From Planctomyces sp. SH-PL62 (GTDB lineage: Bacteria > Planctomycetota > Planctomycetia > Isosphaerales > Isosphaeraceae): 64,000 bases of DNA. Under the pieces are notes generated by a model that did no database searches, was not told where the DNA came from, and saw only the letters and a list, made by a program, of their open reading frames with translations. Position 1 is the first letter of the stretch; every line of letters starts with the position of its first letter. The position numbers and the translations under genes are program-made. The stretch covers positions 434,001 to 498,000 of the forward strand of contig NZ_CP011273.1 in NCBI RefSeq assembly GCF_001610895.1, read 5' to 3'. Of this stretch, positions 1-64,000 are shown in pieces.

Positions 1-162
1 ATACAGTTCGTCGTCCAGCCGGATCTCGGCGTGGCGCCGCGAGACTTCCGTATCATGGAGCCGGATGGCGTTCGAATTGTCGCGTCCCAGGGCGACGGGG
101 CTCGCTTGGAATTCGTATCGCTTGCCCTGATCGGCCCCTTGGATGACGAACAAGGAGGCCAC
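1..162 (-). CDS. FHA-domain protein, N-terminal part (runs off the left edge)
   Basis: The minus strand has an open frame from a GTG at 162 to the window edge, 54 codons. FHA domains bind phosphothreonine peptides and often read out Ser/Thr kinase signalling. The visible part holds the FHA core: a LFVIQG opening strand, GRDNSNAIRL near residues 27-35, and EVSRRHAEI near 39-47, with the conserved Gly-Arg, Ser-Arg-Arg-His and Asn-type positions. A GAGGAG ribosome site lies about 8 nt upstream of the GTG, which decides the start. The rest of the protein lies outside the window, so its full architecture is unknown. The next gene upstream on the same strand is the methyltransferase ending at 278. 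Confidence 0.75.
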   Translation of the reverse strand, partial: MASLFVIQGADQGKRYEFQASPVALGRDNSNAIRLHDTEVSRRHAEIRLDDELY

Positions 163-277
163 GGGGATCGATCTCCTCGGCGAGCGTGGTGGGCGTCCCG
201 GGAAGTCCGGTGAAAGTCACCCTACCGCATGGCGCACGCGCCGTCAACCGGCGGCGACGACGCGGCGCGAGGGCGTC

Positions 278-1024
278 TCAGCCGGCGACCCTCGTGATCT
301 TCATGGAGCTGGCGGAGTCGTCCAGGACGAACCCGCCGGACAGGCCCCGCAGGAATTCGTCGGCGGCCTTCCGGCAGCCTCCCCAATCGAGATAGTCGTC
401 GAGGATGATGCTCCCGCCGGGCGCGAGGTTCGGGTAGATCCGCCGCAGGCACGTCATGACGGGATCGTACCAGTCGACGTCGACGTGCGCGAAGGCGACC
501 GGCCCGTCGATCTTCAACGTGTCCTGGACGAGCCCCTTGATCAGCGACATCGACCGTTCCTCGGGATCGATGCCGAAGCTTCTCAGGTTCGCCAGGACCA
601 CGTCGTAGAGGTTTTCCTGGTATCCGTAGTACTCGTCGCCGGCGATCCCGAGCGACTTCCCCTCGACGATATCGCGATACCGGTCGTGGACGTCGGCCGT
701 ATCCTCCTCCGTCGGCGGGGGGATCATCCCGAAGACGTCGTAGACGAAGAAGGGGCGATCGGGCCTCTTGAGGCTCGCGATCAGGATCGACGAGCCCCCC
801 AGCGCGCAGCCCGCCTCGAGGAAGACGCCGGGCGTCCCGGCCGCCTCGAGCGCGCGGCAGGTCGTCGCCACGGAGGCCAGCTTTCGAGCCGTGAGATAGG
901 TGAGCCTCTGCTCCCGGACCCGCTCCAGAAGTTTCCGATCTTCCGCACGCAGCGACGCCATCCGTTTGGCGTTCTTCGTCCAGTCGACGAGTTTCTTGAG
1001 ATAGCCCTTCGCTGTGGTTGCCAT
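278..1024 (-). CDS. TylF/MycF-like SAM-dependent methyltransferase
   Basis: A 248-residue class I methyltransferase. The SAM-binding motif I is FLEAGCALGGSS (about residues 68-79). The region HVDVDWYDP followed by LAPGGSIILDDY is characteristic of the macrocin O-methyltransferase (TylF) family, whose acidic residues bind a divalent metal and the sugar or phenolic hydroxyl. The ATG at 1024 is preferred because GGAGAG stands 8 nt upstream; an in-frame ATG at 1123 would add 33 low-complexity residues. TylF homologues in planctomycetes often act in polysaccharide or glycan methylation, but no sugar-pathway neighbour is seen, so the substrate is unknown. Confidence 0.75.
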   Translation of the reverse strand: MATTAKGYLKKLVDWTKNAKRMASLRAEDRKLLERVREQRLTYLTARKLASVATTCRALEAAGTPGVFLEAGCALGGSSILIASLKRPDRPFFVYDVFGMIPPPTEEDTADVHDRYRDIVEGKSLGIAGDEYYGYQENLYDVVLANLRSFGIDPEERSMSLIKGLVQDTLKIDGPVAFAHVDVDWYDPVMTCLRRIYPNLAPGGSIILDDYLDWGGCRKAADEFLRGLSGGFVLDDSASSMKITRVAG

Positions 1025-1216
1025 CGATGGCTCTCCGGGCGGCCGCCGCCGGCCGCCCGTCGGCGGTGGATCCGCGGCGTGGACGCCCGGCCCTCTCCCG
1101 AGCTGTTCGACGATCGAGAACATTTTGTTCAGAACGGATCATTTCGCGGCTCGCGGCGGAGTGCAAGCGCTAGATCGCGCGCGCGTTTAAAAAAATCAAC
1201 GCGGTGCGGCCGGAGG

Positions 1217-2329
1217 TCAAGCCTGGGGCGTGAACAGGATGATCTCGATCCGACGCGCCGGCAGCTCGTCGACGTTCTCGGCCAGGCGGGGGGCCTGCCC
1301 GCCGAAGCCCACGGCGGCCACCTTGCGGCTGCGGAACCAGCCCGCCGAGCCGATCCCGTGCTGATCCACCAGATATTTGCGGACCGCGTCGGCCTGCTCC
1401 TGGGTGAGGGCGTCGGCCAGGTCGGGATCGGCGTCGGGGTCGGTGAAGGCGGCGATCACGACCTCGGACTTCTGCCTGCTGGTCTTGCGGAACCAGCGGG
1501 CGACCTCGTCGAGCCGGGTCTTGCCGACCGGCGTCAGAACCGCGAGGCCGGGCTCGAACAGCTCCTCGGAGGTGAGCGATCGACTCTCGCGCAGGGCACC
1601 GGGCCGGTAGAGGACGAGGTCCCGCTCATAATACGCCCGAGACTCGAAGTAGCGGGAGATCGGCCACGTCTGCTTGATCGCCGTCAGGTCGTCGTCGAGC
1701 GTCTCGACGGCCTTCTCGCCCTTCCTCGTCAGGGCGACGAGGTTGTCATAGACCGAGTCGTCCTGGATCAGCTTGCCCAGGCTCCCCTTCCCCGCGCGGA
1801 CCTCCCCCGCCAGCGCGGCGAGATGCTCCAGCCCGCTCCGGGCCTCGGTCGCGGTCGCGTCGAACTTCCTGAGCGATTCACCCGCCTGGCGCATCAGGTC
1901 GGCGAGGTCGGTCGGGGCCTCGGATCGGATCAGGGCCCCTTCGGGCGCGGCGGGGGCGTCCGGCTCGCCGGGCTTGAGGTCGACGACCCGCGCCCCGATC
2001 ATCCCCTCGACGGCGATCCGCGCGGTCGTGTCCTCGCGGACCAGCCGGTGCAGGGTCTCGTCGATCCGCAGGACCAACTCCACCGGATCGCCGGGACGCG
2101 ACGGCGGGACCACCCGCTCCACCACCCCGGCGTCGATCCCCTGGAACCGGACCCGGTGGCCGGGCTCGACTCCCACGACGCTGGGAAACTGCGCGCGGAC
2201 GTGGAACGTGGGCTGAGTCTGCCAGCGCCGGTTCGCCACCTGCATCAGGCCGAACGCCGCGACCGCCAGCACGATCACCGCGAATCCGACGTTCGCCAGC
2301 ATCCGCCATCGCCCCATCGCCTGCGCCAT
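1217..2329 (-). CDS. MlaD-family (MCE domain) protein with C-terminal OmpA-like domain
   Basis: A 370-residue envelope protein. Order: an N-terminal membrane anchor (residues about 12-30), an MCE domain (FHVRAQFPSVVGVEPGHRVRFQGIDAGVV onward, about 42-115), a helical stretch, and a C-terminal OmpA-like peptidoglycan-associating fold (LTPVGKTRLDEVARWF ... VRKYLVDQHGI ... RRIEIILF). MCE proteins bind lipids in Mla-type transport between membranes; OmpA-like domains bind peptidoglycan. No MlaE permease or MlaF ATPase is adjacent. The start at 2329 gives a normal membrane anchor. An in-frame ATG at 2467 overlaps the stop of the upstream sigma gene as ATGA and would add 46 residues without recognisable features; coupling through that start cannot be excluded. 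Confidence 0.7.
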   Translation of the reverse strand: MAQAMGRWRMLANVGFAVIVLAVAAFGLMQVANRRWQTQPTFHVRAQFPSVVGVEPGHRVRFQGIDAGVVERVVPPSRPGDPVELVLRIDETLHRLVREDTTARIAVEGMIGARVVDLKPGEPDAPAAPEGALIRSEAPTDLADLMRQAGESLRKFDATATEARSGLEHLAALAGEVRAGKGSLGKLIQDDSVYDNLVALTRKGEKAVETLDDDLTAIKQTWPISRYFESRAYYERDLVLYRPGALRESRSLTSEELFEPGLAVLTPVGKTRLDEVARWFRKTSRQKSEVVIAAFTDPDADPDLADALTQEQADAVRKYLVDQHGIGSAGWFRSRKVAAVGFGGQAPRLAENVDELPARRIEIILFTPQA

Positions 2330-2463
2330 GCCCCACCGCCCCTCGCCCGTCGGCCTGGGAATCGCCCCGCCCGTCCTCTTGTAGGTAAAGGGACTGGATC
2401 TATGATTCGCCTCGTCGAGATTCCTGACAAGGTGAGAAGCGGGGGAGCGAGGTGGCATCTCGG

Positions 2464-4083
<1,620 letters not shown>

Positions 4084-4162
4084 CCCTTCCTTACCGGCTC
4101 GGAGCCGGTTTGCTACGGGATTTTTCCGAAGCTTCGGGGAGAAGGGGCCGAGACGGGCTCGA

Positions 4163-4750
4163 TCAGGGCTCCGGGTAGATCGGCGTGGGGTAGTAGTTCA
4201 TGGGGGCGTAGCCGTGCCAGTAGCCCGAGTAGTGGTTGGTGCCGTAAGGGCCCATGCCGTAGGACTGGCCGTAGGTCTGGTAGCGGGAGTCGGGCGTGTA
4301 GGCCGGGACGATCCCCTGCGCCGGGAGGTTGAAGTCGGCCAGGTTGCCCCGAGGCAGGACGCGGCGGAAGGGGGCGGGAGGACGGTTGTAGCCCCTCGCG
4401 TAGGTTCGCGTCGCCTTGCGGGTGGCGGCGTTGCCGACCGCCTTCTTGCCGGCGTCGACCGCGGCGGGGGCGACCTGGTCGGGTTCAAGGCCGGCGTGGG
4501 CCGCGTTGTTCGCCTCGATGGTCGCCGCCTCAAGCCGGGATTCGGGGACGCCGGGGATGATCGGGGTGGAGAAGAAGGTTCCGAAGCGGGATTCGACGAT
4601 CCCCGGGTAGGGATAGTAGAGGGAGGGAGCCTGGACGTACTGGCCGCCGAAGCCGCCGTAGGCGGGGAAGCCCCCGAGGTCCTGGGCGCGCGCCGTCGTG
4701 ACCGAGAAGGTCGCCAGGCACGCCGCCACGCCGAGTAAAGACCGCCTCAT
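4163..4750 (-). CDS. Small secreted Tyr/Gly/Pro-rich protein, function unknown
   Basis: 195 residues with a clear Sec signal peptide (MRRSLLGVAACLATFSVTTARA, cleavage before QDLGG). The mature protein is rich in Tyr, Gly and Pro, with patterns such as YYPYPGIVESRFG and a C-terminal YGQSYGMGPYG stretch. It contains no enzyme motif that I recognise. Small Tyr/Gly-rich exported proteins are frequent in planctomycetes, perhaps as wall or surface components (inference). It stands alone between the sigma gene and the divergent NRAMP gene. The ATG at 4750 fits the signal peptide. Confidence 0.65.
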   Translation of the reverse strand: MRRSLLGVAACLATFSVTTARAQDLGGFPAYGGFGGQYVQAPSLYYPYPGIVESRFGTFFSTPIIPGVPESRLEAATIEANNAAHAGLEPDQVAPAAVDAGKKAVGNAATRKATRTYARGYNRPPAPFRRVLPRGNLADFNLPAQGIVPAYTPDSRYQTYGQSYGMGPYGTNHYSGYWHGYAPMNYYPTPIYPEP

Positions 4751-5054
4751 GGATGGACACTCCTGATGCTGGTTCGCGGCTCCTCCCCGACGCGTCGCCC
4801 GGCGTCGGGGTTCGATCTCATCTTACAGCCTACTACGTCCCGGTCGCGGCCGTGCGACGGAATCCGGCGGGGAACCGCGTGGGACTTCGCGGTTTCGGTT
4901 TCCCTAAATTTTGGTTTCGTCGATTTCCAATCTGCTCTTGCAAGTCGCCGAAACGAGAGTTACATAAGTAGGACCAGATTTATTTAGGGACCAAGCAAGA
5001 ACGGTGCCACGCTCGCGGGAGCGACGTCGGCGTCGTGCGGAAGCGAGGGTGGGC

Positions 5055-7073
5055 ATGGCCGCGGTCGAGGATGTGGGGGCGGATCGACGTTCGCTGGAGG
5101 ACGTCCACGGCTCGGTCGACGTGCCGACGGGCGGTGGGCGGTTCGGGCGATTTCGGCGGATGTTCTCGTTCATGGGGCCGGCTTACCTGGTGAGCGTCGG
5201 CTACATGGACCCGGGCAACTGGGCGACCGACCTGGAAGGCGGCGCGCGGTTCGGCTACGCCCTGCTCTGGGTGTTGCTGATGTCGAACGTGATGGCGCTC
5301 CTGCTCCAGACCCTGGCCGCGCGGCTGGGGGTGGTCACGCGCCACGACCTGGCGCAGGCGTGCCGGGCCGAGTATTCGCCCCGGGTCAACGCGACCCTCT
5401 GGGTGCTGGCCGAGATCGCCATCGCGGCGACCGATCTGGCCGAGATCCTGGGGACGATCATCGCCCTCAAGCTGATGTTCGGGATGCCCATGCTCCTGGG
5501 CTGCGCGATCACGGCGTTCGACACGTTCCTCCTGCTGTACCTCCAGCGCTGGGGGATGCGGAAGATGGAGGCGGTGATCCTGGCCCTGGTGGCGACGATC
5601 GGGGCCTGCTTCCTGATCCAGGTCTTCATGGCCCAGCCCGACCTCGGGGGGATGGCCGCGGGCCTCAAGCCGTCGCTGCCGCCCGGCTCGCTGTTCGTGG
5701 CGATCGGCATCCTGGGGGCGACCGTGATGCCCCACAACCTCTACCTGCATTCGGCCCTGGTGCAGACGAGGCGGATCGGGACCGACCAGCGGAGCAAGGC
5801 GACGGCCTGCCGGTACTACCTGTTCGACTCGACGATCGCGCTGAACGCGGCCTTCTTCGTGAACGCGGCGATCCTGGTCTTGAGCGCGGCGGTCTTCCAC
5901 GCCAACGGCCGCGAGGTGGCGACGATCGAGGAGGCGTACGAGCTGCTCCCCGGCTTCCTGGGGGCGGCGGCGCCGATCCTCTTCGGCGTGGCCCTGCTCT
6001 GCGCCGGGCAGAGCTCGACCCTGACGGGGACGCTGGCCGGCCAGATCGTGATGGAGGGCTACCTGCACCTGCGGATCGCCCCCTGGCTGCGCCGGCTGAT
6101 CACGCGGATGATCGCCCTGATCCCGGCGGTGGTCGTGATCGCCCTGGCGGGCGAGCGGTCGACCCAGGGGCTGCTGGTGCTCAGCCAGGTGATCCTGAGC
6201 TTGCAGCTCTCGTTCGCGGTCATCCCGCTGATCCACTTCACGTCGGATCGGCGGAACATGGGGGCGTTCGCGACCCCCTGGTGGGGGCAGATCCTGGCCT
6301 GGTCCGTGGCGGCGGTGATCGTGGCGCTGAACGGCTATCTGGTGTACGGCCAGATCGAGGAGTGGATCCTGGCGGCCTCGGCGTCGGGGATCTTCCTCGG
6401 GCCGATCCCCCTGGTCTGGCCGGTGGCGGCGGGCCTCGTGCTCCTGACCGGCTCGGTCGTGGCGCTCCTGTGCTGGGTGTTGATCAAGCCGATCGTCCGA
6501 CCCTCGCCCCCCTGGCGGCTCCCCTCGCGGACGGAAATGGACTGGGCGGAGGCGCTTCGGCCGAGGTCGCTGGGGAGGATCGGCGTGGCCCTGGAGCACA
6601 CCGCGGCCGACGTCGAGATCCTCAACCGGGCGATCAGCCTGGCCGAGTCCCAGGGGGGGGGCGCGGAGCTGGTGCTCCTGCACGTGGTCGACTCCCCCCT
6701 GACGGCCCTCCACGGGCCGATGACCGCCGACCTGGAGACCGGGGCCGACGCCGAGTATCTCGACAGCCTGGTGCGGGTCCTGACCGAGAAGGGCTACCGC
6801 GCCCAGCCCGCCCTCCTCTACGGCCCCGACCCGGCCCGAGTCCTGATCGAGCACCTCGGCGAGCGGCCGGTGGACATCCTGGTGGTGGGCTCGCACGGCC
6901 ACGGTTGGGTCCGCGACCTGCTCTACGGCGAGACCGTCGACCGCGTCCGCCACAGCCTCGACGTCCCCATGCTCATCGCCCGCCACGACCCCCAGGCGTC
7001 GGCCGGGGGCGGGAATTCGGGGGAAACCGACGGAATCACTGGGCTTGACCCGGCGATTCGGCCGATTCCTTAA
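5055..7073 (+). CDS. NRAMP-family divalent metal transporter fused to a universal stress protein domain
   Basis: 672 residues. The first 460 or so form an NRAMP (MntH-like) H+-coupled Mn/Fe transporter, with the metal-site motif DPGN in TM1 (about residues 52-55) and MPHN in TM6 (about 225-228), and eleven or more hydrophobic helices. After a linker rich in Arg and Pro comes a UspA-type domain (about 500-650) with the nucleotide-loop pattern VGSHGHGWVRDLLYGETVDRV. The USP half probably senses ATP/ADP or stress and modulates transport (inference). The ATG at 5055 follows GAGGGTGGG; a GTG at 5004 is possible. The 150 bases upstream are unusually AT-rich and probably hold the promoter, but no manganese riboswitch was recognised. 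Confidence 0.88.
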   Translation: MAAVEDVGADRRSLEDVHGSVDVPTGGGRFGRFRRMFSFMGPAYLVSVGYMDPGNWATDLEGGARFGYALLWVLLMSNVMALLLQTLAARLGVVTRHDLAQACRAEYSPRVNATLWVLAEIAIAATDLAEILGTIIALKLMFGMPMLLGCAITAFDTFLLLYLQRWGMRKMEAVILALVATIGACFLIQVFMAQPDLGGMAAGLKPSLPPGSLFVAIGILGATVMPHNLYLHSALVQTRRIGTDQRSKATACRYYLFDSTIALNAAFFVNAAILVLSAAVFHANGREVATIEEAYELLPGFLGAAAPILFGVALLCAGQSSTLTGTLAGQIVMEGYLHLRIAPWLRRLITRMIALIPAVVVIALAGERSTQGLLVLSQVILSLQLSFAVIPLIHFTSDRRNMGAFATPWWGQILAWSVAAVIVALNGYLVYGQIEEWILAASASGIFLGPIPLVWPVAAGLVLLTGSVVALLCWVLIKPIVRPSPPWRLPSRTEMDWAEALRPRSLGRIGVALEHTAADVEILNRAISLAESQGGGAELVLLHVVDSPLTALHGPMTADLETGADAEYLDSLVRVLTEKGYRAQPALLYGPDPARVLIEHLGERPVDILVVGSHGHGWVRDLLYGETVDRVRHSLDVPMLIARHDPQASAGGGNSGETDGITGLDPAIRPIP

Positions 7074-7272
7074 CCGAGTAAGAAGCCCGGCGACCGTGAC
7101 GCGAGACTCGCGAAGCGGTCTTCGAGAGCGGGTCGATTCGCGGTTCTTCCGCGTCATCGCATCCGGTCGCCGGGTTTTTAGAAATACGACTCCCCGCGGC
7201 GGCCCGCCTCCCCCTTACGGGGGCTCTAGGAAATAGGCGAGCCGGCCGAGAACGCCAAGGAGGGTGGAAGCT

Positions 7273-7716
7273 ATGGGGTTGCCCGGCATGAGTTCGCCGC
7301 GAGGAGCCACGCGCCGTCGGGCGGCGCTCTGGACGACGCTGGCGATGGGCTTCGTCCTGCCGTCGGTGGGCTGCCAGGTGGAATACGCCGGCATGACCTT
7401 GCCTTCCGGCAAGTACATGCACGACGACGTCCAGTACTTCTCCAAGGGCCCCGAGTTCCCCTGGGCGAACACCCAGGCGGCGACCCAGCGGGCCCGGATG
7501 CGCTCCATGGGCATGGACGTGCCCGGAAGCGCCGAACCGATCACGAACCAGCGCTCCGCGCCGGGGTCCATCCCCGCCATCCAGCGCCAGTTCGGCCAGC
7601 CGACCGATGTCAACTCCAGCCCGCTGGAAGACATCCCGCCGCCGCCCAACCCGGGCGTCAACCCCGACGACAACCAGGTCCCGGACGAGGCGGCCCCCCA
7701 GCGCAACCGCCCCTGA
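7273..7716 (+). CDS. Putative lipoprotein, planctomycete-type, function unknown
   Basis: 147 residues. The N-terminus carries an Arg-rich stretch, a hydrophobic core (TLAMGFVLPSVGC) and a Cys in lipobox-like position, suggesting a lipoprotein. The mature start VEYAGMTLPSGKYMHDDVQYF followed by GPEFPWANTQAA is compact and well defined, whereas the C-terminus is Pro/Asn-rich and probably disordered. No known domain is recognised. An AAGGAGG site 9 nt before the ATG at 7273 fixes the start. Confidence 0.65.
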   Translation: MGLPGMSSPRGATRRRAALWTTLAMGFVLPSVGCQVEYAGMTLPSGKYMHDDVQYFSKGPEFPWANTQAATQRARMRSMGMDVPGSAEPITNQRSAPGSIPAIQRQFGQPTDVNSSPLEDIPPPPNPGVNPDDNQVPDEAAPQRNRP

Positions 7717-8025
7717 CCTGACCGGAAGTCGACGCGGCCGGGTCCCGAGCCCGGCCGTCCCCCCGAGGGCGACGCCTCCGACGATCCCGGCGCCAGACGC
7801 ACGGAGATCGACGGAGACGCCGCCCTCGGGCCGTTTCGAAGGCCGCCGCCCTCGAATGCGGAGGCCCCCGGACCTCGGGGACGATTCTCGCCCGCGCCCG
7901 GAACCCCGCGATCGAGGGCGAGACGCCGTCCGGGGCGCCCGGTTGACTCGGACGAGGCGGCACCCTAGCCTCGTAGACTCGGCGACACGATCGATTCCGC
8001 ACCCTGGCCGAGGTCCCCGATCGCC
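7717..8025. other. Intergenic region, 309 bp
   Basis: GC-rich spacer between the lipoprotein and the TMEM14-like gene. I see no repeat, RNA or convincing terminator. Overlapping open frames here have Arg/Pro-rich shadow compositions typical of high-GC non-coding DNA. Confidence 0.5.
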
Positions 8026-8352
8026 ATGTCCATGATCCATTCCGCCCAGATCCTCCTGGCCGTCTACATCGCCTTCCTCGGCGCCGGCGGGATCGTGGGG
8101 TACAAGAAGGTGGGCAGCCGGGCGTCGCTGATCGCCGGGAACACCAGCGCGGTGCTCTGCCTGGCCGCCCTGCTCTACTCGCTCCTCGTCGACGCCGAGC
8201 GCGGGCTCCAGGCGGCCGCCATCCTCGCCCTGGTCTTGACGATCTATTTCAACTACCGCTTCGTGGCCAAGACGCGGCGGTTCATGCCCTCCGGCCTCCT
8301 GGCCTTCATCAGCCTGGGCGTCTTCACCTGGCTCCTCATCACCGTCCTCTGA
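8026..8352 (+). CDS. TMEM14-like small membrane protein
   Basis: 108 residues with four predicted hydrophobic helices. The stretch GAGGIVGYKKVGSRASLIAG in helix 1-2 matches the Tmemb_14 pattern (G-GY-K-GS--SLIAG). Eukaryotic and plastid relatives (TMEM14, FAX) are linked to fatty-acid or haem-precursor export; bacterial members are mostly uncharacterised. There is a second ATG two codons downstream (8032). No operon partner is evident: the next gene starts 140 bp downstream. Confidence 0.75.
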   Translation: MSMIHSAQILLAVYIAFLGAGGIVGYKKVGSRASLIAGNTSAVLCLAALLYSLLVDAERGLQAAAILALVLTIYFNYRFVAKTRRFMPSGLLAFISLGVFTWLLITVL

Positions 8353-8491
8353 TCCCGATCCGCCCGACGCGGCGGGAAAAAATTCCGTCCGGAACGCGAC
8401 ACCTTCGTCCTATCCTGGTGTTGAATACTCCATCGGAAGAGATGCGCGTCCCGGCGCGCCGATCGTCGTCCTGAACGGGGGAGCGGCCGTG

Positions 8492-10393
8492 ATGAATGAG
8501 GGGACCGTCGATCATCGCCGAGGATCCGGGAGGTGGGCGACGCTCGCGGCGGCCGGCTGGCTCGGCCTCGCAGCCGTCGCCATCGCCGAGGACCCTCCCG
8601 CGCCCGCCGCCGAGGCCAGGCCGGGCGTGAAGGCCGAGGCCGACAAGCCCCCGGACGCCCAGGCCGCGAAAGAGGTCGTCCAGGCGGCGGTGAAGAAGAA
8701 AAGGGCCAAGCCCGCGCCGGCCCAGCCCCCGAAACGGCCCGAGCGGAAGGTCGTCGCCCCGACGATGACCTCGGCCGACCTCGACGCCCTCGTCGCGGCC
8801 CGGCTCGCCGGGAACAGCCCGGGGGTCAAGCCGGCCCCGGCGACCGGCGACCTCGAGTTCGTCCGCCGGATCTACCTCGACGTGACCGGCGTCGTCCCCA
8901 CCCCGGTCCAGGTCCGCGACTTCCTCCAGGACGAGTCGGCGACCCGGCGGGCCGACCTGATCGACGAACTCCTGGCGACTCCCGACTACGCCCGCAACTG
9001 GTCGCGCTACTGGCGCGAGGTGGTCCAGTTCCGGGCCTCGAACGCGAACGCCCAGCAGGTCCGCTACGACCTTCTGGAAGACTGGCTCGCCGACCAGTTC
9101 TCGCGGAACCGCCCCTGGGACGAGATCGCCGTCGCCCTGCTCACGGCCCAGGGCCGGACCGACGAGAACGGGGCCGCCAGCTTCGCGGCGGCGCACACGG
9201 CGTCGCCCGTGCAGCTCGCGGGCGAGGCCTCGCGGGTCTTCCTGGGCGTGCAGATCCAGTGCGCCGAGTGCCACGACCACAAGACCGACTCCTGGAAGCG
9301 AGAACAGTTCCACGAGCTGGCGGCGTTCTTCGCCGGCGGCCGGGTGCGGCGGGTGGTCAAGCCCTCGCCGGGCGTGCGCGCCGCCTTCGCCGTCGAACAG
9401 GCCCCCCGCGCCCGATACGCCATGCCCGACCTGAGCGACCCGGCCAAGACCATCCCCGTCAAGCCTCGGTTCTTCCTCGCGTCCTCGGGATCGGGGACGG
9501 CCGAGCGCGTCCCCGACGGCCTCTCCCCCGCGCAGCTTCGCGAGTTGGCCGCGTCGTACATCACCGGCCAGGACAACCCCTGGTTCGCCCGCGCCTACAT
9601 CAACCGGATCTGGACCGTCCTGATGGGCGAGGGCTTCTACGACCTCATCGACGACATCGGCCCCGAGCGCGAGGTCCACGGCCAGGAGATTCTCTTCCCG
9701 TTGGCCGACCAGTGGCGCGAAGGGGGGTACGACGTCCGCTGGCTGTTCCGCACCCTCCTGAACACCCAGGCCTACCAGCGGCGGGCGCGTCCGGCCTCCT
9801 CGCCGGCGGGCCGCACCCAGCTCGCCGCCGCCTGCGCCAGCCGACTCCGCTCCGACCAGATCTTCGAATCGCTGGCCGTGGCGCTCGACCTGCCGACCGG
9901 CTCCGACCCGGCCCCGAACGGGTCGCCCCGGAAGGCCGACGGCACGCCGCTCAAGCCGGTGAAGGCGTCGGCGAAGGCCAAGAACGTCAAGAAGGCCGCC
10001 GAGGCCGCCGGGCTGGCCGGGGCCGCCGGCAAGGGGCCCGCTCGCGGCACCCTCCGCAACCCGTTCAACAAACTGTTCGGCGTCGACCCCTCCACGCTCC
10101 CCGACGAGGTCCTCGGCACCATCCCCCAGGCCCTCTTCCTCATGAACGGGCCGATCGTCCACAACCGCACCCAGGCCCGTCCGGGGACCCCCCTGGGAGC
10201 GATCCTGGCGCGGTCGACGGGGGATCGCGAGGCGCTCGACGCCCTCTACATGCTCGTCCTCTCGCGGCGGCCGAACGCCAGGGAGGTCGAGGTCTGCGGC
10301 GCGTACATGGCGAAGGCCGGCGACCGCAAGGAGGCGTTCGAGGACGTCTACTGGAGCCTCGTGAATTCGACCGAGTTCCTCTCGCGACGCTGA
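8492..10393 (+). CDS. DUF1549/DUF1553 secreted protein (planctomycete PSCyt2/PSD1 type)
   Basis: 633 residues. A hydrophobic export segment (residues about 14-32) is followed by an Ala/Lys/Pro-rich linker, then DUF1549 (DLDALVAARLAG ... FVRRIYLDVTGVVPTP ... IDELLATPDYARNWSRYW), a CAECHD motif (about residue 260) and DUF1553 (ADQWREGGYDVRWLFRTLLNT ... QAYQRRAR ... LSRRPNAREVE). In planctomycetes these proteins are usually encoded directly before a DUF1501 protein, as here, 56 bp upstream. The pair is thought to act in extracellular carbohydrate handling, but biochemical proof is thin. GTG at 8489 immediately before the ATG is an alternative start. Confidence 0.85.
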   Translation: MNEGTVDHRRGSGRWATLAAAGWLGLAAVAIAEDPPAPAAEARPGVKAEADKPPDAQAAKEVVQAAVKKKRAKPAPAQPPKRPERKVVAPTMTSADLDALVAARLAGNSPGVKPAPATGDLEFVRRIYLDVTGVVPTPVQVRDFLQDESATRRADLIDELLATPDYARNWSRYWREVVQFRASNANAQQVRYDLLEDWLADQFSRNRPWDEIAVALLTAQGRTDENGAASFAAAHTASPVQLAGEASRVFLGVQIQCAECHDHKTDSWKREQFHELAAFFAGGRVRRVVKPSPGVRAAFAVEQAPRARYAMPDLSDPAKTIPVKPRFFLASSGSGTAERVPDGLSPAQLRELAASYITGQDNPWFARAYINRIWTVLMGEGFYDLIDDIGPEREVHGQEILFPLADQWREGGYDVRWLFRTLLNTQAYQRRARPASSPAGRTQLAAACASRLRSDQIFESLAVALDLPTGSDPAPNGSPRKADGTPLKPVKASAKAKNVKKAAEAAGLAGAAGKGPARGTLRNPFNKLFGVDPSTLPDEVLGTIPQALFLMNGPIVHNRTQARPGTPLGAILARSTGDREALDALYMLVLSRRPNAREVEVCGAYMAKAGDRKEAFEDVYWSLVNSTEFLSRR

Positions 10394-10449
10394 GACCGAC
10401 CCCCACGGACCCGACCGGCCGACCGACTTTCGCACGGAGCAGATCGTCC

Positions 10450-11754
10450 ATGCGCACCGATTCGAACATCGTCCAGGTGGCCATGAATCGCCACGGGGTC
10501 CTCGGCCGTCGCGGGTTCCTCCGGAGCCTGGGGCTCGGGGCCGCGGGGCTCCTGGGCGGGGCGGCTCCGCTCGGCCTCACCGACCTGCTGACCCTCCGCG
10601 CCGACGAGCTGCGCAAGCGGCAGACCGCCTGCATCCTGCTCTGGATGTCCGGCGGCCCGAGCCAGTTGGAAACGTTCGACCCCAAGCCGGGCACCGACCA
10701 CGGCGGGGAGACGAAGGCCATCGAGACCGCCGCGCCGGGGATCTCCATCGCCCAGGGGTGGGAGAAGACGGCCGCCGCCATGAAGGACGTCGCCCTGATC
10801 CGGTCGATGACCAACAAGGAGGGGAACCACCAGCGGGCCGACTATCAGCTCCACACCGGCTACACCCCGACGGCCACGCTCAAGCACCCGGGCCTCGGCT
10901 CCATCGCCGCGGCCGAACTGGGCGACTCCGGCTTCGACCTCCCCCACATGGTCGCCATCGGCGGGCCCACCGTCGGCGCGGGGTTCCTCGGCGCCGAGTA
11001 CGAGCCGTTCGTCGTCCCCAACGTCCAGCGCCCTCCCGACAACGTCCAGGCCCGCGTCCCCGTCGACCGCTTCCGGCGTCGGCTGGGCCTTTTGAATCGG
11101 CTGGAGAAGGTGGGCTTCGAGCAGGCCGGCGGCGCCGACCGCGTCCGCGACCATCGCGCCCTGTACACCCAGACCTCCAAGATGGTCCTCTCCCCCCGGA
11201 TGAAGGCGTTCGACCTGGACCAGGAGAGCGCCGAGGTCCGCGACGCCTACGGCCGGACCCCGTTCGGCCAGGGCTGCCTCCTCGCCCGGCGGCTGGTCGA
11301 GTCGGGCGTGACGTTCGTCGAGGTCCGCTGCGGCGGCTGGGACACCCACGCCCAGAACAACGACCGAGTCGGCAAGCTGGCCGGCCAGGTCGATCCCGGC
11401 TTCGCGACCCTGATCAACGACCTCAAGGGGCGCGGGATGCTCGACCGCACCTTGATCGTCTGGATGGGCGAATTCGGCCGGACCCCCAAGATCAACGCCA
11501 CCGCCGGACGCGACCACTTCCCCCGCGTCTTCAACGTCGCGCTCGCAGGCGGCGGCGTCAAGGGGGGCCAGGTCATCGGCGCCTCCGGCCCCGACGGGAC
11601 CGAGGTCAAGGACCGCCCCGTCACCGTCCCCGACCTGATGTCCACCATCTGCCACTCCCTCGGCATCGACGCCGACAAGGAGAATCAGACCGCCATCGGC
11701 CGCCCCATGCGGATCGTCGACGGCGGCAAGCCGGTGGCCGAACTCTTCGGCTGA
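10450..11754 (+). CDS. DUF1501 secreted protein (sulfatase-like fold, Tat-type leader)
   Basis: 434 residues. The leader contains GRRGFLRSLGLGAAGLLGGA, a twin-arginine-like export signal. DUF1501 hallmarks are ILLWMSGGPSQLETFDPKPG (about residues 58-77), the RCGGWDTHAQN block (about 296) and MGEFGRTPKIN ... GRDHF (about 340-360). The family is structurally close to sulfatases and alkaline phosphatases, and the Asp/His residues in these blocks are likely metal ligands (family knowledge). It follows the DUF1549/1553 gene by 56 bp, the usual two-gene arrangement. It converges on the PEP-CTERM gene with only 18 bp between stops. Confidence 0.87.
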   Translation: MRTDSNIVQVAMNRHGVLGRRGFLRSLGLGAAGLLGGAAPLGLTDLLTLRADELRKRQTACILLWMSGGPSQLETFDPKPGTDHGGETKAIETAAPGISIAQGWEKTAAAMKDVALIRSMTNKEGNHQRADYQLHTGYTPTATLKHPGLGSIAAAELGDSGFDLPHMVAIGGPTVGAGFLGAEYEPFVVPNVQRPPDNVQARVPVDRFRRRLGLLNRLEKVGFEQAGGADRVRDHRALYTQTSKMVLSPRMKAFDLDQESAEVRDAYGRTPFGQGCLLARRLVESGVTFVEVRCGGWDTHAQNNDRVGKLAGQVDPGFATLINDLKGRGMLDRTLIVWMGEFGRTPKINATAGRDHFPRVFNVALAGGGVKGGQVIGASGPDGTEVKDRPVTVPDLMSTICHSLGIDADKENQTAIGRPMRIVDGGKPVAELFG

Positions 11755-11772
11755 ACCGGATCGGGCGTCGTC

Positions 11773-12651
11773 TCAGGAACGATCGGTTCGGCCCCCACGA
11801 CCACCGACCACGGCCCGGGCTCCCAGGGCCGCGGCGACGCCCCCGAAGATCCAGAGGGCGGACGGCTCGGGGACCTGCAAGGGGTCGGGGGGGATCGGCG
11901 GCGGGATCGGCGAGGGCGCGGCCTGTCCCGGGGGGGTCAGGATGAAGGCGTCCACCACCGTGCTCCACGGCTGGTCCGGGTAAGGCCCCGGGCGCGCCCC
12001 GTGGACGAGGAGGTTGCCGCGATCGTCGATGCCGGTGGCGATCATCGTGCCGTAGGTCGCGAGGAGTTCGGCGGGCACCAGGGCTTCGAGCGGCGTCGAC
12101 GTCCGCGAATTCACGTCGAACAACCACGTCTTCTGAGTTTGAGTTGTGTACCCGCCGAAATCCGTCACCAGGATCTGGTTCGACTGGCTCAACATCATCT
12201 CGCTGTGGCTCGCGAGCACCCCGGGCAGAAGATCGACCAGCAGTGCATATCCACCGTCCTCCGAGCGGACGGTGAACACCCTCGACCGGGCGTCCCAGGG
12301 GTTCGACGGGTCGCCCCCCTCGGCGGGGACGGTGCCGATCGAGGTCCCGGCGTCGTTGACCTCGGTGACGATCATCGGGTACGTCACGGTCGTGGGGGAG
12401 TCGCCCCCATACGCCCGGGTCACCGTCGGCGGGTTTAAAAGCTCGTCGACGTTCGGCGATCGCGTCGTCATCGCGAAGGGGTAGGACACCCCTGTCGTGG
12501 AGTTGTTGAGCGTCGACGACATCCAGAGTTCTCGGAGTTCTCCCACATGGGTGGCGGTATAGGGCGAGGCGGAAGAGACCGACGTCAGGGCGACCCCGAG
12601 AGCCGTCGCCAGTAGAGATCGCCCAACGAGCCCGATCGCCGCGTCTTTCAT
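11773..12651 (-). CDS. PEP-CTERM sorting domain protein
   Basis: 292 residues. An N-terminal signal peptide (residues about 1-28) is followed by a mature region with repeated short beta-type patterns (for example DFGGYTTQTQKTWLFDVNSR and TGIDDRGNLLVHG), similar to proteins with beta-propeller-like extended repeats. After a Pro-rich linker the C-terminus has VPEPSALWIF, a hydrophobic helix and an Arg-rich tail, the classical PEP-CTERM signal handled by an exosortase. The exosortase gene is not in the window. Function of the mature domain is unknown. Confidence 0.8.
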   Translation of the reverse strand: MKDAAIGLVGRSLLATALGVALTSVSSASPYTATHVGELRELWMSSTLNNSTTGVSYPFAMTTRSPNVDELLNPPTVTRAYGGDSPTTVTYPMIVTEVNDAGTSIGTVPAEGGDPSNPWDARSRVFTVRSEDGGYALLVDLLPGVLASHSEMMLSQSNQILVTDFGGYTTQTQKTWLFDVNSRTSTPLEALVPAELLATYGTMIATGIDDRGNLLVHGARPGPYPDQPWSTVVDAFILTPPGQAAPSPIPPPIPPDPLQVPEPSALWIFGGVAAALGARAVVGGRGGRTDRS

Positions 12652-13090
12652 CTCGCCCTCCCCCGTCGAAACCGTGGTGCCGTTCGGAGCCTCGTCGCGC
12701 CGGTCGGCCGCGATTCTTCGGGAACCGGCGATCCCGTCAAGGCGGATTCAGGCATCGCGTCGTGATGGCGTGGGTGGAGTCGTGTCGCGAGGCGCCCGTC
12801 GTGGAGTCGGGAATGGCGCGGTTTTTCCGAAAGCCTGGGCCGGCTCCTGTCGATGATAGGGGATGTATCGGGAGGGCCCGGCGCGCGGTCGATCGCGTCG
12901 CCGAAGCGTCTCGGGGCCGGAGGCCTCGGGGCGACGGTCGGGAAGGACGGGGGGCGGAGCCCCTCGGAGCGTCCGGCCGAACTGGTCAAGCAAGATGGCC
13001 GACCCGGTTTCGACCGCAACGGCCGCGGATCGTCGACGTCCCGAAGCGGGGCGAGCGGCGGGCGCGGCCTCCTGGGAAAGGAGTTCCCGC
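12652..13090. other. Intergenic region, 439 bp
   Basis: Lies between the divergently transcribed PEP-CTERM gene and the secreted protein at 13091, so it should hold promoters for both. Open frames here are Arg/Gly/Pro-rich shadows. AAAGGAG at about 13077-13083 is the ribosome site of the downstream gene. I see no repeat or RNA gene. Confidence 0.5.
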
Positions 13091-13893
13091 ATGCGTTTCT
13101 CCACACGGTTGGTTCCGGGACTGCTCGGACTGGCGTTCGCCGCCTCGCTGACCGCCGACGCGGTCGGCCAGGAATTCGGCGGCCCGCAGGCGGCCCCCGC
13201 GTCCGCGCATAGCCACAAGGGCCTGTTCGGCCGTCGGGATTGCACCGAGTGCCAGCGGGCCCGGGCCAAGGCCCGCGACGGCGTCGACGTCCCGCCGCCG
13301 CCGTCCGCGATGCCCCGCGGCGCCGCCCCGGCGGGCGTGGCGCACCAGCACGGCCATCCCCACGCGCACGTCCAGGCCGTCGCCCCCGGCACCACCGGCT
13401 GCGCCTCGTGCGAGGCCGACGCCGCGGCGATGGGGGGGACGATCGTCCCCGGCTCGATCGTCGTGAGCGACTCCCCGGCGGCGGGCCGGGCCGTCGTCGG
13501 CGGCGAGACCGTCGTCGCCGAGTTCCCGACCGGTCGCGCCGTCTCCGGGGGCGCCGCTCCCGAGCCGGTCGGCGTGGCGCGGGCCAGCCAGGGCAACTTC
13601 ACCCCGGCCGCCGGCGCGCTCGCCTCGGGCCCCAGCCCGGCCCCCGCGACCCCTCGGTCATGCCGTCCAGCATGATCCCGCCCCAGACCGCCATCGGCGG
13701 GACGACGGCCCGCAGCCCCCGGATCATCACCCACATGCTCGACCTCCCCGACCTGACCCGGATCGGCCGCGCGGCCCGCGAGCGTCGCGATCGCGCCGAC
13801 CGCTCGTCGCACGCCTCGATCTCCTATCAGGAGGGCGTGGGCCCGGTCACGGAACTCCCCGCCTCGGTCGTCTTCGGCAAGGGCGGCCGCTGA
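13091..13893 (+). CDS. Secreted protein of unknown function, interrupted by an apparent 1-nt deletion
   Basis: As read, the first frame gives a signal peptide (MRFSTRLVPGLLGLAFAASL ... VGQ) and a His/Ala/Gly-rich mature part with a C--C pair (RRDCTEC) and another Cys pair, stopping at 13675. Restoring one base in the C-rich stretch 13641-13653 carries translation into the overlapping frame, which continues APATPSVMPSSMIPPQTAIGG and then a charged C-terminus (MLDLPDLTRIGRAARERR ... SVVFGKGGR), ending at 13893 for 267 residues. The continuous sense and lack of shadow-type composition support one gene. AAAGGAG 8 nt upstream fixes the ATG. The function is unknown; the Cys and His content could bind metal. 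Confidence 0.6.
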
Positions 13894-14184
13894 GCCCAGC
13901 CCCCGGCGCGGCCCTCTCGGCCGCGTCCCGGAGAGCGAACGCCTGAATCGGATGGCCCGGTCCCCCGACCTGTAGCGGGGAGCCGGGCCGTTCCGGCGTT
14001 TCGAACGTCGGAATGGTTCGAGATCCGTCCCGCCCCGCACCGATCACAAGAGGCAAGGCCAGAGATGGCCGCGGAGGATCGACGGCGACGCCCCGAGCAG
14101 GACGCCCGGGCTGCCACGAACCTCGGCTCGCTTTGATTCCGGACGATCCAGGAGGGTTCATGCAGAACGGGTAAGGGATTGACC

Positions 14185-15222
14185 ATGCGTTGTTTCGGAA
14201 ATCGGCGAGTGGCCTCTTACGCCCTCGGAATGGCCGCTCTCCTCGGGATGAGCCTGAGCGCGCCGGCGAAGGGTGACGGATGGCGTCTGCACCCCACGCT
14301 CCCCGGCGAAGTGCCGGCCTATGACTACACCACCGGCGGCGAGTACTTCGCCCCGCCGGTCCCCTACGGCCACTACGCCAAGGACCCCGTCGGGCACGCC
14401 GTCGGCGCGGTGCACGGCGCGGCGGGACACCTGAAGGGCAAGCTCGCGGGCCTTCACGGCCTGGGTGCGGGCTGCGGGGCCGGCTGCGGCCACGGCCACG
14501 GCAACGGCCATAACCTGGGAGACGGACTTGGACATCACGGCCGCGGCGGGCTCGGCGACGGCTGCGGCCTCTGCTCCGGCCTGGGAGGCTGCAAGCACGG
14601 CGGGGCGGGCATCGGCTCCGGCCTGGCGGGCCTCGGCGGCCACGGGCTGGGCAAGGGACACGGCCACGGCCACGCCGCGGCGGTTCCCGTCGCCCGTCCC
14701 AAGAACTTCGGCCCCTATCACCCCGCCGGGGTGGTCGCGACCGCCCAGTCGGCCCCTTCCCCCCAGGCTCTCGTGATGCCGGCCGGTCAGGTCGCCTGCG
14801 GTGACAAGGGCTGCGGCCTCGGCGGGCTCCACAACCACCTGTCGGGCCTGGTCGGCAAGCTCAAGTGCAAGCTCTGCGGCGGCAACGGCTGCGGCGGCTG
14901 CGGGGGCCTCGGCCTCGGCGACCCCTGCTCCTCCTGCGGCGGCAACGGCTGCGGGGCCTGCCGCGGCTGCGGGCTGCTCTCCAAGCTCAAGCAGTGCCTC
15001 GCGTGCGGCGGCGCCGGCTGCAAGCACTGCCTGGCGGGCCTCGGCGGCCTGAAGGGCAAGCTCCACGGCCTGCTCGGCGGCGTCGTCGGACCCAAGTACG
15101 ACTACTTCGTCGGCGCCGGCGGGCCCGTCCCGCTGACCCCCGGCTATGTCCCTTATATCGTCACGACCCGTTCGCCCCGCGATTTCTTCGCCTTCCCGCC
15201 TATGACTCCGGACGGATTCTGA
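14185..15222 (+). CDS. Secreted Gly/Cys/His-rich protein with CxxCGGxGCxxC repeats
   Basis: 345 residues with a signal peptide (about 1-27). The middle has a His/Gly-rich block (GHGHGNGHN about residue 105) and scattered Cys. Residues about 228-290 contain three closely related motifs: CKLCGGNGCGGC, CSSCGGNGCGAC and CLACGGAGCKHC, resembling the zinc-binding CxxCxGxG repeats of DnaJ but in an exported protein. The C-terminus (PKYDYFVGAGG ... RSPRDFFAFPPMTPDGF) is more ordered. Metal binding is likely from sequence; the biological role is unknown. The ATG at 14185 follows GGGTAAGGG. A strong terminator follows at 15258. Confidence 0.7.
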   Translation: MRCFGNRRVASYALGMAALLGMSLSAPAKGDGWRLHPTLPGEVPAYDYTTGGEYFAPPVPYGHYAKDPVGHAVGAVHGAAGHLKGKLAGLHGLGAGCGAGCGHGHGNGHNLGDGLGHHGRGGLGDGCGLCSGLGGCKHGGAGIGSGLAGLGGHGLGKGHGHGHAAAVPVARPKNFGPYHPAGVVATAQSAPSPQALVMPAGQVACGDKGCGLGGLHNHLSGLVGKLKCKLCGGNGCGGCGGLGLGDPCSSCGGNGCGACRGCGLLSKLKQCLACGGAGCKHCLAGLGGLKGKLHGLLGGVVGPKYDYFVGAGGPVPLTPGYVPYIVTTRSPRDFFAFPPMTPDGF

Positions 15223-15257
15223 CGATCTACTGAATACGGAACGGTGACGGCCCGAAA

Positions 15258-15290
15258 GGCCCGGCGCGTAACCCGCGCCGGGCCTTTTTT
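15258..15290 (+). terminator. Rho-independent terminator after the Gly/Cys-rich gene
   Basis: A perfect 11-bp GC stem (GGCCCGGCGCG pairing with CGCGCCGGGCC, 5-nt loop TAACC) is followed directly by six T. It lies 35 bp after the stop at 15222. Confidence 0.92.
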
Positions 15291-15355
15291 CGTGGCCGTT
15301 CGGGATCACGCCCGGCGAGGACCTCCGGGCGCCATCGCTCAGGGAAAGGAATGCC

Positions 15356-15903
15356 ATGCCAGACCCCACGCCCCTCTCCGGGGCCCGGTCGCTCCGCCGC
15401 CGGCCCCGCCTCGCGACGGCCGTCGCGCTGACGCTCGCCCTGGCGGGCGGCGTCGCCCGGGCCCAGACCCCCCGCCCCGCGTCCCCGAGATCGGGGAGCG
15501 GAGCGGCCTCATCATGCGGTCGACCGACATCCCCGGACGCCTCCCCCCGGACCCGTATCGCGACAACTTCTACGCGACCCGGTACGCCGACCGCGGCCTG
15601 GTGAAACACCTGCGCGTCAATCCCAAGGATCAGGGCCTCTACGGCCTGGGCTGGAAGGCCGCCGACACCGAGGTCGTCTACCCGTTCTTCTACGGCAATC
15701 CGGGCCGATCCACCGTCACGGCGTCCAGCAAGCCCTGGCCCCGCCCCCTGCGCGCCTTGCAGGGGATGGTCGAGCCGTTCCGGCCGGTCGGCATGTACTA
15801 CAGCAACGGCGCCCACGTGCCGATCTACGACGTCGACCCCCTCGTCCCCGGCCCCGGCCCCTACCCCTACCCGTTCTATTTCAACTGGGGCCACGGCGGC
15901 TGA
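15356..15903 (+). CDS. Small secreted Tyr/Pro-rich protein, interrupted by an apparent 1-nt deletion
   Basis: The ATG at 15356, with AAAGGA upstream, opens an excellent signal peptide (RRRPRLATAVALTLALAGG, cleavage ARA-Q). The frame is then lost in the C6 run at 15468-15473. Adding one C joins it to the frame reading PPPRVPEIGERSGLIMRSTD, then PYRDNFYATRYADRGL, GLYGLGWKAADTEV and a C-terminal PYPYPFYFNWGHGG, ending at 15903 (182 residues). The joined protein looks like a typical small planctomycete exported protein; no domain is recognised. Alternatively translation could start at the internal ATG 15515, which would lack a signal. Confidence 0.6.
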
Positions 15904-16058
15904 GCCGACACGACCCGACGAGGGACCGGCCGACCCCCTCGGCCGAGCCGGTCCCCTCGATTCCCTCCCGGCGGCCCGCCTTGCCCATATCCCCCAAGTC
16001 CTGTCAGAAAGCTCGGCCGCATCAGGATTTGGGGGGACGTTCCCGTTCGACGGGGTTC

Positions 16059-16085
16059 TTGACACGACCACGACGATGATATAAG
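16059..16085 (+). promoter_or_regulatory. Sigma-70-like promoter candidate for tex
   Basis: A perfect TTGACA (16059-16064) is followed after 15 bp by TATAAG (16080-16085). The spacing is shorter than ideal. It lies 155 bp upstream of the tex ATG in a locally AT-rich stretch. A second TATAAG at about 16100 could serve as an alternative -10. Confidence 0.4.
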
Positions 16086-16240
16086 TTGTCCAGACTCGTT
16101 ATAAGGCTAGGCGTCTTCGTGCGCTCGGATCGAACCGCGAGCCGTCTCCTTGGGGTGCGACGCTGCACTCGGCCCTCCGTGGCCGGTCCCGCCGCCTCCC
16201 CCTTCGCCGTCGTCACACCTTGGTGCAGAGTAGAGGCTCC

Positions 16241-19200
16241 ATGGACAACCCGATTCAGGTCGACCTGGGCCGAATCGCGCAAGACTTGCAGATCCGGCGC
16301 GTTCAGGTGGAAAGCGTCGTCCAGTTGCTGGACGAAGCCAACACCGTCCCGTTCATCACGCGCTATAGGAAAGAGCGGACCGGCAACCTCAATGAGGTTG
16401 TGATCCGCGAGATCCAGATCCGCATCCAAAGGCTTCGCGAGCTCGCCGAGCGTAAAGAAACGATCCTCAAGACGATCGACAAGCAGGGGAAGCTCACCCC
16501 CGAGCTCGACGCCGCCATCCGATCGGCCGAGAACCTCAAGCGGCTGGAAGACCTCTATCTGCCGTTCAAGCCCAAGAAGCGGACCAAGGCTTCGGAGGCG
16601 CGCGAGAAGGGCCTGGAGCCCCTGGCCGCCCGGATCTGGAACCGCGACGAGACCCTGACCGACCTCATCGCCGCCGCCCAGGAATTCGTCGACGCCGAGA
16701 AGGGCCTCGACACCCCCGAGAAGGTCCTCGAAGGGGTCCGGTACATCCTCGCCGAGGCGATCAGCGAGATGGCCGCCGTCCGCGAGGCCGTCCGCAAGGC
16801 CGTCTGGAAGACCGGCAAGCTCGTGACCTCCAAGGGCGAGGTCCCCGAGGGCCAGGGCCTGGAATATCGCGACTACTTCGAGTACAGCGAGCCCGTCGCC
16901 CAGGTCCCGCCGCACCGCGTGCTGGCGATCAACCGAGGGGACAAGGAAGGCCCGCTCAAGGTCAAGCTCGAAGTCTCGCGGCCCGACCTGGAAGCCGCGT
17001 TCTTCGGCCAGCTCCCGCTCGAAGGCCATCCCCAGGCCGACGCCTTCCACGCCTCCGCCGTCGACGCGCTCGAACGGCTGATCCTGCCGAGCATGGAACG
17101 CGAGGTCCGGCACGACCTGACCGAGACCGCCGAGAAGCACGCGGTCGACGTCTTCGCCCGCAACCTCCGCAGCCTGCTGCTCCAGCCCCCCATCCCCAAG
17201 CAGGTCGTGCTGGCGATCGACCCGGGCCTCCGCTCCGGGTGCAAGGTCGCGGTGCTCGACCCCAACGGCGGCCTGCTGGAGCAAGGGATCATCTATCCCC
17301 ACGCCCCCCAGGGACGCCGCTCCGAGGCCAAGGTGTTCCTCAAGGATCTGGTGGCGAAGCATCAGGTGAACGTCGTCGCCATCGGCAACGGCACCGCCTG
17401 TCGCGAGACCGAGGAACTGGTCGCCGAGATCATCGCCGAAGGGCATGAGTTCAGCACCGACCCCGAAGCCCGCGCCGCCGCCGAGGCCGCCGTCGCCGCC
17501 GCGATCGCCGCCGCACCCCCGCGTCGCGAGACCCAGAGGGAACGCGAGCCGCAGGCCGCCGCGACCGAGACTGTCGGCGAGCCCGTCGCCGAGGCCCCGG
17601 CCGAGGACGGCGCCGAGCATCAGGCCCACCCCGTCGAGCATGAGGTTGAAACGGGAGCCGAAGTCGCAGCCGAAACCGAGGTGGCGGCCGAAACCGAGGT
17701 CGCGGCCGTGAGCGAGTCCTCCTCGGTCGAAGCCCCCGCGTCGGCCGCGAGCGAACCCTCCGCGCCCGAAGAGGCCCCCGCCCCGATCGCCGAGGCCGAG
17801 GCGTCCCCCTTCACGGTCCCGGACGATTTCCAGGCCGAGGGTGAGGAAGAGGAAGAGCTGCCGCCCATCTCCGGCGGCGCCCCGGACTCGATCACCCCCG
17901 AAACCGAGACCGGCGAGCCGGCGCAGCCCGCCTCTCACGAGCACCAGGCCCATCCCGCGGCCGAGGCGGCGGCCCCCGTCGAAACTGCGGCGCCCGAGCC
18001 GACGGCCTCCGTCGAGACTCCGGCGAGCACCGAGGTCGCGGCCGAGCCGACCGCGAGCCCCGAGTCGCCCGCCGAGGCCGCGGCCGAAACGCCCGCGCCC
18101 TCTGAAGCTGAAGCGCCCGCCGAGGCCACGGCCGAGACGCCGGCGGCCGACGCGACCGTCGAAACTCCGGCCGCCGCCGAGGGGGGCCAGTCGAAGTCGG
18201 GCCGCTCCGAAGGAGGCTCCCGGGGCGAAGGCCGTCGCGGCAAGAACCGCGGGTCGCGCTCCCGAAACCAGCAGCCCCCGCCGCAGTTGCCCCCCGCGCC
18301 CCACGAGGCCGACGCCCTGCTGGCCCAGCTCGCCTACGTGATCGTCAACGAGGCCGGCGCCAGCGTCTATTCGGCCAGCCCGATCGGACGCGAGGAACTG
18401 CCCGAGTTCGACGCCACGCTCCGCAGCGCCATCTCGATCGGCCGTCGGCTCCAGGACCCGCTCTCCGAGCTGGTCAAGATCGAGCCCCAGAACATCGGCG
18501 TCGGCCTTTACCAGCACGACGTCAGCCCCAAGCAGCTCAAGGAGTCGCTCGACGCGGTCATCGCCAGCTGCGTGAACTTCGTCGGCGTGGACCTCAACAC
18601 CGCGAGCGTCCCCCTGCTCCGCTACGTGTCGGGCCTCAACCAGCTCACGGCCCGTCGGATCGCCGATCGGCGCACGGAGAAGGGCCCGTTCACCAGCCGC
18701 GACGAGCTGATCGAGGTCGACGGGGTCGGTCCGGCGACCTTCACCCAGGCCGCCGGCTTCCTCAAGATCGGCGACGGCCCCCATCCGCTCGACCGGACGT
18801 GGGTCCACCCCGAGAGTTACGCCGCCGCGACCCGGCTGCTCGAGAAGTTCGAGTACGCTCCGGACGTCGTCCGCGACAAGGAGAAGCTCCCCGAGCTGCG
18901 GGCGAAGCTCGCCGAGGTCGACGTCCCCGCGCTCGCCGCGGAGCTGGAGATCGGCGAGCCGACGCTCAAGGACATCATCGAGGCCCTCGGCCGTCCCGAA
19001 CGGGACCCCCGCGACGACCTGCCCAAGCCGATCTTCAAGAAGGGGGTCCTCAAGCTGGAGGACCTGACCGCCGGCATGGAGCTGAAGGGGACGGTCCTGA
19101 ACGTCGTCGACTTCGGCGCGTTCGTGGACATCGGCCTGAAGGACTCCGGGCTGGTGCACATCAGCCAGCTCGCCAACCGCTACATCAAGAGCCCGCACGA

Positions 19201-19884
19201 CGTGGTCAGCGTCGGCGACGTGGTCACCGTCTGGGTGATGTCGGTCGACCAGGACCGCAAGCGGGTCTCCCTGACGATGGTCAAGCCCGGCACCGAACGC
19301 CATCGCGGCCCCGGCGGCCCGTCCGGCGGCGGTCGTCGCGGCGAAGGGGCGCCCCAGGGCCAGGGTGGCGAAGGTCAGGGCCGTCGCGGCCGGGGCCCGC
19401 GCCCCAGCCCGTCGAACCTGACCGCCCCCCCGTGGGCGCCGCGCCGATCGATTCCCGACCGGAAGGGGGCGATCAGGGCCCGCGCCGGTTCGGACCCGGC
19501 GGCCCCGGACGACCTCCCGGTCAGGGCGGCTATCGCACCGGCGGCGGCCCCGGCCAGGGGCGCGGCGGTCCTCGCGCCGGCGGCGGCGGCGCCTACGGAC
19601 GCGACAGCGGTCGCTTCGGCGGCCCGAGGCCGGACCCGCGCACCCAGGGGCCGGTCGCGCCGCGACCGCCCCGGCCGGCCGCCCCTCCCCCGCCGCTCTC
19701 GAAGGACGCCCTGACCGGCAACGTCCCATTGCGCACCTTCGGGCAGCTCAAGCAACTCTGGCAGGCCCGCGAAGACGAGCCCGGCCAGGAGGGCGAAGGC
19801 GCTCCGCCGTCCGACGCCGTCCGGCCGGAATCGACCCCACCGCCGGCCTCGGAAGCTCCGAACCAGGAGCCGGGCGAAGGCTGA
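16241..19884 (+). CDS. tex: Tex-family RNA-binding transcription accessory protein with a long insert in the YqgF domain
   Basis: Tex proteins bind nucleic acid and influence transcription. Order: N-terminal Tex helices (LGRIAQDLQIRRVQVESVV ... FITRYRKERTG), YqgF RNase H-like domain start (LAIDPGLRSGCKVAVLD, about 325) to VAEIIAEG (about 399), then about 285 residues rich in Ala, Glu and Pro ending in an Arg/Gly patch, after which the YqgF domain resumes (YVIVNEAGASVYSAS, about 695). HhH motifs (about 780-845) and an S1 domain (about 938-1013) follow. The frame breaks in the C7 run 19425-19431; adding one C gives a Gly/Arg-rich tail ending LRTFGQLKQLWQAREDE and a stop at 19884 (1214 residues). 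Without the correction, translation runs to 19714 with shadow-type composition. The start at 16241 fits Tex N-termini. Confidence 0.88.
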
Positions 19885-20065
19885 TCGCCGCGCCCGGCTC
19901 GACCGTCCTCGGCCTCGTCGGCCCCCTCCCCGGAGGGGGCCGACCGGGTCCGGGCGGGTGCCTTCATGATCGACGGCGCCGCGTCGCAGGTGGCTCTCCC
20001 CGGCGGCCCGTCGCGCGTCCCCCGGGGGGATTCCGGGAGGTCGAACACAGGATGGATGAATCAAC

Positions 20066-21283
20066 ATGGGTGTCTTCGCCTGGCGCAACCTGCTGACCCG
20101 TCCCATGCGGACGCTGCTCGCCCTGATCGGGCTCTCGATCCCGATCCTCGGCGTGCTCGGGCTCTTCAGCCTCTCCGACGGCTTGCGCAACATGGTGGGG
20201 GACACCCTGAGCCAGATCGAGGGGGTGGTCGTCCTCCGCGAGAACACCCCGAGCCCGGTCGCCAGCACGCTCTCGACCAGCGTCGTCGACAAGATCCGCG
20301 CCATCCCCGGCATCCGCGCCGTGGCCCCGGAGGCCTGGGGGATCGCCCCCAACATCGAGGGCCAGGGGATGCTGATGCGAAGCGTCGGCAAGCTCATGAC
20401 CAAGGGGGCCGGGTCGATCTGGGACCAGCCGGTCATCTCCGGCCAGGACTACGCGACCCACAAGGACCTGAAAAGCGCCGTCTTCCCTCGGGCGCTCAGG
20501 GAGCGGGGCGAGGGTCGGTTCCTCGACGAGCGGGACATCGGCAAACCGAGCATCGTCATCAGCCGGAAGATCGCCCGCAACTTCCCGAACGCCCAGGGGG
20601 AGCCCCGCAAGGTCGGCGAGCACCTCCAGATCGGCGACGAGGATTGCGAGATCATCGGCATCTACGAGACCGGCTCGATGCTCCTGGACGTCGTCGTCGT
20701 GATGGACATCAACACCGCCCGGAAGATCCTCAAGATGCCCGAGGAGACCGTCTCCAGCATCTATGTGGAGGCCCAGACCCCGCCCGGCTACCAGGCGATC
20801 TGCGAGGCCATCGAGGCGGCCGAGCCGGGCGTGAGCGCCCGGAGCATGAACGAGGTGCAGGCGAACTTCGGCATGCTGATGGGCCAGGTCGACAAGGTCC
20901 TGATGATGATCGTCAGCCTGGCCCTGCTGGTCGGGGTCGTGGGGATCGTCAACACCATGCTCATGAGCACGACCGAGCGGTTCGTGGAGTTCGGCGTGCT
21001 GCGGACCAACGGCTGGTCGCAGGCGAACGTGCTCGGCCTGGTGACGCTGGAAAGCGCGTATCTGGGCTTGCTCGCCGGGGTCTCGGGCTGCGTGCTGGCC
21101 TGGTTGGGGACGCTGGTCGCCAATCAGTTCATCGGCGGCGGCCTGAAGCTGGGGGTCTCGCCGTTTTCGCTCCTGGTGGGCCTCGGGCTCTCGATCGCGA
21201 CGGGCGTCCTGGGGGGCCTGTACCCCGCCTGGCGCGCCGCCAGGATGGTCCCGATGGAAGCCATCCGCCTGGGCTCCCACTGA
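20066..21283 (+). CDS. ABC transporter permease (MacB/FtsX type)
   Basis: 405 residues: TM1 near the N-terminus (about 14-36), a large periplasmic MacB-PCD-like region (about 45-270) and three C-terminal TM helices of the FtsX domain (VLMMIVSLALLVGVVGIVNTM, LESAYLGLLAGVSGCVLAW, SLLVGLGLSIATGVLGGLYP ending PAWRAARM-P-EAIR). This is the MacB/LolCE class, which extrudes substrates or lipoproteins by a mechanotransmission cycle rather than by ordinary transport. The ATPase gene follows after 39 bp, so the two are an operon. No membrane-fusion partner is seen. Confidence 0.87.
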   Translation: MGVFAWRNLLTRPMRTLLALIGLSIPILGVLGLFSLSDGLRNMVGDTLSQIEGVVVLRENTPSPVASTLSTSVVDKIRAIPGIRAVAPEAWGIAPNIEGQGMLMRSVGKLMTKGAGSIWDQPVISGQDYATHKDLKSAVFPRALRERGEGRFLDERDIGKPSIVISRKIARNFPNAQGEPRKVGEHLQIGDEDCEIIGIYETGSMLLDVVVVMDINTARKILKMPEETVSSIYVEAQTPPGYQAICEAIEAAEPGVSARSMNEVQANFGMLMGQVDKVLMMIVSLALLVGVVGIVNTMLMSTTERFVEFGVLRTNGWSQANVLGLVTLESAYLGLLAGVSGCVLAWLGTLVANQFIGGGLKLGVSPFSLLVGLGLSIATGVLGGLYPAWRAARMVPMEAIRLGSH

Positions 21284-21322
21284 CGCCGGATCGATTCCCT
21301 TCCGCTGTATCGAGGACGGTCG

Positions 21323-22036
21323 ATGATCGACGTGGTGGACGTTTGGAAGTCGTACAAGAGCGGCACGCGGACCCTCGACGCGTTGCGAGGGGTCACCTGC
21401 CACATCGAGAAGGGCCGCTTCGCGTTCATCGTCGGCCCCAGCGGCTCGGGCAAGAGCACCCTGCTCTACCTGCTCGGCGCCGTCGACCGGCCCTCTCGGG
21501 GCCGGATCGTCGTCGAGGGCCGCGACCTCACGGCGATGTCTGAGGCCGAGCAGAACGACTACCGCCGCGAGACGGTGGGCTTCATCTTCCAGTCGTTCAA
21601 CCTGATCAGCAACCTCTCGGCGGTCGAGAACGTCCTGATCCCGTTCCTCCCCCGAGGGGTCACGGCCGAGCAGCGGGAGCGGGCCGTCGACCTGCTCAAG
21701 CGCGTCGGCCTGGGGGACCGCCTGGACCACCGCCCCTACCAGCTTTCCGGCGGCGAGCAGCAGCGGGTGGCGATCGCGCGAGCCCTGGTCAAGCGGCCCG
21801 TCCTCGTGCTGGCCGACGAGCCGACCGGGGAGCTGGACAGCAAGACCGGCGACGAGATCTACCGGATCCTCCGCGACCTCCAGGAGTCGATGGAGACGAC
21901 GCTGGTGGTCGTCACCCACGACCGCCGCTTCATCACTCCGCACGACCTGGTCCTCGACATCCAGGACGGCCTCCTGGCCGACGCCGAGCCCGCCGCGCCG
22001 GGATTCGGCCCGGGCGGGCTGCACGCCGAGGACTGA
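21323..22036 (+). CDS. ABC transporter ATP-binding protein (LolD/MacB type)
   Basis: 237 residues, normal for the family. Walker A is GPSGSGKST (about residues 38-46), the Q-loop lies in FIFQSFNLI, the signature is [15 protein letters not shown] (about 143), Walker B is [13 protein letters not shown] (about 165) and the H-loop is [14 protein letters not shown] and the DEPTGELD form are typical of the LolD/MacB/FtsE class. It energises the FtsX-type permease encoded just upstream. Confidence 0.92.
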
Positions 22037-22062
22037 CGAGCCGGAACGCCCGGCCGCCGCGC

Positions 22063-23046
22063 TCAGGGCCGCAGGACGATCTTGCCGAAGCCCGCGTTCG
22101 AGGCCATCCGTTCGTGGGCCTTGCGGACCTCGTCGAGCGGGAAGGTCGAGTCGAGGACCGGCTTCACCACCCCTTGCGCCAGCCACGGGACGACCTGGTC
22201 CGCGAACAGTCGGGTCGCGGCGATCTTCTCCTCCAGCGGTCGGGCGCGGAGCGTCGTGCCGACGATCGACGCTCGCTTCGCCAGCAGGGTGTTCAGGTCG
22301 ATCTCCGCCTTCGTCCCCGACAGCAGGCCGACCACCACGATCCGCCCCCGGCGCGCGATCGCGGCGAGGTTCTCGGCCAGCGCCCTGGCGCCCAGCAGGT
22401 CGACGATCACGGTGACCCCTTCGCCGCCGGTCTGCTCCCGCACCTCCTCGGCGAAGGTCCCGGACTCGTTGACGATCGCCACGTCGAGGCCCAACTCGCG
22501 GGCTCGCTCCAGCTTCTCGGCCGTTCGGGAGGTCCCCAGGACGAGACACCCCATCGCGTGGGCGATCTGGACGGCCGCCGTCCCCACGCCGCTCCCCGCC
22601 GCATGGATCAGGACGCGCCCGCCGGGGGTCAGCCCCCCCTGCGTCGTAAGGGCGTCGTGGGCGGTGAGGAAGGCCTCGGGGACGGCGCCGGCGGCGTCGA
22701 AGTCGAGGTTGTCGGGAATCCGCGCCAGCATCCGGGGGTGGGTCGTCAAGTACTCCGCCTGCGCCCCGCCGGCCACGATCCCGAAGACCCGGTCGCCCAC
22801 CTTCGCCTGGCCCTCGGCGTCGGGCCCGAGCGCCTCGATCTCGCCGGCGAACTCCAGGCCGGGGATGTCGGCCGGCGATCCCGGAGGCGCGGGATAGAGG
22901 CCGCGAGCCTGCAACAGGTCGGCCCGATTCAACGCGCATGCCCGCACCCGGACGAGCACCTGCTCCCCCCGAGGCTCCGGCCTGGGCCGGTCGACCACCT
23001 CCAGGACCTCCGGCCCCCCCTTGCCCTTGATGACGACCGCCCTCAT
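22063..23046 (-). CDS. NAD(P)H:quinone oxidoreductase, zinc-independent MDR family
   Basis: 327 residues. It starts MRAVVIKGKGGPEVLEV, typical of QOR. The GroES-like half contains CALNRADLLQARGLYP and PGLEFAGEIEALG; the Rossmann half has HAAGSGVGTAAVQIAHAMG (about 145-163). The catalytic zinc ligands of true alcohol dehydrogenases are absent, as expected for quinone oxidoreductase/TP53I3-like enzymes that reduce quinones or enones with NADPH. It converges on the ABC ATPase with 26 bp between stops. Confidence 0.87.
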   Translation of the reverse strand: MRAVVIKGKGGPEVLEVVDRPRPEPRGEQVLVRVRACALNRADLLQARGLYPAPPGSPADIPGLEFAGEIEALGPDAEGQAKVGDRVFGIVAGGAQAEYLTTHPRMLARIPDNLDFDAAGAVPEAFLTAHDALTTQGGLTPGGRVLIHAAGSGVGTAAVQIAHAMGCLVLGTSRTAEKLERARELGLDVAIVNESGTFAEEVREQTGGEGVTVIVDLLGARALAENLAAIARRGRIVVVGLLSGTKAEIDLNTLLAKRASIVGTTLRARPLEEKIAATRLFADQVVPWLAQGVVKPVLDSTFPLDEVRKAHERMASNAGFGKIVLRP

Positions 23047-23300
23047 GATCCACCTCCCCGCCCAGGCTCCTCCGCGAACGCCGACCGACTCCCGGCCGAA
23101 CCTCGCGATTCGCGTTCCTCGACTCCCTCCCAGTCTACCGGGCGCGGGGGTGGTTCCGTAGCCGCGAGGGGGGGACGCCCCGTGGAGCGAGGGGGGGCGT
23201 CGACCGGCTCCGGCGGACGCCCCTGTCCCGGAGTGGAGGCGGCGTGATAGAACCGCATGGTCCAGGGACGGCGAGGACTCACAGGCGCGGGGGACGGGAC

Positions 23301-24620
23301 ATGGCGAAGGTCTTGCGGTGGTGCGCGGCGATCGCGCTTGTGGTCTTCGGGATGATCGGGACGGCTCCGGCCGAGGAGCCCCGCGCGGCGGCCTCGACCT
23401 CCGCCGAGGCCGTCGAGACGATCGACGAGAGCGAGCCGGTCGCCGTGCCCGAGCCTTCCGAGAAGGCGATGACGTACTATCGCACCGGGATGGGCTGGTG
23501 GGCGTTCAACCGGGTCTGGGGCCTGGCGTTGCCGGCGTTGATCGTGTTCTCAGGCTTCTCGTCCCGCCTGAGGACGCTCGCCGCGCGGGTCGGTCGGGGA
23601 TGGTTCGGGACGGTCGCCGTCTTCCTCCCGCTGTACCTGCTGGTCACGGCCCTGATCGAACTTCCGATCGACTATTACCAGGGGTTCGTCCGGCCGCACG
23701 CTTATGGGTTGTCGAACCAGTCGCACGCGAAGTGGTTGACGGACCTCGCGCTGGGGCTGGGCGTGAACATGGCGGTCGGCGTGCTGATCGCCTGGGGATT
23801 GTACGCCCTGCTCCGCCGGAGCCCCCGCCGCTGGTGGCTCTACACGGCGCTGGGGTCGATCCCGTTCCTGCTCGCGGGGGCGTTCGTCATGCCGATCTGG
23901 ATCGACCCGCTGTTCAACGACTTCGGGCCGATGAAGGACAAGGAGCTGGAGCGGTCGATCCTGGACCTGGCCGGTCGGGCGGGGATCGAGTCGGGCCGGG
24001 TGTTCGAGGTCGACAAGAGCGTGGACACCGAGACGGTGAACGCGTACGTCACCGGCTTCCTGGGCTCCAAGCGGATCGTCCTCTGGGACACGCTGCTGAA
24101 ACGCCTGGGCGAGCGCGAGGTGCTGTTCGTGATGGCCCACGAGATGGGGCATTACGCCCTGGGCCACGTCCTCCGGTCGATCCTCTCGTCGTTCGTGCTG
24201 ACGCTGGCCGGGCTCTATTTCGTGCATCGGGCGGCCCCGGCGGTGATCGCGAGGTTCCACGCGCGGCTCGGGTTCGACAGGCTCTCGGACGTGGCGTCGG
24301 CGCCCTTGATCCTGCTGCTGGTCCAGGTCGCCATGCTGGCGCTGAACCCGGCGGCCATGGCCTACAGTCGACATCAGGAGCACGAGGCGGATCGGTTCGC
24401 GATCGAGCTGACGGGGATGAACCGCTCGGGGGCGTCGGCGTTCGTGAAGTTGCAGACGCAGAACCTGGGCAATCCCCGCCCCGGCTGGGTGTACAAGATC
24501 TTCCGGGCGTCCCATCCGAGCATAGGCGAACGGATCGACTTCTGTAATAATTACCGACCGAGGCGCGATTCGGCGGGCCGTCCGATCGCGGAGCCGCCCG
24601 GCGGTCCCCTTGAGGATTGA
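23301..24620 (+). CDS. M48 family metalloprotease (STE24/CAAX protease-like), membrane protein
   Basis: 439 residues with an N-terminal signal or anchor and several TM helices. The zinc site is HEMGH (about 280-284) with the third ligand in EHEADRFA (about 362). NAYVTGFLGSKRIVLWDTLLK just before the HExxH is the diagnostic STE24/CAAX prenyl protease 1 pattern. Bacterial members probably clear misfolded or damaged membrane proteins (family inference), since CAAX prenylation is not expected. The ATG at 23301 fits; the gene stands alone, 224 bp before the MMPL transporter. Confidence 0.87.
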   Translation: MAKVLRWCAAIALVVFGMIGTAPAEEPRAAASTSAEAVETIDESEPVAVPEPSEKAMTYYRTGMGWWAFNRVWGLALPALIVFSGFSSRLRTLAARVGRGWFGTVAVFLPLYLLVTALIELPIDYYQGFVRPHAYGLSNQSHAKWLTDLALGLGVNMAVGVLIAWGLYALLRRSPRRWWLYTALGSIPFLLAGAFVMPIWIDPLFNDFGPMKDKELERSILDLAGRAGIESGRVFEVDKSVDTETVNAYVTGFLGSKRIVLWDTLLKRLGEREVLFVMAHEMGHYALGHVLRSILSSFVLTLAGLYFVHRAAPAVIARFHARLGFDRLSDVASAPLILLLVQVAMLALNPAAMAYSRHQEHEADRFAIELTGMNRSGASAFVKLQTQNLGNPRPGWVYKIFRASHPSIGERIDFCNNYRPRRDSAGRPIAEPPGGPLED

Positions 24621-24844
24621 CGATTGCGCCGCGAAGCCGTCGCGATCGACGTGAAGCGATTCCGGTTGTCGGAAGAAATCGGTCGCCCTATAAAGGAATA
24701 GAGACAAGGAAGGCCTTCGACGCGGTCCCATCGCCGAGGATCGCGCGGGGCCCCCGCAGGCGGGATTCGCCCGCGTTCGCGACGCCTCGCCCCCGAAGGG
24801 CGGATGACGGGCGGGCGGATCGACGACGCCCCCAGGAGCCGTGA

Positions 24845-27749
24845 GTGAGACCTCTGCTGGAATCGATCAGGACGTTCTCCAGCCGCCGGCCGTTGTGGGT
24901 CGTGGCGATCTGGCTGATGATCGCATCAGGGGTGGGGCTGACGGCGCCGAACCTGACCAAGCTGGCGGCCGAAGGCCAGTCGAAGCTGATGAGCGACGAG
25001 GCCGAGAGCCGTCGAGCGGCCGACCTCGTCCGCCGCTGCTGGCCCGACCAGGCGTACGAGTCGACGGTCGTCGCGGCGCTCCATCGGCCGGGGGGCTCAT
25101 CGACGCCGACCGGCGGTTCGCCGCCGAACTGGCCCGCCGGATCGAGGCGGCCGACCGCCCGGCGACGATCCTCCGGGTGCTCGGCCCCGGAGCCCAGCCG
25201 GAGATCGCCAAACGCCTGGTCAGCGAGCAGGGCGACACGTCTCTGGTCGTCGCGCCGCTGGGCGCGGCCAACGTGGCGCCCGCCGCCCACGACGCCGTCG
25301 ACTGGATCCAGGCCCGGGGCGACGAGCTGCTGGCCCAATCCCCCGACGCGGCCGGGCTCCAGGTCCTCTGGACGGGCGACGCGGTGATCGGCCGCGACTT
25401 CATGCACCTGGTGCAGGTCTCGCTCGACCGCGCGGCGGTGGTGACGGTGATCTTGCTGCTGATCGTCCTGGTCTCCGTCTACCGCTCGTTCTGGCTGGCC
25501 CTGGTCCCCCTGGCGACGATCGGCGCGAGCCTGATCGTGGCGCGGGGCGTCCTCGCCTGGCTGTACGGCGTCGGCTGGGAGATCTCGCCGCTGGTGGAAT
25601 TGTTCCTGGTGGCGATCCTGTTCGGCACGGGGACGGACTTCTGCCTGTTCCTCTCCTGGCGATTCGGGGAGCACTTCAACCCCCGCAATCCCGCCGGCGT
25701 GATGCGGATGACGATGGCCCGGTCGTTCGTCCCGCTGGTCACCAGCGCGGGGACGATCATGATGGGCCTCATGCTGATGGGGGCCACCAAGTTCCGGCTC
25801 TTCTCGACGACCGGGCCGAGCGTGGCGCTGGGCCTGGCGATCTCGCTGCTGGCCACCCTGACGCTGACCCCGGCGCTGCTGGTCTTGCTGGCCAAGGTCC
25901 GCCCGTCCTGCTTCGAGTCGTTCGGCGCCCGCTCCAACGGCTTCTGGGAGAAGATCGGCCGCAAGGCGATGGCCCGGCCGCTCCGGAGCTGGGTGGTCAC
26001 CGTGGTGGTGATGCTCCCGCTGGCCCTCGTCGGCCTCAAGACGCGGTTCGTGATGGACATGCTCAGCGAGATGCCGTCGAACGCCCGATCGGCCGAGAAC
26101 CTGAGGCTGATCCTGTCCAGGTTCGACCCCGGGATGACCGCCCCGCTGACCGTCGTGCTCCAGTCTCCGGACGTCGACCTGCGCAGCTCCCAGGGCCTGG
26201 CCCTGATCGACGACGTGAGTCGGCTGCTGGCCCACCAGCGGAGCAACAAGGAGGTCCGCTCGGCCACCCAGCCCCTGGGGAGCCCGGAGCCCCTCAGCCG
26301 GGCGAGGCTCTCCTCGCGCCTCGGGGAGGTCAACCAGGGCTTCAAGCAACTGGCCGAAGGGGGCGTCAGCCTGGAGCAGGGCCTCAACGCCGGCGCCGCC
26401 AAGCTCCGCGCCGCGCTCTGGCTCGAAGAGAAGCTGGGCCTGAACGTCTCCGGCGGGCCGACCGCCCCCAAGCCGGCCCAGGCCCCCCCGCGACCCCCGA
26501 CCCGGACCTGATGCCCGAGGCCCTCTCGCAGGGCCTGCGCTCGGCCTCCGCGGCGCTCCTCTGGACGCAGGGCGTCCCCTCCACCTGGAACACCCCGGCG
26601 CTGGCCTCGGCCTTCAACCAACTGGTCCTCCAGGGGGCCAAGGAAGGCGCCCGCCGCCGCGTCGGCGACAAGGGGACCGGGTTCCTCGACGCCGCCGTCC
26701 GGGTCGTCGTCGGCGAGCCGACGCCGCCGGCCGCCCCGGCGCCCGCCCCCGCCCCCGCCGCGAATCCGGCCCCGGCGCCTCCCCCGGAGAAGCCCGCCCA
26801 GACCCTGCTCCGCGAGTTGACCCGGGCGGCGGAGGGGGCCGCCCAGATCGCCAAGGGGGCGGAGCAGGCCCATCGCGAGGTCAGCGCGATCCTCGCCGAC
26901 CCGCTGGGGAGCCGCGCCCTCGACCGGCTGTTGATCATGCCGGAGACGGTCAAGGAGAATCCCGAGCTCCTGGAGAGCTTCGCCGCCTACATCACGCCCG
27001 ACGGCCATCGCGCCCGGATCGACGTGACGCTGGTCGACCGGATCTTCTCGAACGAGGCCATGAATCAGGTGGAGACCATCCGCGACCGGCTGGACGACTA
27101 CCTGGGCGAGTATCAGGGGATCCGCGTCGTCGCCTCCGTGGCCGGGGTCAACGCCGAATCGGCCGACGTCCGTCAGCTCACCCGCGCCGACCAGGTCCAG
27201 AGCTGGTTCATCGTCCCGATCGGCGTCTTCCTGGTCCTCATGATCGCCCTCCGCGATCCGCTCGCCTGCGTCAATCTGGTGGGGACGATGGTCCTGACCT
27301 ACGGCTTCGCCCTGGGCGCCACGCACGTGGTCTTCGTCAGCCTGCTGGGCGGCGAGGGGCTGGACTGGAAGGTCCCGTACTTCCTGTTCGTCCTGCTGGT
27401 GGCGGTGGGGGTGGACTACAACGTCTTCCTGATGACCCGCCTCCAGGAGGAGACGGCCGGCCACGGCTTCCGCGGCGGGATCATCCGGGCGATCGGCCTG
27501 ACCGGCGGCCTGATCTCCTCGGCCGCGGCGATCACCGCCTGCAGCTTCGCCTCCTTCCTGTTCAGCCCGCTGAGTTCGCTCCGCCAGCTCGGGTTCGCCC
27601 TGGTGGTCGGCATCGCGGTGGACGCCCTGCTCGTCCGCCCGTTGCTGGTCCCCTGCGGCCACTGGCTGCTGCGGCGCTCCCGCGAGGTCCTGGGGCCGCG
27701 CTACAGCGTTTCCAATGAGAACTTCCGGTTGACCGGCGTGCCCGATTGA
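24845..27749 (+). CDS. MMPL/RND-family transporter, interrupted by two apparent 1-nt deletions
   Basis: Three consecutive frames together read as one 968-residue MMPL transporter. Part 1 (GTG 24845, AGGAG upstream) gives TM1 and the start of the first periplasmic domain. Adding one G in the run 25090-25095 (HRPGG-LIDADRRF) joins the second frame, with TM2-6 (GTGTDFCLFLSWRFGEH motif) and the second-half start. Adding one C in the run 26483-26489 (AQAPPATPDPDLMPEALSQ) joins the third frame, with the second periplasmic domain and TM8-12 (VGVDYNVFLMTRLQEE). Two sixfold-TM halves with these GxxxDY motifs are typical of MMPL proteins, which use proton flow to export lipids or small molecules. The substrate is unknown. 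Confidence 0.82.
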
Positions 27750-27937
27750 TCGGGATTGCATCGATTTTCACCCTGGCGACGGCCCGGCGACGCCGATATA
27801 ATACGGGCGTCGTCGCCATGTGACGATCCGAACGAGCCTGCCGACCCACCCTCCCCGCCACCGCTCGCGCGCCGATGCGCCCGCCTTGCCCTCCTCATCG
27901 CTCCTCTCGGTCGCCCGACCGTTTCGGAGCCTCGTGC

Positions 27938-28429
27938 ATGGAGCCGAAAATGAAGATTTCCCAATTTGAAACCGCCATGGGCCTGTTGACGTGCCTGGGG
28001 ATCGCCTACCTGGCGTACGACCACCTTGAATTGGGCGGCGAGCCCAAGGTCCAGGGACTTTCCGGCTACGTCAGCATCGACGGCAAGCCCATGACCAAGG
28101 GGACGGTCCGGTTCATCTCGGCCGACCCGGACCTCCCGCTCGCCTACGGCGGCTACATCTCGAACGGTCGCTACGAGGTCCCGGCGGAGTACGGCCTGGT
28201 CCCGGCGCGGTACACCGTCGAGTTCAGCAGCATCCGCAACGACGACGTGAATCGGATGCTCGAGGCCCGGGCGCGCGGCGAGGAGGTGGAGCTGAAGGAG
28301 GAGATCCCGCCTCGCTTCAACCTCCAGAGCGACGTCCAGATCGACCTGACCTCCGGCGGCGTCCTGGCGGCCGACTTCAACCTGGACCGAGCGGCCGATC
28401 GGCCTTCGACCGATACTCACTTGCCTTGA
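27938..28429 (+). CDS. Exported carboxypeptidase-regulatory-like protein, unknown function
   Basis: 163 residues. An N-terminal hydrophobic segment (FETAMGLLTCLGIAYLAYD) is followed by a compact beta-rich domain (VQGLSGYVSIDGKPMTKGTVRFI ... YISNGRYEVPAEYGLVPARYTVEF) resembling the Ig-like carboxypeptidase regulatory or transthyretin-type folds that planctomycetes export in large numbers. There are two possible ATGs, 27938 and 27950, both with upstream GGAG. The stop lies inside a dispersed repeat (28423). Confidence 0.65.
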   Translation: MEPKMKISQFETAMGLLTCLGIAYLAYDHLELGGEPKVQGLSGYVSIDGKPMTKGTVRFISADPDLPLAYGGYISNGRYEVPAEYGLVPARYTVEFSSIRNDDVNRMLEARARGEEVELKEEIPPRFNLQSDVQIDLTSGGVLAADFNLDRAADRPSTDTHLP

Positions 28430-28509
28430 TCTCCGACCCTTGGGTGCCACGGGTTCGTCCCCGAACCCGTGCCGCAAGGCCAAGGCGAGTCATCAAAGCC
28501 ATTGCGTAT
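28423..28509 (-). repeat. Dispersed repeat, copy 1, with internal hairpin
   Basis: Read on the minus strand this starts ATACGCAATGGCTTTGATGA and ends near GATCAAGGC. Copy 2 at 45297 matches it apart from a few substitutions and the absence of about 30 nt. The extra segment here holds a perfect 10-bp inverted repeat, CACGGGTTCG and CGAACCCGTG, around TCCC (28448-28471). The copy sits between convergent genes (stop at 28429 on plus, fabF stop at 28707 on minus), where it could act as a terminator or REP-like element. Confidence 0.75.
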
Positions 28510-28706
28510 GAGGCCGAAGTCAGGGGGCGGCCCGCGGCCCGCCGCTCCACGGCAGGCTGTTCCCACCTGGGATCGCGGGCCGGGGATGCTCGGCCTCGGG
28601 TCGAACCGATCGGCGCGGCGCAAGGCGACGGCCCGGGGCGGCCCGGGCCGTGATCGTCGCTCACCAGTCGCCGCGACGGTCGGTCGACCGACCGTCGGTG
28701 ACGGGT

Positions 28707-29966
28707 TCAGGAGCGTCGGGAGGAATCGTAGCGGCCGATCAGCAGGCTGGCGTTGTGGCCGCCGAAGCCGAAGCTGTTGGACATGACGTGATCCACGCGG
28801 ACCTCGCGGGCGACGTTGGGGATGTAGTCCAGGTCGCAACCTTCGCCGGGCTCGTCGAGGTTGATGGTCGGGGGGAGGACGCCGTGGTGGATCGCCAGGG
28901 TCGAGGCGATCAGCTCGACGCCGCCGGAGGCCCCCAGCAAGTGGCCGAGCTGGCTCTTGGTGCTGGAGATCTGCAACCGGGAGGCGTGAGGGCCGAACAC
29001 CGACTTCATCGCGACGGTCTCGGCCAGGTCGCCGAGCGGCGTGCTGGTGCCGTGGGCGTTGATGTAGTCGACGGCGTCGGCGGGGATCCGGGCGTCGGCC
29101 AGGCATCGCTTCATGGCGCGGGCGGCGCCGCGGCCCTGCTCGTCGGGGGCGGTGATGTGGTAGCCGTCGCCGGCCGTCCCGTAGCCCAGCACTTCGGCGT
29201 AGATCCGGGCGCCGCGGGCGCGAGCGATCTCCTCGGCCTCGAAGATCATGACGCCGGCTCCCTCGGAGAGGACGAAGCCGTCGCGGTCGCGGTCGAAGGG
29301 CCGGCTGGCGCGGGTCGGGTCGTCGTTGCGGGTCGACAGCGCCCGCAGGGCGGCGAAGCCGCCCAGGCCCATGTGGGTGATGGCCGCCTCGCTGCCGCCG
29401 GTGATGATCACGTCGGCGTCGCCGCACTGGATCAGCTTGAGCGAGTCGCCCATGGCGTTGGACGCCGAGGCGCAGGCGGTCGCGGTGGCCGAGATCGGCC
29501 CCCGCAGGCCCCAGCGGATCGAGACCTGGCCGCTGCCGGCGTTGACCATCAGCTTGGGGATGGTGAAGGGGCTGATCCGCGAGGGGCCCTTTTCCATGCA
29601 GATCGAGTGCTGGGCTTCGAACTCGCTGAGCCCGCCGATGCCCGAGCCGATCATCACGCCGCAGTTCTCGGGGGAAAGTCGGTCGAAGTCGATGCCCGAG
29701 TCGACCACCGCCGCCTCGGAGGCCGCCAGCGCGAACTGCGCGAAGCGGTCGAGGTGCCGGGCCTCCTTGACGCCGAACCGCGCCGCGCCGTCCCAGTCGC
29801 GGACCTGGCCGCCGAAATGGACCTTGAAATCCTTCGTGTCGAAGAGGGTCAGCGGTCCGATCCCGCTCCGGCCGGCGCAGAGCGCCTCCCAGAGCTGGTC
29901 CAGAGTCTCACCCAGCGACGTGACCACCCCCATGCCGGTGATGACGACGCGTCGCGGCTCTCCCAT
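28707..29966 (-). CDS. fabF: Beta-ketoacyl-ACP synthase II
   Basis: 419 residues, normal for FabF. It condenses malonyl-ACP with growing acyl-ACP in fatty-acid elongation. The thiolase-fold catalytic triad is visible: Cys in TACASASNA (about 165), His in NAHGTSTPLGD (about 305) and His in GHLLGASGG (about 342). The N-terminus MGEPRRVVITGMGVVTSLG is canonical, which fixes the ATG at 29966. It lies 112 bp downstream of acpP, in the order fabG-acpP-fabF on the minus strand. A dispersed repeat follows its 3' end. Confidence 0.97.
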   Translation of the reverse strand: MGEPRRVVITGMGVVTSLGETLDQLWEALCAGRSGIGPLTLFDTKDFKVHFGGQVRDWDGAARFGVKEARHLDRFAQFALAASEAAVVDSGIDFDRLSPENCGVMIGSGIGGLSEFEAQHSICMEKGPSRISPFTIPKLMVNAGSGQVSIRWGLRGPISATATACASASNAMGDSLKLIQCGDADVIITGGSEAAITHMGLGGFAALRALSTRNDDPTRASRPFDRDRDGFVLSEGAGVMIFEAEEIARARGARIYAEVLGYGTAGDGYHITAPDEQGRGAARAMKRCLADARIPADAVDYINAHGTSTPLGDLAETVAMKSVFGPHASRLQISSTKSQLGHLLGASGGVELIASTLAIHHGVLPPTINLDEPGEGCDLDYIPNVAREVRVDHVMSNSFGFGGHNASLLIGRYDSSRRS

Positions 29967-30078
29967 AATCTTCTTCTCGTTCCGGGAATTGGCTAGGCGT
30001 GGACCTGGGACGTTCGGGCCCGGCGCGGCGCGGCGGGGCCGCCCGCCGGGCGGTGCGGCGCGACCGCGCGGGCCGGGG

Positions 30079-30318
30079 TCACTTGGCGTGCGCGTGCTGC
30101 TCGATGTAGTCGATCGCCTGCCCCACCGTCTGGATCTTCTCCGCCTCGTCGTCGGGGATGGTGATGTCGAACTCTTCCTCGAACTCCATGACCAGCTCGA
30201 CGGTGTCCAGCGAGTCGGCGCCGAGGTCGTTGACGAACGACGTCTCCTTGCTGACCTGATCCTTCGACACACCCATCTGTTCGCTGACGATTTCGATCAC
30301 GCGCTCTTCCACGGACAC
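30079..30318 (-). CDS. acpP: Acyl carrier protein
   Basis: 79 residues, acidic. It carries acyl chains on phosphopantetheine attached to Ser of the DSL motif ([18 protein letters not shown], about residues 36-53). The start is a GTG at 30318 ([14 protein letters not shown]), with AGGAGG 7 nt upstream; a longer in-frame reading upstream has Arg-rich shadow composition. It sits between fabG and fabF in the standard gene order. Confidence 0.96.
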
Positions 30319-30764
30319 GGGCGGACCTCCTGTTTGGAGACGATTCGGGTATTCGAGCCTGGCCGTCCATCGCCCGAGCCGGGGCGCAAGCTTTGGGGAC
30401 GCAGGTGTCGGGGTTCGGAGAACAGTCGAGAGCTTCCCTGCGGCCCCGAGGGGGAAGGGAGGACGAGGCGGGAGCCGTCCCGTCGGTCGGGTTCGAGGCC
30501 CGGGGCCCCTCCGGCTCCGTCGGCGGTCGGCGACGGTGAGCGAGTCCTCCCTGAGTCGGGGCGCCTCGGAGGCTCCCGGTCGAAGGGTCGCCCGCCGCGT
30601 CCCGCATCCGTCATTCGATCGAGTAAAATAGCATGCTCGCGGGGCCTTGTCCATCGGGCGGCCGGGCGATCCCGAGATCCCGCGCCGACGGTGCGACCCC
30701 TACCAGGCTAACCAACCCAATCGGTCGTTGGCCATGGTTTCTGGAGCGAAATCGCCGTCGGGGA
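30319..30764. other. Intergenic region between fabG and acpP, 446 bp
   Basis: Unusually long for a fab operon. It contains the acpP ribosome site next to 30318 and a promoter candidate at 30625-30653. No ORF of normal composition, repeat or RNA motif is evident; a long acpP leader is possible. Confidence 0.5.
30625..30653 (-). promoter_or_regulatory. Sigma-70-like promoter candidate upstream of acpP
   Basis: On the minus strand TGGACA (30653-30648) and TATTTT (30630-30625) are separated by exactly 17 bp. Transcription from here would give a leader of about 300 nt before the acpP start. It suggests that acpP-fabF can be expressed independently of fabG. Confidence 0.35.
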
Positions 30765-31541
30765 TCAGACGGTCATGCCGCCGTCGACGGCCACCACCTG
30801 CCCCGTCACGTAGCTCGACGCCGGGCCGCTGAAGAACGCCACCATCTCGGCGATGTCCTCGGGCGAGCCCAGCCGCTTCAGGGGGATCCGGTCCTTCACC
30901 TCGGCCTTGATCTTGTCGGGCAGGACGTTGGTCATGTCGGTCGTGATGAAGCCCGGCGCCACCACGTTGACGGTGATCCCCCGCGAGGCCAGCTCGCGGG
31001 CGATGGTCTGGCTCAGGCCGATCACCCCGGCCTTGCTGGCGGAATAGTTCGCCTGCCCCGGGTTGCCGCGCAGGCCCGACACGCTGCTGATGTTGACGAT
31101 CCGGCCGTATCGGCCGCGCATCATCACCGCGCCCACCGCCCGGCAGAAGAGGAACGTCCCCTTGAGGTTGACGTCGATCACCTCGTCCCAGGCGTCGTCC
31201 TCCATCCGCAGCATCAGGCCGTCGCGGGTCACGCCCGCGTTATTCACCAGGACGTGGATCTTCTGATATTTCGCCTCGACCTCGTCCACGACCCGCTTGA
31301 CGTCGTCGGCCGAGGCCACGTCGGCCGCGTAGCCGTCGGCCTCGCCGCCGGCGGCTCGGATCGCCTCCAGGGTCCCCTGCAGCGCCTCGAGCGACCGGGC
31401 GACGCCGACCACCCGCGCCCCGCAGGCCGCCAGCTTCACCGCGATCGCGCGGCCGATGCCCCGCGAGGCCCCCGTCACCAGGGCCGTCTGGCCCGTCAGG
31501 TCTACGAGACAGCCCGCCTTCGAGCCCGCTTCTTCGGCCAT
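30765..31541 (-). CDS. fabG: 3-oxoacyl-ACP reductase, SDR family
   Basis: 258 residues. The SDR cofactor loop is TGASRGIG (about residues 23-30), NNAG is at about 100-103, and the catalytic Ser-Tyr-Lys are in NISSVSG (Ser 153) and YSASK (Tyr 166, Lys 170). The C-terminal TGQVVAVDGGMTV is typical of FabG. It reduces beta-ketoacyl-ACP with NADPH. The ATG at 31541 is chosen because the family N-terminus begins about 18 residues later; an ATG at 31607 would extend it. It is followed by acpP and fabF on the same strand. Confidence 0.94.
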   Translation of the reverse strand: MAEEAGSKAGCLVDLTGQTALVTGASRGIGRAIAVKLAACGARVVGVARSLEALQGTLEAIRAAGGEADGYAADVASADDVKRVVDEVEAKYQKIHVLVNNAGVTRDGLMLRMEDDAWDEVIDVNLKGTFLFCRAVGAVMMRGRYGRIVNISSVSGLRGNPGQANYSASKAGVIGLSQTIARELASRGITVNVVAPGFITTDMTNVLPDKIKAEVKDRIPLKRLGSPEDIAEMVAFFSGPASSYVTGQVVAVDGGMTV

Positions 31542-31692
31542 ATCGCGCTTGTCCTGCCAGCTAGGGTCGTTGCATCCGGGGGGGACGGTGTCGGGGACGA
31601 CGCTCATCGTCGTCGACTCGCGACGCATCCCCGCCCAGGGCCCTCCCAACGGGTCGTCCGCTCGAACAATTCGATGCAAGGAATCGAGTCTG

Positions 31693-31722
31693 GTTATAAT
31701 CCCGCCCCGAGATTCCCATCAA
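31693..31722 (-). promoter_or_regulatory. Promoter candidate for fabG
   Basis: On the minus strand TTGATG (31722-31717), an 18-bp spacer and TATAAC (31698-31693) lie about 150 bp upstream of the fabG ATG. The same AT-rich spot reads TATAAT (31695-31700) on the plus strand, without a convincing -35. Confidence 0.35.
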
Positions 31723-31868
31723 CCCCAATTCGTCGGCCGGGCGTCGGGGTCGATCGCGCGATCCCCGAAGCGCACGGCGTCCGTTTCGTCGTGGTCCCCC
31801 TCTCGGTCGACCCTGCCGAACGAGGGCGACGCGCCCGTCGGCCGATCCACCCCCCGCCGCAACCCCCC

Positions 31869-32393
31869 GAATTGGGTTCGTTCGTCGCGGTGTCGATCCC
31901 GGAAAATCGCATAAGCCCGCCTCCTCCAAGTCGTTTGCGTTCAGGACGATTGGCTTCGTTCGGCGCATTTCGTCGTCGAGGCGCTGGGCTCCGCGATGGA
32001 TCTCGAATTGGCTTCGTCCGCGCCGCCTGAAATTGAAGCCGCGCGATGAAAATCATTTGGGTTAAGTCGTTTACGGAAAATCAGGGCTGCCGGAATTGGC
32101 TTTGTTAGGCGATTCTCGTGGGCTGACCCGCTGGTCCTCCGAATCGGGTTCGTTCGTCTCGGATCCGATCCCGTAAGTTGGCTTAAGTCCAGTCAGGAAA
32201 ACGATTTCTGGACTGGAAAATTGGCTTCGTTCGGCGCTTTTCGTCGTCGCGAAGTCGGTCTCCGCGACGTTCGTCGAATTGGCTTCGTTCGCGGAGCCTG
32301 CAAACGAACAAATTCGACGTAAACCCTGGATTGAAATCGAGTTGCGAGATGTTGTCGGCCAATCCGAGATTGGCTTTGTTCGGCGCTGATCGC
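31869..32393. repeat. Two degenerate ~272-bp tandem units, each with four ATTGGCTTCGTTCGGCG-like boxes
   Basis: Boxes start at about 31870, 31949, 32007 and 32095, then again at about 32142, 32219, 32277 and 32369. Each pair is offset by 270-273 bp, so units 31869-32118 and 32141-32393 are diverged copies. The consensus is AATTGGCTTCGTTCGGCGC with T/C changes. The sequence between boxes is partly conserved as well, notably TTTCGTCGTCG after box 2 and the CGAATTGGCTTCG around box 3. The block is more AT-rich than its surroundings and has no ORF of normal composition. It lies between fabG (minus) and a DUF1559 gene (plus). Confidence 0.75.
32188..32217. other. Long imperfect hairpin inside the repeat block
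   Basis: TCCAGTCAGGAAA and TTTCTGGACTGGA form a 13-position stem (one mismatch, one wobble on plus-strand RNA) closed by the tetraloop ACGA. It occurs only in the second repeat unit and is not followed by a T run, so it does not look like an ordinary terminator. Confidence 0.6.
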
Positions 32394-32883
32394 ACGGTTT
32401 CTCGTTTGGGCTCGTCGGGCCGGGGGGGCGGGAATGGCGGGCCTCATTTCCACGAATCCTTAACTCCGGAGAAGGAATCGTTGGCGAGCCGCCCGGCCGG
32501 GGCGACGTGAGTTGGCGAGGGCCTGCGACGCTCGGCGCGCAACGGTCCCTGAAATTAAGGATGCCGCCGACTTGGCGATCAGGTGCGCCGGCGGATGGAA
32601 TTTCCACGCAGAGCCCGCCCCCCTCGGGCCAGGCGAGGCGATGGTTCTCGGATAGGTCACTGGGCGTCGTCGCTCCTGGGGTCTCGCCGAACGGCCTCGA
32701 TCGGGCGAATGGGGATCAGGGCCGGGGATGGTCCGGCTGCGATGAAATCCCTTTCAACTTCCCGGCTCGCAATTGACATGACGGCCCGTGGAGCCATCCT
32801 TTGATGTAAGCGTGACATGTTTGAATGTCGAACCCACGATTCGGATGCCCCGAAGGCGTCCCCGCCCGAATCCGGTGGTCGCT

Positions 32884-33867
32884 ATGCTCGACGCCGAGTC
32901 GATCAGGATTCGTGGACAGGCCGGGCCCCTCTCGGCTCGCCTCGGGTTCACGTTGATCGAGATCCTCGTCGCCCTGTTGATCATCGGCGTCCTGGTCGCG
33001 TTCGTGATCCCGGCGGTCCTCTCCGCGCGACGGGCGGCGGCGCGGGCGCAATGTCTCTCGAATCTGAAGCAGGTCGGCATCGCCCTCGAGTCGTACAACG
33101 GCCTGCACCACCGATTCGCCCCCGCCTTGCGCTACCCCAACGGGGCCGTCCTCACGCAGCTCTCCCCGTTCCCGGCGCTCTTGCCGGGCCTGGAGCAGCA
33201 GGCCCTGTTCGACGCCGTCAATTTCGCATTCCTGGAGGGGGATTCCCCCGAGTCTCCGACGATCGAGAACCGGACCGTCCGGGGCGTCAGGCTGGGGGTC
33301 TTGCTGTGCCCCGCCGACGGCGTCGCGGAACGGGGGTCCAATTACCGCTTCAACCGCGGCGTGTTCAACAACAAGGCCGGCCCTCCGGTCTACGACGGCC
33401 CATTCGGGCTCGGCGTCGTCCCGACCGCCGCGGCCGTCAGCGACGGCCTCTCGCGCACGGCGTTCGTCAGCGAGCGGATTTCGGGGGATTTTTCCACGAA
33501 CGCCCCGGCCGGCGGACGGAACGTCAAGCGGCCTCTCAACGACCTGGGGGCCAACACCTCGGACGAGGATTATGCTCGCCTCTGCCTCCAATCCAGGCCC
33601 GACGCCTGGATCTGGAGGTCGGGGCGATACTGGTTCTATTCGGGCGACTTGAACACCTTGTACAGCCATTTCGGCTCGCCCAACGACGCGCGGCCGTCCT
33701 GCGGCTGGGACGGTCTGCGCGAGTGGGTCTGCATCGGCCTCAATCCGCCGCGCTCGTTCCATGGGGGGGTGGGCGTCCTGTTCGGGGACGGGCATGTGGA
33801 AACGGTCGCCGACGGCGTCGACGGCAAGGTCTGGCGGGCGCTCGGGACCCACGCCGCGAAGGACTGA
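32884..33867 (+). CDS. DUF1559 prepilin-like protein
   Basis: 327 residues. It has a type IV prepilin N-methylation motif, GFTLIEILVALLIIGVLVAFVIPAV (cleavage after G, conserved E at +5), then ARAQCLSNLKQVGIALESYN, the hallmark of planctomycete DUF1559 proteins. The C-terminus has the family's GVGVLFGDGHVETV block. The leader before the cleavage site is long if translation starts at 32884 (about 22 residues) and longer still from ATG 32845. These proteins are processed by prepilin peptidase and probably form pseudopilus-like surface fibres (family inference). It follows the repeat-rich region. Confidence 0.85.
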   Translation: MLDAESIRIRGQAGPLSARLGFTLIEILVALLIIGVLVAFVIPAVLSARRAAARAQCLSNLKQVGIALESYNGLHHRFAPALRYPNGAVLTQLSPFPALLPGLEQQALFDAVNFAFLEGDSPESPTIENRTVRGVRLGVLLCPADGVAERGSNYRFNRGVFNNKAGPPVYDGPFGLGVVPTAAAVSDGLSRTAFVSERISGDFSTNAPAGGRNVKRPLNDLGANTSDEDYARLCLQSRPDAWIWRSGRYWFYSGDLNTLYSHFGSPNDARPSCGWDGLREWVCIGLNPPRSFHGGVGVLFGDGHVETVADGVDGKVWRALGTHAAKD

Positions 33868-33988
33868 CGGCGGCCGCGCTCGGTACGGCGGGAGCCCCCC
33901 AGTCGCCAGGCTCCCGCGCTCGAAAGTCTCGCCCCCCGGATCGTTGCGTTTCTTCACGGTGCGTTGGCGACACGCGCGGGAGGCTGGG

Positions 33989-35176
33989 ATGACGATCCTG
34001 TATCTGGTGGCGCTGGTGGGCTGGCAAGGCGCGGCGCCTGGGCCGATCGAATCGTTCCGGGCCAACTTCGCGGCGATCGGGGCCGAGGGGGACTACGAGT
34101 ACCGATCGGGCAGGCTGCCCAGCGAGCTTTTCGAGGTCGGTGCCGCCCGGCTGAAGGACGCGGTGACCTTCGCCGACGAGGAACCGCGAGTGATCTCGGG
34201 GTCGTGGGCCAGCTATGGAGGGGTCGAGTGGTTCTTGCAGGATCCGCCGACGGATTCGGCCGGCGCGTCGGCGGGGGCGAGATCCGGCGCGTCGGCTTCC
34301 TCGCGCGACCCGGGGCCCGGCCTGGAGTTGCTTTCCGACGGCTGGGTCGTGGCCAGGCTCGACCTCGGGGAGGCTGACGACGCTCCCGGAGGCACGATCG
34401 TCGAGGCCTCGTACGAACCGACGGGCGGTGTGATCTCGCGCGCGAAGGGCCCCTTCGTCTGGTGGGAGTGTTCCCTGAGCGCGATGCTCGCGCTTCGCTT
34501 CGACGGGGCGACGCCCGAACTCGGGCGCCTGGAGTTGGACGGCGCCCCGCTGGAAGTCGAGACCTACATCAAGCCGAACCCGTCCGGCTGGGTGAAGATG
34601 GAGGTCGCCTACGACCCCCGGATCGGCTTCCTGCCTCGACGGACTCGCTTCATCACCCTGGAGGGGAAGAAAGCCTACGTGCGAGAGTGGCGGCTCGTGG
34701 ACCATCGCCGGAGCGACGACGGGGGGGTCGTGCCTCTGGAATGGATCAGCGGCCTGTTCCAGTACGACGATTTCGTCGGCTCGTATCCGTCGTACGACGC
34801 CTCCACGAAACTCCGTCGCGAGGAGGCGGTCGTCGGGGGGAGCCATTTCCGCCTGACTTCATTCAGGAACCGCCATGAGCCTACGGCCCTGACCCATCTG
34901 ACGGGGCGCGTGACCCTGGCCTGCGCCGGCGGGGAGAAGCGCCTCGGCGGCACGCCCGCCCGGTTGACGCTCGCCGACGTCCGGCAAAGCCTGGGACGGG
35001 GCCTGACCCGCCCGGTCCGGTCGCCGCCGCCGATCTCCGTGGACCTGGAGGAACGCGATCGGTTCAGCCAGCCCCGAAGCGGTCGCTCCTGGACCCTCCC
35101 TGCGATGCTCTTGGCGGCCGGCCTGTCGGGCTTCATCCTCGTCTGGAAGCTGCGGACTCACCGGGCGGCTCTGTAG
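33989..35176 (+). CDS. Exported protein with C-terminal membrane anchor, unknown function
   Basis: 395 residues. It has a short N-terminal hydrophobic signal (MTILYLVALVGWQGAA), a long beta-rich region with no domain that I recognise (for example ELGRLELDGAPLEVETYIKP and VDHRRSDDGGVVPLEWISG), and a C-terminal TM helix (LPAMLLAAGLSGFILVW) followed by a short basic tail. This architecture resembles planctomycete outer-surface proteins anchored from the C-terminus. GGAGG stands 6 nt before the ATG at 33989. It follows the DUF1559 gene by 121 bp on the same strand, which may mean co-expression. Confidence 0.6.
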   Translation: MTILYLVALVGWQGAAPGPIESFRANFAAIGAEGDYEYRSGRLPSELFEVGAARLKDAVTFADEEPRVISGSWASYGGVEWFLQDPPTDSAGASAGARSGASASSRDPGPGLELLSDGWVVARLDLGEADDAPGGTIVEASYEPTGGVISRAKGPFVWWECSLSAMLALRFDGATPELGRLELDGAPLEVETYIKPNPSGWVKMEVAYDPRIGFLPRRTRFITLEGKKAYVREWRLVDHRRSDDGGVVPLEWISGLFQYDDFVGSYPSYDASTKLRREEAVVGGSHFRLTSFRNRHEPTALTHLTGRVTLACAGGEKRLGGTPARLTLADVRQSLGRGLTRPVRSPPPISVDLEERDRFSQPRSGRSWTLPAMLLAAGLSGFILVWKLRTHRAAL

Positions 35177-35214
35177 AAGAAGGCAGCGCCGTCGTGGTGG
35201 AAGGCCAGGTCGAG
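35173..35214 (-). pseudogene. Remnant of a phosphofructokinase 3' end
   Basis: On the minus strand the 42 nt read LDLAFHHDGAAFFY. Against the last codons of the intact pfk gene at 36765-36806 (LDLAFYQDAAAFFY) about 37 of 42 bases match. Upstream similarity fades within about 30 nt, and the remnant runs on into RAAR and a stop. It overlaps the stop codon of the exported-protein gene. It is best read as the surviving tail of a duplicated pfk, though convergent composition cannot be excluded over so short a span. Confidence 0.35.
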
Positions 35215-35368
35215 CGAGCAGTCGGAGTCCTTGACGACGAGCGCCAGACCCCCGGACCGAGCCGACGCCGAAGGATCCGAGCTGGGCCGTGATTGCCGCC
35301 TGCTCCGAGTTCGATTACTCTTGATGCGAAGTGAATGAGGGGATGGCTGCTGGCTGAGGAGGGGAGCG

Positions 35369-36634
35369 ATGAGCGGCACGGTGCGGACGGCGGCGTGGGC
35401 GCTGGCGACGGTGTGGGTCGTCGCGACGGTGGTCGGGATCGTCGTCTCCGGCTCAAGCGGGCGATTGCAGGACGGGCCGCCGAAGCCCATCGTCAAGGGG
35501 CCGCCGATCTCCCAGGCTGAGGCTCTGGAGTTCGGCGAGGGCCTGGCCGACGCCTTGGCGAGACTCGACGCCAAGGCGGTCGAGGAGGCGATCGACCTGA
35601 ACGCGTTGATGGAGGCCGCCTCCGAAGGCGTCAAGGCTCCCCCCCGGTTCCGGGAGGAGTTTTATCGCGGGACCCGGAACGCCCTGGAGCGCAACGGCCA
35701 TACCATCTTCATCGAGTTTCGACCGGTGGTCGAGGCCGGCGCCGTGTTGCGCGCCACGCAGGGAATCGAGTGGGAGGGCCGACCCGCTTTCGTCCTCCGG
35801 GTGCTTCCGGCGGATGGGGGCGTCGCTTATTCCGTGTTTATCCTGGATCGCCGGCCGGACGGTCGAATTCGGGCTGTGGATCACTACTCGCTGGCCGTTG
35901 GCGAACCGACCTCGCAGGTGATCCGTCGTCTTTATCAGGCTGGCGTCGCGCAGGCCAACCGTGGGCTCCTCGACCGCCTTATGGGAAAGGAACAGCCGCT
36001 CATCAAGCACATGGACGACACCGTGCGCATGGCCGCCGCCAATCGTGAGGGGCGGTCGCAGGAGGTCCTGACGATCTACGACGCCCTCCCCGAGGAGTTG
36101 AAGAACGAGAAGATCTTTCAGGTAGGCCGGTTCAACGCGGCCCAGAAAATCGGCGACGAGGCCAAGTACCTGGAGGTGATCCAGGATTTCGCCCGACGCT
36201 TCCCGGGCGACCCCGCCTGCGATCTCCTGCTGCTGGACGGCTACGTCCTGATGAATCAGCCGGAGAAAGCCCTGGAGTGCGTGGACAGGCTGGAGAAGGT
36301 GCTGGGCAAGGACGCATACCTCAAGGTGCTGCGAGGGGGCGTTCTGACGCTCCTGAAGCGGCCCGACGACGCCATCGCGGCCTACCGCGCGGCGATCGCC
36401 GAGGAGCCGGATCTGTGGCCCGCCTACGACGCCCTGCTCGTCGTGACCCTGGAACAAAAGCAGTTCGAGGAGTTGGCGAAGCTCCTCGACTCTCTGGAGT
36501 CTCAGTTCGAGGAAGATGCCTTCGACCTGTTGAATCTCGACGGATTCACTGAGTTTTTCGACTCGCCCGAAGGCAAGGCGTGGACGGAGAAGCGCGACAA
36601 GCCGAAGTCCGACGACGAGGCGCCGAAGCCGTGA
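35369..36634 (+). CDS. Membrane-anchored TPR-like repeat protein
   Basis: 421 residues. An N-terminal TM segment (TAAWALATVWVVATVVGIVVSG) anchors a globular region (about 45-190), followed by TPR-like helical repeats (about 220-380: EVLTIYDALPEELKNEK, CDLLLLDGYVLMNQPEKALECVDRLEKVLG, GGVLTLLKRPDDAIAAYRAAI). TPR proteins mediate protein interactions; no partner is indicated. The C-terminus is Lys/Asp-rich. The ATG at 35369 follows GAGGAGGGGAGC. Confidence 0.7.
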   Translation: MSGTVRTAAWALATVWVVATVVGIVVSGSSGRLQDGPPKPIVKGPPISQAEALEFGEGLADALARLDAKAVEEAIDLNALMEAASEGVKAPPRFREEFYRGTRNALERNGHTIFIEFRPVVEAGAVLRATQGIEWEGRPAFVLRVLPADGGVAYSVFILDRRPDGRIRAVDHYSLAVGEPTSQVIRRLYQAGVAQANRGLLDRLMGKEQPLIKHMDDTVRMAAANREGRSQEVLTIYDALPEELKNEKIFQVGRFNAAQKIGDEAKYLEVIQDFARRFPGDPACDLLLLDGYVLMNQPEKALECVDRLEKVLGKDAYLKVLRGGVLTLLKRPDDAIAAYRAAIAEEPDLWPAYDALLVVTLEQKQFEELAKLLDSLESQFEEDAFDLLNLDGFTEFFDSPEGKAWTEKRDKPKSDDEAPKP

Positions 36635-36761
36635 CGTCCGACCCGTCTTGACGATGTCTGTTCCGCGAATCGCCCAGGGCGCAGGACTCTTCCACCCGAC
36701 CGAGGCGGGCGAGGCGATCAATGCGTTGGTCGTGGAGTTGCGACTCGCGGATTCGCTCGCA

Positions 36762-37787
36762 TCAGTAGAAGAAGGCGGCGGCGTCCTGGTAGAAGGCGAG
36801 GTCGAGGGGGCGGGTGGCGAGGACGGCGGAGTCGAGGGGGACGTCGGCGATCTGGGACCCGGCGAGGGTCAGGACGGCGCCGAAGCGTCGGCGGAGGACG
36901 AGTTCGGCGGCGGCGAGGCCCATGCGGGTGGCGAGCACGCGGTCGTGGGCGGTCGGGGCCCCCCCGCGCTGGAGGTGGCCCAGGACGACCGTGCGGGTCT
37001 CGACGCGGAGCTGGCGGTCGATGACGTCGGCGATCAGGGCCCCGACGCCCCCCATCTTCGGGTGGCCGAAGACCTCGGCGTCGAGCACGGCGCCGGGGGC
37101 GTCCTGATACCGGGCGCCCTCGGCGACGACCACGATGGCGTGGTTCTTGGCGGTCCCTTGCAGCCGCTTGAGGGCGACGATCAGGTGGGGGACGTCGATG
37201 GGGACCTCGGGGACCAGGACGTAATCGGCCCCCACGGCCATCCCGGCGAAGCAGGCGAGCCAGCCCGTGTTGCGGCCCATCGTCTCGACGACGATCACGC
37301 GACGATGGCTCTCCGCCGTGGTGCGCAGCCGCTCGACCGACTCGACGACGACGTTCACCGCCGTGTCGAAACCGAACGAGAAGTCGGCCAGCATCAGGTC
37401 GTTGTCGATCGTCTTGGGGACGCCGACGATCGGGATCTGGAAGTCGTTGATCAGCCTCGCGGCCACCCCCAGCGTGTCGTCGCCGCCGATGACCACGAGC
37501 GCGTCGAGCCCCGCCTCCACGAAGTTGCGGCGCAGCCTGGGAACGTCGGCATCGGGGTTCTTGTACGGGTTGGTGCGCGACGAGCCGAGGATGGTCCCCC
37601 CCCGGCCCACCAGCGAGTCCACGTCGTGCGGCTCCAGCGGGCGGTAGGTCCCGCGCACGAGCCCTCGCCAGCCTTCCAGGACCCCCACGCACGTCCCGCC
37701 CGCGTCCGAGATCCGTCGCACGACGGCCCGGATCACGGCGTTCAAGCCGGGGCAGTCCCCGCCTCCCGTCAGCAATCCGACTTTCAT
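36762..37787 (-). CDS. pfp: 6-phosphofructokinase, predicted PPi-dependent type
   Basis: 341 residues. It phosphorylates fructose 6-phosphate in glycolysis. The phosphodonor loop reads GGDDTLG (about 101-107): the Asp following GGD replaces the Gly of ATP-dependent enzymes and is the established marker of PPi use. The catalytic loop is PKTIDND (about 124-130), with Lys in the second position, again typical of PPi-PFK and related group enzymes. MGRNTGWLA (about 170) binds fructose 6-phosphate. Mixed or ATP use cannot be excluded from sequence alone. It stands alone, converging on the TPR gene. Confidence 0.85.
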   Translation of the reverse strand: MKVGLLTGGGDCPGLNAVIRAVVRRISDAGGTCVGVLEGWRGLVRGTYRPLEPHDVDSLVGRGGTILGSSRTNPYKNPDADVPRLRRNFVEAGLDALVVIGGDDTLGVAARLINDFQIPIVGVPKTIDNDLMLADFSFGFDTAVNVVVESVERLRTTAESHRRVIVVETMGRNTGWLACFAGMAVGADYVLVPEVPIDVPHLIVALKRLQGTAKNHAIVVVAEGARYQDAPGAVLDAEVFGHPKMGGVGALIADVIDRQLRVETRTVVLGHLQRGGAPTAHDRVLATRMGLAAAELVLRRRFGAVLTLAGSQIADVPLDSAVLATRPLDLAFYQDAAAFFY

Positions 37788-38135
37788 GGGTCGCCGTCCG
37801 TTGTCACCAGTCCGTCAAGCCGGCGCTTCCGCCCGCGATATGGCCCTCCGTCGAAGCTATCACGCCCCGCCGCCCCCGGCCAGCCGACGTGCCGGAAAAG
37901 CGGCGACCACATGCCCATGCCCGATCGTCGAGCGGCAGCAAGGCCGACGGGCGGGATCACGTCTCACGTCGCCCAAGGTCGGATGACTCCGCCATCGTCT
38001 CGACCCCTGTACGCGCGTGAACATTCCTGTGGTAGAGTTCTGAGCCGGGTTTCACGAACGTCGCGATCATTCCAGCCTGCCGGAATCGTGCCGGATGACG
38101 AGGGCGACGGACGTGCGGTCGAAGAATTCGAGGAC
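37788..38135. other. Intergenic region between divergent pfp and dinB, 348 bp
   Basis: It should hold both promoters. I looked for a LexA box near dinB; the only GAAC and GTTC words (about 38020-38040) are far apart, so no SOS box is supported. GTG 38088 in this interval is an alternative dinB start. Confidence 0.5.
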
Positions 38136-39227
38136 GTGAACGTGGCCGGGGCGGAACGGCAGCGGAAGATCATTCACATCGACATGGACGCGTTCTACGC
38201 GTCCGTCGAGCAACGTGACGATCCTGAGCTTCGCGGCAAGCCCGTCGCGGTCGGCGGGGCTCGCGAGCGAGGCGTCGTGGCGGCCGCGAGCTACGAGGCC
38301 CGCCGGTTCGGCGTCCGGTCCGCCATGCCCTCGGTCACGGCGAAGCGGAAGTGCCCAGGGCTCATCTTCGTGAAGCCGCGGTTCGACGTCTATCGTGACA
38401 TCTCCCGCCAGATCCGCGCGATCTTCGCCGAATACACGCCGCTCATCGAGCCCCTCTCGCTCGACGAGGCCTACCTCGACGTCACCGAGAACCTGAAGGG
38501 CATGCGTTCGGCGACCGAGATCGCCGAGGAGATCCGCGCGAGGATCCGCGCCGAGACGGGACTGACCGCGTCCGCGGGCGTTTCTTACAACAAGTTCCTC
38601 GCGAAGATCGCATCGGACGAGCGGAAGCCCGACGGCCTGTTCGTCATCAGGCCGGATCACGGGCCGGCGTTCGTCGAGGCCCTACCCGTGGGGAAATTCC
38701 ACGGGATCGGTCCCGTAACCCGGACCAAGATGGACGGGCTCGGGATCCGCACCGGTGGGGATCTGAAACGTCAGTCGCTCATGTTCCTCCAGCAGCATTT
38801 CGGCAAGGCCGGGCCCTATTACTTCTCGCTGGCGCGGGGCGTCGACGAACGTCGCGTCTCCGCCGATCGCGTCCGAAAGTCGATCGGCGCGGAGCGGACG
38901 TTCAACGCCGACCTCTTCACGGCGGAGGAAGCCCGCGACGCCCTCGAACCGCTGATCGGCCAGGTGTGGTCCTACTGCGAGGGCTCGACGATCCGGGGAC
39001 GTACGGCGACGCTCAAGGCCAGGTACGCCGACTTCCAGCAGATCACCCGCAGCCGGACGGTCGACGTCCCGGTCGCATCGCAAGCCGTGCTCGAAGGGCT
39101 CGTGTTCGCACTCCTGGAGCCCCTCTTCCCGGTCGACAAGGGGATCAGGCTCCTCGGCGTGACCCTGTCATCCCTCGAAGACGACTCGGAACGCCGTCTC
39201 GCCAGGCAGCTCCCTCTGCCATTCTAA
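38136..39227 (+). CDS. dinB: DNA polymerase IV (Y-family translesion polymerase)
   Basis: 363 residues. The catalytic Asp is in HIDMDAFYASVE (Asp 16 and 18) and the Asp-Glu pair is in SLDEAYLD (about 110-111). The rest shows the palm/fingers (YEARRFGVRSAMPSVTAKRKCP), thumb (GIGPVTRTKMDGLGI) and little finger domains. The C-terminal RQLPLPF is a beta-clamp binding motif. It copies past damaged bases with low fidelity. The start is uncertain: GTG 38136 gives a length of 363; GTG 38088 would add 16 residues. No LexA box was found upstream, so induction is not evident. Confidence 0.93.
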   Translation: MNVAGAERQRKIIHIDMDAFYASVEQRDDPELRGKPVAVGGARERGVVAAASYEARRFGVRSAMPSVTAKRKCPGLIFVKPRFDVYRDISRQIRAIFAEYTPLIEPLSLDEAYLDVTENLKGMRSATEIAEEIRARIRAETGLTASAGVSYNKFLAKIASDERKPDGLFVIRPDHGPAFVEALPVGKFHGIGPVTRTKMDGLGIRTGGDLKRQSLMFLQQHFGKAGPYYFSLARGVDERRVSADRVRKSIGAERTFNADLFTAEEARDALEPLIGQVWSYCEGSTIRGRTATLKARYADFQQITRSRTVDVPVASQAVLEGLVFALLEPLFPVDKGIRLLGVTLSSLEDDSERRLARQLPLPF

Positions 39228-39894
39228 GGATGGAACGCATGTTCATATCCGCCGGCATCCCAAGAGGTGCAAACGTCGAACAGGCACTCAATCGAGATAT
39301 CGGGCGAACTGGGAGCGAGGCGTCTATCGACTGAGTCTGGCTTGAGGTCATGCCTGAGATCCGAGGTGGTCGGGAGTTGGCCGAGGTCGACTCAAGGCAG
39401 GCCGCCTAAAATTTCTTGCTCGATCGCCTGGCCCATGTCTTAAAGAGAATCGGTGATCCTGCCCATACGCCGGACGCTTGCAGCGGCTTCACAACTTTCA
39501 TATTCTGCCAGGAAGCCGGCTTTAAAGATGCGTTTTTGAACTCGTCTGTTCGCTCGGTAGGCCGGGCATGCGGAAGAGAGATTTCCCGTGGTTTCAGTGG
39601 TTGCACCCATCCGTCGAGCGGTCTCACCGGGTCGAGTTGGGGGGGCGCGGAGCGAATCGAGGGACGATTCAAGCTGAATCAGCCAGGCCACACCGCCTGC
39701 CGCCAGGTGAACATTTCGCAGTTCCTGCATGCATCAGCGACTGACGCATCCACCGGTAAGGGCTGCGAGCACGAAACTCAGGCTGAAACCCCGACCGAAT
39801 TCTGTACGCCAGACCCATGCTTGCCGACGCGTGAACGGTTGCCTTCGAAGGGCCCCGTCGCGAATCCCTTGATGATCACGGAGGAGGTCCTCAA
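39228..39894. other. Intergenic region, 667 bp, lower GC than its surroundings
   Basis: Several overlapping open frames exist on both strands, none with composition or motifs that I recognise. GGAGGAGG at about 39880 belongs to the methyltransferase downstream. The base composition resembles the methyltransferase rather than dinB, suggesting that the two arrived together. Confidence 0.5.
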
Positions 39895-40506
39895 TTGCCA
39901 AATTTGATCGTCAAGAATTATACGACCAGAAAGTTCCTGGACAGATATGGACTGTTGAACGGCGAATCCCGCATCCTCAACGCGGGCTCGTCTTCCGTGC
40001 GGCATGGATCGAAATGCGTCAATGTCGACATCCAGCGCAAGCATGACGTGGATGTCGTTTGCGACATCCAATCTTTGCCCGTTCCGCCGGCCCAATTCGA
40101 CGCGATCGTCTGCTCCGCGGTGCTGCAATATTGCCAGGCTCCGGAGCGAGTCGCTGGAGAATTCCATCGCGTCCTGAAGCCGGGAGGATACGTGTTCCTC
40201 GACACCCCCTGGGTCCAGCCGTACTGTCCAGACACCCCAGATCGATTTCGATACTCGGAGGTCGCCCTCAGGACGATTTTCAAACACTTCGAGATCGTCG
40301 AGATCGGTCCTTCCATCCGTCCCGGTTCCGCGTTCGCGATGCTGGGCGTACATATCGCCGGGAGCATGACTCATAATCGCTATATCAATTTCCTGTTGCG
40401 CAAAGCCGCGTTCGTGGTTCTTTTCCCGTTTCGATGGATCAGGACCGCCGATGAGAGCAAAACCGCGGGAGCCTTCTACATGATCTGCAGAAAGCCCCCA
40501 TGCTGA
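39895..40506 (+). CDS. SAM-dependent methyltransferase (type 11-like)
   Basis: 203 residues with the class I fold: motif I is degenerate (ILNAGSSSVRHGSKCVNVDI, about residues 27-46), followed by DVVCDIQSLPVPPAQFDAIVCSAVLQY (motif II/post II) and HRVLKPGGYVFLDTP (about 89-104). The pattern is that of methyltransferases acting on glycans or small molecules. Translation starts at a TTG with GGAGGAGG 7 nt upstream. The gene and its leader have lower GC than neighbours, so recent acquisition is plausible. The substrate is unknown. Confidence 0.75.
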   Translation: MPNLIVKNYTTRKFLDRYGLLNGESRILNAGSSSVRHGSKCVNVDIQRKHDVDVVCDIQSLPVPPAQFDAIVCSAVLQYCQAPERVAGEFHRVLKPGGYVFLDTPWVQPYCPDTPDRFRYSEVALRTIFKHFEIVEIGPSIRPGSAFAMLGVHIAGSMTHNRYINFLLRKAAFVVLFPFRWIRTADESKTAGAFYMICRKPPC

Positions 40507-40619
40507 CCGTCCCCGGGGCGCCGCCCGGCCGGCGTTCAATGTCCGGGCCGTCGAAGCCCACCGCTCGGGCGAGACGCCCCCCGCTCCGCTCCGCCGAGGC
40601 GGGAACGGGCGCCGGGCCC

Positions 40620-41000
40620 CTAGCAGGAGGCCGACGGGTTTGGGAAGGCGTGTCGGTCGTCCGCTTCCTCGCCGGCCGGTCGTTCGAGGCAGGCGAAGTC
40701 TTTCTCCAGGAGGATGCGCACGACGCTGCCCTCGACGGCCTGTTCGTGGGTGAAGCCGACGCGGTCGCCGGCGATCCAGGAGTCGACGTCGGCCCGATCG
40801 AGGCGGATGGTCAGGCGGCCCTCGTCGAAGTCGGCCGTGGGGCGCTCGCGAGGGGCGGGACCGGCCTCCACGGCGTAGGCGAAGGCCCTGCCCGGGCCGA
40901 ATCGGAGGGCTTCCTCGACCCGGCCGTCATCGGCGAGCCGCTGGATGTCCTGGCGGTCCAATCGGACGCGGATCGAATTTCCCTTGAGTCGCAGCTTCAT
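40620..41000 (-). CDS. DUF7009-like small protein
   Basis: 126 residues. The start MKLRLKGNSIRVRLDRQDIQRL and the two-strand pattern that follows (RFGPGRAFAYAVEAG ... RLTIRLDRADVDSWIAGDRVGF) match small proteins grouped as DUF7009; this assignment is from memory of the pattern. The function is unknown. The ATG at 41000 is preceded by a very AT-rich stretch with a perfect TATAAT (41019-41014) only 13 nt upstream, so the transcript may be nearly leaderless. It follows the GH71/GH99-like gene by 59 bp on the same strand. Confidence 0.65.
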   Translation of the reverse strand: MKLRLKGNSIRVRLDRQDIQRLADDGRVEEALRFGPGRAFAYAVEAGPAPRERPTADFDEGRLTIRLDRADVDSWIAGDRVGFTHEQAVEGSVVRILLEKDFACLERPAGEEADDRHAFPNPSASC

Positions 41001-41013
41001 GTTGAACTCTTTA

Positions 41014-41019
41014 ATTATA
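41014..41019 (-). promoter_or_regulatory. Perfect -10 hexamer just upstream of the DUF7009-like gene
   Basis: TATAAT on the minus strand, about 13 nt before the ATG at 41000, in a local AT-rich patch. No good -35 lies 16-18 bp upstream. If used, it would give a leader of roughly 7 nt. Confidence 0.3.
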
Positions 41020-41059
41020 TGTTCGATATTGAGAGCGTCGCCGCCGGTCGCCTGGACGT

Positions 41060-42363
41060 TCAGTTTTCGGGGATCGTCCAGGAGAGGGGCGTTTCGCCTC
41101 GGATCATCCGTGAGGCGGCGCCGGTGAGGCGGAGGTACCAGTCCCTGGGCAGTCCCTCGGCGCCGAGGAAGTGGCGGCCGACGGGGAGCTGGTCGGCGAG
41201 CTTGTAAATGGCGGTCCCCTCGTCGACCTCGTCGAACATGCCGACGAAGACCGTCCGCACGCCGAGGTCGCGGAAGATGGCGAACTGTCGCCAGTAGAAT
41301 TCGCCCCCCCGGCGCGGGATGACGGTGGTCCCCGGCGCCTTGCGCTGGAGGTTGTCCCAGGAGAAGCCGGGGAAGGCCGTGGGCATGTAGCCCTTGCCGG
41401 CCGCGTGCAGCTCGGCGACGTCCCCTTCCCAGACGTCCCGGCGGGTGCGGTCCATGGAGGCGTCGTCGTGGTAACGGCCGGCGTCCCAGGGGCTGACGGC
41501 GTCGAACGAGCGGTAGACCTCGACCCAGGCGGGGTCCTTGCGGGACGCGCCCCGGAGGGTCCGCCAGTGGGCGTCGACGCCGCCGATCAGGTGGACGCCG
41601 CCGTAGTTCGGGTCGTCCTTGAAGAAGGCGACCAACTCCTTCGCCTGCTCCACCGACCAGGGCCGATCGGTGAATCCCAGCCCCCAGAGCAGGACGACGG
41701 GCTTCCCCTGATGGTGGAGGTATCGGGAGTCCTCGCGGACCTTGACCCGATCGCAGAGGAACTTCCAGTCGTCCATGACCATCTTCGTCGTGGCGCGGGG
41801 GCCGGCGGAGAGGTCGAGCATCATGGCCCAGACGCGGCCCTCGCGGTGGCAGCCCTCGCGGACGTTCGCCAGCACGCGGTTGACGTGCCGGGCGCGGTCC
41901 GGGCTCGCGGCCTCGCCGATGAACCGGCTGAGGAAGACGCCGCCGATCCCGTACTCGCGCATCCAGCGCGTGTGGACGAGCGTCGGCCCCTTCGAGTAGC
42001 CGCTGTAGAGCCTCGCGGGCGAGCCGTCCGGCATCTTCAGGCCCGGGACCTCGCAGAGGTCCTCGGCCGCGTACTCGGAGACGTCCGGCCACATGTCGAC
42101 GGTGAACCGCCCGCCCCCCGGCCGTTCGAGCCCCTCTCCCCAGTGGACGAAGCCGAACCCCGAGCCGTCGCAAGGCGTGTTGAACCACCCCTGATAGCCG
42201 CAAAGCACCTTGCCGTCGAGCGTCGTCGCGTCCACATCCGCCCGCGACGGCCCGTCGTAAGGCTTCAGCCAGGGCTCGTCGTCGGCCGGGCCGTCGGCGA
42301 GGGCGGCCCCCCCGAAACGAGCAGGCAGCACGCGGCCAGCCAGGACGTCAGGATGAGCTTCAT
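41060..42363 (-). CDS. Secreted GH71/GH99-like glycosidase domain protein, interrupted by an apparent 1-nt deletion
   Basis: The ATG at 42363 opens a signal peptide (MKLILTSWLAACCLLVSG). The frame is lost in the C7 run (plus strand) at 42307-42313; adding one G on the coding strand joins AALADGPADDEPWLKPYDGPS, the start of the mature domain. The main part shows the endo-alpha-glycosidase-like pattern of GH71/GH99-type TIM barrels (DGKVLCGYQGWFNTP, MWPDVSEY, YSGYSKGPTLVHTRWMREYGIGGVFLSRF, GKPVVLLWGLGF, GFSWDNL, DEVDEGTAIYK) found in many planctomycete secreted proteins. Corrected length is 434 residues. A decayed relative lies at 52850-53126. The long in-frame extension upstream to 42769 is shadow sequence. 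Confidence 0.75.
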
Positions 42364-42883
42364 GGTCGAACCCCCCGATGGTCGAGGCCGAAGGCCCATC
42401 GCGACCCTCGCCCATCCGGAGGCTACCGCGCCCCTCCCCCGGGGACCAGTGGGCCCCGGCAGCCGAACCCCTCCCCAGGACCCGATCCGAGGCGTCGGGA
42501 TTCTGGAAAAAAGGAAAAAGATCAGGATCTAATGCTGAGAAAGTAAGAAATGTTTGATTTAAGCCTTGGTCTGGGTCATGGAGGCGGTAACATGGGGCTG
42601 GATTGCCGGCCCGCGACGGATGGCTCGCTCGGCCCTTGCGCGGCCTCGGCCCCGACGTTCCTAACGCCTCTGATCTCGCGACGGCCGGCACACCGTCTCG
42701 GCCCAGGGCGGGACCGGGGGCCGCGCCGATGGAGGGATTCCGGGAGGTCGATCCTCTCCGGAGCAGCAAGCCTCGCGGCCCCCCGGCGATGTGTGGGATT
42801 GCCAGACGCCTCCCGCGACGAGCGCCCCCGCTCCCATCCAGGCCGAGACGCCCGCCGCCCTTGCCTGAACGAGGGCTTCCACC
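42364..42883. other. Intergenic region between divergent GH-like and beta-helix genes, 520 bp
   Basis: It includes an AT-rich patch (about 42505-42570, with words such as AAAAAGGAAAAAG and AAGTAAGAAATG) that may hold promoters. No ORF of normal composition or repeat is seen. Confidence 0.5.
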
Positions 42884-45297
42884 ATGACACGCCTCACCCC
42901 CCTATTCTCAAGAGAAACGTGCAGAGACCGCCGCGGCCGGTCGCGGTCGGCCCGGCGACGGATGGCTGTAGAAATCCTGGAGTGCCGCGCCTTGCTCGCG
43001 GGCGATCCCACGGCTTACCTGGTCAACCTCACGAGCGCCGTCGGCGCCGGCTCGGGCGCCGCGGGCGACCTGGCCTACGTCGTCGGCCGGGCGAACGCCG
43101 ACGCCGACCCGGACGGCAGCGTCATCCGGTTCGACCCCGCCGTCTTCTCCACGCCCCAGACCATCACCCTGACCGCCACGCTGATCCTGTCCCAGACGGC
43201 CGGCCCGATCGCGATCGAGGGCCCCGGGGCCGGCCTGCTGACCATCAGCGGAGGCGACGCCGTTCGGGTGTTCCGGGTGGACGCGGGCGTCACGGCCTCG
43301 ATGTCCGGCCTGACGATCGCGGACGGGCACGACGGCAGGGGCGGCGGGATCCTCAACGCCGGGACGCTGGCCGTCTCCCAGGTCACGTTCGACGGCAATC
43401 GGGCCGTCGGTCTCGGATCGGGCGACGGGCTCGGCGGCGGGATCTCCAACGCCGGCATCCTGACCATCAGCGACGCCGCATTCGTGCAGAACAGCGCCAT
43501 CGGCGGGAGGACCGACGACGGCTGGAGCGACGGCGACGGCTATGGCGGCGCCGTCTATAACACCGGGACGCTCTCCATGACGGGGGGGCGTTTCGACGAC
43601 AATCTCGCCCGGGACGGGGCCTACATGGGCTACGGAGCCGGCGGTGCCGTTTTCAACGCCGGAATGCTGACGATCACCGGTGCCGCCTTCAATGGCAATT
43701 CAGCCCAAGGAGGCGCCCCCCTCTGGTTCCCGCTCAGGGGCGACGGCGGCGCGATCTACAATTCGGGCACGGCGACCCTGTCCCGGTCTTCCCTCAACGG
43801 CAACCGGGCCATCTACGGCGGGGGGATCTCCAACTCGGCCAGGCTCAGCCTGTTCGACGTCTCCATCACAGGCGGAGGCGCCGTCGACGGCGGGGGCGTC
43901 AACAACTCTGGCACGGCCACGATCCAGGGCGGCACGATCAGCGCCAATCATGCCAACGGCACGATCACCACCAAGTATTGGGATGTCACCGATTGCGCGG
44001 GGGGCGGGATCGCCAACTCCGGTTCGATGACGATCGTCAACGCCACGATCGCCGGCAACACGGCCTCCATTATGTACGGGAGGGGGGAAAAAGCCCTCGG
44101 CGGCGGGGTCGCCAACTTCGGCGCACTCCTCCTGGTCTACACCACGATCGCCGACAACACGGCCGACACGGACGGCGGCGGCGTCTGGACCTCCGGGGGC
44201 GAGGCCGTGACCACGTCCGGCGCCAGCCTCTTCCGCAACGCGAACGGCGGGAACATCGCCGTCGCCGACGGCGGCGGCTTCCGCTCGCTGGGGCACAACC
44301 TGTTCTCCGACGCCCCCGCCGTCCCGCTCGATCCCGCCGACCTCGTCGCCGTCGACCCTCGGCTGGGCCCCCTGGCCGACAACGGCGGGCCCACCCTGAC
44401 GATGGCCCTCCTGGCCGGCAGCCCGGCCCGAGACGCCGGAGTCGCCCTCGGCGGCGTGACGACCGACCAGCGCGGGGCCCCGCGGCCCCGGGGCGGGGGC
44501 CGGACGTCGGCGCGTACGAGGCCCAGGACTGGGGGACGACCGCCTTCGTCCAGCTCGCCTCGCCGTCGATCGGCTATGGGTCGACGACCGTCGCCCTCCT
44601 GTCCGGCCGCATCACCGCCGGGTCCCTCGTCCCGCCGGGCGAGGTGGCCGTCACGTTCCTCGGCGTCACCCGCACCGCCGCGATCGACCCGGCCACCGGC
44701 GCGTTCGCCGTCGTCGTCCCCACCGCCGGGCTGCACGTCGCGTCGTCGCCCTACGCCGTCGCCTACCACTACGCCGGCTCCGGCGACTTCCTCGCCGCCG
44801 ACGCGACCGGGGGCGTGGCGGCGACCCCGGCTCCGCTGACCGTCGTGGCCGACGACCAGGTCGCGGCCTTCGGCGCCGACCCGCCGCCCCTCTCGGCCAG
44901 TTACCTCGGGTTCGTGAACGGCGAGGGCCCGGCGAGCCTGGACCGGCTCGCGACCTTGACCACGACGGCCGCCGCCTACAGCCCGCCAGGCCGGTACCCG
45001 ATCACGGCCTCCGGCGCGGCGTCGCCCGACTACGCGGTCGCGTTCGTGGACGGGACGCTCACGGTGGCCCAGCCGACGAGCCCGCGCCTGCGGCGGCACG
45101 TTCGCGTCGTGACGACGCTCTACCGGCGCTCGCTCGGGCGACCCGCCGAGCCCGCCGGCCTCCGCTTCTGGCTGGGGCGGCTGGACGCCGGCACGCGGGC
45201 GGAGGACGTCGCCCGCCGAATCTGGACCTCGCCCGAGCATCGCGCCCGGATCCGCCGGGTCGACGCCTGGCAGGGGGCCTCTCGGATCGAGCCCTGA
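42884..45297 (+). CDS. Right-handed beta-helix surface protein with MBG-like and DUF4214-like C-terminus, interrupted by an apparent 1-nt deletion
   Basis: The N-terminus has the planctomycete surface pattern VEILECRALLAG. Residues about 70-520 form a parallel beta-helix with many GGGI-N-GTL coils (GGGILNAGTLAVSQVTFDGN and similar), often seen in polysaccharide lyases and adhesins. The expected TDQRGAPRP then GPDVGAYE end of the helix is split by a missing base near the G5 run at 44505-44509. The continuation holds an Ig-like segment, an MBG-type domain (PLTVVADDQVAAFGADPPPL) and a DUF4214-like tail (LYRRSLGRPAEPAGLRFWLGRL), ending at 45297 (804 residues corrected). Confidence 0.75.
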
Positions 45298-45357
45298 TAC
45301 GCAATGGCTCTGATGATTCGCCTTTGCCGGGGCACCCAATCCTCGGTGATCGAGGCG
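45297..45357 (+). repeat. Dispersed repeat, copy 2
   Basis: It starts ATACGCAATGGCTCTGATGA immediately at the stop codon of the beta-helix gene and ends near GATCGAGGC. It matches copy 1 at 28423-28509 in the opposite orientation, without the hairpin segment. It again sits between convergent genes (the sigma gene stop is at 45382). Confidence 0.75.
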
Positions 45358-45381
45358 GGCCGAGGCTCGGACGTCGGCCGA

Positions 45382-45894
45382 TCAACGGGGAGGGCCCAGC
45401 GCGGTGGCCAGCCAGGACCGGGCGTAGGCCCACTCGCGGAAGGCCGTGGCGCGGGAAACGCCCATCGCCTCGGCGGCCTCCTCGATCGTCAGGCCCGCGA
45501 ACAGGCGGAAGCGGGCGATCTCGGCCGAGGTCGGGTCCTCGGCGGCCAGTCGGGCCAGGGCCTCGTCGACGTCCAGCAGGAGGTCGGAGTCGGCGCCGAG
45601 GGAGGCGCCGAGGTTGTCCAGGGCGACGGTCCGGGCCCCCCCGCCCCGCTTCCTGGCCCGCCTCCGCCGGGCGTGGTCCACCAGGATCCGTTGCATGGCG
45701 ACGGCCGCGGCGCGGAAGAAGCCGCTGCGATCGGAGAACGCCGCGTCCCCCAGCCGCAGGTAGGCCTCGTGGACCAGCGCGGTGGCGTCGAGCGACCGCC
45801 CGTCCGCCTCGCCCGCCAGCCGCGCCGCGGCCAGCCTGCGCAGCTCGTCGTAGACCTGGGGGAAGAAGCCGCCGGGCGCGGGGGCCGCGCTCAT
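45382..45894 (-). CDS. ECF sigma factor (Sigma70_ECF type)
   Basis: 170 residues. Region 2 spans FPQVYDELRRLAAARL ... LDATALVHEAYLRLGDA ... FFRAAAVAMQRILVDHARRR, and region 4 is LAAEDPTSAEIARFRLFAGLTIEEAAEAMGVS. This is the planctomycete/acidobacterial ECF subfamily usually paired with Ser/Thr kinases. Its ATG overlaps the kinase stop as ATGA (45891-45894), which implies translational coupling. The kinase may phosphorylate this sigma factor (inference from the family; the sites are not visible). Confidence 0.9.
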   Translation of the reverse strand: MSAAPAPGGFFPQVYDELRRLAAARLAGEADGRSLDATALVHEAYLRLGDAAFSDRSGFFRAAAVAMQRILVDHARRRRARKRGGGARTVALDNLGASLGADSDLLLDVDEALARLAAEDPTSAEIARFRLFAGLTIEEAAEAMGVSRATAFREWAYARSWLATALGPPR

Positions 45895-48800
45895 TTCCCG
45901 TCGCCTTCCGGCTTCGGGGCGTCGGCCGCCGCCTTCTCGCGCTCGGCCCGCCAGGCCTTCGCGTCCTCGTCCTTCCCGGCGGCCTCGGCCAGCACGATGA
46001 GCCGGTCGAGCGCCTCGACGACGCGGGCCTTGCCTTGCGGCGGGATCTTGTCCGTCCGCCGCCTCATCCCGTCGTAGCCGTCCCGCAACAGCGGCTCGGC
46101 CTCGGCGGATTTCGCCTGGCCGAGCAGGGCCCCGCCGAGCATCGACTTCGTGTTGAACGTCGTCCAGGCGTCGGGATCGGCCTTCTCGCGGATCGCCAGG
46201 GCCTCGCGCAGGAGCGGCTCGGCCTGGTCGTAGGCCTTCACGGCGAGGAGGGCCAGCGAGATGGAGCAGAGGTGCGCGGCCAGCTGGGGGCTCCCCGCGG
46301 GCATGGCGGCACGCCCCTGGGCCAGGACTTCCTCGGCGACGGCCCTGGCCTTCTCGGCCCGGCCGGTCCGGGCGAGGAGCTGGAGGAGCTCCGGCGCGAC
46401 CCAGCTCAACATGGGTAAACGACGGCTCGCCGCGGCCGCCCCTTCCAGCAGGGGCAGGGCCTCGTCCAGCCGCCCGGCGTCCCGATAATTCACGCCCAGG
46501 TTCGCCTTGACCAGCCAGGTCTCGTGGTGGTCGGCCCCGAACTTGGCCATCCGCAGCTTGAGGACCTCCTCGAACAGCGGGATCGACCGATCGAGCCTCC
46601 TCGACGACCAATAAATCGAGGCCAGGTTGTTCATGCTGAGCAGGGTGTCGGGGTGGTCGGGCCCGAGCTTCGACCTGGCCGCCGCCAGCGCCTCCTCCAG
46701 CAGCGGCAGGGCGAGGTCGAGCTTGCCGACGTCCCGGTATGCCGCGGCGAGGTTGTTCATGGTGAGCAGCGTCTCGGGGTGGTCGGGCCCGAGCTTCGTC
46801 TTCCTCGCCGCCAGGGTCCGCTCCAGCAGCGGCAGGGCGAGGTCGAGCTTGCCGACCGTCTGGTAGCCCGTGGCGAGGTTGTTCATCAACGTGAGCGTGT
46901 CGGGGTGGTCGGGCCCGAGCTTCGTCTCCCGCGCCGCCAGGGCCCGCTCCATGAGCTGGAGTGCGAGGTCGATCCTGCCGACGATCCGGTAGAGAGCGGC
47001 CAGGTCGTTCATGCTCATGACCGTCTCGGGATGGTCGTCGCCGAACTTCGCCTTCCGCATCGCCAGCGCCTGCTCCATCATCGGCAGCGCGAGGTCGAAC
47101 TTGTCGGCGGACTGGTAGACGAGGCCCAGTTGGTTCATGGCGGCGAGCGTGATGGGGTGGTCGGGGCCGAGCTTCGACCTGGCCGACGCCAGCGCCTGCT
47201 CCATCAGCGGCCGCGCCAGGTCGAGCTTGCCGGCGGCTCGGTAGAGACCGGCCAGGTCGTTCATGCTCTTGAGCGTGTCGGGGTGGTCGAGTCCGAGCTT
47301 CGCCTTCCGCGCCTCCAGCGCCTGCTCCATCATCGGCCGCGCCAGATCGGGCTTGCCGGCGTCCCGGTAGAGAGCGGCCAGGTCGTTCATGCTCCTGAGC
47401 GTGTCGGGGTGGTCGAGTCCGAGCTTCGCCTTCCGCGCCTCCAGCGTCTGCTCCAGCAGCGGAACCGCGAGGTCGAGCTTGCCGACGTTCCGATAAACCG
47501 AGGCGAGGTTGTTCATGGTGAGCAGCGTCTCGGGGTGGTCGAGTCCGAGCTTCGACTTCTGCGCCGCCAGGGCCCGCTCCATCAGCGGCAGGGCGAGGCC
47601 GGGCTTGTCGGCGTCGACGTAGCCCGCGGCGAGGTTGTTCATGGTGAGCAGCGTGCCGGGGTGGTCGGGCCCGAGCTTCGCCTCCCGCGCCGCCAGGGCC
47701 CGCTCCAGCAGCGGCAGGGCGAGGTCGAGCTTGCCGACCGCCTGGTAGCCCGTGGCGAGGTTGTTCATCAACGTGAGCGTGTCGGGGTGGTCGGGCCCGA
47801 GCTTCGTCTCCCGCGCCGCCAGGGCCCGCTCCATCAACGGCAGGGCGAGGTCGATCCTGCCCATGTCCCGATGGACCGCGGCGAGGTTGTTCATGCTCAC
47901 GAACGTCGCGGGATCGTCGGGGCCGAGCTTCGCCTTCTGCGCCGCCAGGGCCCGCTCCATCAGCGGCAGGGCGAGGTCGAGCTTGCCGGCGTCCCGGTAG
48001 CCCATGGCCAAACCGTTCATGCTGTGCAGCGTGATGGGGTGGTCGGGGCCGAGTACCCTCGTTCTCGCCGCCAGCGCCTGCTGGAACAGCGGCAGGGCGA
48101 GGTCGGGCTTGCCGAGGGCTCGGTAGCACTCGGCCAGGGCGAACAGGCTGGCGAGGGTGTGGAGATGGTCGGGGCCGAGCCTGTCCAGGAACGTGGCCCT
48201 GGCTTTCGTGACCAGGGCGATCGCCTTCTCCGGATAGCCCAGGCCCGCCTGGGAGTCGCCGAGGACCAGCTGCATCCGCGCCACGGCCAGCGGGTCGCCG
48301 ATCGCGTCCCCTTCGATCTGCGCCGTCGCCTGGTCCAGCCGCTCGCCCAGGAGCGCCGACAGCGGCTTGCCGTCCTTCTCCGCGGATCGCGGGTTCAGGT
48401 CGATGAAGATCGAGCCGAGGACGGCGTTGGCCTTCTCGACCTGGGCCAGCCGCGCCTCGGCCTGGCGACGCTGCTCGACGGCGGCCCGCCGCTGGGTCTC
48501 GGCCTCCCGGCGTTGGTCCGCCTCGGCCTGGCGCGCCTCCTCCTTCTGGGCGGCCTCGGTCTCCGCGAAGCCCCGCTGCCTGGTCGCTTCCAGGAGCCCC
48601 AGCGTCGTGCCGACGATCCCGCCGACCAGGGCCAGCAGCAACAGCGACGCCGCGACGACCCGGCCCCGGTTGCGGCGCACGAACTTCCGCATCCGGTAGG
48701 CCGCCGTCGGGGGGCCGGCGGAGACGGGCTCGTGGTTGGTGAACCGCTCCACGTCGTTGGCCAGGCCGATGGCCGAGGCGTAGCGGCGGTCGCGCTCCTT

Positions 48801-49961
48801 GGACAGCGCCTTCATGACGATCCAGTCCAGGTCGCCGCGCACCAGGCGGCTGAGGCGGCCCGGCTCGATCTGGCGGTGGGCCGCGAGGTTCGGGAGGGCC
48901 TCCGAGGTGCTGATCCGACTCGAGGGCGTGGCGGGCTCCTCCTCGCGGATCAACCGGAGCATCTCCTCCATCGCGGCCCGCTTCAGGGTTTCGCGCCGGA
49001 TCGGGGTCGAGCCGGTCAAAAGCTCGTAGAGGATCACCCCCAGGGCGTAGATGTCGGCGCGGGTGTCCACGTCCAGGGCGTTGAAGCCGGCCTGCTCGGG
49101 GGCCATGTACAGCGGGGTGCCGGCCACGATCCCCAGGCCGGTGAACGCCGGATCCTCCGAGAGCTGCATGCCGCTGACGGCCTTGGCCAGGCCGAAGTCG
49201 ATCACCCGGGGCATGGGCCTGCCGTCGTGGCTCTCGACCAGGATGTTCGAGGGCTTGAGGTCGCGGTGGATGATCCCCTTCTGGTGGGCGTGATGCACGG
49301 CCGAGCAGATCTGGCAGAACAGGGCCAGGCGGGCGGGCACGTCCAGCAGGTGCTGGTCGCAGAAGTCCGTCAGCGGGACTCCCTTGACCAGCTCCATGAC
49401 GAAGAAGGGGCGGCCCTGCTCGGTGGTCCCGGCGTCCAGGACCTTGGCGATGTGGGGGTGGTCCATCAGCGCCAACGCCTGCCGCTCCGACTCGAACCGG
49501 GCGAGCACCGCCCGCGAGTCCATCCCCGGCTTGATGAGCTTCAGGGCGACCTGGCGCCGGACCGGCCGCGTCTGCTCGGCGAGGTAGACGGCACCCATGC
49601 CCCCCTCGCCGATCTCCTGGCGGAGCCTGTAGCGGCCGGCGATCACGTCGTCGATGCGTTCGACGCCGTCTCCGCACCGGAGGCCGATGGTGGCCTCCTC
49701 GACGGCGGGCGGGCCCGGCGACGGCGCGGAGTCGGGCGGGGTGGCGGGATCGGTGTCGACGGTCGCCTGGGCGTCGGCCGCGAGGGGCCGATCCAGCGCG
49801 TCGGGTGGATCGTCGTACGCGGCCAGGAGGGCGAGCACGCGGGCGAGCAGCTCGGCGTCGCCGCCGGCCTCGCGCTCGACGAACGCCCTCCGGTCGTCGG
49901 GGTCGTCCCGCTCGATGGCCGCCTGGAACAGAAACTTGACTCGGCCGGGCTCGATCGCCAT
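45891..49961 (-). CDS. Membrane Ser/Thr protein kinase with coiled coil and long TPR array
   Basis: 1356 residues. The cytoplasmic kinase has the ATP loop [12 protein letters not shown] (about 118-129), the catalytic Lys in VALKLIK (141), HRDLKPSN (232-239), DFGLA (255-259) and APEQ (287-290). A TM helix lies at about 434-457, followed by a charged Gln/Arg/Glu coiled coil (about 460-512) and 14 kinesin-light-chain-type 42-residue repeats ([16 protein letters not shown]..., about 590-1185), then a few looser helices. The repeats probably bind an extracytoplasmic or periplasmic protein and control the kinase. It is followed by an overlapping ECF sigma gene and preceded by a DUF1559 gene on the same strand. 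GGAGAG stands 7 nt before the ATG. Confidence 0.93.
46520..48185 (-). repeat. 126-bp tandem repeats (TPR units) within the kinase gene
   Basis: About 14 units of 126 bp encode the 42-residue TPRs. Units are highly similar at the DNA level: the stretch 46820-46952 and the one 882 bp (seven units) further along differ at about one position. Such near-identity is far above what protein conservation needs and points to recent internal duplication or gene conversion. Confidence 0.85.
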
Positions 49962-50128
49962 GGGGGGCTCTCCGCCGGAGGAAAGGTTTCCTCACATGGC
50001 GTCAACTCTCGGCGAATCGTCTCAGCGGGGAAAGAAGAATCTCGGAACCCGCACGAGGCCGCCGCGGGCGCGAGCGGGCCCGCGGCGCCCGGCGGAGCCT
50101 CGCGGACGCCGCCCGGCCCGGCGTCCGG

Positions 50129-51193
50129 TCAGTAGCCGTCCGCGGAGACGACCTCGCCGCCGTCTCGCGAGCCGAGCGCCATCCAGGTGTTCTGGTCGAT
50201 GGACGATTTGATGAAGCGGACCGAGCCGTCGGCCATGCCGACGTTCACGCCGCCGGAGTGATGGCTGCTGATCCCGAAGAGCGAGCCGGTGTCCGCCCCG
50301 CAGCCGTCGTTGCAGCCCCAGCGGCAGGCGGAGAACGTGAACCGCGACGACATCGGAGGGATGATGATGTTGACGAACGTGAATCCCGCCGTCCCCTGCG
50401 CCCAGCGGTAGCCCGTGTTGGTGCGGAAGCTTGGGCTCGAGATGGACGCCTGGCAGGTGGCCGCCATGCCCATGACGCCGATGATGTCCTGCCGGGCGTC
50501 CCGGTAGTTCAGAGCGCCGCTGAGGCCGGACTTGTACCAGCGGTACTTCTCGGTGGTGCCGGAGAAGTTGAGGGCGCCCGTCTTCTCGTCCCAGGATCCG
50601 CCCGCGCCCACCAGCATCTCGGTCGCGGCGATCGTGTTCGAAGTGCCGTCCGTGACGTGGCCGATCCCATACGCCGACTGATTGGCGAAGAGGCCGTTGG
50701 AGTTGGAGGACGTCGTGTCGGTCCCGGTGCCGATGTTGCCGAAATAGTTGTTGAAGTTCTCGATGCCGACGTACCCGTCCGACGGGCACATGAACGCGGA
50801 GACCTTGGTGTCCCACACCGTCGCATTGCTCCAGGTCAGGTCCGAATATGCGGGCGTCCGCGGATAGCATGCGAGGTCGAAGTTGCAGGAGTTGTACAGC
50901 GGGGTCTGCTCGAGGTAAGGCAGGAGGTAAGCGTGCGCGCCGAAGGTGCCCCAGTTCGTCTGGACGCCGGGGTCGCTATAGGCGATGGCGGTCATCATCG
51001 GGAAGGACCCGACGGTCTGGTGATAGTTGTGCAACCCCAGGCCGAATTGCTTGAGGTTGTTCACGCACTGGGCCCGACGCGCAGCCTCGCGAGCCGACTG
51101 CACGGCCGGCAGGAGCAGCGCGATCAGGACGGCGATGATGGCGATCACCACGAGCAATTCGATCAGGGTGAAACCGCGACGGATTTGACGCAC
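50129..51193 (-). CDS. DUF1559 prepilin-like protein
   Basis: 354 residues. After a short leader (MRQIRRG) comes [25 protein letters not shown], the prepilin cleavage and TM segment, then [26 protein letters not shown]. The C-terminus ends in [19 protein letters not shown]. It is processed by prepilin peptidase and probably assembles on the surface; DUF1559 families are expanded in planctomycetes. The GTG start at 51193 is preceded by GAGGAG; an upstream ATG at 51553 would produce an implausible leader. It lies between a small lipoprotein gene and the kinase gene, all on the minus strand. Confidence 0.88.
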
Positions 51194-51411
51194 GGGAGGT
51201 CTCCTCAGCTCGGAGTTGGGAAAAAGGGATGACGGCGAGAACGATTCGTCGGCCCCCGCGTCCACCGCCCCGAAGCCCGCCTCGACGTCCGGGCGCGCCC
51301 AAACCACCGAGCTTGATCCCGCGGTCCGGGGGGGACGGCTGCGACAGGCGGCCCGAGGACGAACGGCGTCGCAAGGGCCCCCTGCGTTCCGGGGTGCGAG
51401 GTTGCTGGCGC

Positions 51412-51624
51412 TCAGCGCGACCGCGACGGCCGCCTGGACTGGGACTTGGCCTTGTCCCCGATCATGTTGCCGTAGTGCGCCCTCATGGCGTCCTGCGTCT
51501 GCGTGTCGGCCTTCAAGGTCTGGGCGGGCGTCGGCGGCTTCGGGGCGCCCCAACCGCAGCCTTGGAGGAGACCGAGCGAGATCACGACGGCGAGGCGCAC
51601 CGCTGACGGCCGAAGTTGATGCAT
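51412..51624 (-). CDS. Small lipoprotein
   Basis: 70 residues with a lipoprotein signal: an Arg-containing start, a hydrophobic core ([13 protein letters not shown]) and a lipobox Cys. The rest is short, charged and probably disordered ([21 protein letters not shown]). DUF1559 genes in planctomycetes are often preceded by such a small lipoprotein (memory of the pattern). AGGTGAG lies upstream of the ATG at 51624. Confidence 0.65.
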
Positions 51625-52338
51625 CGGTAGTGGCTCACCTAATTGCATAGTATTGTCGGTGTGGAGGATAAGAAACGATCAACGGTTCTTGGGCCGGCCG
51701 CAGGTCCACCTGGATGTCATTGCGGACCGGTGCCAGGCAGGTGGCGCATCAGGCTCGACGCCCCTTCTCAATCCTCAGCAACCCGGGAAGCGCTTCGAAC
51801 GGACCCTCGCCTCATCACGCGAGCTTGCGGATTCCTCCAGGGGAATCCCGGGCTCGGTCGAGTCCACGTTTCAATCAAAGATAAGCAGCATTGAATCAGG
51901 GAGAGGTCTGACGTCGGACGAGGTTAAGTCTCATGCGGAGATGTAGCAAGATAATTCGCCCGAATCTCGACCGAGTTCATATCGGCCGGAATATGAACAA
52001 GGCGTGAAGATATGGAGACATCGGTTTTAGACGGCCGCAGGTCCGGCGTGCACTCGAAGGTGGGGGGGCGGTCGTCGGCCGAGCAAGCGAAGGGAGGGCC
52101 TGGAGGGTCGGGACGCCGCTGGGTCCGTGCATCGGCCGCGACTCGCCCGCGGCCCCCGTCCCGAGCGCCCGGACGAGGTCTCTCCCTCGGGACGCGCGTG
52201 AAGTCCGGTCGGAATGGTGGAGGCGCGCCTCATCGAATCCAGTAGGATCCCGGCTCCGTTGCGGCCGGTCGAGGCCCAGCCGTGGAAGTTCCAGGGCGTC
52301 GCCTTCGCGCTCGTCGACCGCACGCGAGGAGAGCAAAC
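51625..52338. other. Intergenic region, 714 bp
   Basis: It contains a perfect palindrome at 51975-51998, AT-rich patches around 51900-52000, and, at its end, a 42-codon open frame whose stop overlaps the VOC start (listed separately). No other ORF of normal composition is seen. Confidence 0.55.
51975..51998. promoter_or_regulatory. Perfect palindrome, possible operator
   Basis: GTTCATAT, an 8-bp spacer (CGGCCGGA) and ATATGAAC form a perfect inverted repeat of 8-bp arms. Its size and AT-rich arms resemble sites for dimeric repressors. It lies about 360 bp upstream of the VOC gene; no regulator gene is adjacent, so its role is unknown. Confidence 0.35.
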
Positions 52339-52342
52339 GTGA
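52214..52342 (+). pseudogene. Small open frame or gene remnant overlapping the VOC start
   Basis: 42 codons from ATG 52214 to a TGA that overlaps the VOC GTG (GTGA). The composition is ordinary protein-like (MVEARLIESSRIPAPLRPVE, then QPWKFQGVAFALVDRT) rather than shadow-like, and the 4-bp overlap is the usual sign of translational coupling. The frame is closed just upstream, so this looks like the 3' end of a gene whose 5' part is lost or frameshifted. The family is not recognised. Confidence 0.35.
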
Positions 52343-52827
52343 GCAAAATGATGACATGCCTCTGGTTCGACCGCGGCCAGGCCCGCGAGGCGGCCGAGTT
52401 CTACGCGAGCGTGTTCCCCGACAGCCGGGTCGGGAGCGCCTACGCCTCCGCGACGGACAATCCGTCGGCGAAGGCGGGCGAGGAGCTCACCGTCGAGTTC
52501 ACCGTGCTGGGCCAGTCGTTCATCGGCCTGAACGGCGGGCCGATGTTCAAGCCGAACGAGGCGGTCAGCTTCATGGTCCTGACCGAGAACCAGGAAGAAA
52601 CCGACCGCTACTGGGACGCGATCGTCAGCAACGGCGGCCAGGAGAGCCATTGCGGCTGGTGCAAGGATCGCTGGGGCTTCTCCTGGCAGATCACCCCCCG
52701 CGCGCTGCTCGCGGCGACGACCGACCCAGATCGCGCCGCCGCGAAGCGCGCCATGGAGGCGATGATGACGATGGGGAAGCTCGACATCGCCATGATCGAG
52801 GCCGCCCGCCGGGGCGAGGGCCGCTGA
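52339..52827 (+). CDS. VOC superfamily protein (PhnB/3-demethylubiquinone methyltransferase-like)
   Basis: 162 residues. It has the VOC beta-alpha-beta-beta-beta arrangement: MTCLWFDRGQAREAAEFYASVFPDS, FTVLGQSFIGLNGG, then NEAVSFMVLTENQEETDRYWDAIVSNGGQESHCGWCKDRWGFSWQITP. That last block is the PhnB/Glyoxalase_3-type signature with the conserved Trp/Asp/Gln pattern. The function is unknown, despite frequent labels such as 3-demethylubiquinone methyltransferase. GAGGAG lies 7 nt before the GTG start. It overlaps the 42-codon frame upstream. Confidence 0.85.
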   Translation: MSKMMTCLWFDRGQAREAAEFYASVFPDSRVGSAYASATDNPSAKAGEELTVEFTVLGQSFIGLNGGPMFKPNEAVSFMVLTENQEETDRYWDAIVSNGGQESHCGWCKDRWGFSWQITPRALLAATTDPDRAAAKRAMEAMMTMGKLDIAMIEAARRGEGR

Positions 52828-53324
52828 GTCGAGCCCGAACGGCGTGTTCCCGTCGCGCGCGAAGCTCGTGCGGCCGCCGAACCCTCCGGACGAGGGGCTC
52901 GAAGTCGGCCAGGCGCCTGAAAGGCTCTCCCCGTGGAGTGCGCGGCCCGCATCCGCGACCCATCCGGCGCGTCTGGACGAGCGTCGCCGCGTCCACGTCC
53001 GACCGCGAAGGCCCGGCGCGGGCCTCCAGCCGGGGCTCGTCGTCGGGCGCCTCGGCGGCCGTCGTGGCCGTCGCGAGGATGAGGCCCGTGGTCGCCGTCA
53101 GGGTCAGCCGGTCGACTTTCTTTCATGGTCGTCGCCCCAAAGAGGCGCGCCCGCGGCACGGATGGGTCGCGCCCGCCGGGACGTCGCTCCCTCTCCCGCG
53201 TCCGACCGCGATGCGGCCGGCCTCGCACCGCCGAGAATCGATGAAGGGCCTCGCCGCTTTTGCACGCGGAATAGGTTGGATAGCCGCGAGGCCCGTCCGA
53301 ATTCTCGAGGGAAGGTGTCGAAAA
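52828..53324. other. Intergenic region, 497 bp, holding a gene remnant
   Basis: Between the VOC and tautomerase genes (both plus). The minus strand carries a decayed GH71/GH99-like fragment (52850-53126). No other feature is seen except the tautomerase ribosome site. Confidence 0.5.
52850..53126 (-). pseudogene. Decayed 5' fragment of a GH71/GH99-like gene
   Basis: On the minus strand a signal-peptide-like stretch (VDRLTLTATTGLILATATTA) leads to DDEPRLEARAGPSRSDVDAATL, closely matching DDEPWLKPYDGPSRADVDATTL of the intact gene at 42283-42217. Over 67 aligned nucleotides about 55 match. Beyond this the frame shifts (a DGS...H pattern reappears one frame over), and the catalytic barrel is absent. 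The ATG at 53126 is also out of frame with the signal stretch. This is a pseudogene of a once-secreted paralogue. Confidence 0.55.
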
Positions 53325-53705
53325 ATGCCCATGTATACAATCGTTATTCAGTCGGGTTCGGTCGACGAGACGGCGAAGGCGAGCCTCGCGGCCGAGATCA
53401 CCGCGCTCCACGTCGAGCTTTCGGCGGTGCCGAAGGACTGGGTCCACGTCGTCTTCCAGGAATACGCGCCCGGGAGCGGCTTCAACGCCGGAGAGGCGGG
53501 GCCTCTGGTCGCCCTGACGGCCGCGATCCGGAGCGGACGCTCGGCGGACTACAAGCACCGGCTCCTGACGAGCCTCTGGACGCTGGTCAAGGGGGCGACG
53601 GGGGCGCTGGACGAGCAGATCGTGGTCGGGTTGCAGGAGGTGGGGCCCGGACAGGCCATGGAGATGGGCCGGGTGATGCCGGAAGTCGATTCGAACGTGT
53701 CCTGA
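53325..53705 (+). CDS. Tautomerase superfamily protein (4-oxalocrotonate tautomerase-like)
   Basis: 126 residues. After removal of the initial Met the protein begins with Pro (MPMYTIVIQSG), the catalytic base of the tautomerase superfamily. The beta-alpha-beta pattern follows (AKASLAAEITALHVELSAVPKDWVHVVFQEYAPG), with the conserved Val-Val-Phe strand. Length fits the cis-CaaD/MSAD-type longer members. The substrate is unknown. GGAAGG lies upstream of the ATG. It is followed by the ThDP enzyme after 31 bp, so the two are probably co-transcribed. Confidence 0.75.
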   Translation: MPMYTIVIQSGSVDETAKASLAAEITALHVELSAVPKDWVHVVFQEYAPGSGFNAGEAGPLVALTAAIRSGRSADYKHRLLTSLWTLVKGATGALDEQIVVGLQEVGPGQAMEMGRVMPEVDSNVS

Positions 53706-53736
53706 CGCCATCTGACGAACGAGGAGGTCCGCCGTC

Positions 53737-55368
53737 ATGAGCCGATCCCATGAAGTCGCGATGAACGGGGCCCGGAGCTTGTTCAAGTCGCTGGTGGACG
53801 CGGGGGTCACGACCTGCTTCGCGAACCCCGGCACGTCCGAGATGCAGCTCGTCTACGAGATCGGCCTGACCGACGCGATACGTCCGATCCTGTGCCTCCA
53901 GGAGGACGTGGTCACCGGCGCCGCGGACGGGTACGGCCGCATGAAGGGGACGCCGGCCGTCGCGCTCCTGCACGTGGCCTGCGGGTTCGGCAACGGCGTG
54001 GCCATGCTGCAGAACGCGGCGAGGGCGAATACGCCGATCGTCAACGTCGTCGGCGTGAACGCCTCGTACCACCAGGCCAACTTCCCGGAGCATGAGCTGG
54101 TCAACGGCCGCGTCTCCGACATCGCCCGCGTGGTCTCGCACTGGTGCGGCGAGGCGCGAAGCGCCAGCCATCTCGGCGAACTCGGCGTGGAGGCGGCGGC
54201 GCTCGCCAAGACGGGCAAGGTCTGCACCATCGTGGCGCCCAACGATCGCCACTGGGAGGAGGCCGTCCCGCCGCCGACGCCGCCCCCGCCGGCGGGACGG
54301 CCCCGGGCCGCCGCGGAGGCGATCGAACGGGCCGCCGAACTCCTCGCGAACGGGAAGAAGACCGGGCTCGTGCTGGGGGGGCTCGCCCTCCAGGGCGAGG
54401 CGCTGGAGCTGGCCGGCCGGATCGCGGCCAGGACCGGCGCCGTCCTGCTCGCGGAGACGTTCCCCTCGCGCTATCTCTCGCGCGGCGAGGGACGCCCGCC
54501 GGTGGACCTGATCCCCTATGAGCTTGAGATCGGCATCAAGTACCTGGAGTCGTACCAGCAGCTGGTCTTCCTCGGCGCGAGGCTGCCGGTCGCGACCTTC
54601 GCCTACAAGGACAAGCCCACCCTCAAGAGCGCACCGGGGTGCGAGCTGTTCACGCCGGCCTCGGAGGACCAGGATCTCGAGACGGCGCTCCGCTCGCTCG
54701 CCGAGGCGGTCGACGCCCTCGGCACGCCGCCGATCCGCCAGGCCCGTACTCCGGCGTCGGCGTCCCCTTCCGGCGAGCTGACGGCGGATGCCATCGGGCG
54801 GACGCTGAGCGAGCTGATGCCGGCCGACGCCATCCTCGTCGACGAGGCGGCCACGAACGCCGCGCCCATCCAGGCGGCGACCAGGGGGGCCCGACCGCAC
54901 GACTATCTCAACCCCGCCACCGGCGGCGCGATCGGCGGCGGCCTGCCCATGGCCCTGGGGGCGGCCGTCGCCTGCCCCGGCCGCAAGGTCGTCGCGGTCC
55001 AGGCGGACGGCAGCGGCATGTACACCGTCCACGCCCTGTGGTCGATGGCTCGCGAGAACGCCGACGTCGTGGTGGTCGTCCTCAAGAACGACGCCTACGC
55101 GATCCTCGGCCTCGAGATGGCCCGCGTCCGCGAGGGGGAGCTGAATGCGAAGATGAGGTCGATGCTGGAACTCGGCGACCCGGCGCTGGACTGGGTCGCC
55201 CTGGCGAAGGGCCTCGGCGTGCCCGCGAGCCGCGCCGGCACCGCCGAGGAGTTCCATCGCCAGTTCGCGGCCGCGATCGCCGAGAAGGGCCCGCGACTCA
55301 TCGAGTGCCAGGTCGCCGTCCCGAAGGAGCTGCTCGCGCTGGAGGAGGTCCTCCACCAGCAACGCTGA
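53737..55368 (+). CDS. Thiamine diphosphate-dependent enzyme, acetolactate synthase-like
   Basis: 543 residues in three domains. The Pyr domain has the catalytic Glu in LCLQEDVVTGAADGYGR (about 50). A central FAD/DHS-like domain follows (about 190-330). The PP domain has GGAIGGGLPMALGAA and the ThDP motif ADGSGMYT... with Asn in VVLKNDAY (about 430-455). The family includes acetolactate synthase, benzoylformate decarboxylase and relatives; the ADGS form of the motif resembles decarboxylases, so true acetolactate synthase activity should not be assumed. GAGGAGG lies 9 nt before the ATG. It is probably co-transcribed with the tautomerase. Confidence 0.85.
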   Translation: MSRSHEVAMNGARSLFKSLVDAGVTTCFANPGTSEMQLVYEIGLTDAIRPILCLQEDVVTGAADGYGRMKGTPAVALLHVACGFGNGVAMLQNAARANTPIVNVVGVNASYHQANFPEHELVNGRVSDIARVVSHWCGEARSASHLGELGVEAAALAKTGKVCTIVAPNDRHWEEAVPPPTPPPPAGRPRAAAEAIERAAELLANGKKTGLVLGGLALQGEALELAGRIAARTGAVLLAETFPSRYLSRGEGRPPVDLIPYELEIGIKYLESYQQLVFLGARLPVATFAYKDKPTLKSAPGCELFTPASEDQDLETALRSLAEAVDALGTPPIRQARTPASASPSGELTADAIGRTLSELMPADAILVDEAATNAAPIQAATRGARPHDYLNPATGGAIGGGLPMALGAAVACPGRKVVAVQADGSGMYTVHALWSMARENADVVVVVLKNDAYAILGLEMARVREGELNAKMRSMLELGDPALDWVALAKGLGVPASRAGTAEEFHRQFAAAIAEKGPRLIECQVAVPKELLALEEVLHQQR

Positions 55369-55373
55369 AGCTT

Positions 55374-55415
55374 CGACCGTCCGGCGGGCGAAGGTCGCGG
55401 CCCGCCGGACGGTCG
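55374..55415. terminator. Bidirectional terminator-like hairpin
   Basis: A perfect 16-bp GC-rich stem (CGACCGTCCGGCGGGC with GCCCGCCGGACGGTCG, 10-nt loop) begins 6 bp after the ThDP gene stop and lies 120 bp before the accC stop on the other strand. No T run follows. The position between convergent genes suits a shared terminator. Confidence 0.7.
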
Positions 55416-55535
55416 CCTGGCTTTCGGCGGGATCGGGACGCCCTCTCCTCCCGAGGATCGTGGCGTCGGGTCGATGCGGCCGAATGCGACCTGCGTCGAT
55501 CTCGCGGCAGGATCAAGGGCGTGCGGGGGCCGGTC

Positions 55536-56891
55536 TCAGGCAGGCTTTTTGGGCGGCATGAGGACGCGTTCCACCCAGGTGGTGTCGACGTTGCCGTCGA
55601 TGAAGTCCTTGTGGCGGAAGATGCGTTGGTGGAGGGGGATGGTGGTCTTGATGCCTTCGATGGCGAGTTCGTCGAGCGCCCGGCGCATCCGGTTGATGGC
55701 CTGGGGGCGGCTGGGGGCGTGGACGATGAGCTTGCCGACGAGGGAGTCGTAGTTGGGGGGGATGCTGTAGCCGGCGCGGATGTGGGAGTCCCAGCGGACG
55801 CCGGGGCCGCCGGGGACGCGCAGGTCGGTGATCCGGCCGGGGGAGGGTCGGAAGTCGTGCTCGGGGTCCTCGGAGTTGATCCGGACCTCGATCGAGTGGC
55901 CCTCGGACTTCACGTCTTCCTGGCGGAACGGCAGGGGCTCGCCGGCGGCGATGCGGATCTGCTGCTGGACGAGGTCGATGCCGGTGATCTCTTCGGTGAC
56001 CGGGTGCTCGACCTGGATCCGGGCGTTGACCTCGATGAAGTAGAAGTTGTTCTCGGCGTCGACGAGGAACTCGCAGGTGCCGGCGTTGGTGTAGCCGACG
56101 GCCTTCGCCAGGCGGACGGCGGCCTCGCCGAGCTTGACGCGGACCTCCAGCGGGAGCTGCGCGGCGGCCTCCTCGACGAGCTTCTGGTGCCGGCGCTGGA
56201 GGGAGCAGTCGCGGTCCCAGCAGTGGACGACGTTGCCGTGGAGGTCGGCGAGGATCTGGACCTCGACGTGCCGGGGGCGGTCGATGTACTTCTCGAGGTA
56301 GATCGACGGGTTCTTGAAGGCGGCCTGGGCCTCGTTGCGGGCGGCCTGGATGGAGGCCGGGAGGGTGGCCTCGTCGCGGCAGACGCGCATCCCCTTGCCG
56401 CCGCCGCCGGCCGCGGCCTTGATCAGGACGGGGAAGCCGATGACCTTGGCGAGTCGGACGGCCTCGGCCTCGGATTCCACGGCGCCGTCGGAGCCGGGGA
56501 CGCTGGCGACCTTGGCCTGGGCGGCGATCAGCTTGGCCTCGGTCTTGAGGCCCATCTTGCGGATGGCCTCATGAGGGGGGCCGATGAACTCGAAGTTGCA
56601 GCTCCGGCAGATCTCGGCGAACTGGGGGTTCTCGCTGAGGAAGCCGTAGCCGGGGTGGATCGCCTGGACGTCGGCGACCTCGGCGGCGGCGATCAGCCGG
56701 GGGATGTTCAGGTAGCTGTCGGCCGAGGCGCCCTTGCCGATGCAGATGGCGCGATCGGCCAGTTCCAGGTAGGGGGCGTCGCGGTCGGCCTGGGAGTAGA
56801 CGGCCACGACCTCGACGCCCATCTCCTTGCACGCCCGGATGACCCGGAGGGCGATCTCGCCGCGATTGGCGACCAGTATCCTCTGAAACAT
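55536..56891 (-). CDS. accC: Acetyl-CoA carboxylase, biotin carboxylase subunit
   Basis: 451 residues, normal length. It carboxylates biotin on AccB with ATP and bicarbonate, the first step of malonyl-CoA synthesis. The N-terminus [21 protein letters not shown] is canonical. The ATP-grasp loop is [11 protein letters not shown] (about 160-170), and the active-site region has [14 protein letters not shown] with the catalytic Glu and Arg (about 288-300). The C-terminal biotin carboxylase domain ends VERVLMPPK. It lies downstream of accB on the same strand, 70 bp apart. Confidence 0.97.
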
Positions 56892-56961
56892 CGAACTTCA
56901 CCACCTCGACTCGACGGGCGCGCCCGCCGGGGTACTTCGGGATCGACGCGGGCCGGACGGG

Positions 56962-57470
56962 TCAGGCGGGCACGACGCGGAACATGGGCTGGCCGAACTC
57001 GACCGGCTGGCCGTTCTTGACCAGGATCTCGGCGATGGTGCCGGAGACGCCGGCGGGGATGTCGGTGAAGACCTTCATGGCCTCGATGATGCAGAGCGTC
57101 GTCGAGGGCTGCACGGCGGTCCCGATCGACACGAACGGGGGGGAGTCGGGCGAGCCGGACGAGTAGTACGTGCCGACCATCGGGCTCTCGATGACGATGG
57201 TCTTGGGCCCGGCCGGGGCCTCGGCGACCGGGTCGGCCCGGGGCGCGACAGGGGCGGCCGGGGCCGGCGGGGCGTACGCGGTCGGATACGGGGGGCGTAT
57301 CCCGGCGCGGCGGCGACCTCCGGCCCTCGACGCTGGAGGTGGACCCGGTACGGGCCGTCGGTCACCTCGAGGTCGCTCAGGTCGTACTGCTTCATCAGAC
57401 GGACCAGGTAGTGGACCTTCTTCACGTCCAAGGGCTCGCCGCCCTTGTCTTCAGCACCCTGATCGCCCAT
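56962..57470 (-). CDS. accB: Acetyl-CoA carboxylase biotin carboxyl carrier protein, interrupted by an apparent 1-nt deletion
   Basis: The ATG at 57470 gives MGDQGAEDKGG ... DVKKVHYLVRLMKQYDLSDLEVTDGPYRVHLQR, the normal BCCP N-terminus. The frame is lost in the G6 run (plus strand) at 57290-57295. Adding one C on the coding strand joins GYAPPYPTAYAPPAPAAP, a typical Pro/Ala linker, to IESPMVGTYYSS and the biotinyl domain with the biotin Lys in EAMKVF (about residue 133 of 169). The protein ends at 56962. It carries the carboxyl group for AccC. A cell needs this gene, so a real mutation here is unlikely. It lies between pepP and accC. Confidence 0.88.
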
Positions 57471-57602
57471 GCCTTCGCTCCGCTTCCCTTGCCTGTATCG
57501 TGTCGCGACGGCCGCCGCCGGTGGGCGGGGGCGGGTCGCGGGATCGTCTCTCTCGGAGTACGGGACGGGCCGGACTCCTCGCCTCGCCTCGTCTCGGGTG
57601 GA

Positions 57603-58694
57603 TCAGGGCCGCACGGCGTCGAGCCCCTTGGGGAGGTTCGAGAGGACCTCGCGCCCGTCCGGGGTGACCAGCACGTCGTCCTCGATGCGGACCCCGCCCC
57701 AGTCGGGGAGGTAGATCCCCGGCTCGACGGTCACCACCATGCCCGGCTCCAGGATCGTCGGCGACTCCCGGCGCAGGCGAGGCCCCTCGTGGACGTCCAT
57801 GCCGATCCCGTGGCCCAGGCCGTGGTCGAAAAATCGGCCGAATCCCGCTTGCTCGATGAACGAGCGGGCTTCGGCGTCGACGTCCTGGGCGCTGGCGCCG
57901 GGGCGGATCGCCGCGATGGCCCGTTCCTGGGCCGCCAGGACGAGGCGATAGACCTTCTCAAATTCTGGAGTGACGTTACCGGTAACCACCATCCGCGTCA
58001 AGTCGCTCTTGTAGGATCGGCCGCAGGCCCCCCAGTCGATCAGGACGAAATCGTCGTCGCCGATTCGGGTCTCGGCGGTCGGCCTCGCGTGCGGCAGCGC
58101 GGCCCGGCGGCCCACCGCCACGATCGTCGAAAAACTCGTCCCGGTCGCCCCCAGCCCCCGCATGTGCGACTCCAGCCGGTCGGCCGCGTCCTTCTCGGTC
58201 TCCCCGGCCTTCAACTCCCCTTTCAGCTTCAGAAAGGCGTCCTGGGCGATGGCCACGGCCTCGCGGATCCGGGCGATCTCGTCGTCGTCCTTGACGGCCC
58301 GGAGGGGCTCGACGAGGTCGGTCGTGGGGGCGAGGGCCGTCCCGGCGAGTTCCCCCTTGAGGGCCTCCCAGTCGGCGAAGCTCAGATGGGCGGCCTCGAA
58401 CCCGAGCCCACCGACGCCGAGCTTGCCGACGACGTGGGCGACGGCCTTGTTCATGTTCTGGACGTTGGGCCGGATGTAGGCTTCCAGGCCGGGGCATTCC
58501 TGTTCGAGCTGGGTGGTGAACCGGCCGTCGGAGACGATCAGGTCCCGGTCGCGGCCCACCAGCAGGTAGGACGAGTCGCCGCTGAACCCGGTCAGATAGG
58601 CGACGTTGGTGGGGGCGACCACGAGCAGGGCGTCGAGCCGAAGGGCTTCGAATCGGGCTCGCAGGGCGTCGCGACGGTGGAGGAACCGTTCCAT
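57603..58694 (-). CDS. pepP: Xaa-Pro aminopeptidase (M24 family)
   Basis: 363 residues. The N-terminal creatinase-like domain (LLVVAPTNVAYLTGFSGD) precedes the pita-bread metallopeptidase domain. Metal ligands are visible: Asp in VLIDWGA and YKSDLTR, His in GLGHGIGMD, Glu in TVEPGIYLP and VRIEDDVLV. It removes N-terminal residues before Pro. It is encoded immediately upstream of accB-accC, an arrangement seen in several bacteria, possibly with efp nearby, but efp is not in this window. Confidence 0.92.
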   Translation of the reverse strand: MERFLHRRDALRARFEALRLDALLVVAPTNVAYLTGFSGDSSYLLVGRDRDLIVSDGRFTTQLEQECPGLEAYIRPNVQNMNKAVAHVVGKLGVGGLGFEAAHLSFADWEALKGELAGTALAPTTDLVEPLRAVKDDDEIARIREAVAIAQDAFLKLKGELKAGETEKDAADRLESHMRGLGATGTSFSTIVAVGRRAALPHARPTAETRIGDDDFVLIDWGACGRSYKSDLTRMVVTGNVTPEFEKVYRLVLAAQERAIAAIRPGASAQDVDAEARSFIEQAGFGRFFDHGLGHGIGMDVHEGPRLRRESPTILEPGMVVTVEPGIYLPDWGGVRIEDDVLVTPDGREVLSNLPKGLDAVRP

Positions 58695-58876
58695 GGGGGG
58701 CTCCGGGGATCGGGCGGGGGGGAATCCGGGCGGGGTCCTCGAAATCGGCGGGGGGGCCGGCGGGATGGATTCGGGACCGCCGCATGTTACGTTAGCCGGA
58801 ACCGGCGCCGCCGCAAAGGGGTGGCGGAACGCTCGCCGACATCCCCCACTCCCCTACTCCGCGAGTCCTCACCATC

Positions 58877-59539
58877 ATGACGTTCCGCAAACCGACGCTC
58901 CTGGCCGCCGCGGCCTTCGCGACTTTCCTTCTCCCCGCGCTCGCCCTCGGCGCGGACGACGCCAGGCCGCTTTTCGACGGCAAGACCCCCAAGGGCTGGA
59001 TCCTGACCGACGGCCAGCCGCTCCCCGCGAAATTCGTCCAGGAGGACGGGATCAACCCCCACGGCACCGGGAGCTACATCGTCTCTTATGAGGAGAAGCT
59101 CGGCGACTTCATCGTCGACTTCGACTACAAGCTCAGCAAGGGCTGCAACTCCGGGGTCTTCGTCCGCGTCAATGACCTCAAGGATCCGGTCTACACCGGC
59201 ATCGAGATCGCCCTCGACGACACCACCGGCCAGGGCTACCACGATTCGGGCGCCTTCTACGACCTGGTCAAGCCCACGTCGAACGCCCAGAAGCCGGCCG
59301 GCGAGTGGAACCACATGACGATCACCGCCAAGGGCCCCAGGATCGCCGTCTCGATCAACGGGACCGAGGTCTCCAAGATCGACCTCGACGAGTTCGACAA
59401 GCCCGGCCTGCGTCCCGACGGCTCGAAGCACAAGTTCGAGAAGGTCGCCATCGGCAAGCTCGACCGCAGCGGCTACCTCGGCTTCCAGGACCACGGCCAG
59501 GACTGCTGGTACAAGAACATCACCTTCAAGAAGCCCTAA
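58877..59539 (+). CDS. DUF1080 secreted protein (3-keto-disaccharide hydrolase family)
   Basis: 220 residues with a signal peptide (LLAAAAFATFLLPALALG). The DUF1080 pattern is clear: RPLFDGKTPKGWILTDG, GSYIVSYEEKLGDFIVDFDYKLSKGCNSGVFVR, GEWNHMTITAKGPRIAVSINGTEV and GYLGFQDHGQDCWYKNITFK. The concanavalin-like fold binds or cleaves sugars, and some members hydrolyse 3-keto-glycosides. The family is expanded in planctomycetes. It is followed by a hairpin terminator candidate. Confidence 0.9.
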   Translation: MTFRKPTLLAAAAFATFLLPALALGADDARPLFDGKTPKGWILTDGQPLPAKFVQEDGINPHGTGSYIVSYEEKLGDFIVDFDYKLSKGCNSGVFVRVNDLKDPVYTGIEIALDDTTGQGYHDSGAFYDLVKPTSNAQKPAGEWNHMTITAKGPRIAVSINGTEVSKIDLDEFDKPGLRPDGSKHKFEKVAIGKLDRSGYLGFQDHGQDCWYKNITFKKP

Positions 59540-59558
59540 GCGAGCCGGCGACGTTCGG

Positions 59559-59613
59559 CGATCGGGGCCGTCGCCTCGCGCGGCGGCCCGATCGCGCGGA
59601 TTCGAGGTTTTTT
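59559..59613 (+). terminator. Terminator candidate after the DUF1080 gene
   Basis: An imperfect GC-rich inverted repeat (CGATCGGGGCCG and CGGCGGCCCGATCG, about 59559-59594) lies 20 bp after the stop, with a T6 run at 59608-59613. The gap between stem and T run is longer than usual. Confidence 0.35.
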
Positions 59614-59737
59614 CTCGATCGATCGCGCCGGTTCGGTCGATGATGCGGACGACGGAGGCTCTCGGCGTCGATCACGGAGCCCCGCGACGGTTGGCGGGCG
59701 GAGGCGGCTCCTGTCGGGCGGTACGCGAGAACCACGG

Positions 59738-61440
59738 ATGGCCCGCACGACCCGCATCGCCCGCCCCAGCTCGAACGCCGCACGCTTCCGAGCGTGGACG
59801 GCGATCGGATTCGGCCTCGTCCTCGGCCTCTCGGGGACGCAAGCGGCCGTCGGGCAGGCACCGCCGGCGCAGCCTCCCGACCTCGCCGCCACGGTCGAGC
59901 GACTCGCGACGCAACTCCAGGCGCTGGAGCGGCGGAACGCGGCGCTGGCCGATCAGAACGAGTCGCTGGCCGATCGTCTGGCCGACGTCACCGGCAAGTA
60001 CGACGACCTGAGCCGGCGGCTGCAACGGATCGAACCGGCGTCGCCCGGCTCGTCGATCCCCCCCTCCCCCCGTCCTCGCCCCCGTCCTCGCCGCTGGACT
60101 CCGCGTTCGAGGGCGAGCCGGTGACGGCCGGCGCGGGGCTCGCCGATCCGTCGCGGATCGACCCGGAACCCAGGGAGATCGGCGACGAGCCGCCGGACGA
60201 CTGGCGGCTGGAGGGGACGACGGCCGCGGGTCCTTCGCGGTTCCTGGTCGGCGATTACGACGACGAGCTGGCCTCGTACGTCCTGGTCCGGCCCAAGGAC
60301 CCCCAGCGCGTCCCGTTCGAGCTGCGGTTCGATCTCGTCACCCAGATGCGGTACACCAACTTCGCCCGCTCCACGGACTCCTGGGTCGACGCCCTGGGTG
60401 TCCGCCAGCCGGTCCGTAATTTTCAGACGGTCGAGGTCAACCGAAACTGGGTGGTGTTCACGGGATATGGGATCGATCCCCGGCTCCAATTCAACGCCAC
60501 GATCTTCTCCTCGACCGCGTTCAGCGATACGGTCTTCATGGGGTGGATCAACTACCGGTTCAACCGGGCTTTCGACCTGAGGGCCGGGAACTGGAACGTG
60601 CCGGGCACGCGCGAGTGGATCAGCTCGTTCCGCCATACGCTCGGCGCCGATCGGTCGATGGCGACGACGTTCTTCCGCCCCAACATCAGCCCGGGGGTCT
60701 GGTTGCAAGGCGAGCCGATCACCGGCCTGCACTACGTCGCCATGGGGGTCGGCTCGTTGAACCGATTCCTCCAGAACGCGGGGACCTCGGGGCCTTCGGG
60801 GGGATTCGGCGGGACCATCCGATGGGAGCCGCGAGGGCCGTTCGGCCTGGGCACGTCGGACATCGAGAACCACCAGAAGCTGACCCCTCGGCTCGGCTTC
60901 AACACGGCGTTCTCGCGAGAGCACAATCGCGACCTGGGCCTCGGCAACCTGGACAATCCCGAGAACACCATCATCCGGCTTTCCGACGGCACGCCCCTGT
61001 CTCGGCTGGCCGCGAACACGCCCGGCGTCGAGATCTCCGACGTCAACTTCAAGCTCTGGACGATCGACGCGGCCCTCAAGTATCGCGGCTTCGGGATCTC
61101 GGGCGAGTACTTCCTGCGAAGGCTCGACGGCTTCCGCTACACGGGAGGACGGCTCCCCTACCGCTCGCTGGCCGACCACGGCGGGATGCTCGAGGCGGGC
61201 TACTTCCTGATCCCCAGCAAGCTCGAGGCCTTCGCCCGCACGTCCTACGTGAGCGGGCAGTTCGGCGGGGGCCAGGAATACGGAGGGGGGGCGAACTGGT
61301 ATCCCCGAGGCGCCCGCACCTGGCGCATGACGTTCGAGGTCCTTCGCATCATCGATTCCCCCGCGCAGAACATCCTGACCGGCTATCGCGCCGGCGAGAG
61401 CGGCACGCTGTTCCAGGCCCAGTGGCTCACGGATTTCTGA
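59738..61440 (+). CDS. OprO/OprP-type outer-membrane porin, interrupted by an apparent 1-nt deletion
   Basis: The ATG at 59738 gives a signal peptide (WTAIGFGLVLGLSGTQAAVG) and an N-terminal coiled coil (VERLATQLQALERRNAALADQNESLADRLAD). The frame is lost in the C runs at 60058-60071; adding one C joins SSIPPLPPSSPPSSPLDSAFEGE to a long beta-barrel domain (ELRFDLVTQMRYTNFARS ... FRAGNWNVPGT-like DLRAGNWNVPGTREWISSF ... GISGEYFLRRLDGFRYTGG ... GGGANWYPRGARTWRMTFEV), the pattern of phosphate-selective porin O/P. The C-terminus ends in Phe (LTDF), as outer-membrane proteins often do. Corrected length is 567. The substrate is unknown. Confidence 0.75.
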
Positions 61441-61583
61441 GCCGACGCCGTCCGACGGAGGGACGCAAAAGGGGACGGGCGAAACGCCGACGGCGTTCGA
61501 GCCCATCCCCTCATTTCGACAAGATTCAGGTCGTCTCGCAGTGCGGCGGCCTGGTTAAGCGGCTGGACCGGCGGGTCTGGCGA

Positions 61584-62654
61584 TCACCAGCTGCCGCCGT
61601 CGTCGCCCCCGCCCCAATCGCCGCCGCCGCCCCAATCGCCGCCGCCGGAGTCGCCCCAGGAGCCTCCCTGGCCGCCGTCGTCGTTGCCGCCGATGATCGA
61701 GTCGCCGTAGGGGTCGGCTCCGGGGTCGGTCTGGCCGCCCATCGGGGAGTAGCCGGAGGCGTCGTTGTGGTGGCCGGAGTGTCGGCCCGAGAACTGGTCG
61801 TAGAGCCAGTTGCCGGCCATCGCGCCGCCGATGCCGCCGAGCATGCTGGAGAAGAAGCCGCCTCGGCCGGGCATCCCGCCGTAGCCGGGGCCGCCGTAGC
61901 CCGGTCCCATGCCGGGACCGGGGCCGGCGCCGGGACCCATGCCCATGCCGGGCCCGCCCTGGGGGTAGCCGCCGCGCTGGCCGCCGAGGGACCCGCTGAG
62001 GAGCCGCACGACGAACAGGACGGCGAGGATGCCCAGGACGATCATCACCAGCGAGCCCACCCCGAACTGGGGCTGCTGCTGCGCCTGGCGGCCGACCTCG
62101 ACGCGGCCGGGCGCGGGAGCGGCCGGGACCAGTCGGCGGCCGGCGGGGGCCCGGCCCGCGGCGACGGGGCCGTCCGGGAGCGCAGCGTCGATCGCGACGG
62201 CGGCGGCGGCGAGTCCGCCGTCATAGTCGCCGTCCTTGAACGGGCCGATGAAGGCGTCTCGGATCTTCAGCCGGGTCGCTTCGGGGAGGGCGCCGGCGTA
62301 CTTCTGCCGCACCAGGACGTTGGAGAGCACGCGGTCCTTCTTCGAGAGCAGGACGTAGATCCCCTGGGCGTCGACCTCGCGGTCGCGCTTGACGGCCAGG
62401 TCGTTGATGGCGCGGAGCTTGATCCGGGACGGGGCGTCGCTCGCCAGGTCGGGGATGGAGTCGACGGTCTCGATCAGGATCGGGACGCCGGTCTGCTTCT
62501 CCACCCGATTCAGGTCCTCCTGGACCTGCTTGACGACCTGCGGCGAGAACATCCCGGCGCGGTCGCGGACCTCGGCCGCGTCGGCGGCGGGCCAGGCGAA
62601 CGCGAGGGCGACCGCGAGCAGCGGGGGGACGGACCAACGAAGCGACGATGACAT
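61584..62654 (-). CDS. TPM-domain protein with membrane segment and Gly-rich tail
   Basis: 356 residues. A signal peptide (LLAVALAFAWPAADA) is followed by a TPM domain (VRDRAGMFSPQVVKQVQEDLNRVEKQTGVPILIETVDSI ... GIYVLLSKKDRVLSNVLVRQKY), a TM helix (LVMIVLGILAVLFVVRLLSG) and a long Gly/Met/Tyr-rich C-terminus ending in Gly/Asp/Trp repeats (GGGDWGGG). TPM (YgcG-type) proteins act in envelope homeostasis or photosystem repair; the bacterial role is poorly known. The low-complexity tail is a frequent form in this group. Confidence 0.85.
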   Translation of the reverse strand: MSSSLRWSVPPLLAVALAFAWPAADAAEVRDRAGMFSPQVVKQVQEDLNRVEKQTGVPILIETVDSIPDLASDAPSRIKLRAINDLAVKRDREVDAQGIYVLLSKKDRVLSNVLVRQKYAGALPEATRLKIRDAFIGPFKDGDYDGGLAAAAVAIDAALPDGPVAAGRAPAGRRLVPAAPAPGRVEVGRQAQQQPQFGVGSLVMIVLGILAVLFVVRLLSGSLGGQRGGYPQGGPGMGMGPGAGPGPGMGPGYGGPGYGGMPGRGGFFSSMLGGIGGAMAGNWLYDQFSGRHSGHHNDASGYSPMGGQTDPGADPYGDSIIGGNDDGGQGGSWGDSGGGDWGGGGDWGGGDDGGSW

Positions 62655-62843
62655 GGGCCTTCTTTCCTTCCCGGCGCGGGTCGTCCCGCGCCCAATCGAG
62701 TCGTCGAACGCGAAGCCGCCTCACGGAACCCGACGGGGCCGCGCGAGAGGTCCTTCGCTTCCTGCGACGAAATCTTTCACGATCTTTGGTACGTCGTCGA
62801 CCCCGATCGGTTCGCCGGAACCGGCGGCGATCGTTCGCGCGGC

Positions 62844-63125
62844 TCAGGCGATCGACACTTCGCCGAACCGCGAGACGGCCACGACGTCGGCCAGTCGGAG
62901 CAGGACGCGGGAGCGGTTGGGGCGGATCCCCAGGCTGACGGACTCGTAGACGTAGACCTCGCGCGTGGCCGCGCCGTCGCGGAAGTCGTGGAGGTCGGCG
63001 TCGCGCAGCTCCAGGAAGAGCGGATCGACGCCGGTGAGGGTTCCCAGGCAGACGTAGGTCGAGATCAGGTCCACGACCACCACCTGGCCGACCAGATCGC
63101 GGAGCATCGGGGATTCGTCGGTCAC
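62844..63125 (-). CDS. Small Sm-like beta-barrel protein, unknown function
   Basis: 93 residues from a GTG at 63125 with GAGGAAG upstream. The sequence (MLRDLVGQVVVVDLISTYVCLGTL-G-DPLFLELRDADLHDF ... IRPNRSRVLLRLADVVAVSRF) reads as a five-stranded Sm-like fold. A longer in-frame start at 63770 has shadow composition. It is conserved-looking but unassigned; a role in RNA or surface association is speculative. It is divergent from the gene at 63309. Confidence 0.65.
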   Translation of the reverse strand: MTDESPMLRDLVGQVVVVDLISTYVCLGTLTGVDPLFLELRDADLHDFRDGAATREVYVYESVSLGIRPNRSRVLLRLADVVAVSRFGEVSIA

Positions 63126-63308
63126 GGCCGGGCTTCCTCGGATGAAAGGTCTTGAAACTTCAAGGTTTATAATCGAATTTCGCGTCGCCGCTTCGGCTTG
63201 ACGGATTGTAGGGCCCGAGATAACGTCCGGCCACCACCTCCAATCCGAATTCTCGACGCGCCGCCCGGAGCCGTCGGCCCCCGGGCGCCGTGATAGGGCC
63301 TTGCGGTC

Positions 63309-64000
63309 ATGATCAAGTCGAATCGCACGCTCATCGTCGTCGCCTTTTCCGCCCTGGGGCTCGCGGGCTGGAAGGGGCAGGATCCCGTCGAGCCCGGCGA
63401 CGCCCCCCCGGCCGCGCAGGCCTCGGACGAGACGACGGCCCCGGCCGCCGCTCCCGCTTCGGCGCCCGCGACGCCCCCGGTGAAGTTCGTCCTGCTCACC
63501 GACGGCCGGCTCATCCAGGGCGTGGTCACGGAGGACCCGGAGGAAGACAAGGTCATCATCACCCAGCCCGTCGGGGCGATGCCGTTCCCCGGCAAGAAGG
63601 TGGAGCGGATCTTCGCGACGATGCAGGAAGTCCACGCCTACAAGCGCGACCAGGTCCCCGAAGACGACATGGACGAGCAGGAGAAGCTGGCCAAGTGGTG
63701 CCTCGCCAACGGCCTCTCGGCCGAGGCCCAGGAGCACCTGGAGCTGATCCTCAAGCTCGACCCCAAGCACATCCGCGCCACGGCGATGAAGACGTCGATC
63801 GCGATGGCCGACGCCCGCCTGGCGAGGCGGCGGGAGATGGACGCCGGCGTCCAGCAGGCCGGGGCCGAGGTCGTCGATCCCCGCCCCGCCGCGCTCGACA
63901 TGGCGGTCGTCCGCGGCGCGCGCCGGGGGATGGGCATCAGCGACCTGCCCACGATCTTCGACCTCCCTCCCAACGCGGCGTTGAAGCGGGCCCAGGAGTT
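63309..64000 (+). CDS. Exported protein with Sm-like segment and helical region (runs off the right edge)
   Basis: Open from the ATG at 63309 to the window edge (230 codons). A hydrophobic N-terminus (TLIVVAFSALGLAGW) is followed by an Ala/Pro-rich linker, a beta segment (VKFVLLTDGRLIQGVVTEDPEEDKVIITQPVG) with Sm/KOW-like character, and a TPR-like helical part (KLAKWCLANGLSAEAQEHLELILKLDPKHIRA). The pattern of a regulated-degradation or surface sensor protein is not identified. Its C-terminus lies outside the window. Confidence 0.65.
   Translation, partial: MIKSNRTLIVVAFSALGLAGWKGQDPVEPGDAPPAAQASDETTAPAAAPASAPATPPVKFVLLTDGRLIQGVVTEDPEEDKVIITQPVGAMPFPGKKVERIFATMQEVHAYKRDQVPEDDMDEQEKLAKWCLANGLSAEAQEHLELILKLDPKHIRATAMKTSIAMADARLARRREMDAGVQQAGAEVVDPRPAALDMAVVRGARRGMGISDLPTIFDLPPNAALKRAQE

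Follow-up and report, generated by a model that had tools for sequence, protein, structure and literature searches.

The intergenic region between fabG and a DUF1559 protein gene of Planctomyces sp. SH-PL62 contains an array of eight conserved DNA boxes. We consider it probable that these boxes are sites for one sequence-specific DNA-binding protein, with chromosome architecture as its most likely role. The array lies in the 64-kb stretch of DNA that was analysed (referred to as the window, to which all positions below refer). It is one sample of a genome-wide family, as a search of the whole genome with the box pattern ATTGGCTTCGTTCGGCG, allowing at most two mismatches, gave 148 matches (79 forward, 69 reverse), compared to none for the reversed-pattern control.

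The box array between fabG and the DUF1559 gene

The eight boxes reported in the first-pass annotation are all present, and all on the plus strand. Their 17-mers start at positions 31871, 31949, 32007, 32095, 32143, 32220, 32278 and 32369, which gives box-to-box offsets of 78, 58 and 88 bp, then 48 bp, and then 77, 58 and 91 bp. Six of them match the 17-mer ATTGGCTTCGTTCGGCG with at most three mismatches, where 0.31 matches would be expected in the 64 kb, and none of 100 shuffles reached six. The array had been described as two units of 272 bp. The order of the boxes does recur at 271–274 bp, and the two halves share 79% identity over 94 nt and 78% over 55 nt, but the array is composed of four units, which alternate between a short and a long form.

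The first unit is a short form of 107 bp (31866..31972, + strand), with box A at 31871 and box B at 31949, 78 bp apart; the boxes were read directly, and the covariance-model match is 36 bits. Its box B is an exact ATTGGCTTCGTTCGGCG (31949..31965, + strand), of which an identical copy is found at 32220-32236. The second unit, a long form of 117 bp (32002..32118, + strand; 61.9 bits), has its boxes A and B at 32007 and 32095, 88 bp apart, and a degenerate inverted box A' at about 32033-32040, as read by eye. It is followed by a short form of 106 bp (32138..32243, + strand; 43.4 bits) with boxes A and B at 32143 and 32220, 77 bp apart, and by a long form of 120 bp (32273..32392, + strand; 77.2 bits) with boxes A and B at 32278 and 32369, 91 bp apart. 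This fourth unit has a degenerate inverted box at about 32304-32312 (by eye) and a weak AT-rich dyad of about 29 bp (consensus CGYAAA ... TTTRCG) at 32318..32346, which starts with CGTAAA and was deduced from a profile of 59 SH-PL62 and 46 Paludisphaera soli units.

The array is flanked by fabG, encoding a short-chain dehydrogenase (30765..31607, - strand; Pfam PF13561/PF00106) and named by its context beside fabF and acyl carrier protein, and by a gene for a DUF1559 (SBP_bac_10) protein (32953..33867, + strand; PF07596), both predicted with our own gene finder. The two genes are divergent, with the array between their starts, and the earlier description of this region as gene-free holds, as our gene finder and Pfam identified no gene between the two. 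A coding reading of the array was rejected, since none of the four ORFs that overlap or adjoin it matches a Pfam family at E<=0.1. Read on the reverse complement, the box has three open frames (RTKPI, PNEAN and ERSQF), so that mechanical ORFs cover the array on the minus strand (31561-32607), and these may show up as hypothetical proteins in annotations. Nor is the array a CRISPR, as already remarked in the annotation: the boxes are diverged and lie 48–91 bp apart, in contrast to near-identical repeats with uniform spacers. Elsewhere in the window, at 46620-48138, there is a long tandem array of 12 copies of a 126-bp unit (42 codons each), which we take to be probably a repeat-rich protein gene, TPR-like judging by its period.

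A genome-wide family of rigid units

SH-PL62, which belongs to the Paludisphaera group, has a genome of 6.785 Mb, with a chromosome of 6.507 Mb and four plasmids (PMC5352709). Exact copies of ATTGGCTTCGTTCGGCG number 43 among the genome-wide matches listed. The array could have been a one-off decayed duplication, as the first-pass annotation noted for the case that the box occurred nowhere else and was not conserved in relatives; this was rejected, since the box family is genome-wide and the boxes are present and conserved in relatives. The array loci were retrieved in two rounds, the first of 40 loci (39 chromosomal clusters plus a locus on a plasmid) and the second comprising the other 54 of the 93 chromosomal clusters.

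From 62 box anchors, the box that was first recognised proved to be the 3' part of a longer unit of about 119 bp (about 107 bp in the short form). This unit consists of box A (AATTGGSTTCGTTCGC), a short GC-rich stretch, often an inverted A' (AAACGAASCCATCGACGCAAA), a weak AT-rich dyad (CGYAAA...TTTR in the unit consensus) and box B (RAATTGGCTTCGTTCGGCG). In the full unit, A is in forward orientation, A' is inverted and follows 23–24 bp on (start to start), and B is again forward, 90 bp after A. The tail of box B is species-specific, NTTTTC in SH-PL62 and CGCTTTC in P. soli (59 and 46 units, respectively), and the 13-bp core of the sites is TTGGSTTCGNTCG.

A covariance model (R1, from alignment A1) was built from 37 units out of the 62 anchors, and favours units with A', because 40 of the 62 anchors had passed a filter for an A'-like word. 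In the profile search that had been proposed for the genome and its relatives, R1 gave 139 matches at E<=0.01 in SH-PL62 (150 of 3930 first-look candidates were scored). Nine of these were excluded from the spacing statistics, i.e. three on plasmids, three antisense partials and three weak ones inside existing clusters. The other 130 units, all chromosomal, form 93 intergenic clusters, of which 59 have one unit, 32 have two, one has three and one has four; the cluster of four, the only one on the chromosome, is the fabG array. Units are arranged head-to-tail, with a uniform orientation in all 34 clusters of more than one unit. Their lengths are rigid: 110 of the 153 matches at SH-PL62 loci, and 45 of the 51 at P. 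soli loci, measure 118–120 nt; 16 of the 153 are short forms (104–109 nt), and most others are partial pieces. Detection of the clusters is nearly complete, as 183 of the 192 TTGGSTTCGNTCG sites of the genome fall in the 94 array loci (182 within the central 2 kb of the loci). Arrays also occur on the plasmids of SH-PL62, where one of them (L042) overlaps a weak predicted ORF without a Pfam match.

Each unit might encode a structured RNA (a small RNA, a riboswitch-like leader or a terminator) with an A/A' hairpin as its stem. We regard this reading, foreshadowed by the suggestion of a non-coding RNA in the first-pass annotation, as very improbable. A and A' are able to pair, and the stem is convincing in single sequences; in the model-fitted alignment A2, none of 500 shuffles reached the observed percentage paired or covariation score. 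However, partial matches in antisense orientation are among the A2 sequences, and A2 had been fitted to the stem; its count is therefore not relied upon. In alignment A1, 33 of 500 shuffles reached the observed percentage paired and 57 the covariation score, and in alignment A3 these numbers are 101 and 34 of 500. The central pair of the stem is broken in 14 of 37 (A1), 20 of 69 (A2) and 21 of 50 units (A3). A covariance check over 6670 column pairs per species (110 and 46 units) yielded no significant pair with an excess of Watson-Crick pairing. The sole pair that passed correction shows too few Watson-Crick pairs and falls within A', a part of the unit in which the alignment slips; complementarity of A and A' at one position is weak (p 0.013 in SH-PL62, 0.16 in P. 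soli). The A/A' stem was rejected on the shuffle counts of A1 and A3 and on this all-pairs test. The rigid unit lengths also argue against an RNA, as does the orientation of the arrays, which shows no significant preference with respect to tandem genes (same in 29, opposite in 21; p 0.32), and no Rfam match at gathering score was found within the 64-kb window. Judged from these alignments, the unit looks like a DNA feature rather than an RNA.

Occurrence and conservation in relatives

Among 199 genomes of the phylum, in which SH-PL62 was the only representative of the Isosphaeraceae, TTGGSTTCGTTCG is enriched only in SH-PL62 (134 matches, compared to 0–4 in the others). Across 45 genomes of the family, which includes both SH-PL62 and Paludisphaera borealis (PMC5352709), all six members of the genus are rich in TTGGSTTCGNTCG (31–326 matches; reversed control 0–3), while many other genomes are near control level. 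In other genera, it is abundant in G025 (161 matches), G037 (96), G033 (60), G022 (60), G029 (35), G035 (32) and G007 (31). The R1 unit model is nearly limited to the genus, with 18 to at least 81 matches in its six members and 0–9 elsewhere (81 candidates scored per genome). The boxes are laid out differently in different genera, i.e. in 37-bp tandem repeats in G025 and 66-bp repeats in G007, while the box spacing in P. borealis is about 80 bp. In G025 (L289-L298) the same box thus lies in a different architecture (TTGGSTTCGNTCGGCGCGATCGAGGCTGGTCAG...), and in G007 (L305, about 4389-4654) three boxes ATTGGCTTCGCTCGGCG are found 66 bp apart in near-identical tandem units. The family was seen only in some genomes of a single planctomycete family, in agreement with the planctomycete-specific intergenic element that had been among the initial suggestions.

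Many arrays occupy the same sites in relatives. In counts taken from tables by eye, with several pairs aligning at one flank only, 27 of 34 loci of P. soli JC670 (G003) match an SH-PL62 array in orientation and in one or both flanking genes, the array lying beside the shared gene; of the other P. soli loci, three have no counterpart among the 93 SH-PL62 clusters and four are poor. The same holds for 5 of 16 loci of P. borealis (G002; L277 by box sites only) and for 4 of 10 loci of G001, in which two further loci share a flank in opposite orientation and some matches are weak. Shared flanks and orientation point to vertical inheritance of the arrays. The P. soli loci L181 and L187 both map to SH-PL62 locus L249, the flanks of which are split between the two, with an array of its own at each break in P. 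soli; the L249 array may mark a former rearrangement point.

The sites common to SH-PL62 and P. soli were compared in 53 unit pairs from 26 locus pairs, with the doubtful pair L193/L258, which was left out of the 27 of 34, included. Identity is 88% in the 45 columns of high information and 32% in the 23 of low information, the two classes having been chosen on the same data. Random cross-species unit pairs give 87% and 29%, respectively, and the intergenic DNA of the compared locus pairs is mostly not alignable. The free columns are therefore near saturation while the boxes persist, a pattern expected from purifying selection, which probably acts on the boxes. Recent copying is not visible, with identity above 75% in only 2 of 5995 unit pairs, one of which lies within a tandem array. 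Taken together, these comparisons suggest that the array family is old.

Individual arrays turn over, as seen at fabG itself. The fabF and fabG genes are adjacent in all five relatives, but an array upstream of fabG was found only in P. soli, and none beside fabG in G001, G002, G004 and G005. In G001 there is an array about 5 kb from fabG, on the other side of fabF, and in G004 a sub-threshold model match about 4 kb beyond fabG. The DUF1559 neighbour was not found at any of the fabF-fabG loci of the five relatives.

Helical phasing of the boxes

The distances between successive boxes on the same strand cluster near 45, 57, 68, 79, 90, 101, 113, 124, 135 and 146 bp, with an additional broad group at 82–83 bp in P. 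borealis. Each distinct spacing value was counted once per locus, and the spacings of 88–92 bp were deliberately excluded in SH-PL62 and P. soli. The 155 spacings pooled from SH-PL62 (without the 88–92 peak) and P. borealis give a period of 11.15 bp (bootstrap 11.0–11.2). None of 1000 jittered sets reached the signal of the fetched P. borealis loci, and likewise none that of SH-PL62 without the 88–92 bp peak. With a single spacing per locus, a Rayleigh test at 11.1 bp gave a median R of 0.64 in SH-PL62 (36 loci; p below the range of the approximation) and a median p of 1.3e-5 in P. borealis (35 loci). The data do not support a period of 10.5 bp (median p 0.15 and 0.04, respectively). In P. soli alone the phasing is non-significant, with 7 usable loci and a median p of 0.11.

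In a set of 100 P. borealis sites, from which three opposite-strand sites were excluded for phasing, a period of 18.4 bp fits as well as one of 11.2 bp (R 0.42 each); 11.2 bp was reached within its own window in none of 1000 sets, while for any period p is 0.006. The signal near 11 bp in G025 (10.9) rests largely on tandem repeats of 34–38 bp. Distances from the boxes to six control words gave R values of 0.06–0.20, except for TTCGA (0.37), a word that can occur within the rigid unit itself. Expressed in turns of 11.15 bp, the spacings of the fabG array are 7.0, 5.2, 7.9, 4.3, 6.9, 5.2 and 8.2.

As the same-strand spacings are mostly multiples of about 11.15 bp, proteins bound to the boxes would lie on the same face of the helix. 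This period is close to the 11 bp per turn reported for looped, negatively supercoiled DNA in living bacteria (PMC8501960).

Chromosomal distribution and gene context

The 93 clusters are spread evenly over the SH-PL62 chromosome, with a mean spacing of 70 kb and a coefficient of variation (CV) of the gaps of 0.586, compared to 0.956 for random placement (none of 5000 placements as low). Short gaps are rare, with one below 10 kb (10.3 expected) and five below 20 kb (21.5 expected); the largest gap is 225 kb, and no large void was seen along the chromosome. The first 2.69 Mb of P. borealis contain 37 clusters with a mean gap of 74.6 kb; the CV is 0.64 versus 0.93 (p 0.005), and a single gap is shorter than 20 kb, where 7.6 would be expected. 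Stricter merging, giving 40 clusters, leads to a p value of 0.027 for the CV, and in an earlier, less complete P. borealis box set (53 clusters) the CV was non-significant (p 0.15) and short gaps were significantly rare. The tests in the two species are not fully independent, because some sites are common to both.

Even spacing, a high copy number and species-specific variants would also suit a sequence that directs DNA uptake or recombination, such as DUS, Chi or KOPS. In their classic form, these sequences each consist of one short word and are found inside genes as well, whereas here 183 of the 192 core sites lie in multi-box array loci and form a rigid multi-site unit. No replichore-like polarity of the arrays was found along the chromosome (p 0.36), on which ground a KOPS-like polarity was rejected, and we give this type of explanation hardly any weight.

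Gene context was determined with our own codon-model gene finder for 92 clusters (L254 was unclassifiable at its edge), none of which lies inside a predicted gene. Of these, 29 are flanked by convergent, 50 by tandem and 13 by divergent genes, compared to 6, 57 and 34 of the 97 remaining intergenic regions of 300 bp or more in these loci, a clear convergent excess (29/92 versus 6/97; Fisher p 9e-6). Arrays are closer to genes on the stop side (median 116 bp, n=108) than to those on the start side (308 bp, n=76). The divergent setting of the fabG array would fit a regulon, in which the boxes are operators of a transcription factor acting on adjacent genes, and phased multi-site operators are typical of looping repressors. 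Yet only 13 of 92 arrays lie between divergent genes, the arrays lie nearer to gene ends than to gene starts by the medians above, and an even genome-wide spacing is not expected of operators, which makes a regulon decidedly unlikely.

The preference for 3' ends and convergent genes is equally expected of harmless or mobile repeats. The arrays may be old, nearly silent non-autonomous mobile repeats (REP/REPIN- or MITE-like) whose enzyme has been lost or is not recognised; target immunity would then account for the even spacing and harmlessness for the 3'-end location, and the tandem multi-unit arrays, the turnover of sites between species and the drift of the species-specific consensus fit as well. 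However, the Y1 transposase domain PF01797 has no match in the SH-PL62 genome (E<=0.001; 5 of 14 control genomes match), almost no unit pairs are near-identical, the boxes are conserved at shared sites while their spacers are saturated, and mobility has no place for helical phasing. A mobile origin of this kind is a minority reading that we consider rather unlikely, although the present function and the past origin of the arrays are separate questions.

Proposed role of the arrays

The multi-site binding array that was among the original suggestions is supported, in that the boxes are conserved, helically phased DNA sites with predicted binding. Protein binding to the boxes is well supported, albeit indirectly: specific, conserved, same-face sites in rigid units are what would be required by a DNA-binding protein that acts cooperatively or by bridging. 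The arrays are spread evenly over the whole chromosome, close to gene ends, and this favours an architectural role over a regulon. We propose that one cooperative or looping protein docks at the A, A' and B sites around the AT-rich dyad, and that the bound proteins would make contact with one another or span short loops of roughly 4–14 turns. Such nucleoprotein loops could serve as anchors or insulators of domains, or take up supercoils.

No binding protein was found for the boxes. ParB sites were considered and rejected, as ParB-domain genes are not at the clusters (none of the five chromosomal ParB_N genes is closer than about 28 kb to one) and the parAB neighbourhood of plasmid C4 has its own palindromes. 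On this plasmid (L310:7290-7920), several TATACCCCGCGTATA-like palindromes lie upstream of a parAB pair, with a box array among them; these palindromes are probably the plasmid's own parS.

A broader and more tentative idea, to which we give somewhat less than even chances, is that some Isosphaeraceae carry a chromosome-wide scaffold, with a phased multi-site nucleoprotein loop about every 70 kb delimiting regular domains. If so, it would be built by a nucleoid protein whose site co-evolves species by species, and might perhaps underlie the condensed planctomycete nucleoid. Evenly spaced, phased arrays with a 13-bp core would offer a direct handle on planctomycete chromosome organisation, and the 11.15-bp period may record the in-vivo twist of DNA in this phylum. 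To our knowledge, dispersed sites that organise bacterial chromosomes are known from only a handful of organisms. No description of these arrays was found in the open-licence literature, judged by titles and the beginning of abstracts, and the word 'intergenic' does not occur in the main text of PMC5352709.

Comparison with known systems

Like REP, BIME and REPIN elements, including the composite RIB/RIP forms, the units are intergenic, are grouped in arrays, have more than 100 copies, and combine conserved parts with a variable spacer; REP elements also prefer 3' ends and convergent genes. They differ in being helically phased and evenly spaced along the chromosome, and in having almost no near-identical copies (2 of 5995 pairs above 75%), the latter being a criterion derived in the present analysis. 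REPs, which have been reported from Planctomycetes too, are defined as short palindromic repeats tagged with GTAG or CGTC (PMC3733652), while the consensus box and unit contain no palindrome with such a tag. The absence of PF01797 from the SH-PL62 genome (E<=0.001), and hence of a recognised Y1/RAYT gene, led us to reject a RAYT/REP identity; some E. coli without RAYT still keep REPINs (PMC8049555).

In their dispersed and conserved sites the arrays resemble the sites of architectural and segregation proteins, although protein binding is here predicted from the sites themselves. The boxes are conserved beyond their surroundings (88% versus 32%), are distributed over the whole chromosome in 93 clusters, and in SH-PL62 occur also on plasmids. 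Known examples are the NBS of Noc, the SBS of SlmA, the matS of MatP and the parS of ParB, with tens of dispersed specific sites per protein. Unlike these, the box of 13–17 bp is non-palindromic and organised in phased multi-site units, without polarity or a large void. A parB-type gene close to ParB or Noc sites is a lead rather than a strict definition; no ParB_N gene lies within about 28 kb of the chromosomal clusters.

Looping operators, among them ara, have their sites in multiples of about 11 bp in vivo. This spacing, as also described for lac (PMC8501960), is shared by the arrays, whose period of 11.15 bp (bootstrap 11.0–11.2) corresponds to whole helical turns. Looping operators belong to one promoter, in contrast to the about 93 arrays that are dispersed over the genome, mainly nearer to the 3' ends of genes.
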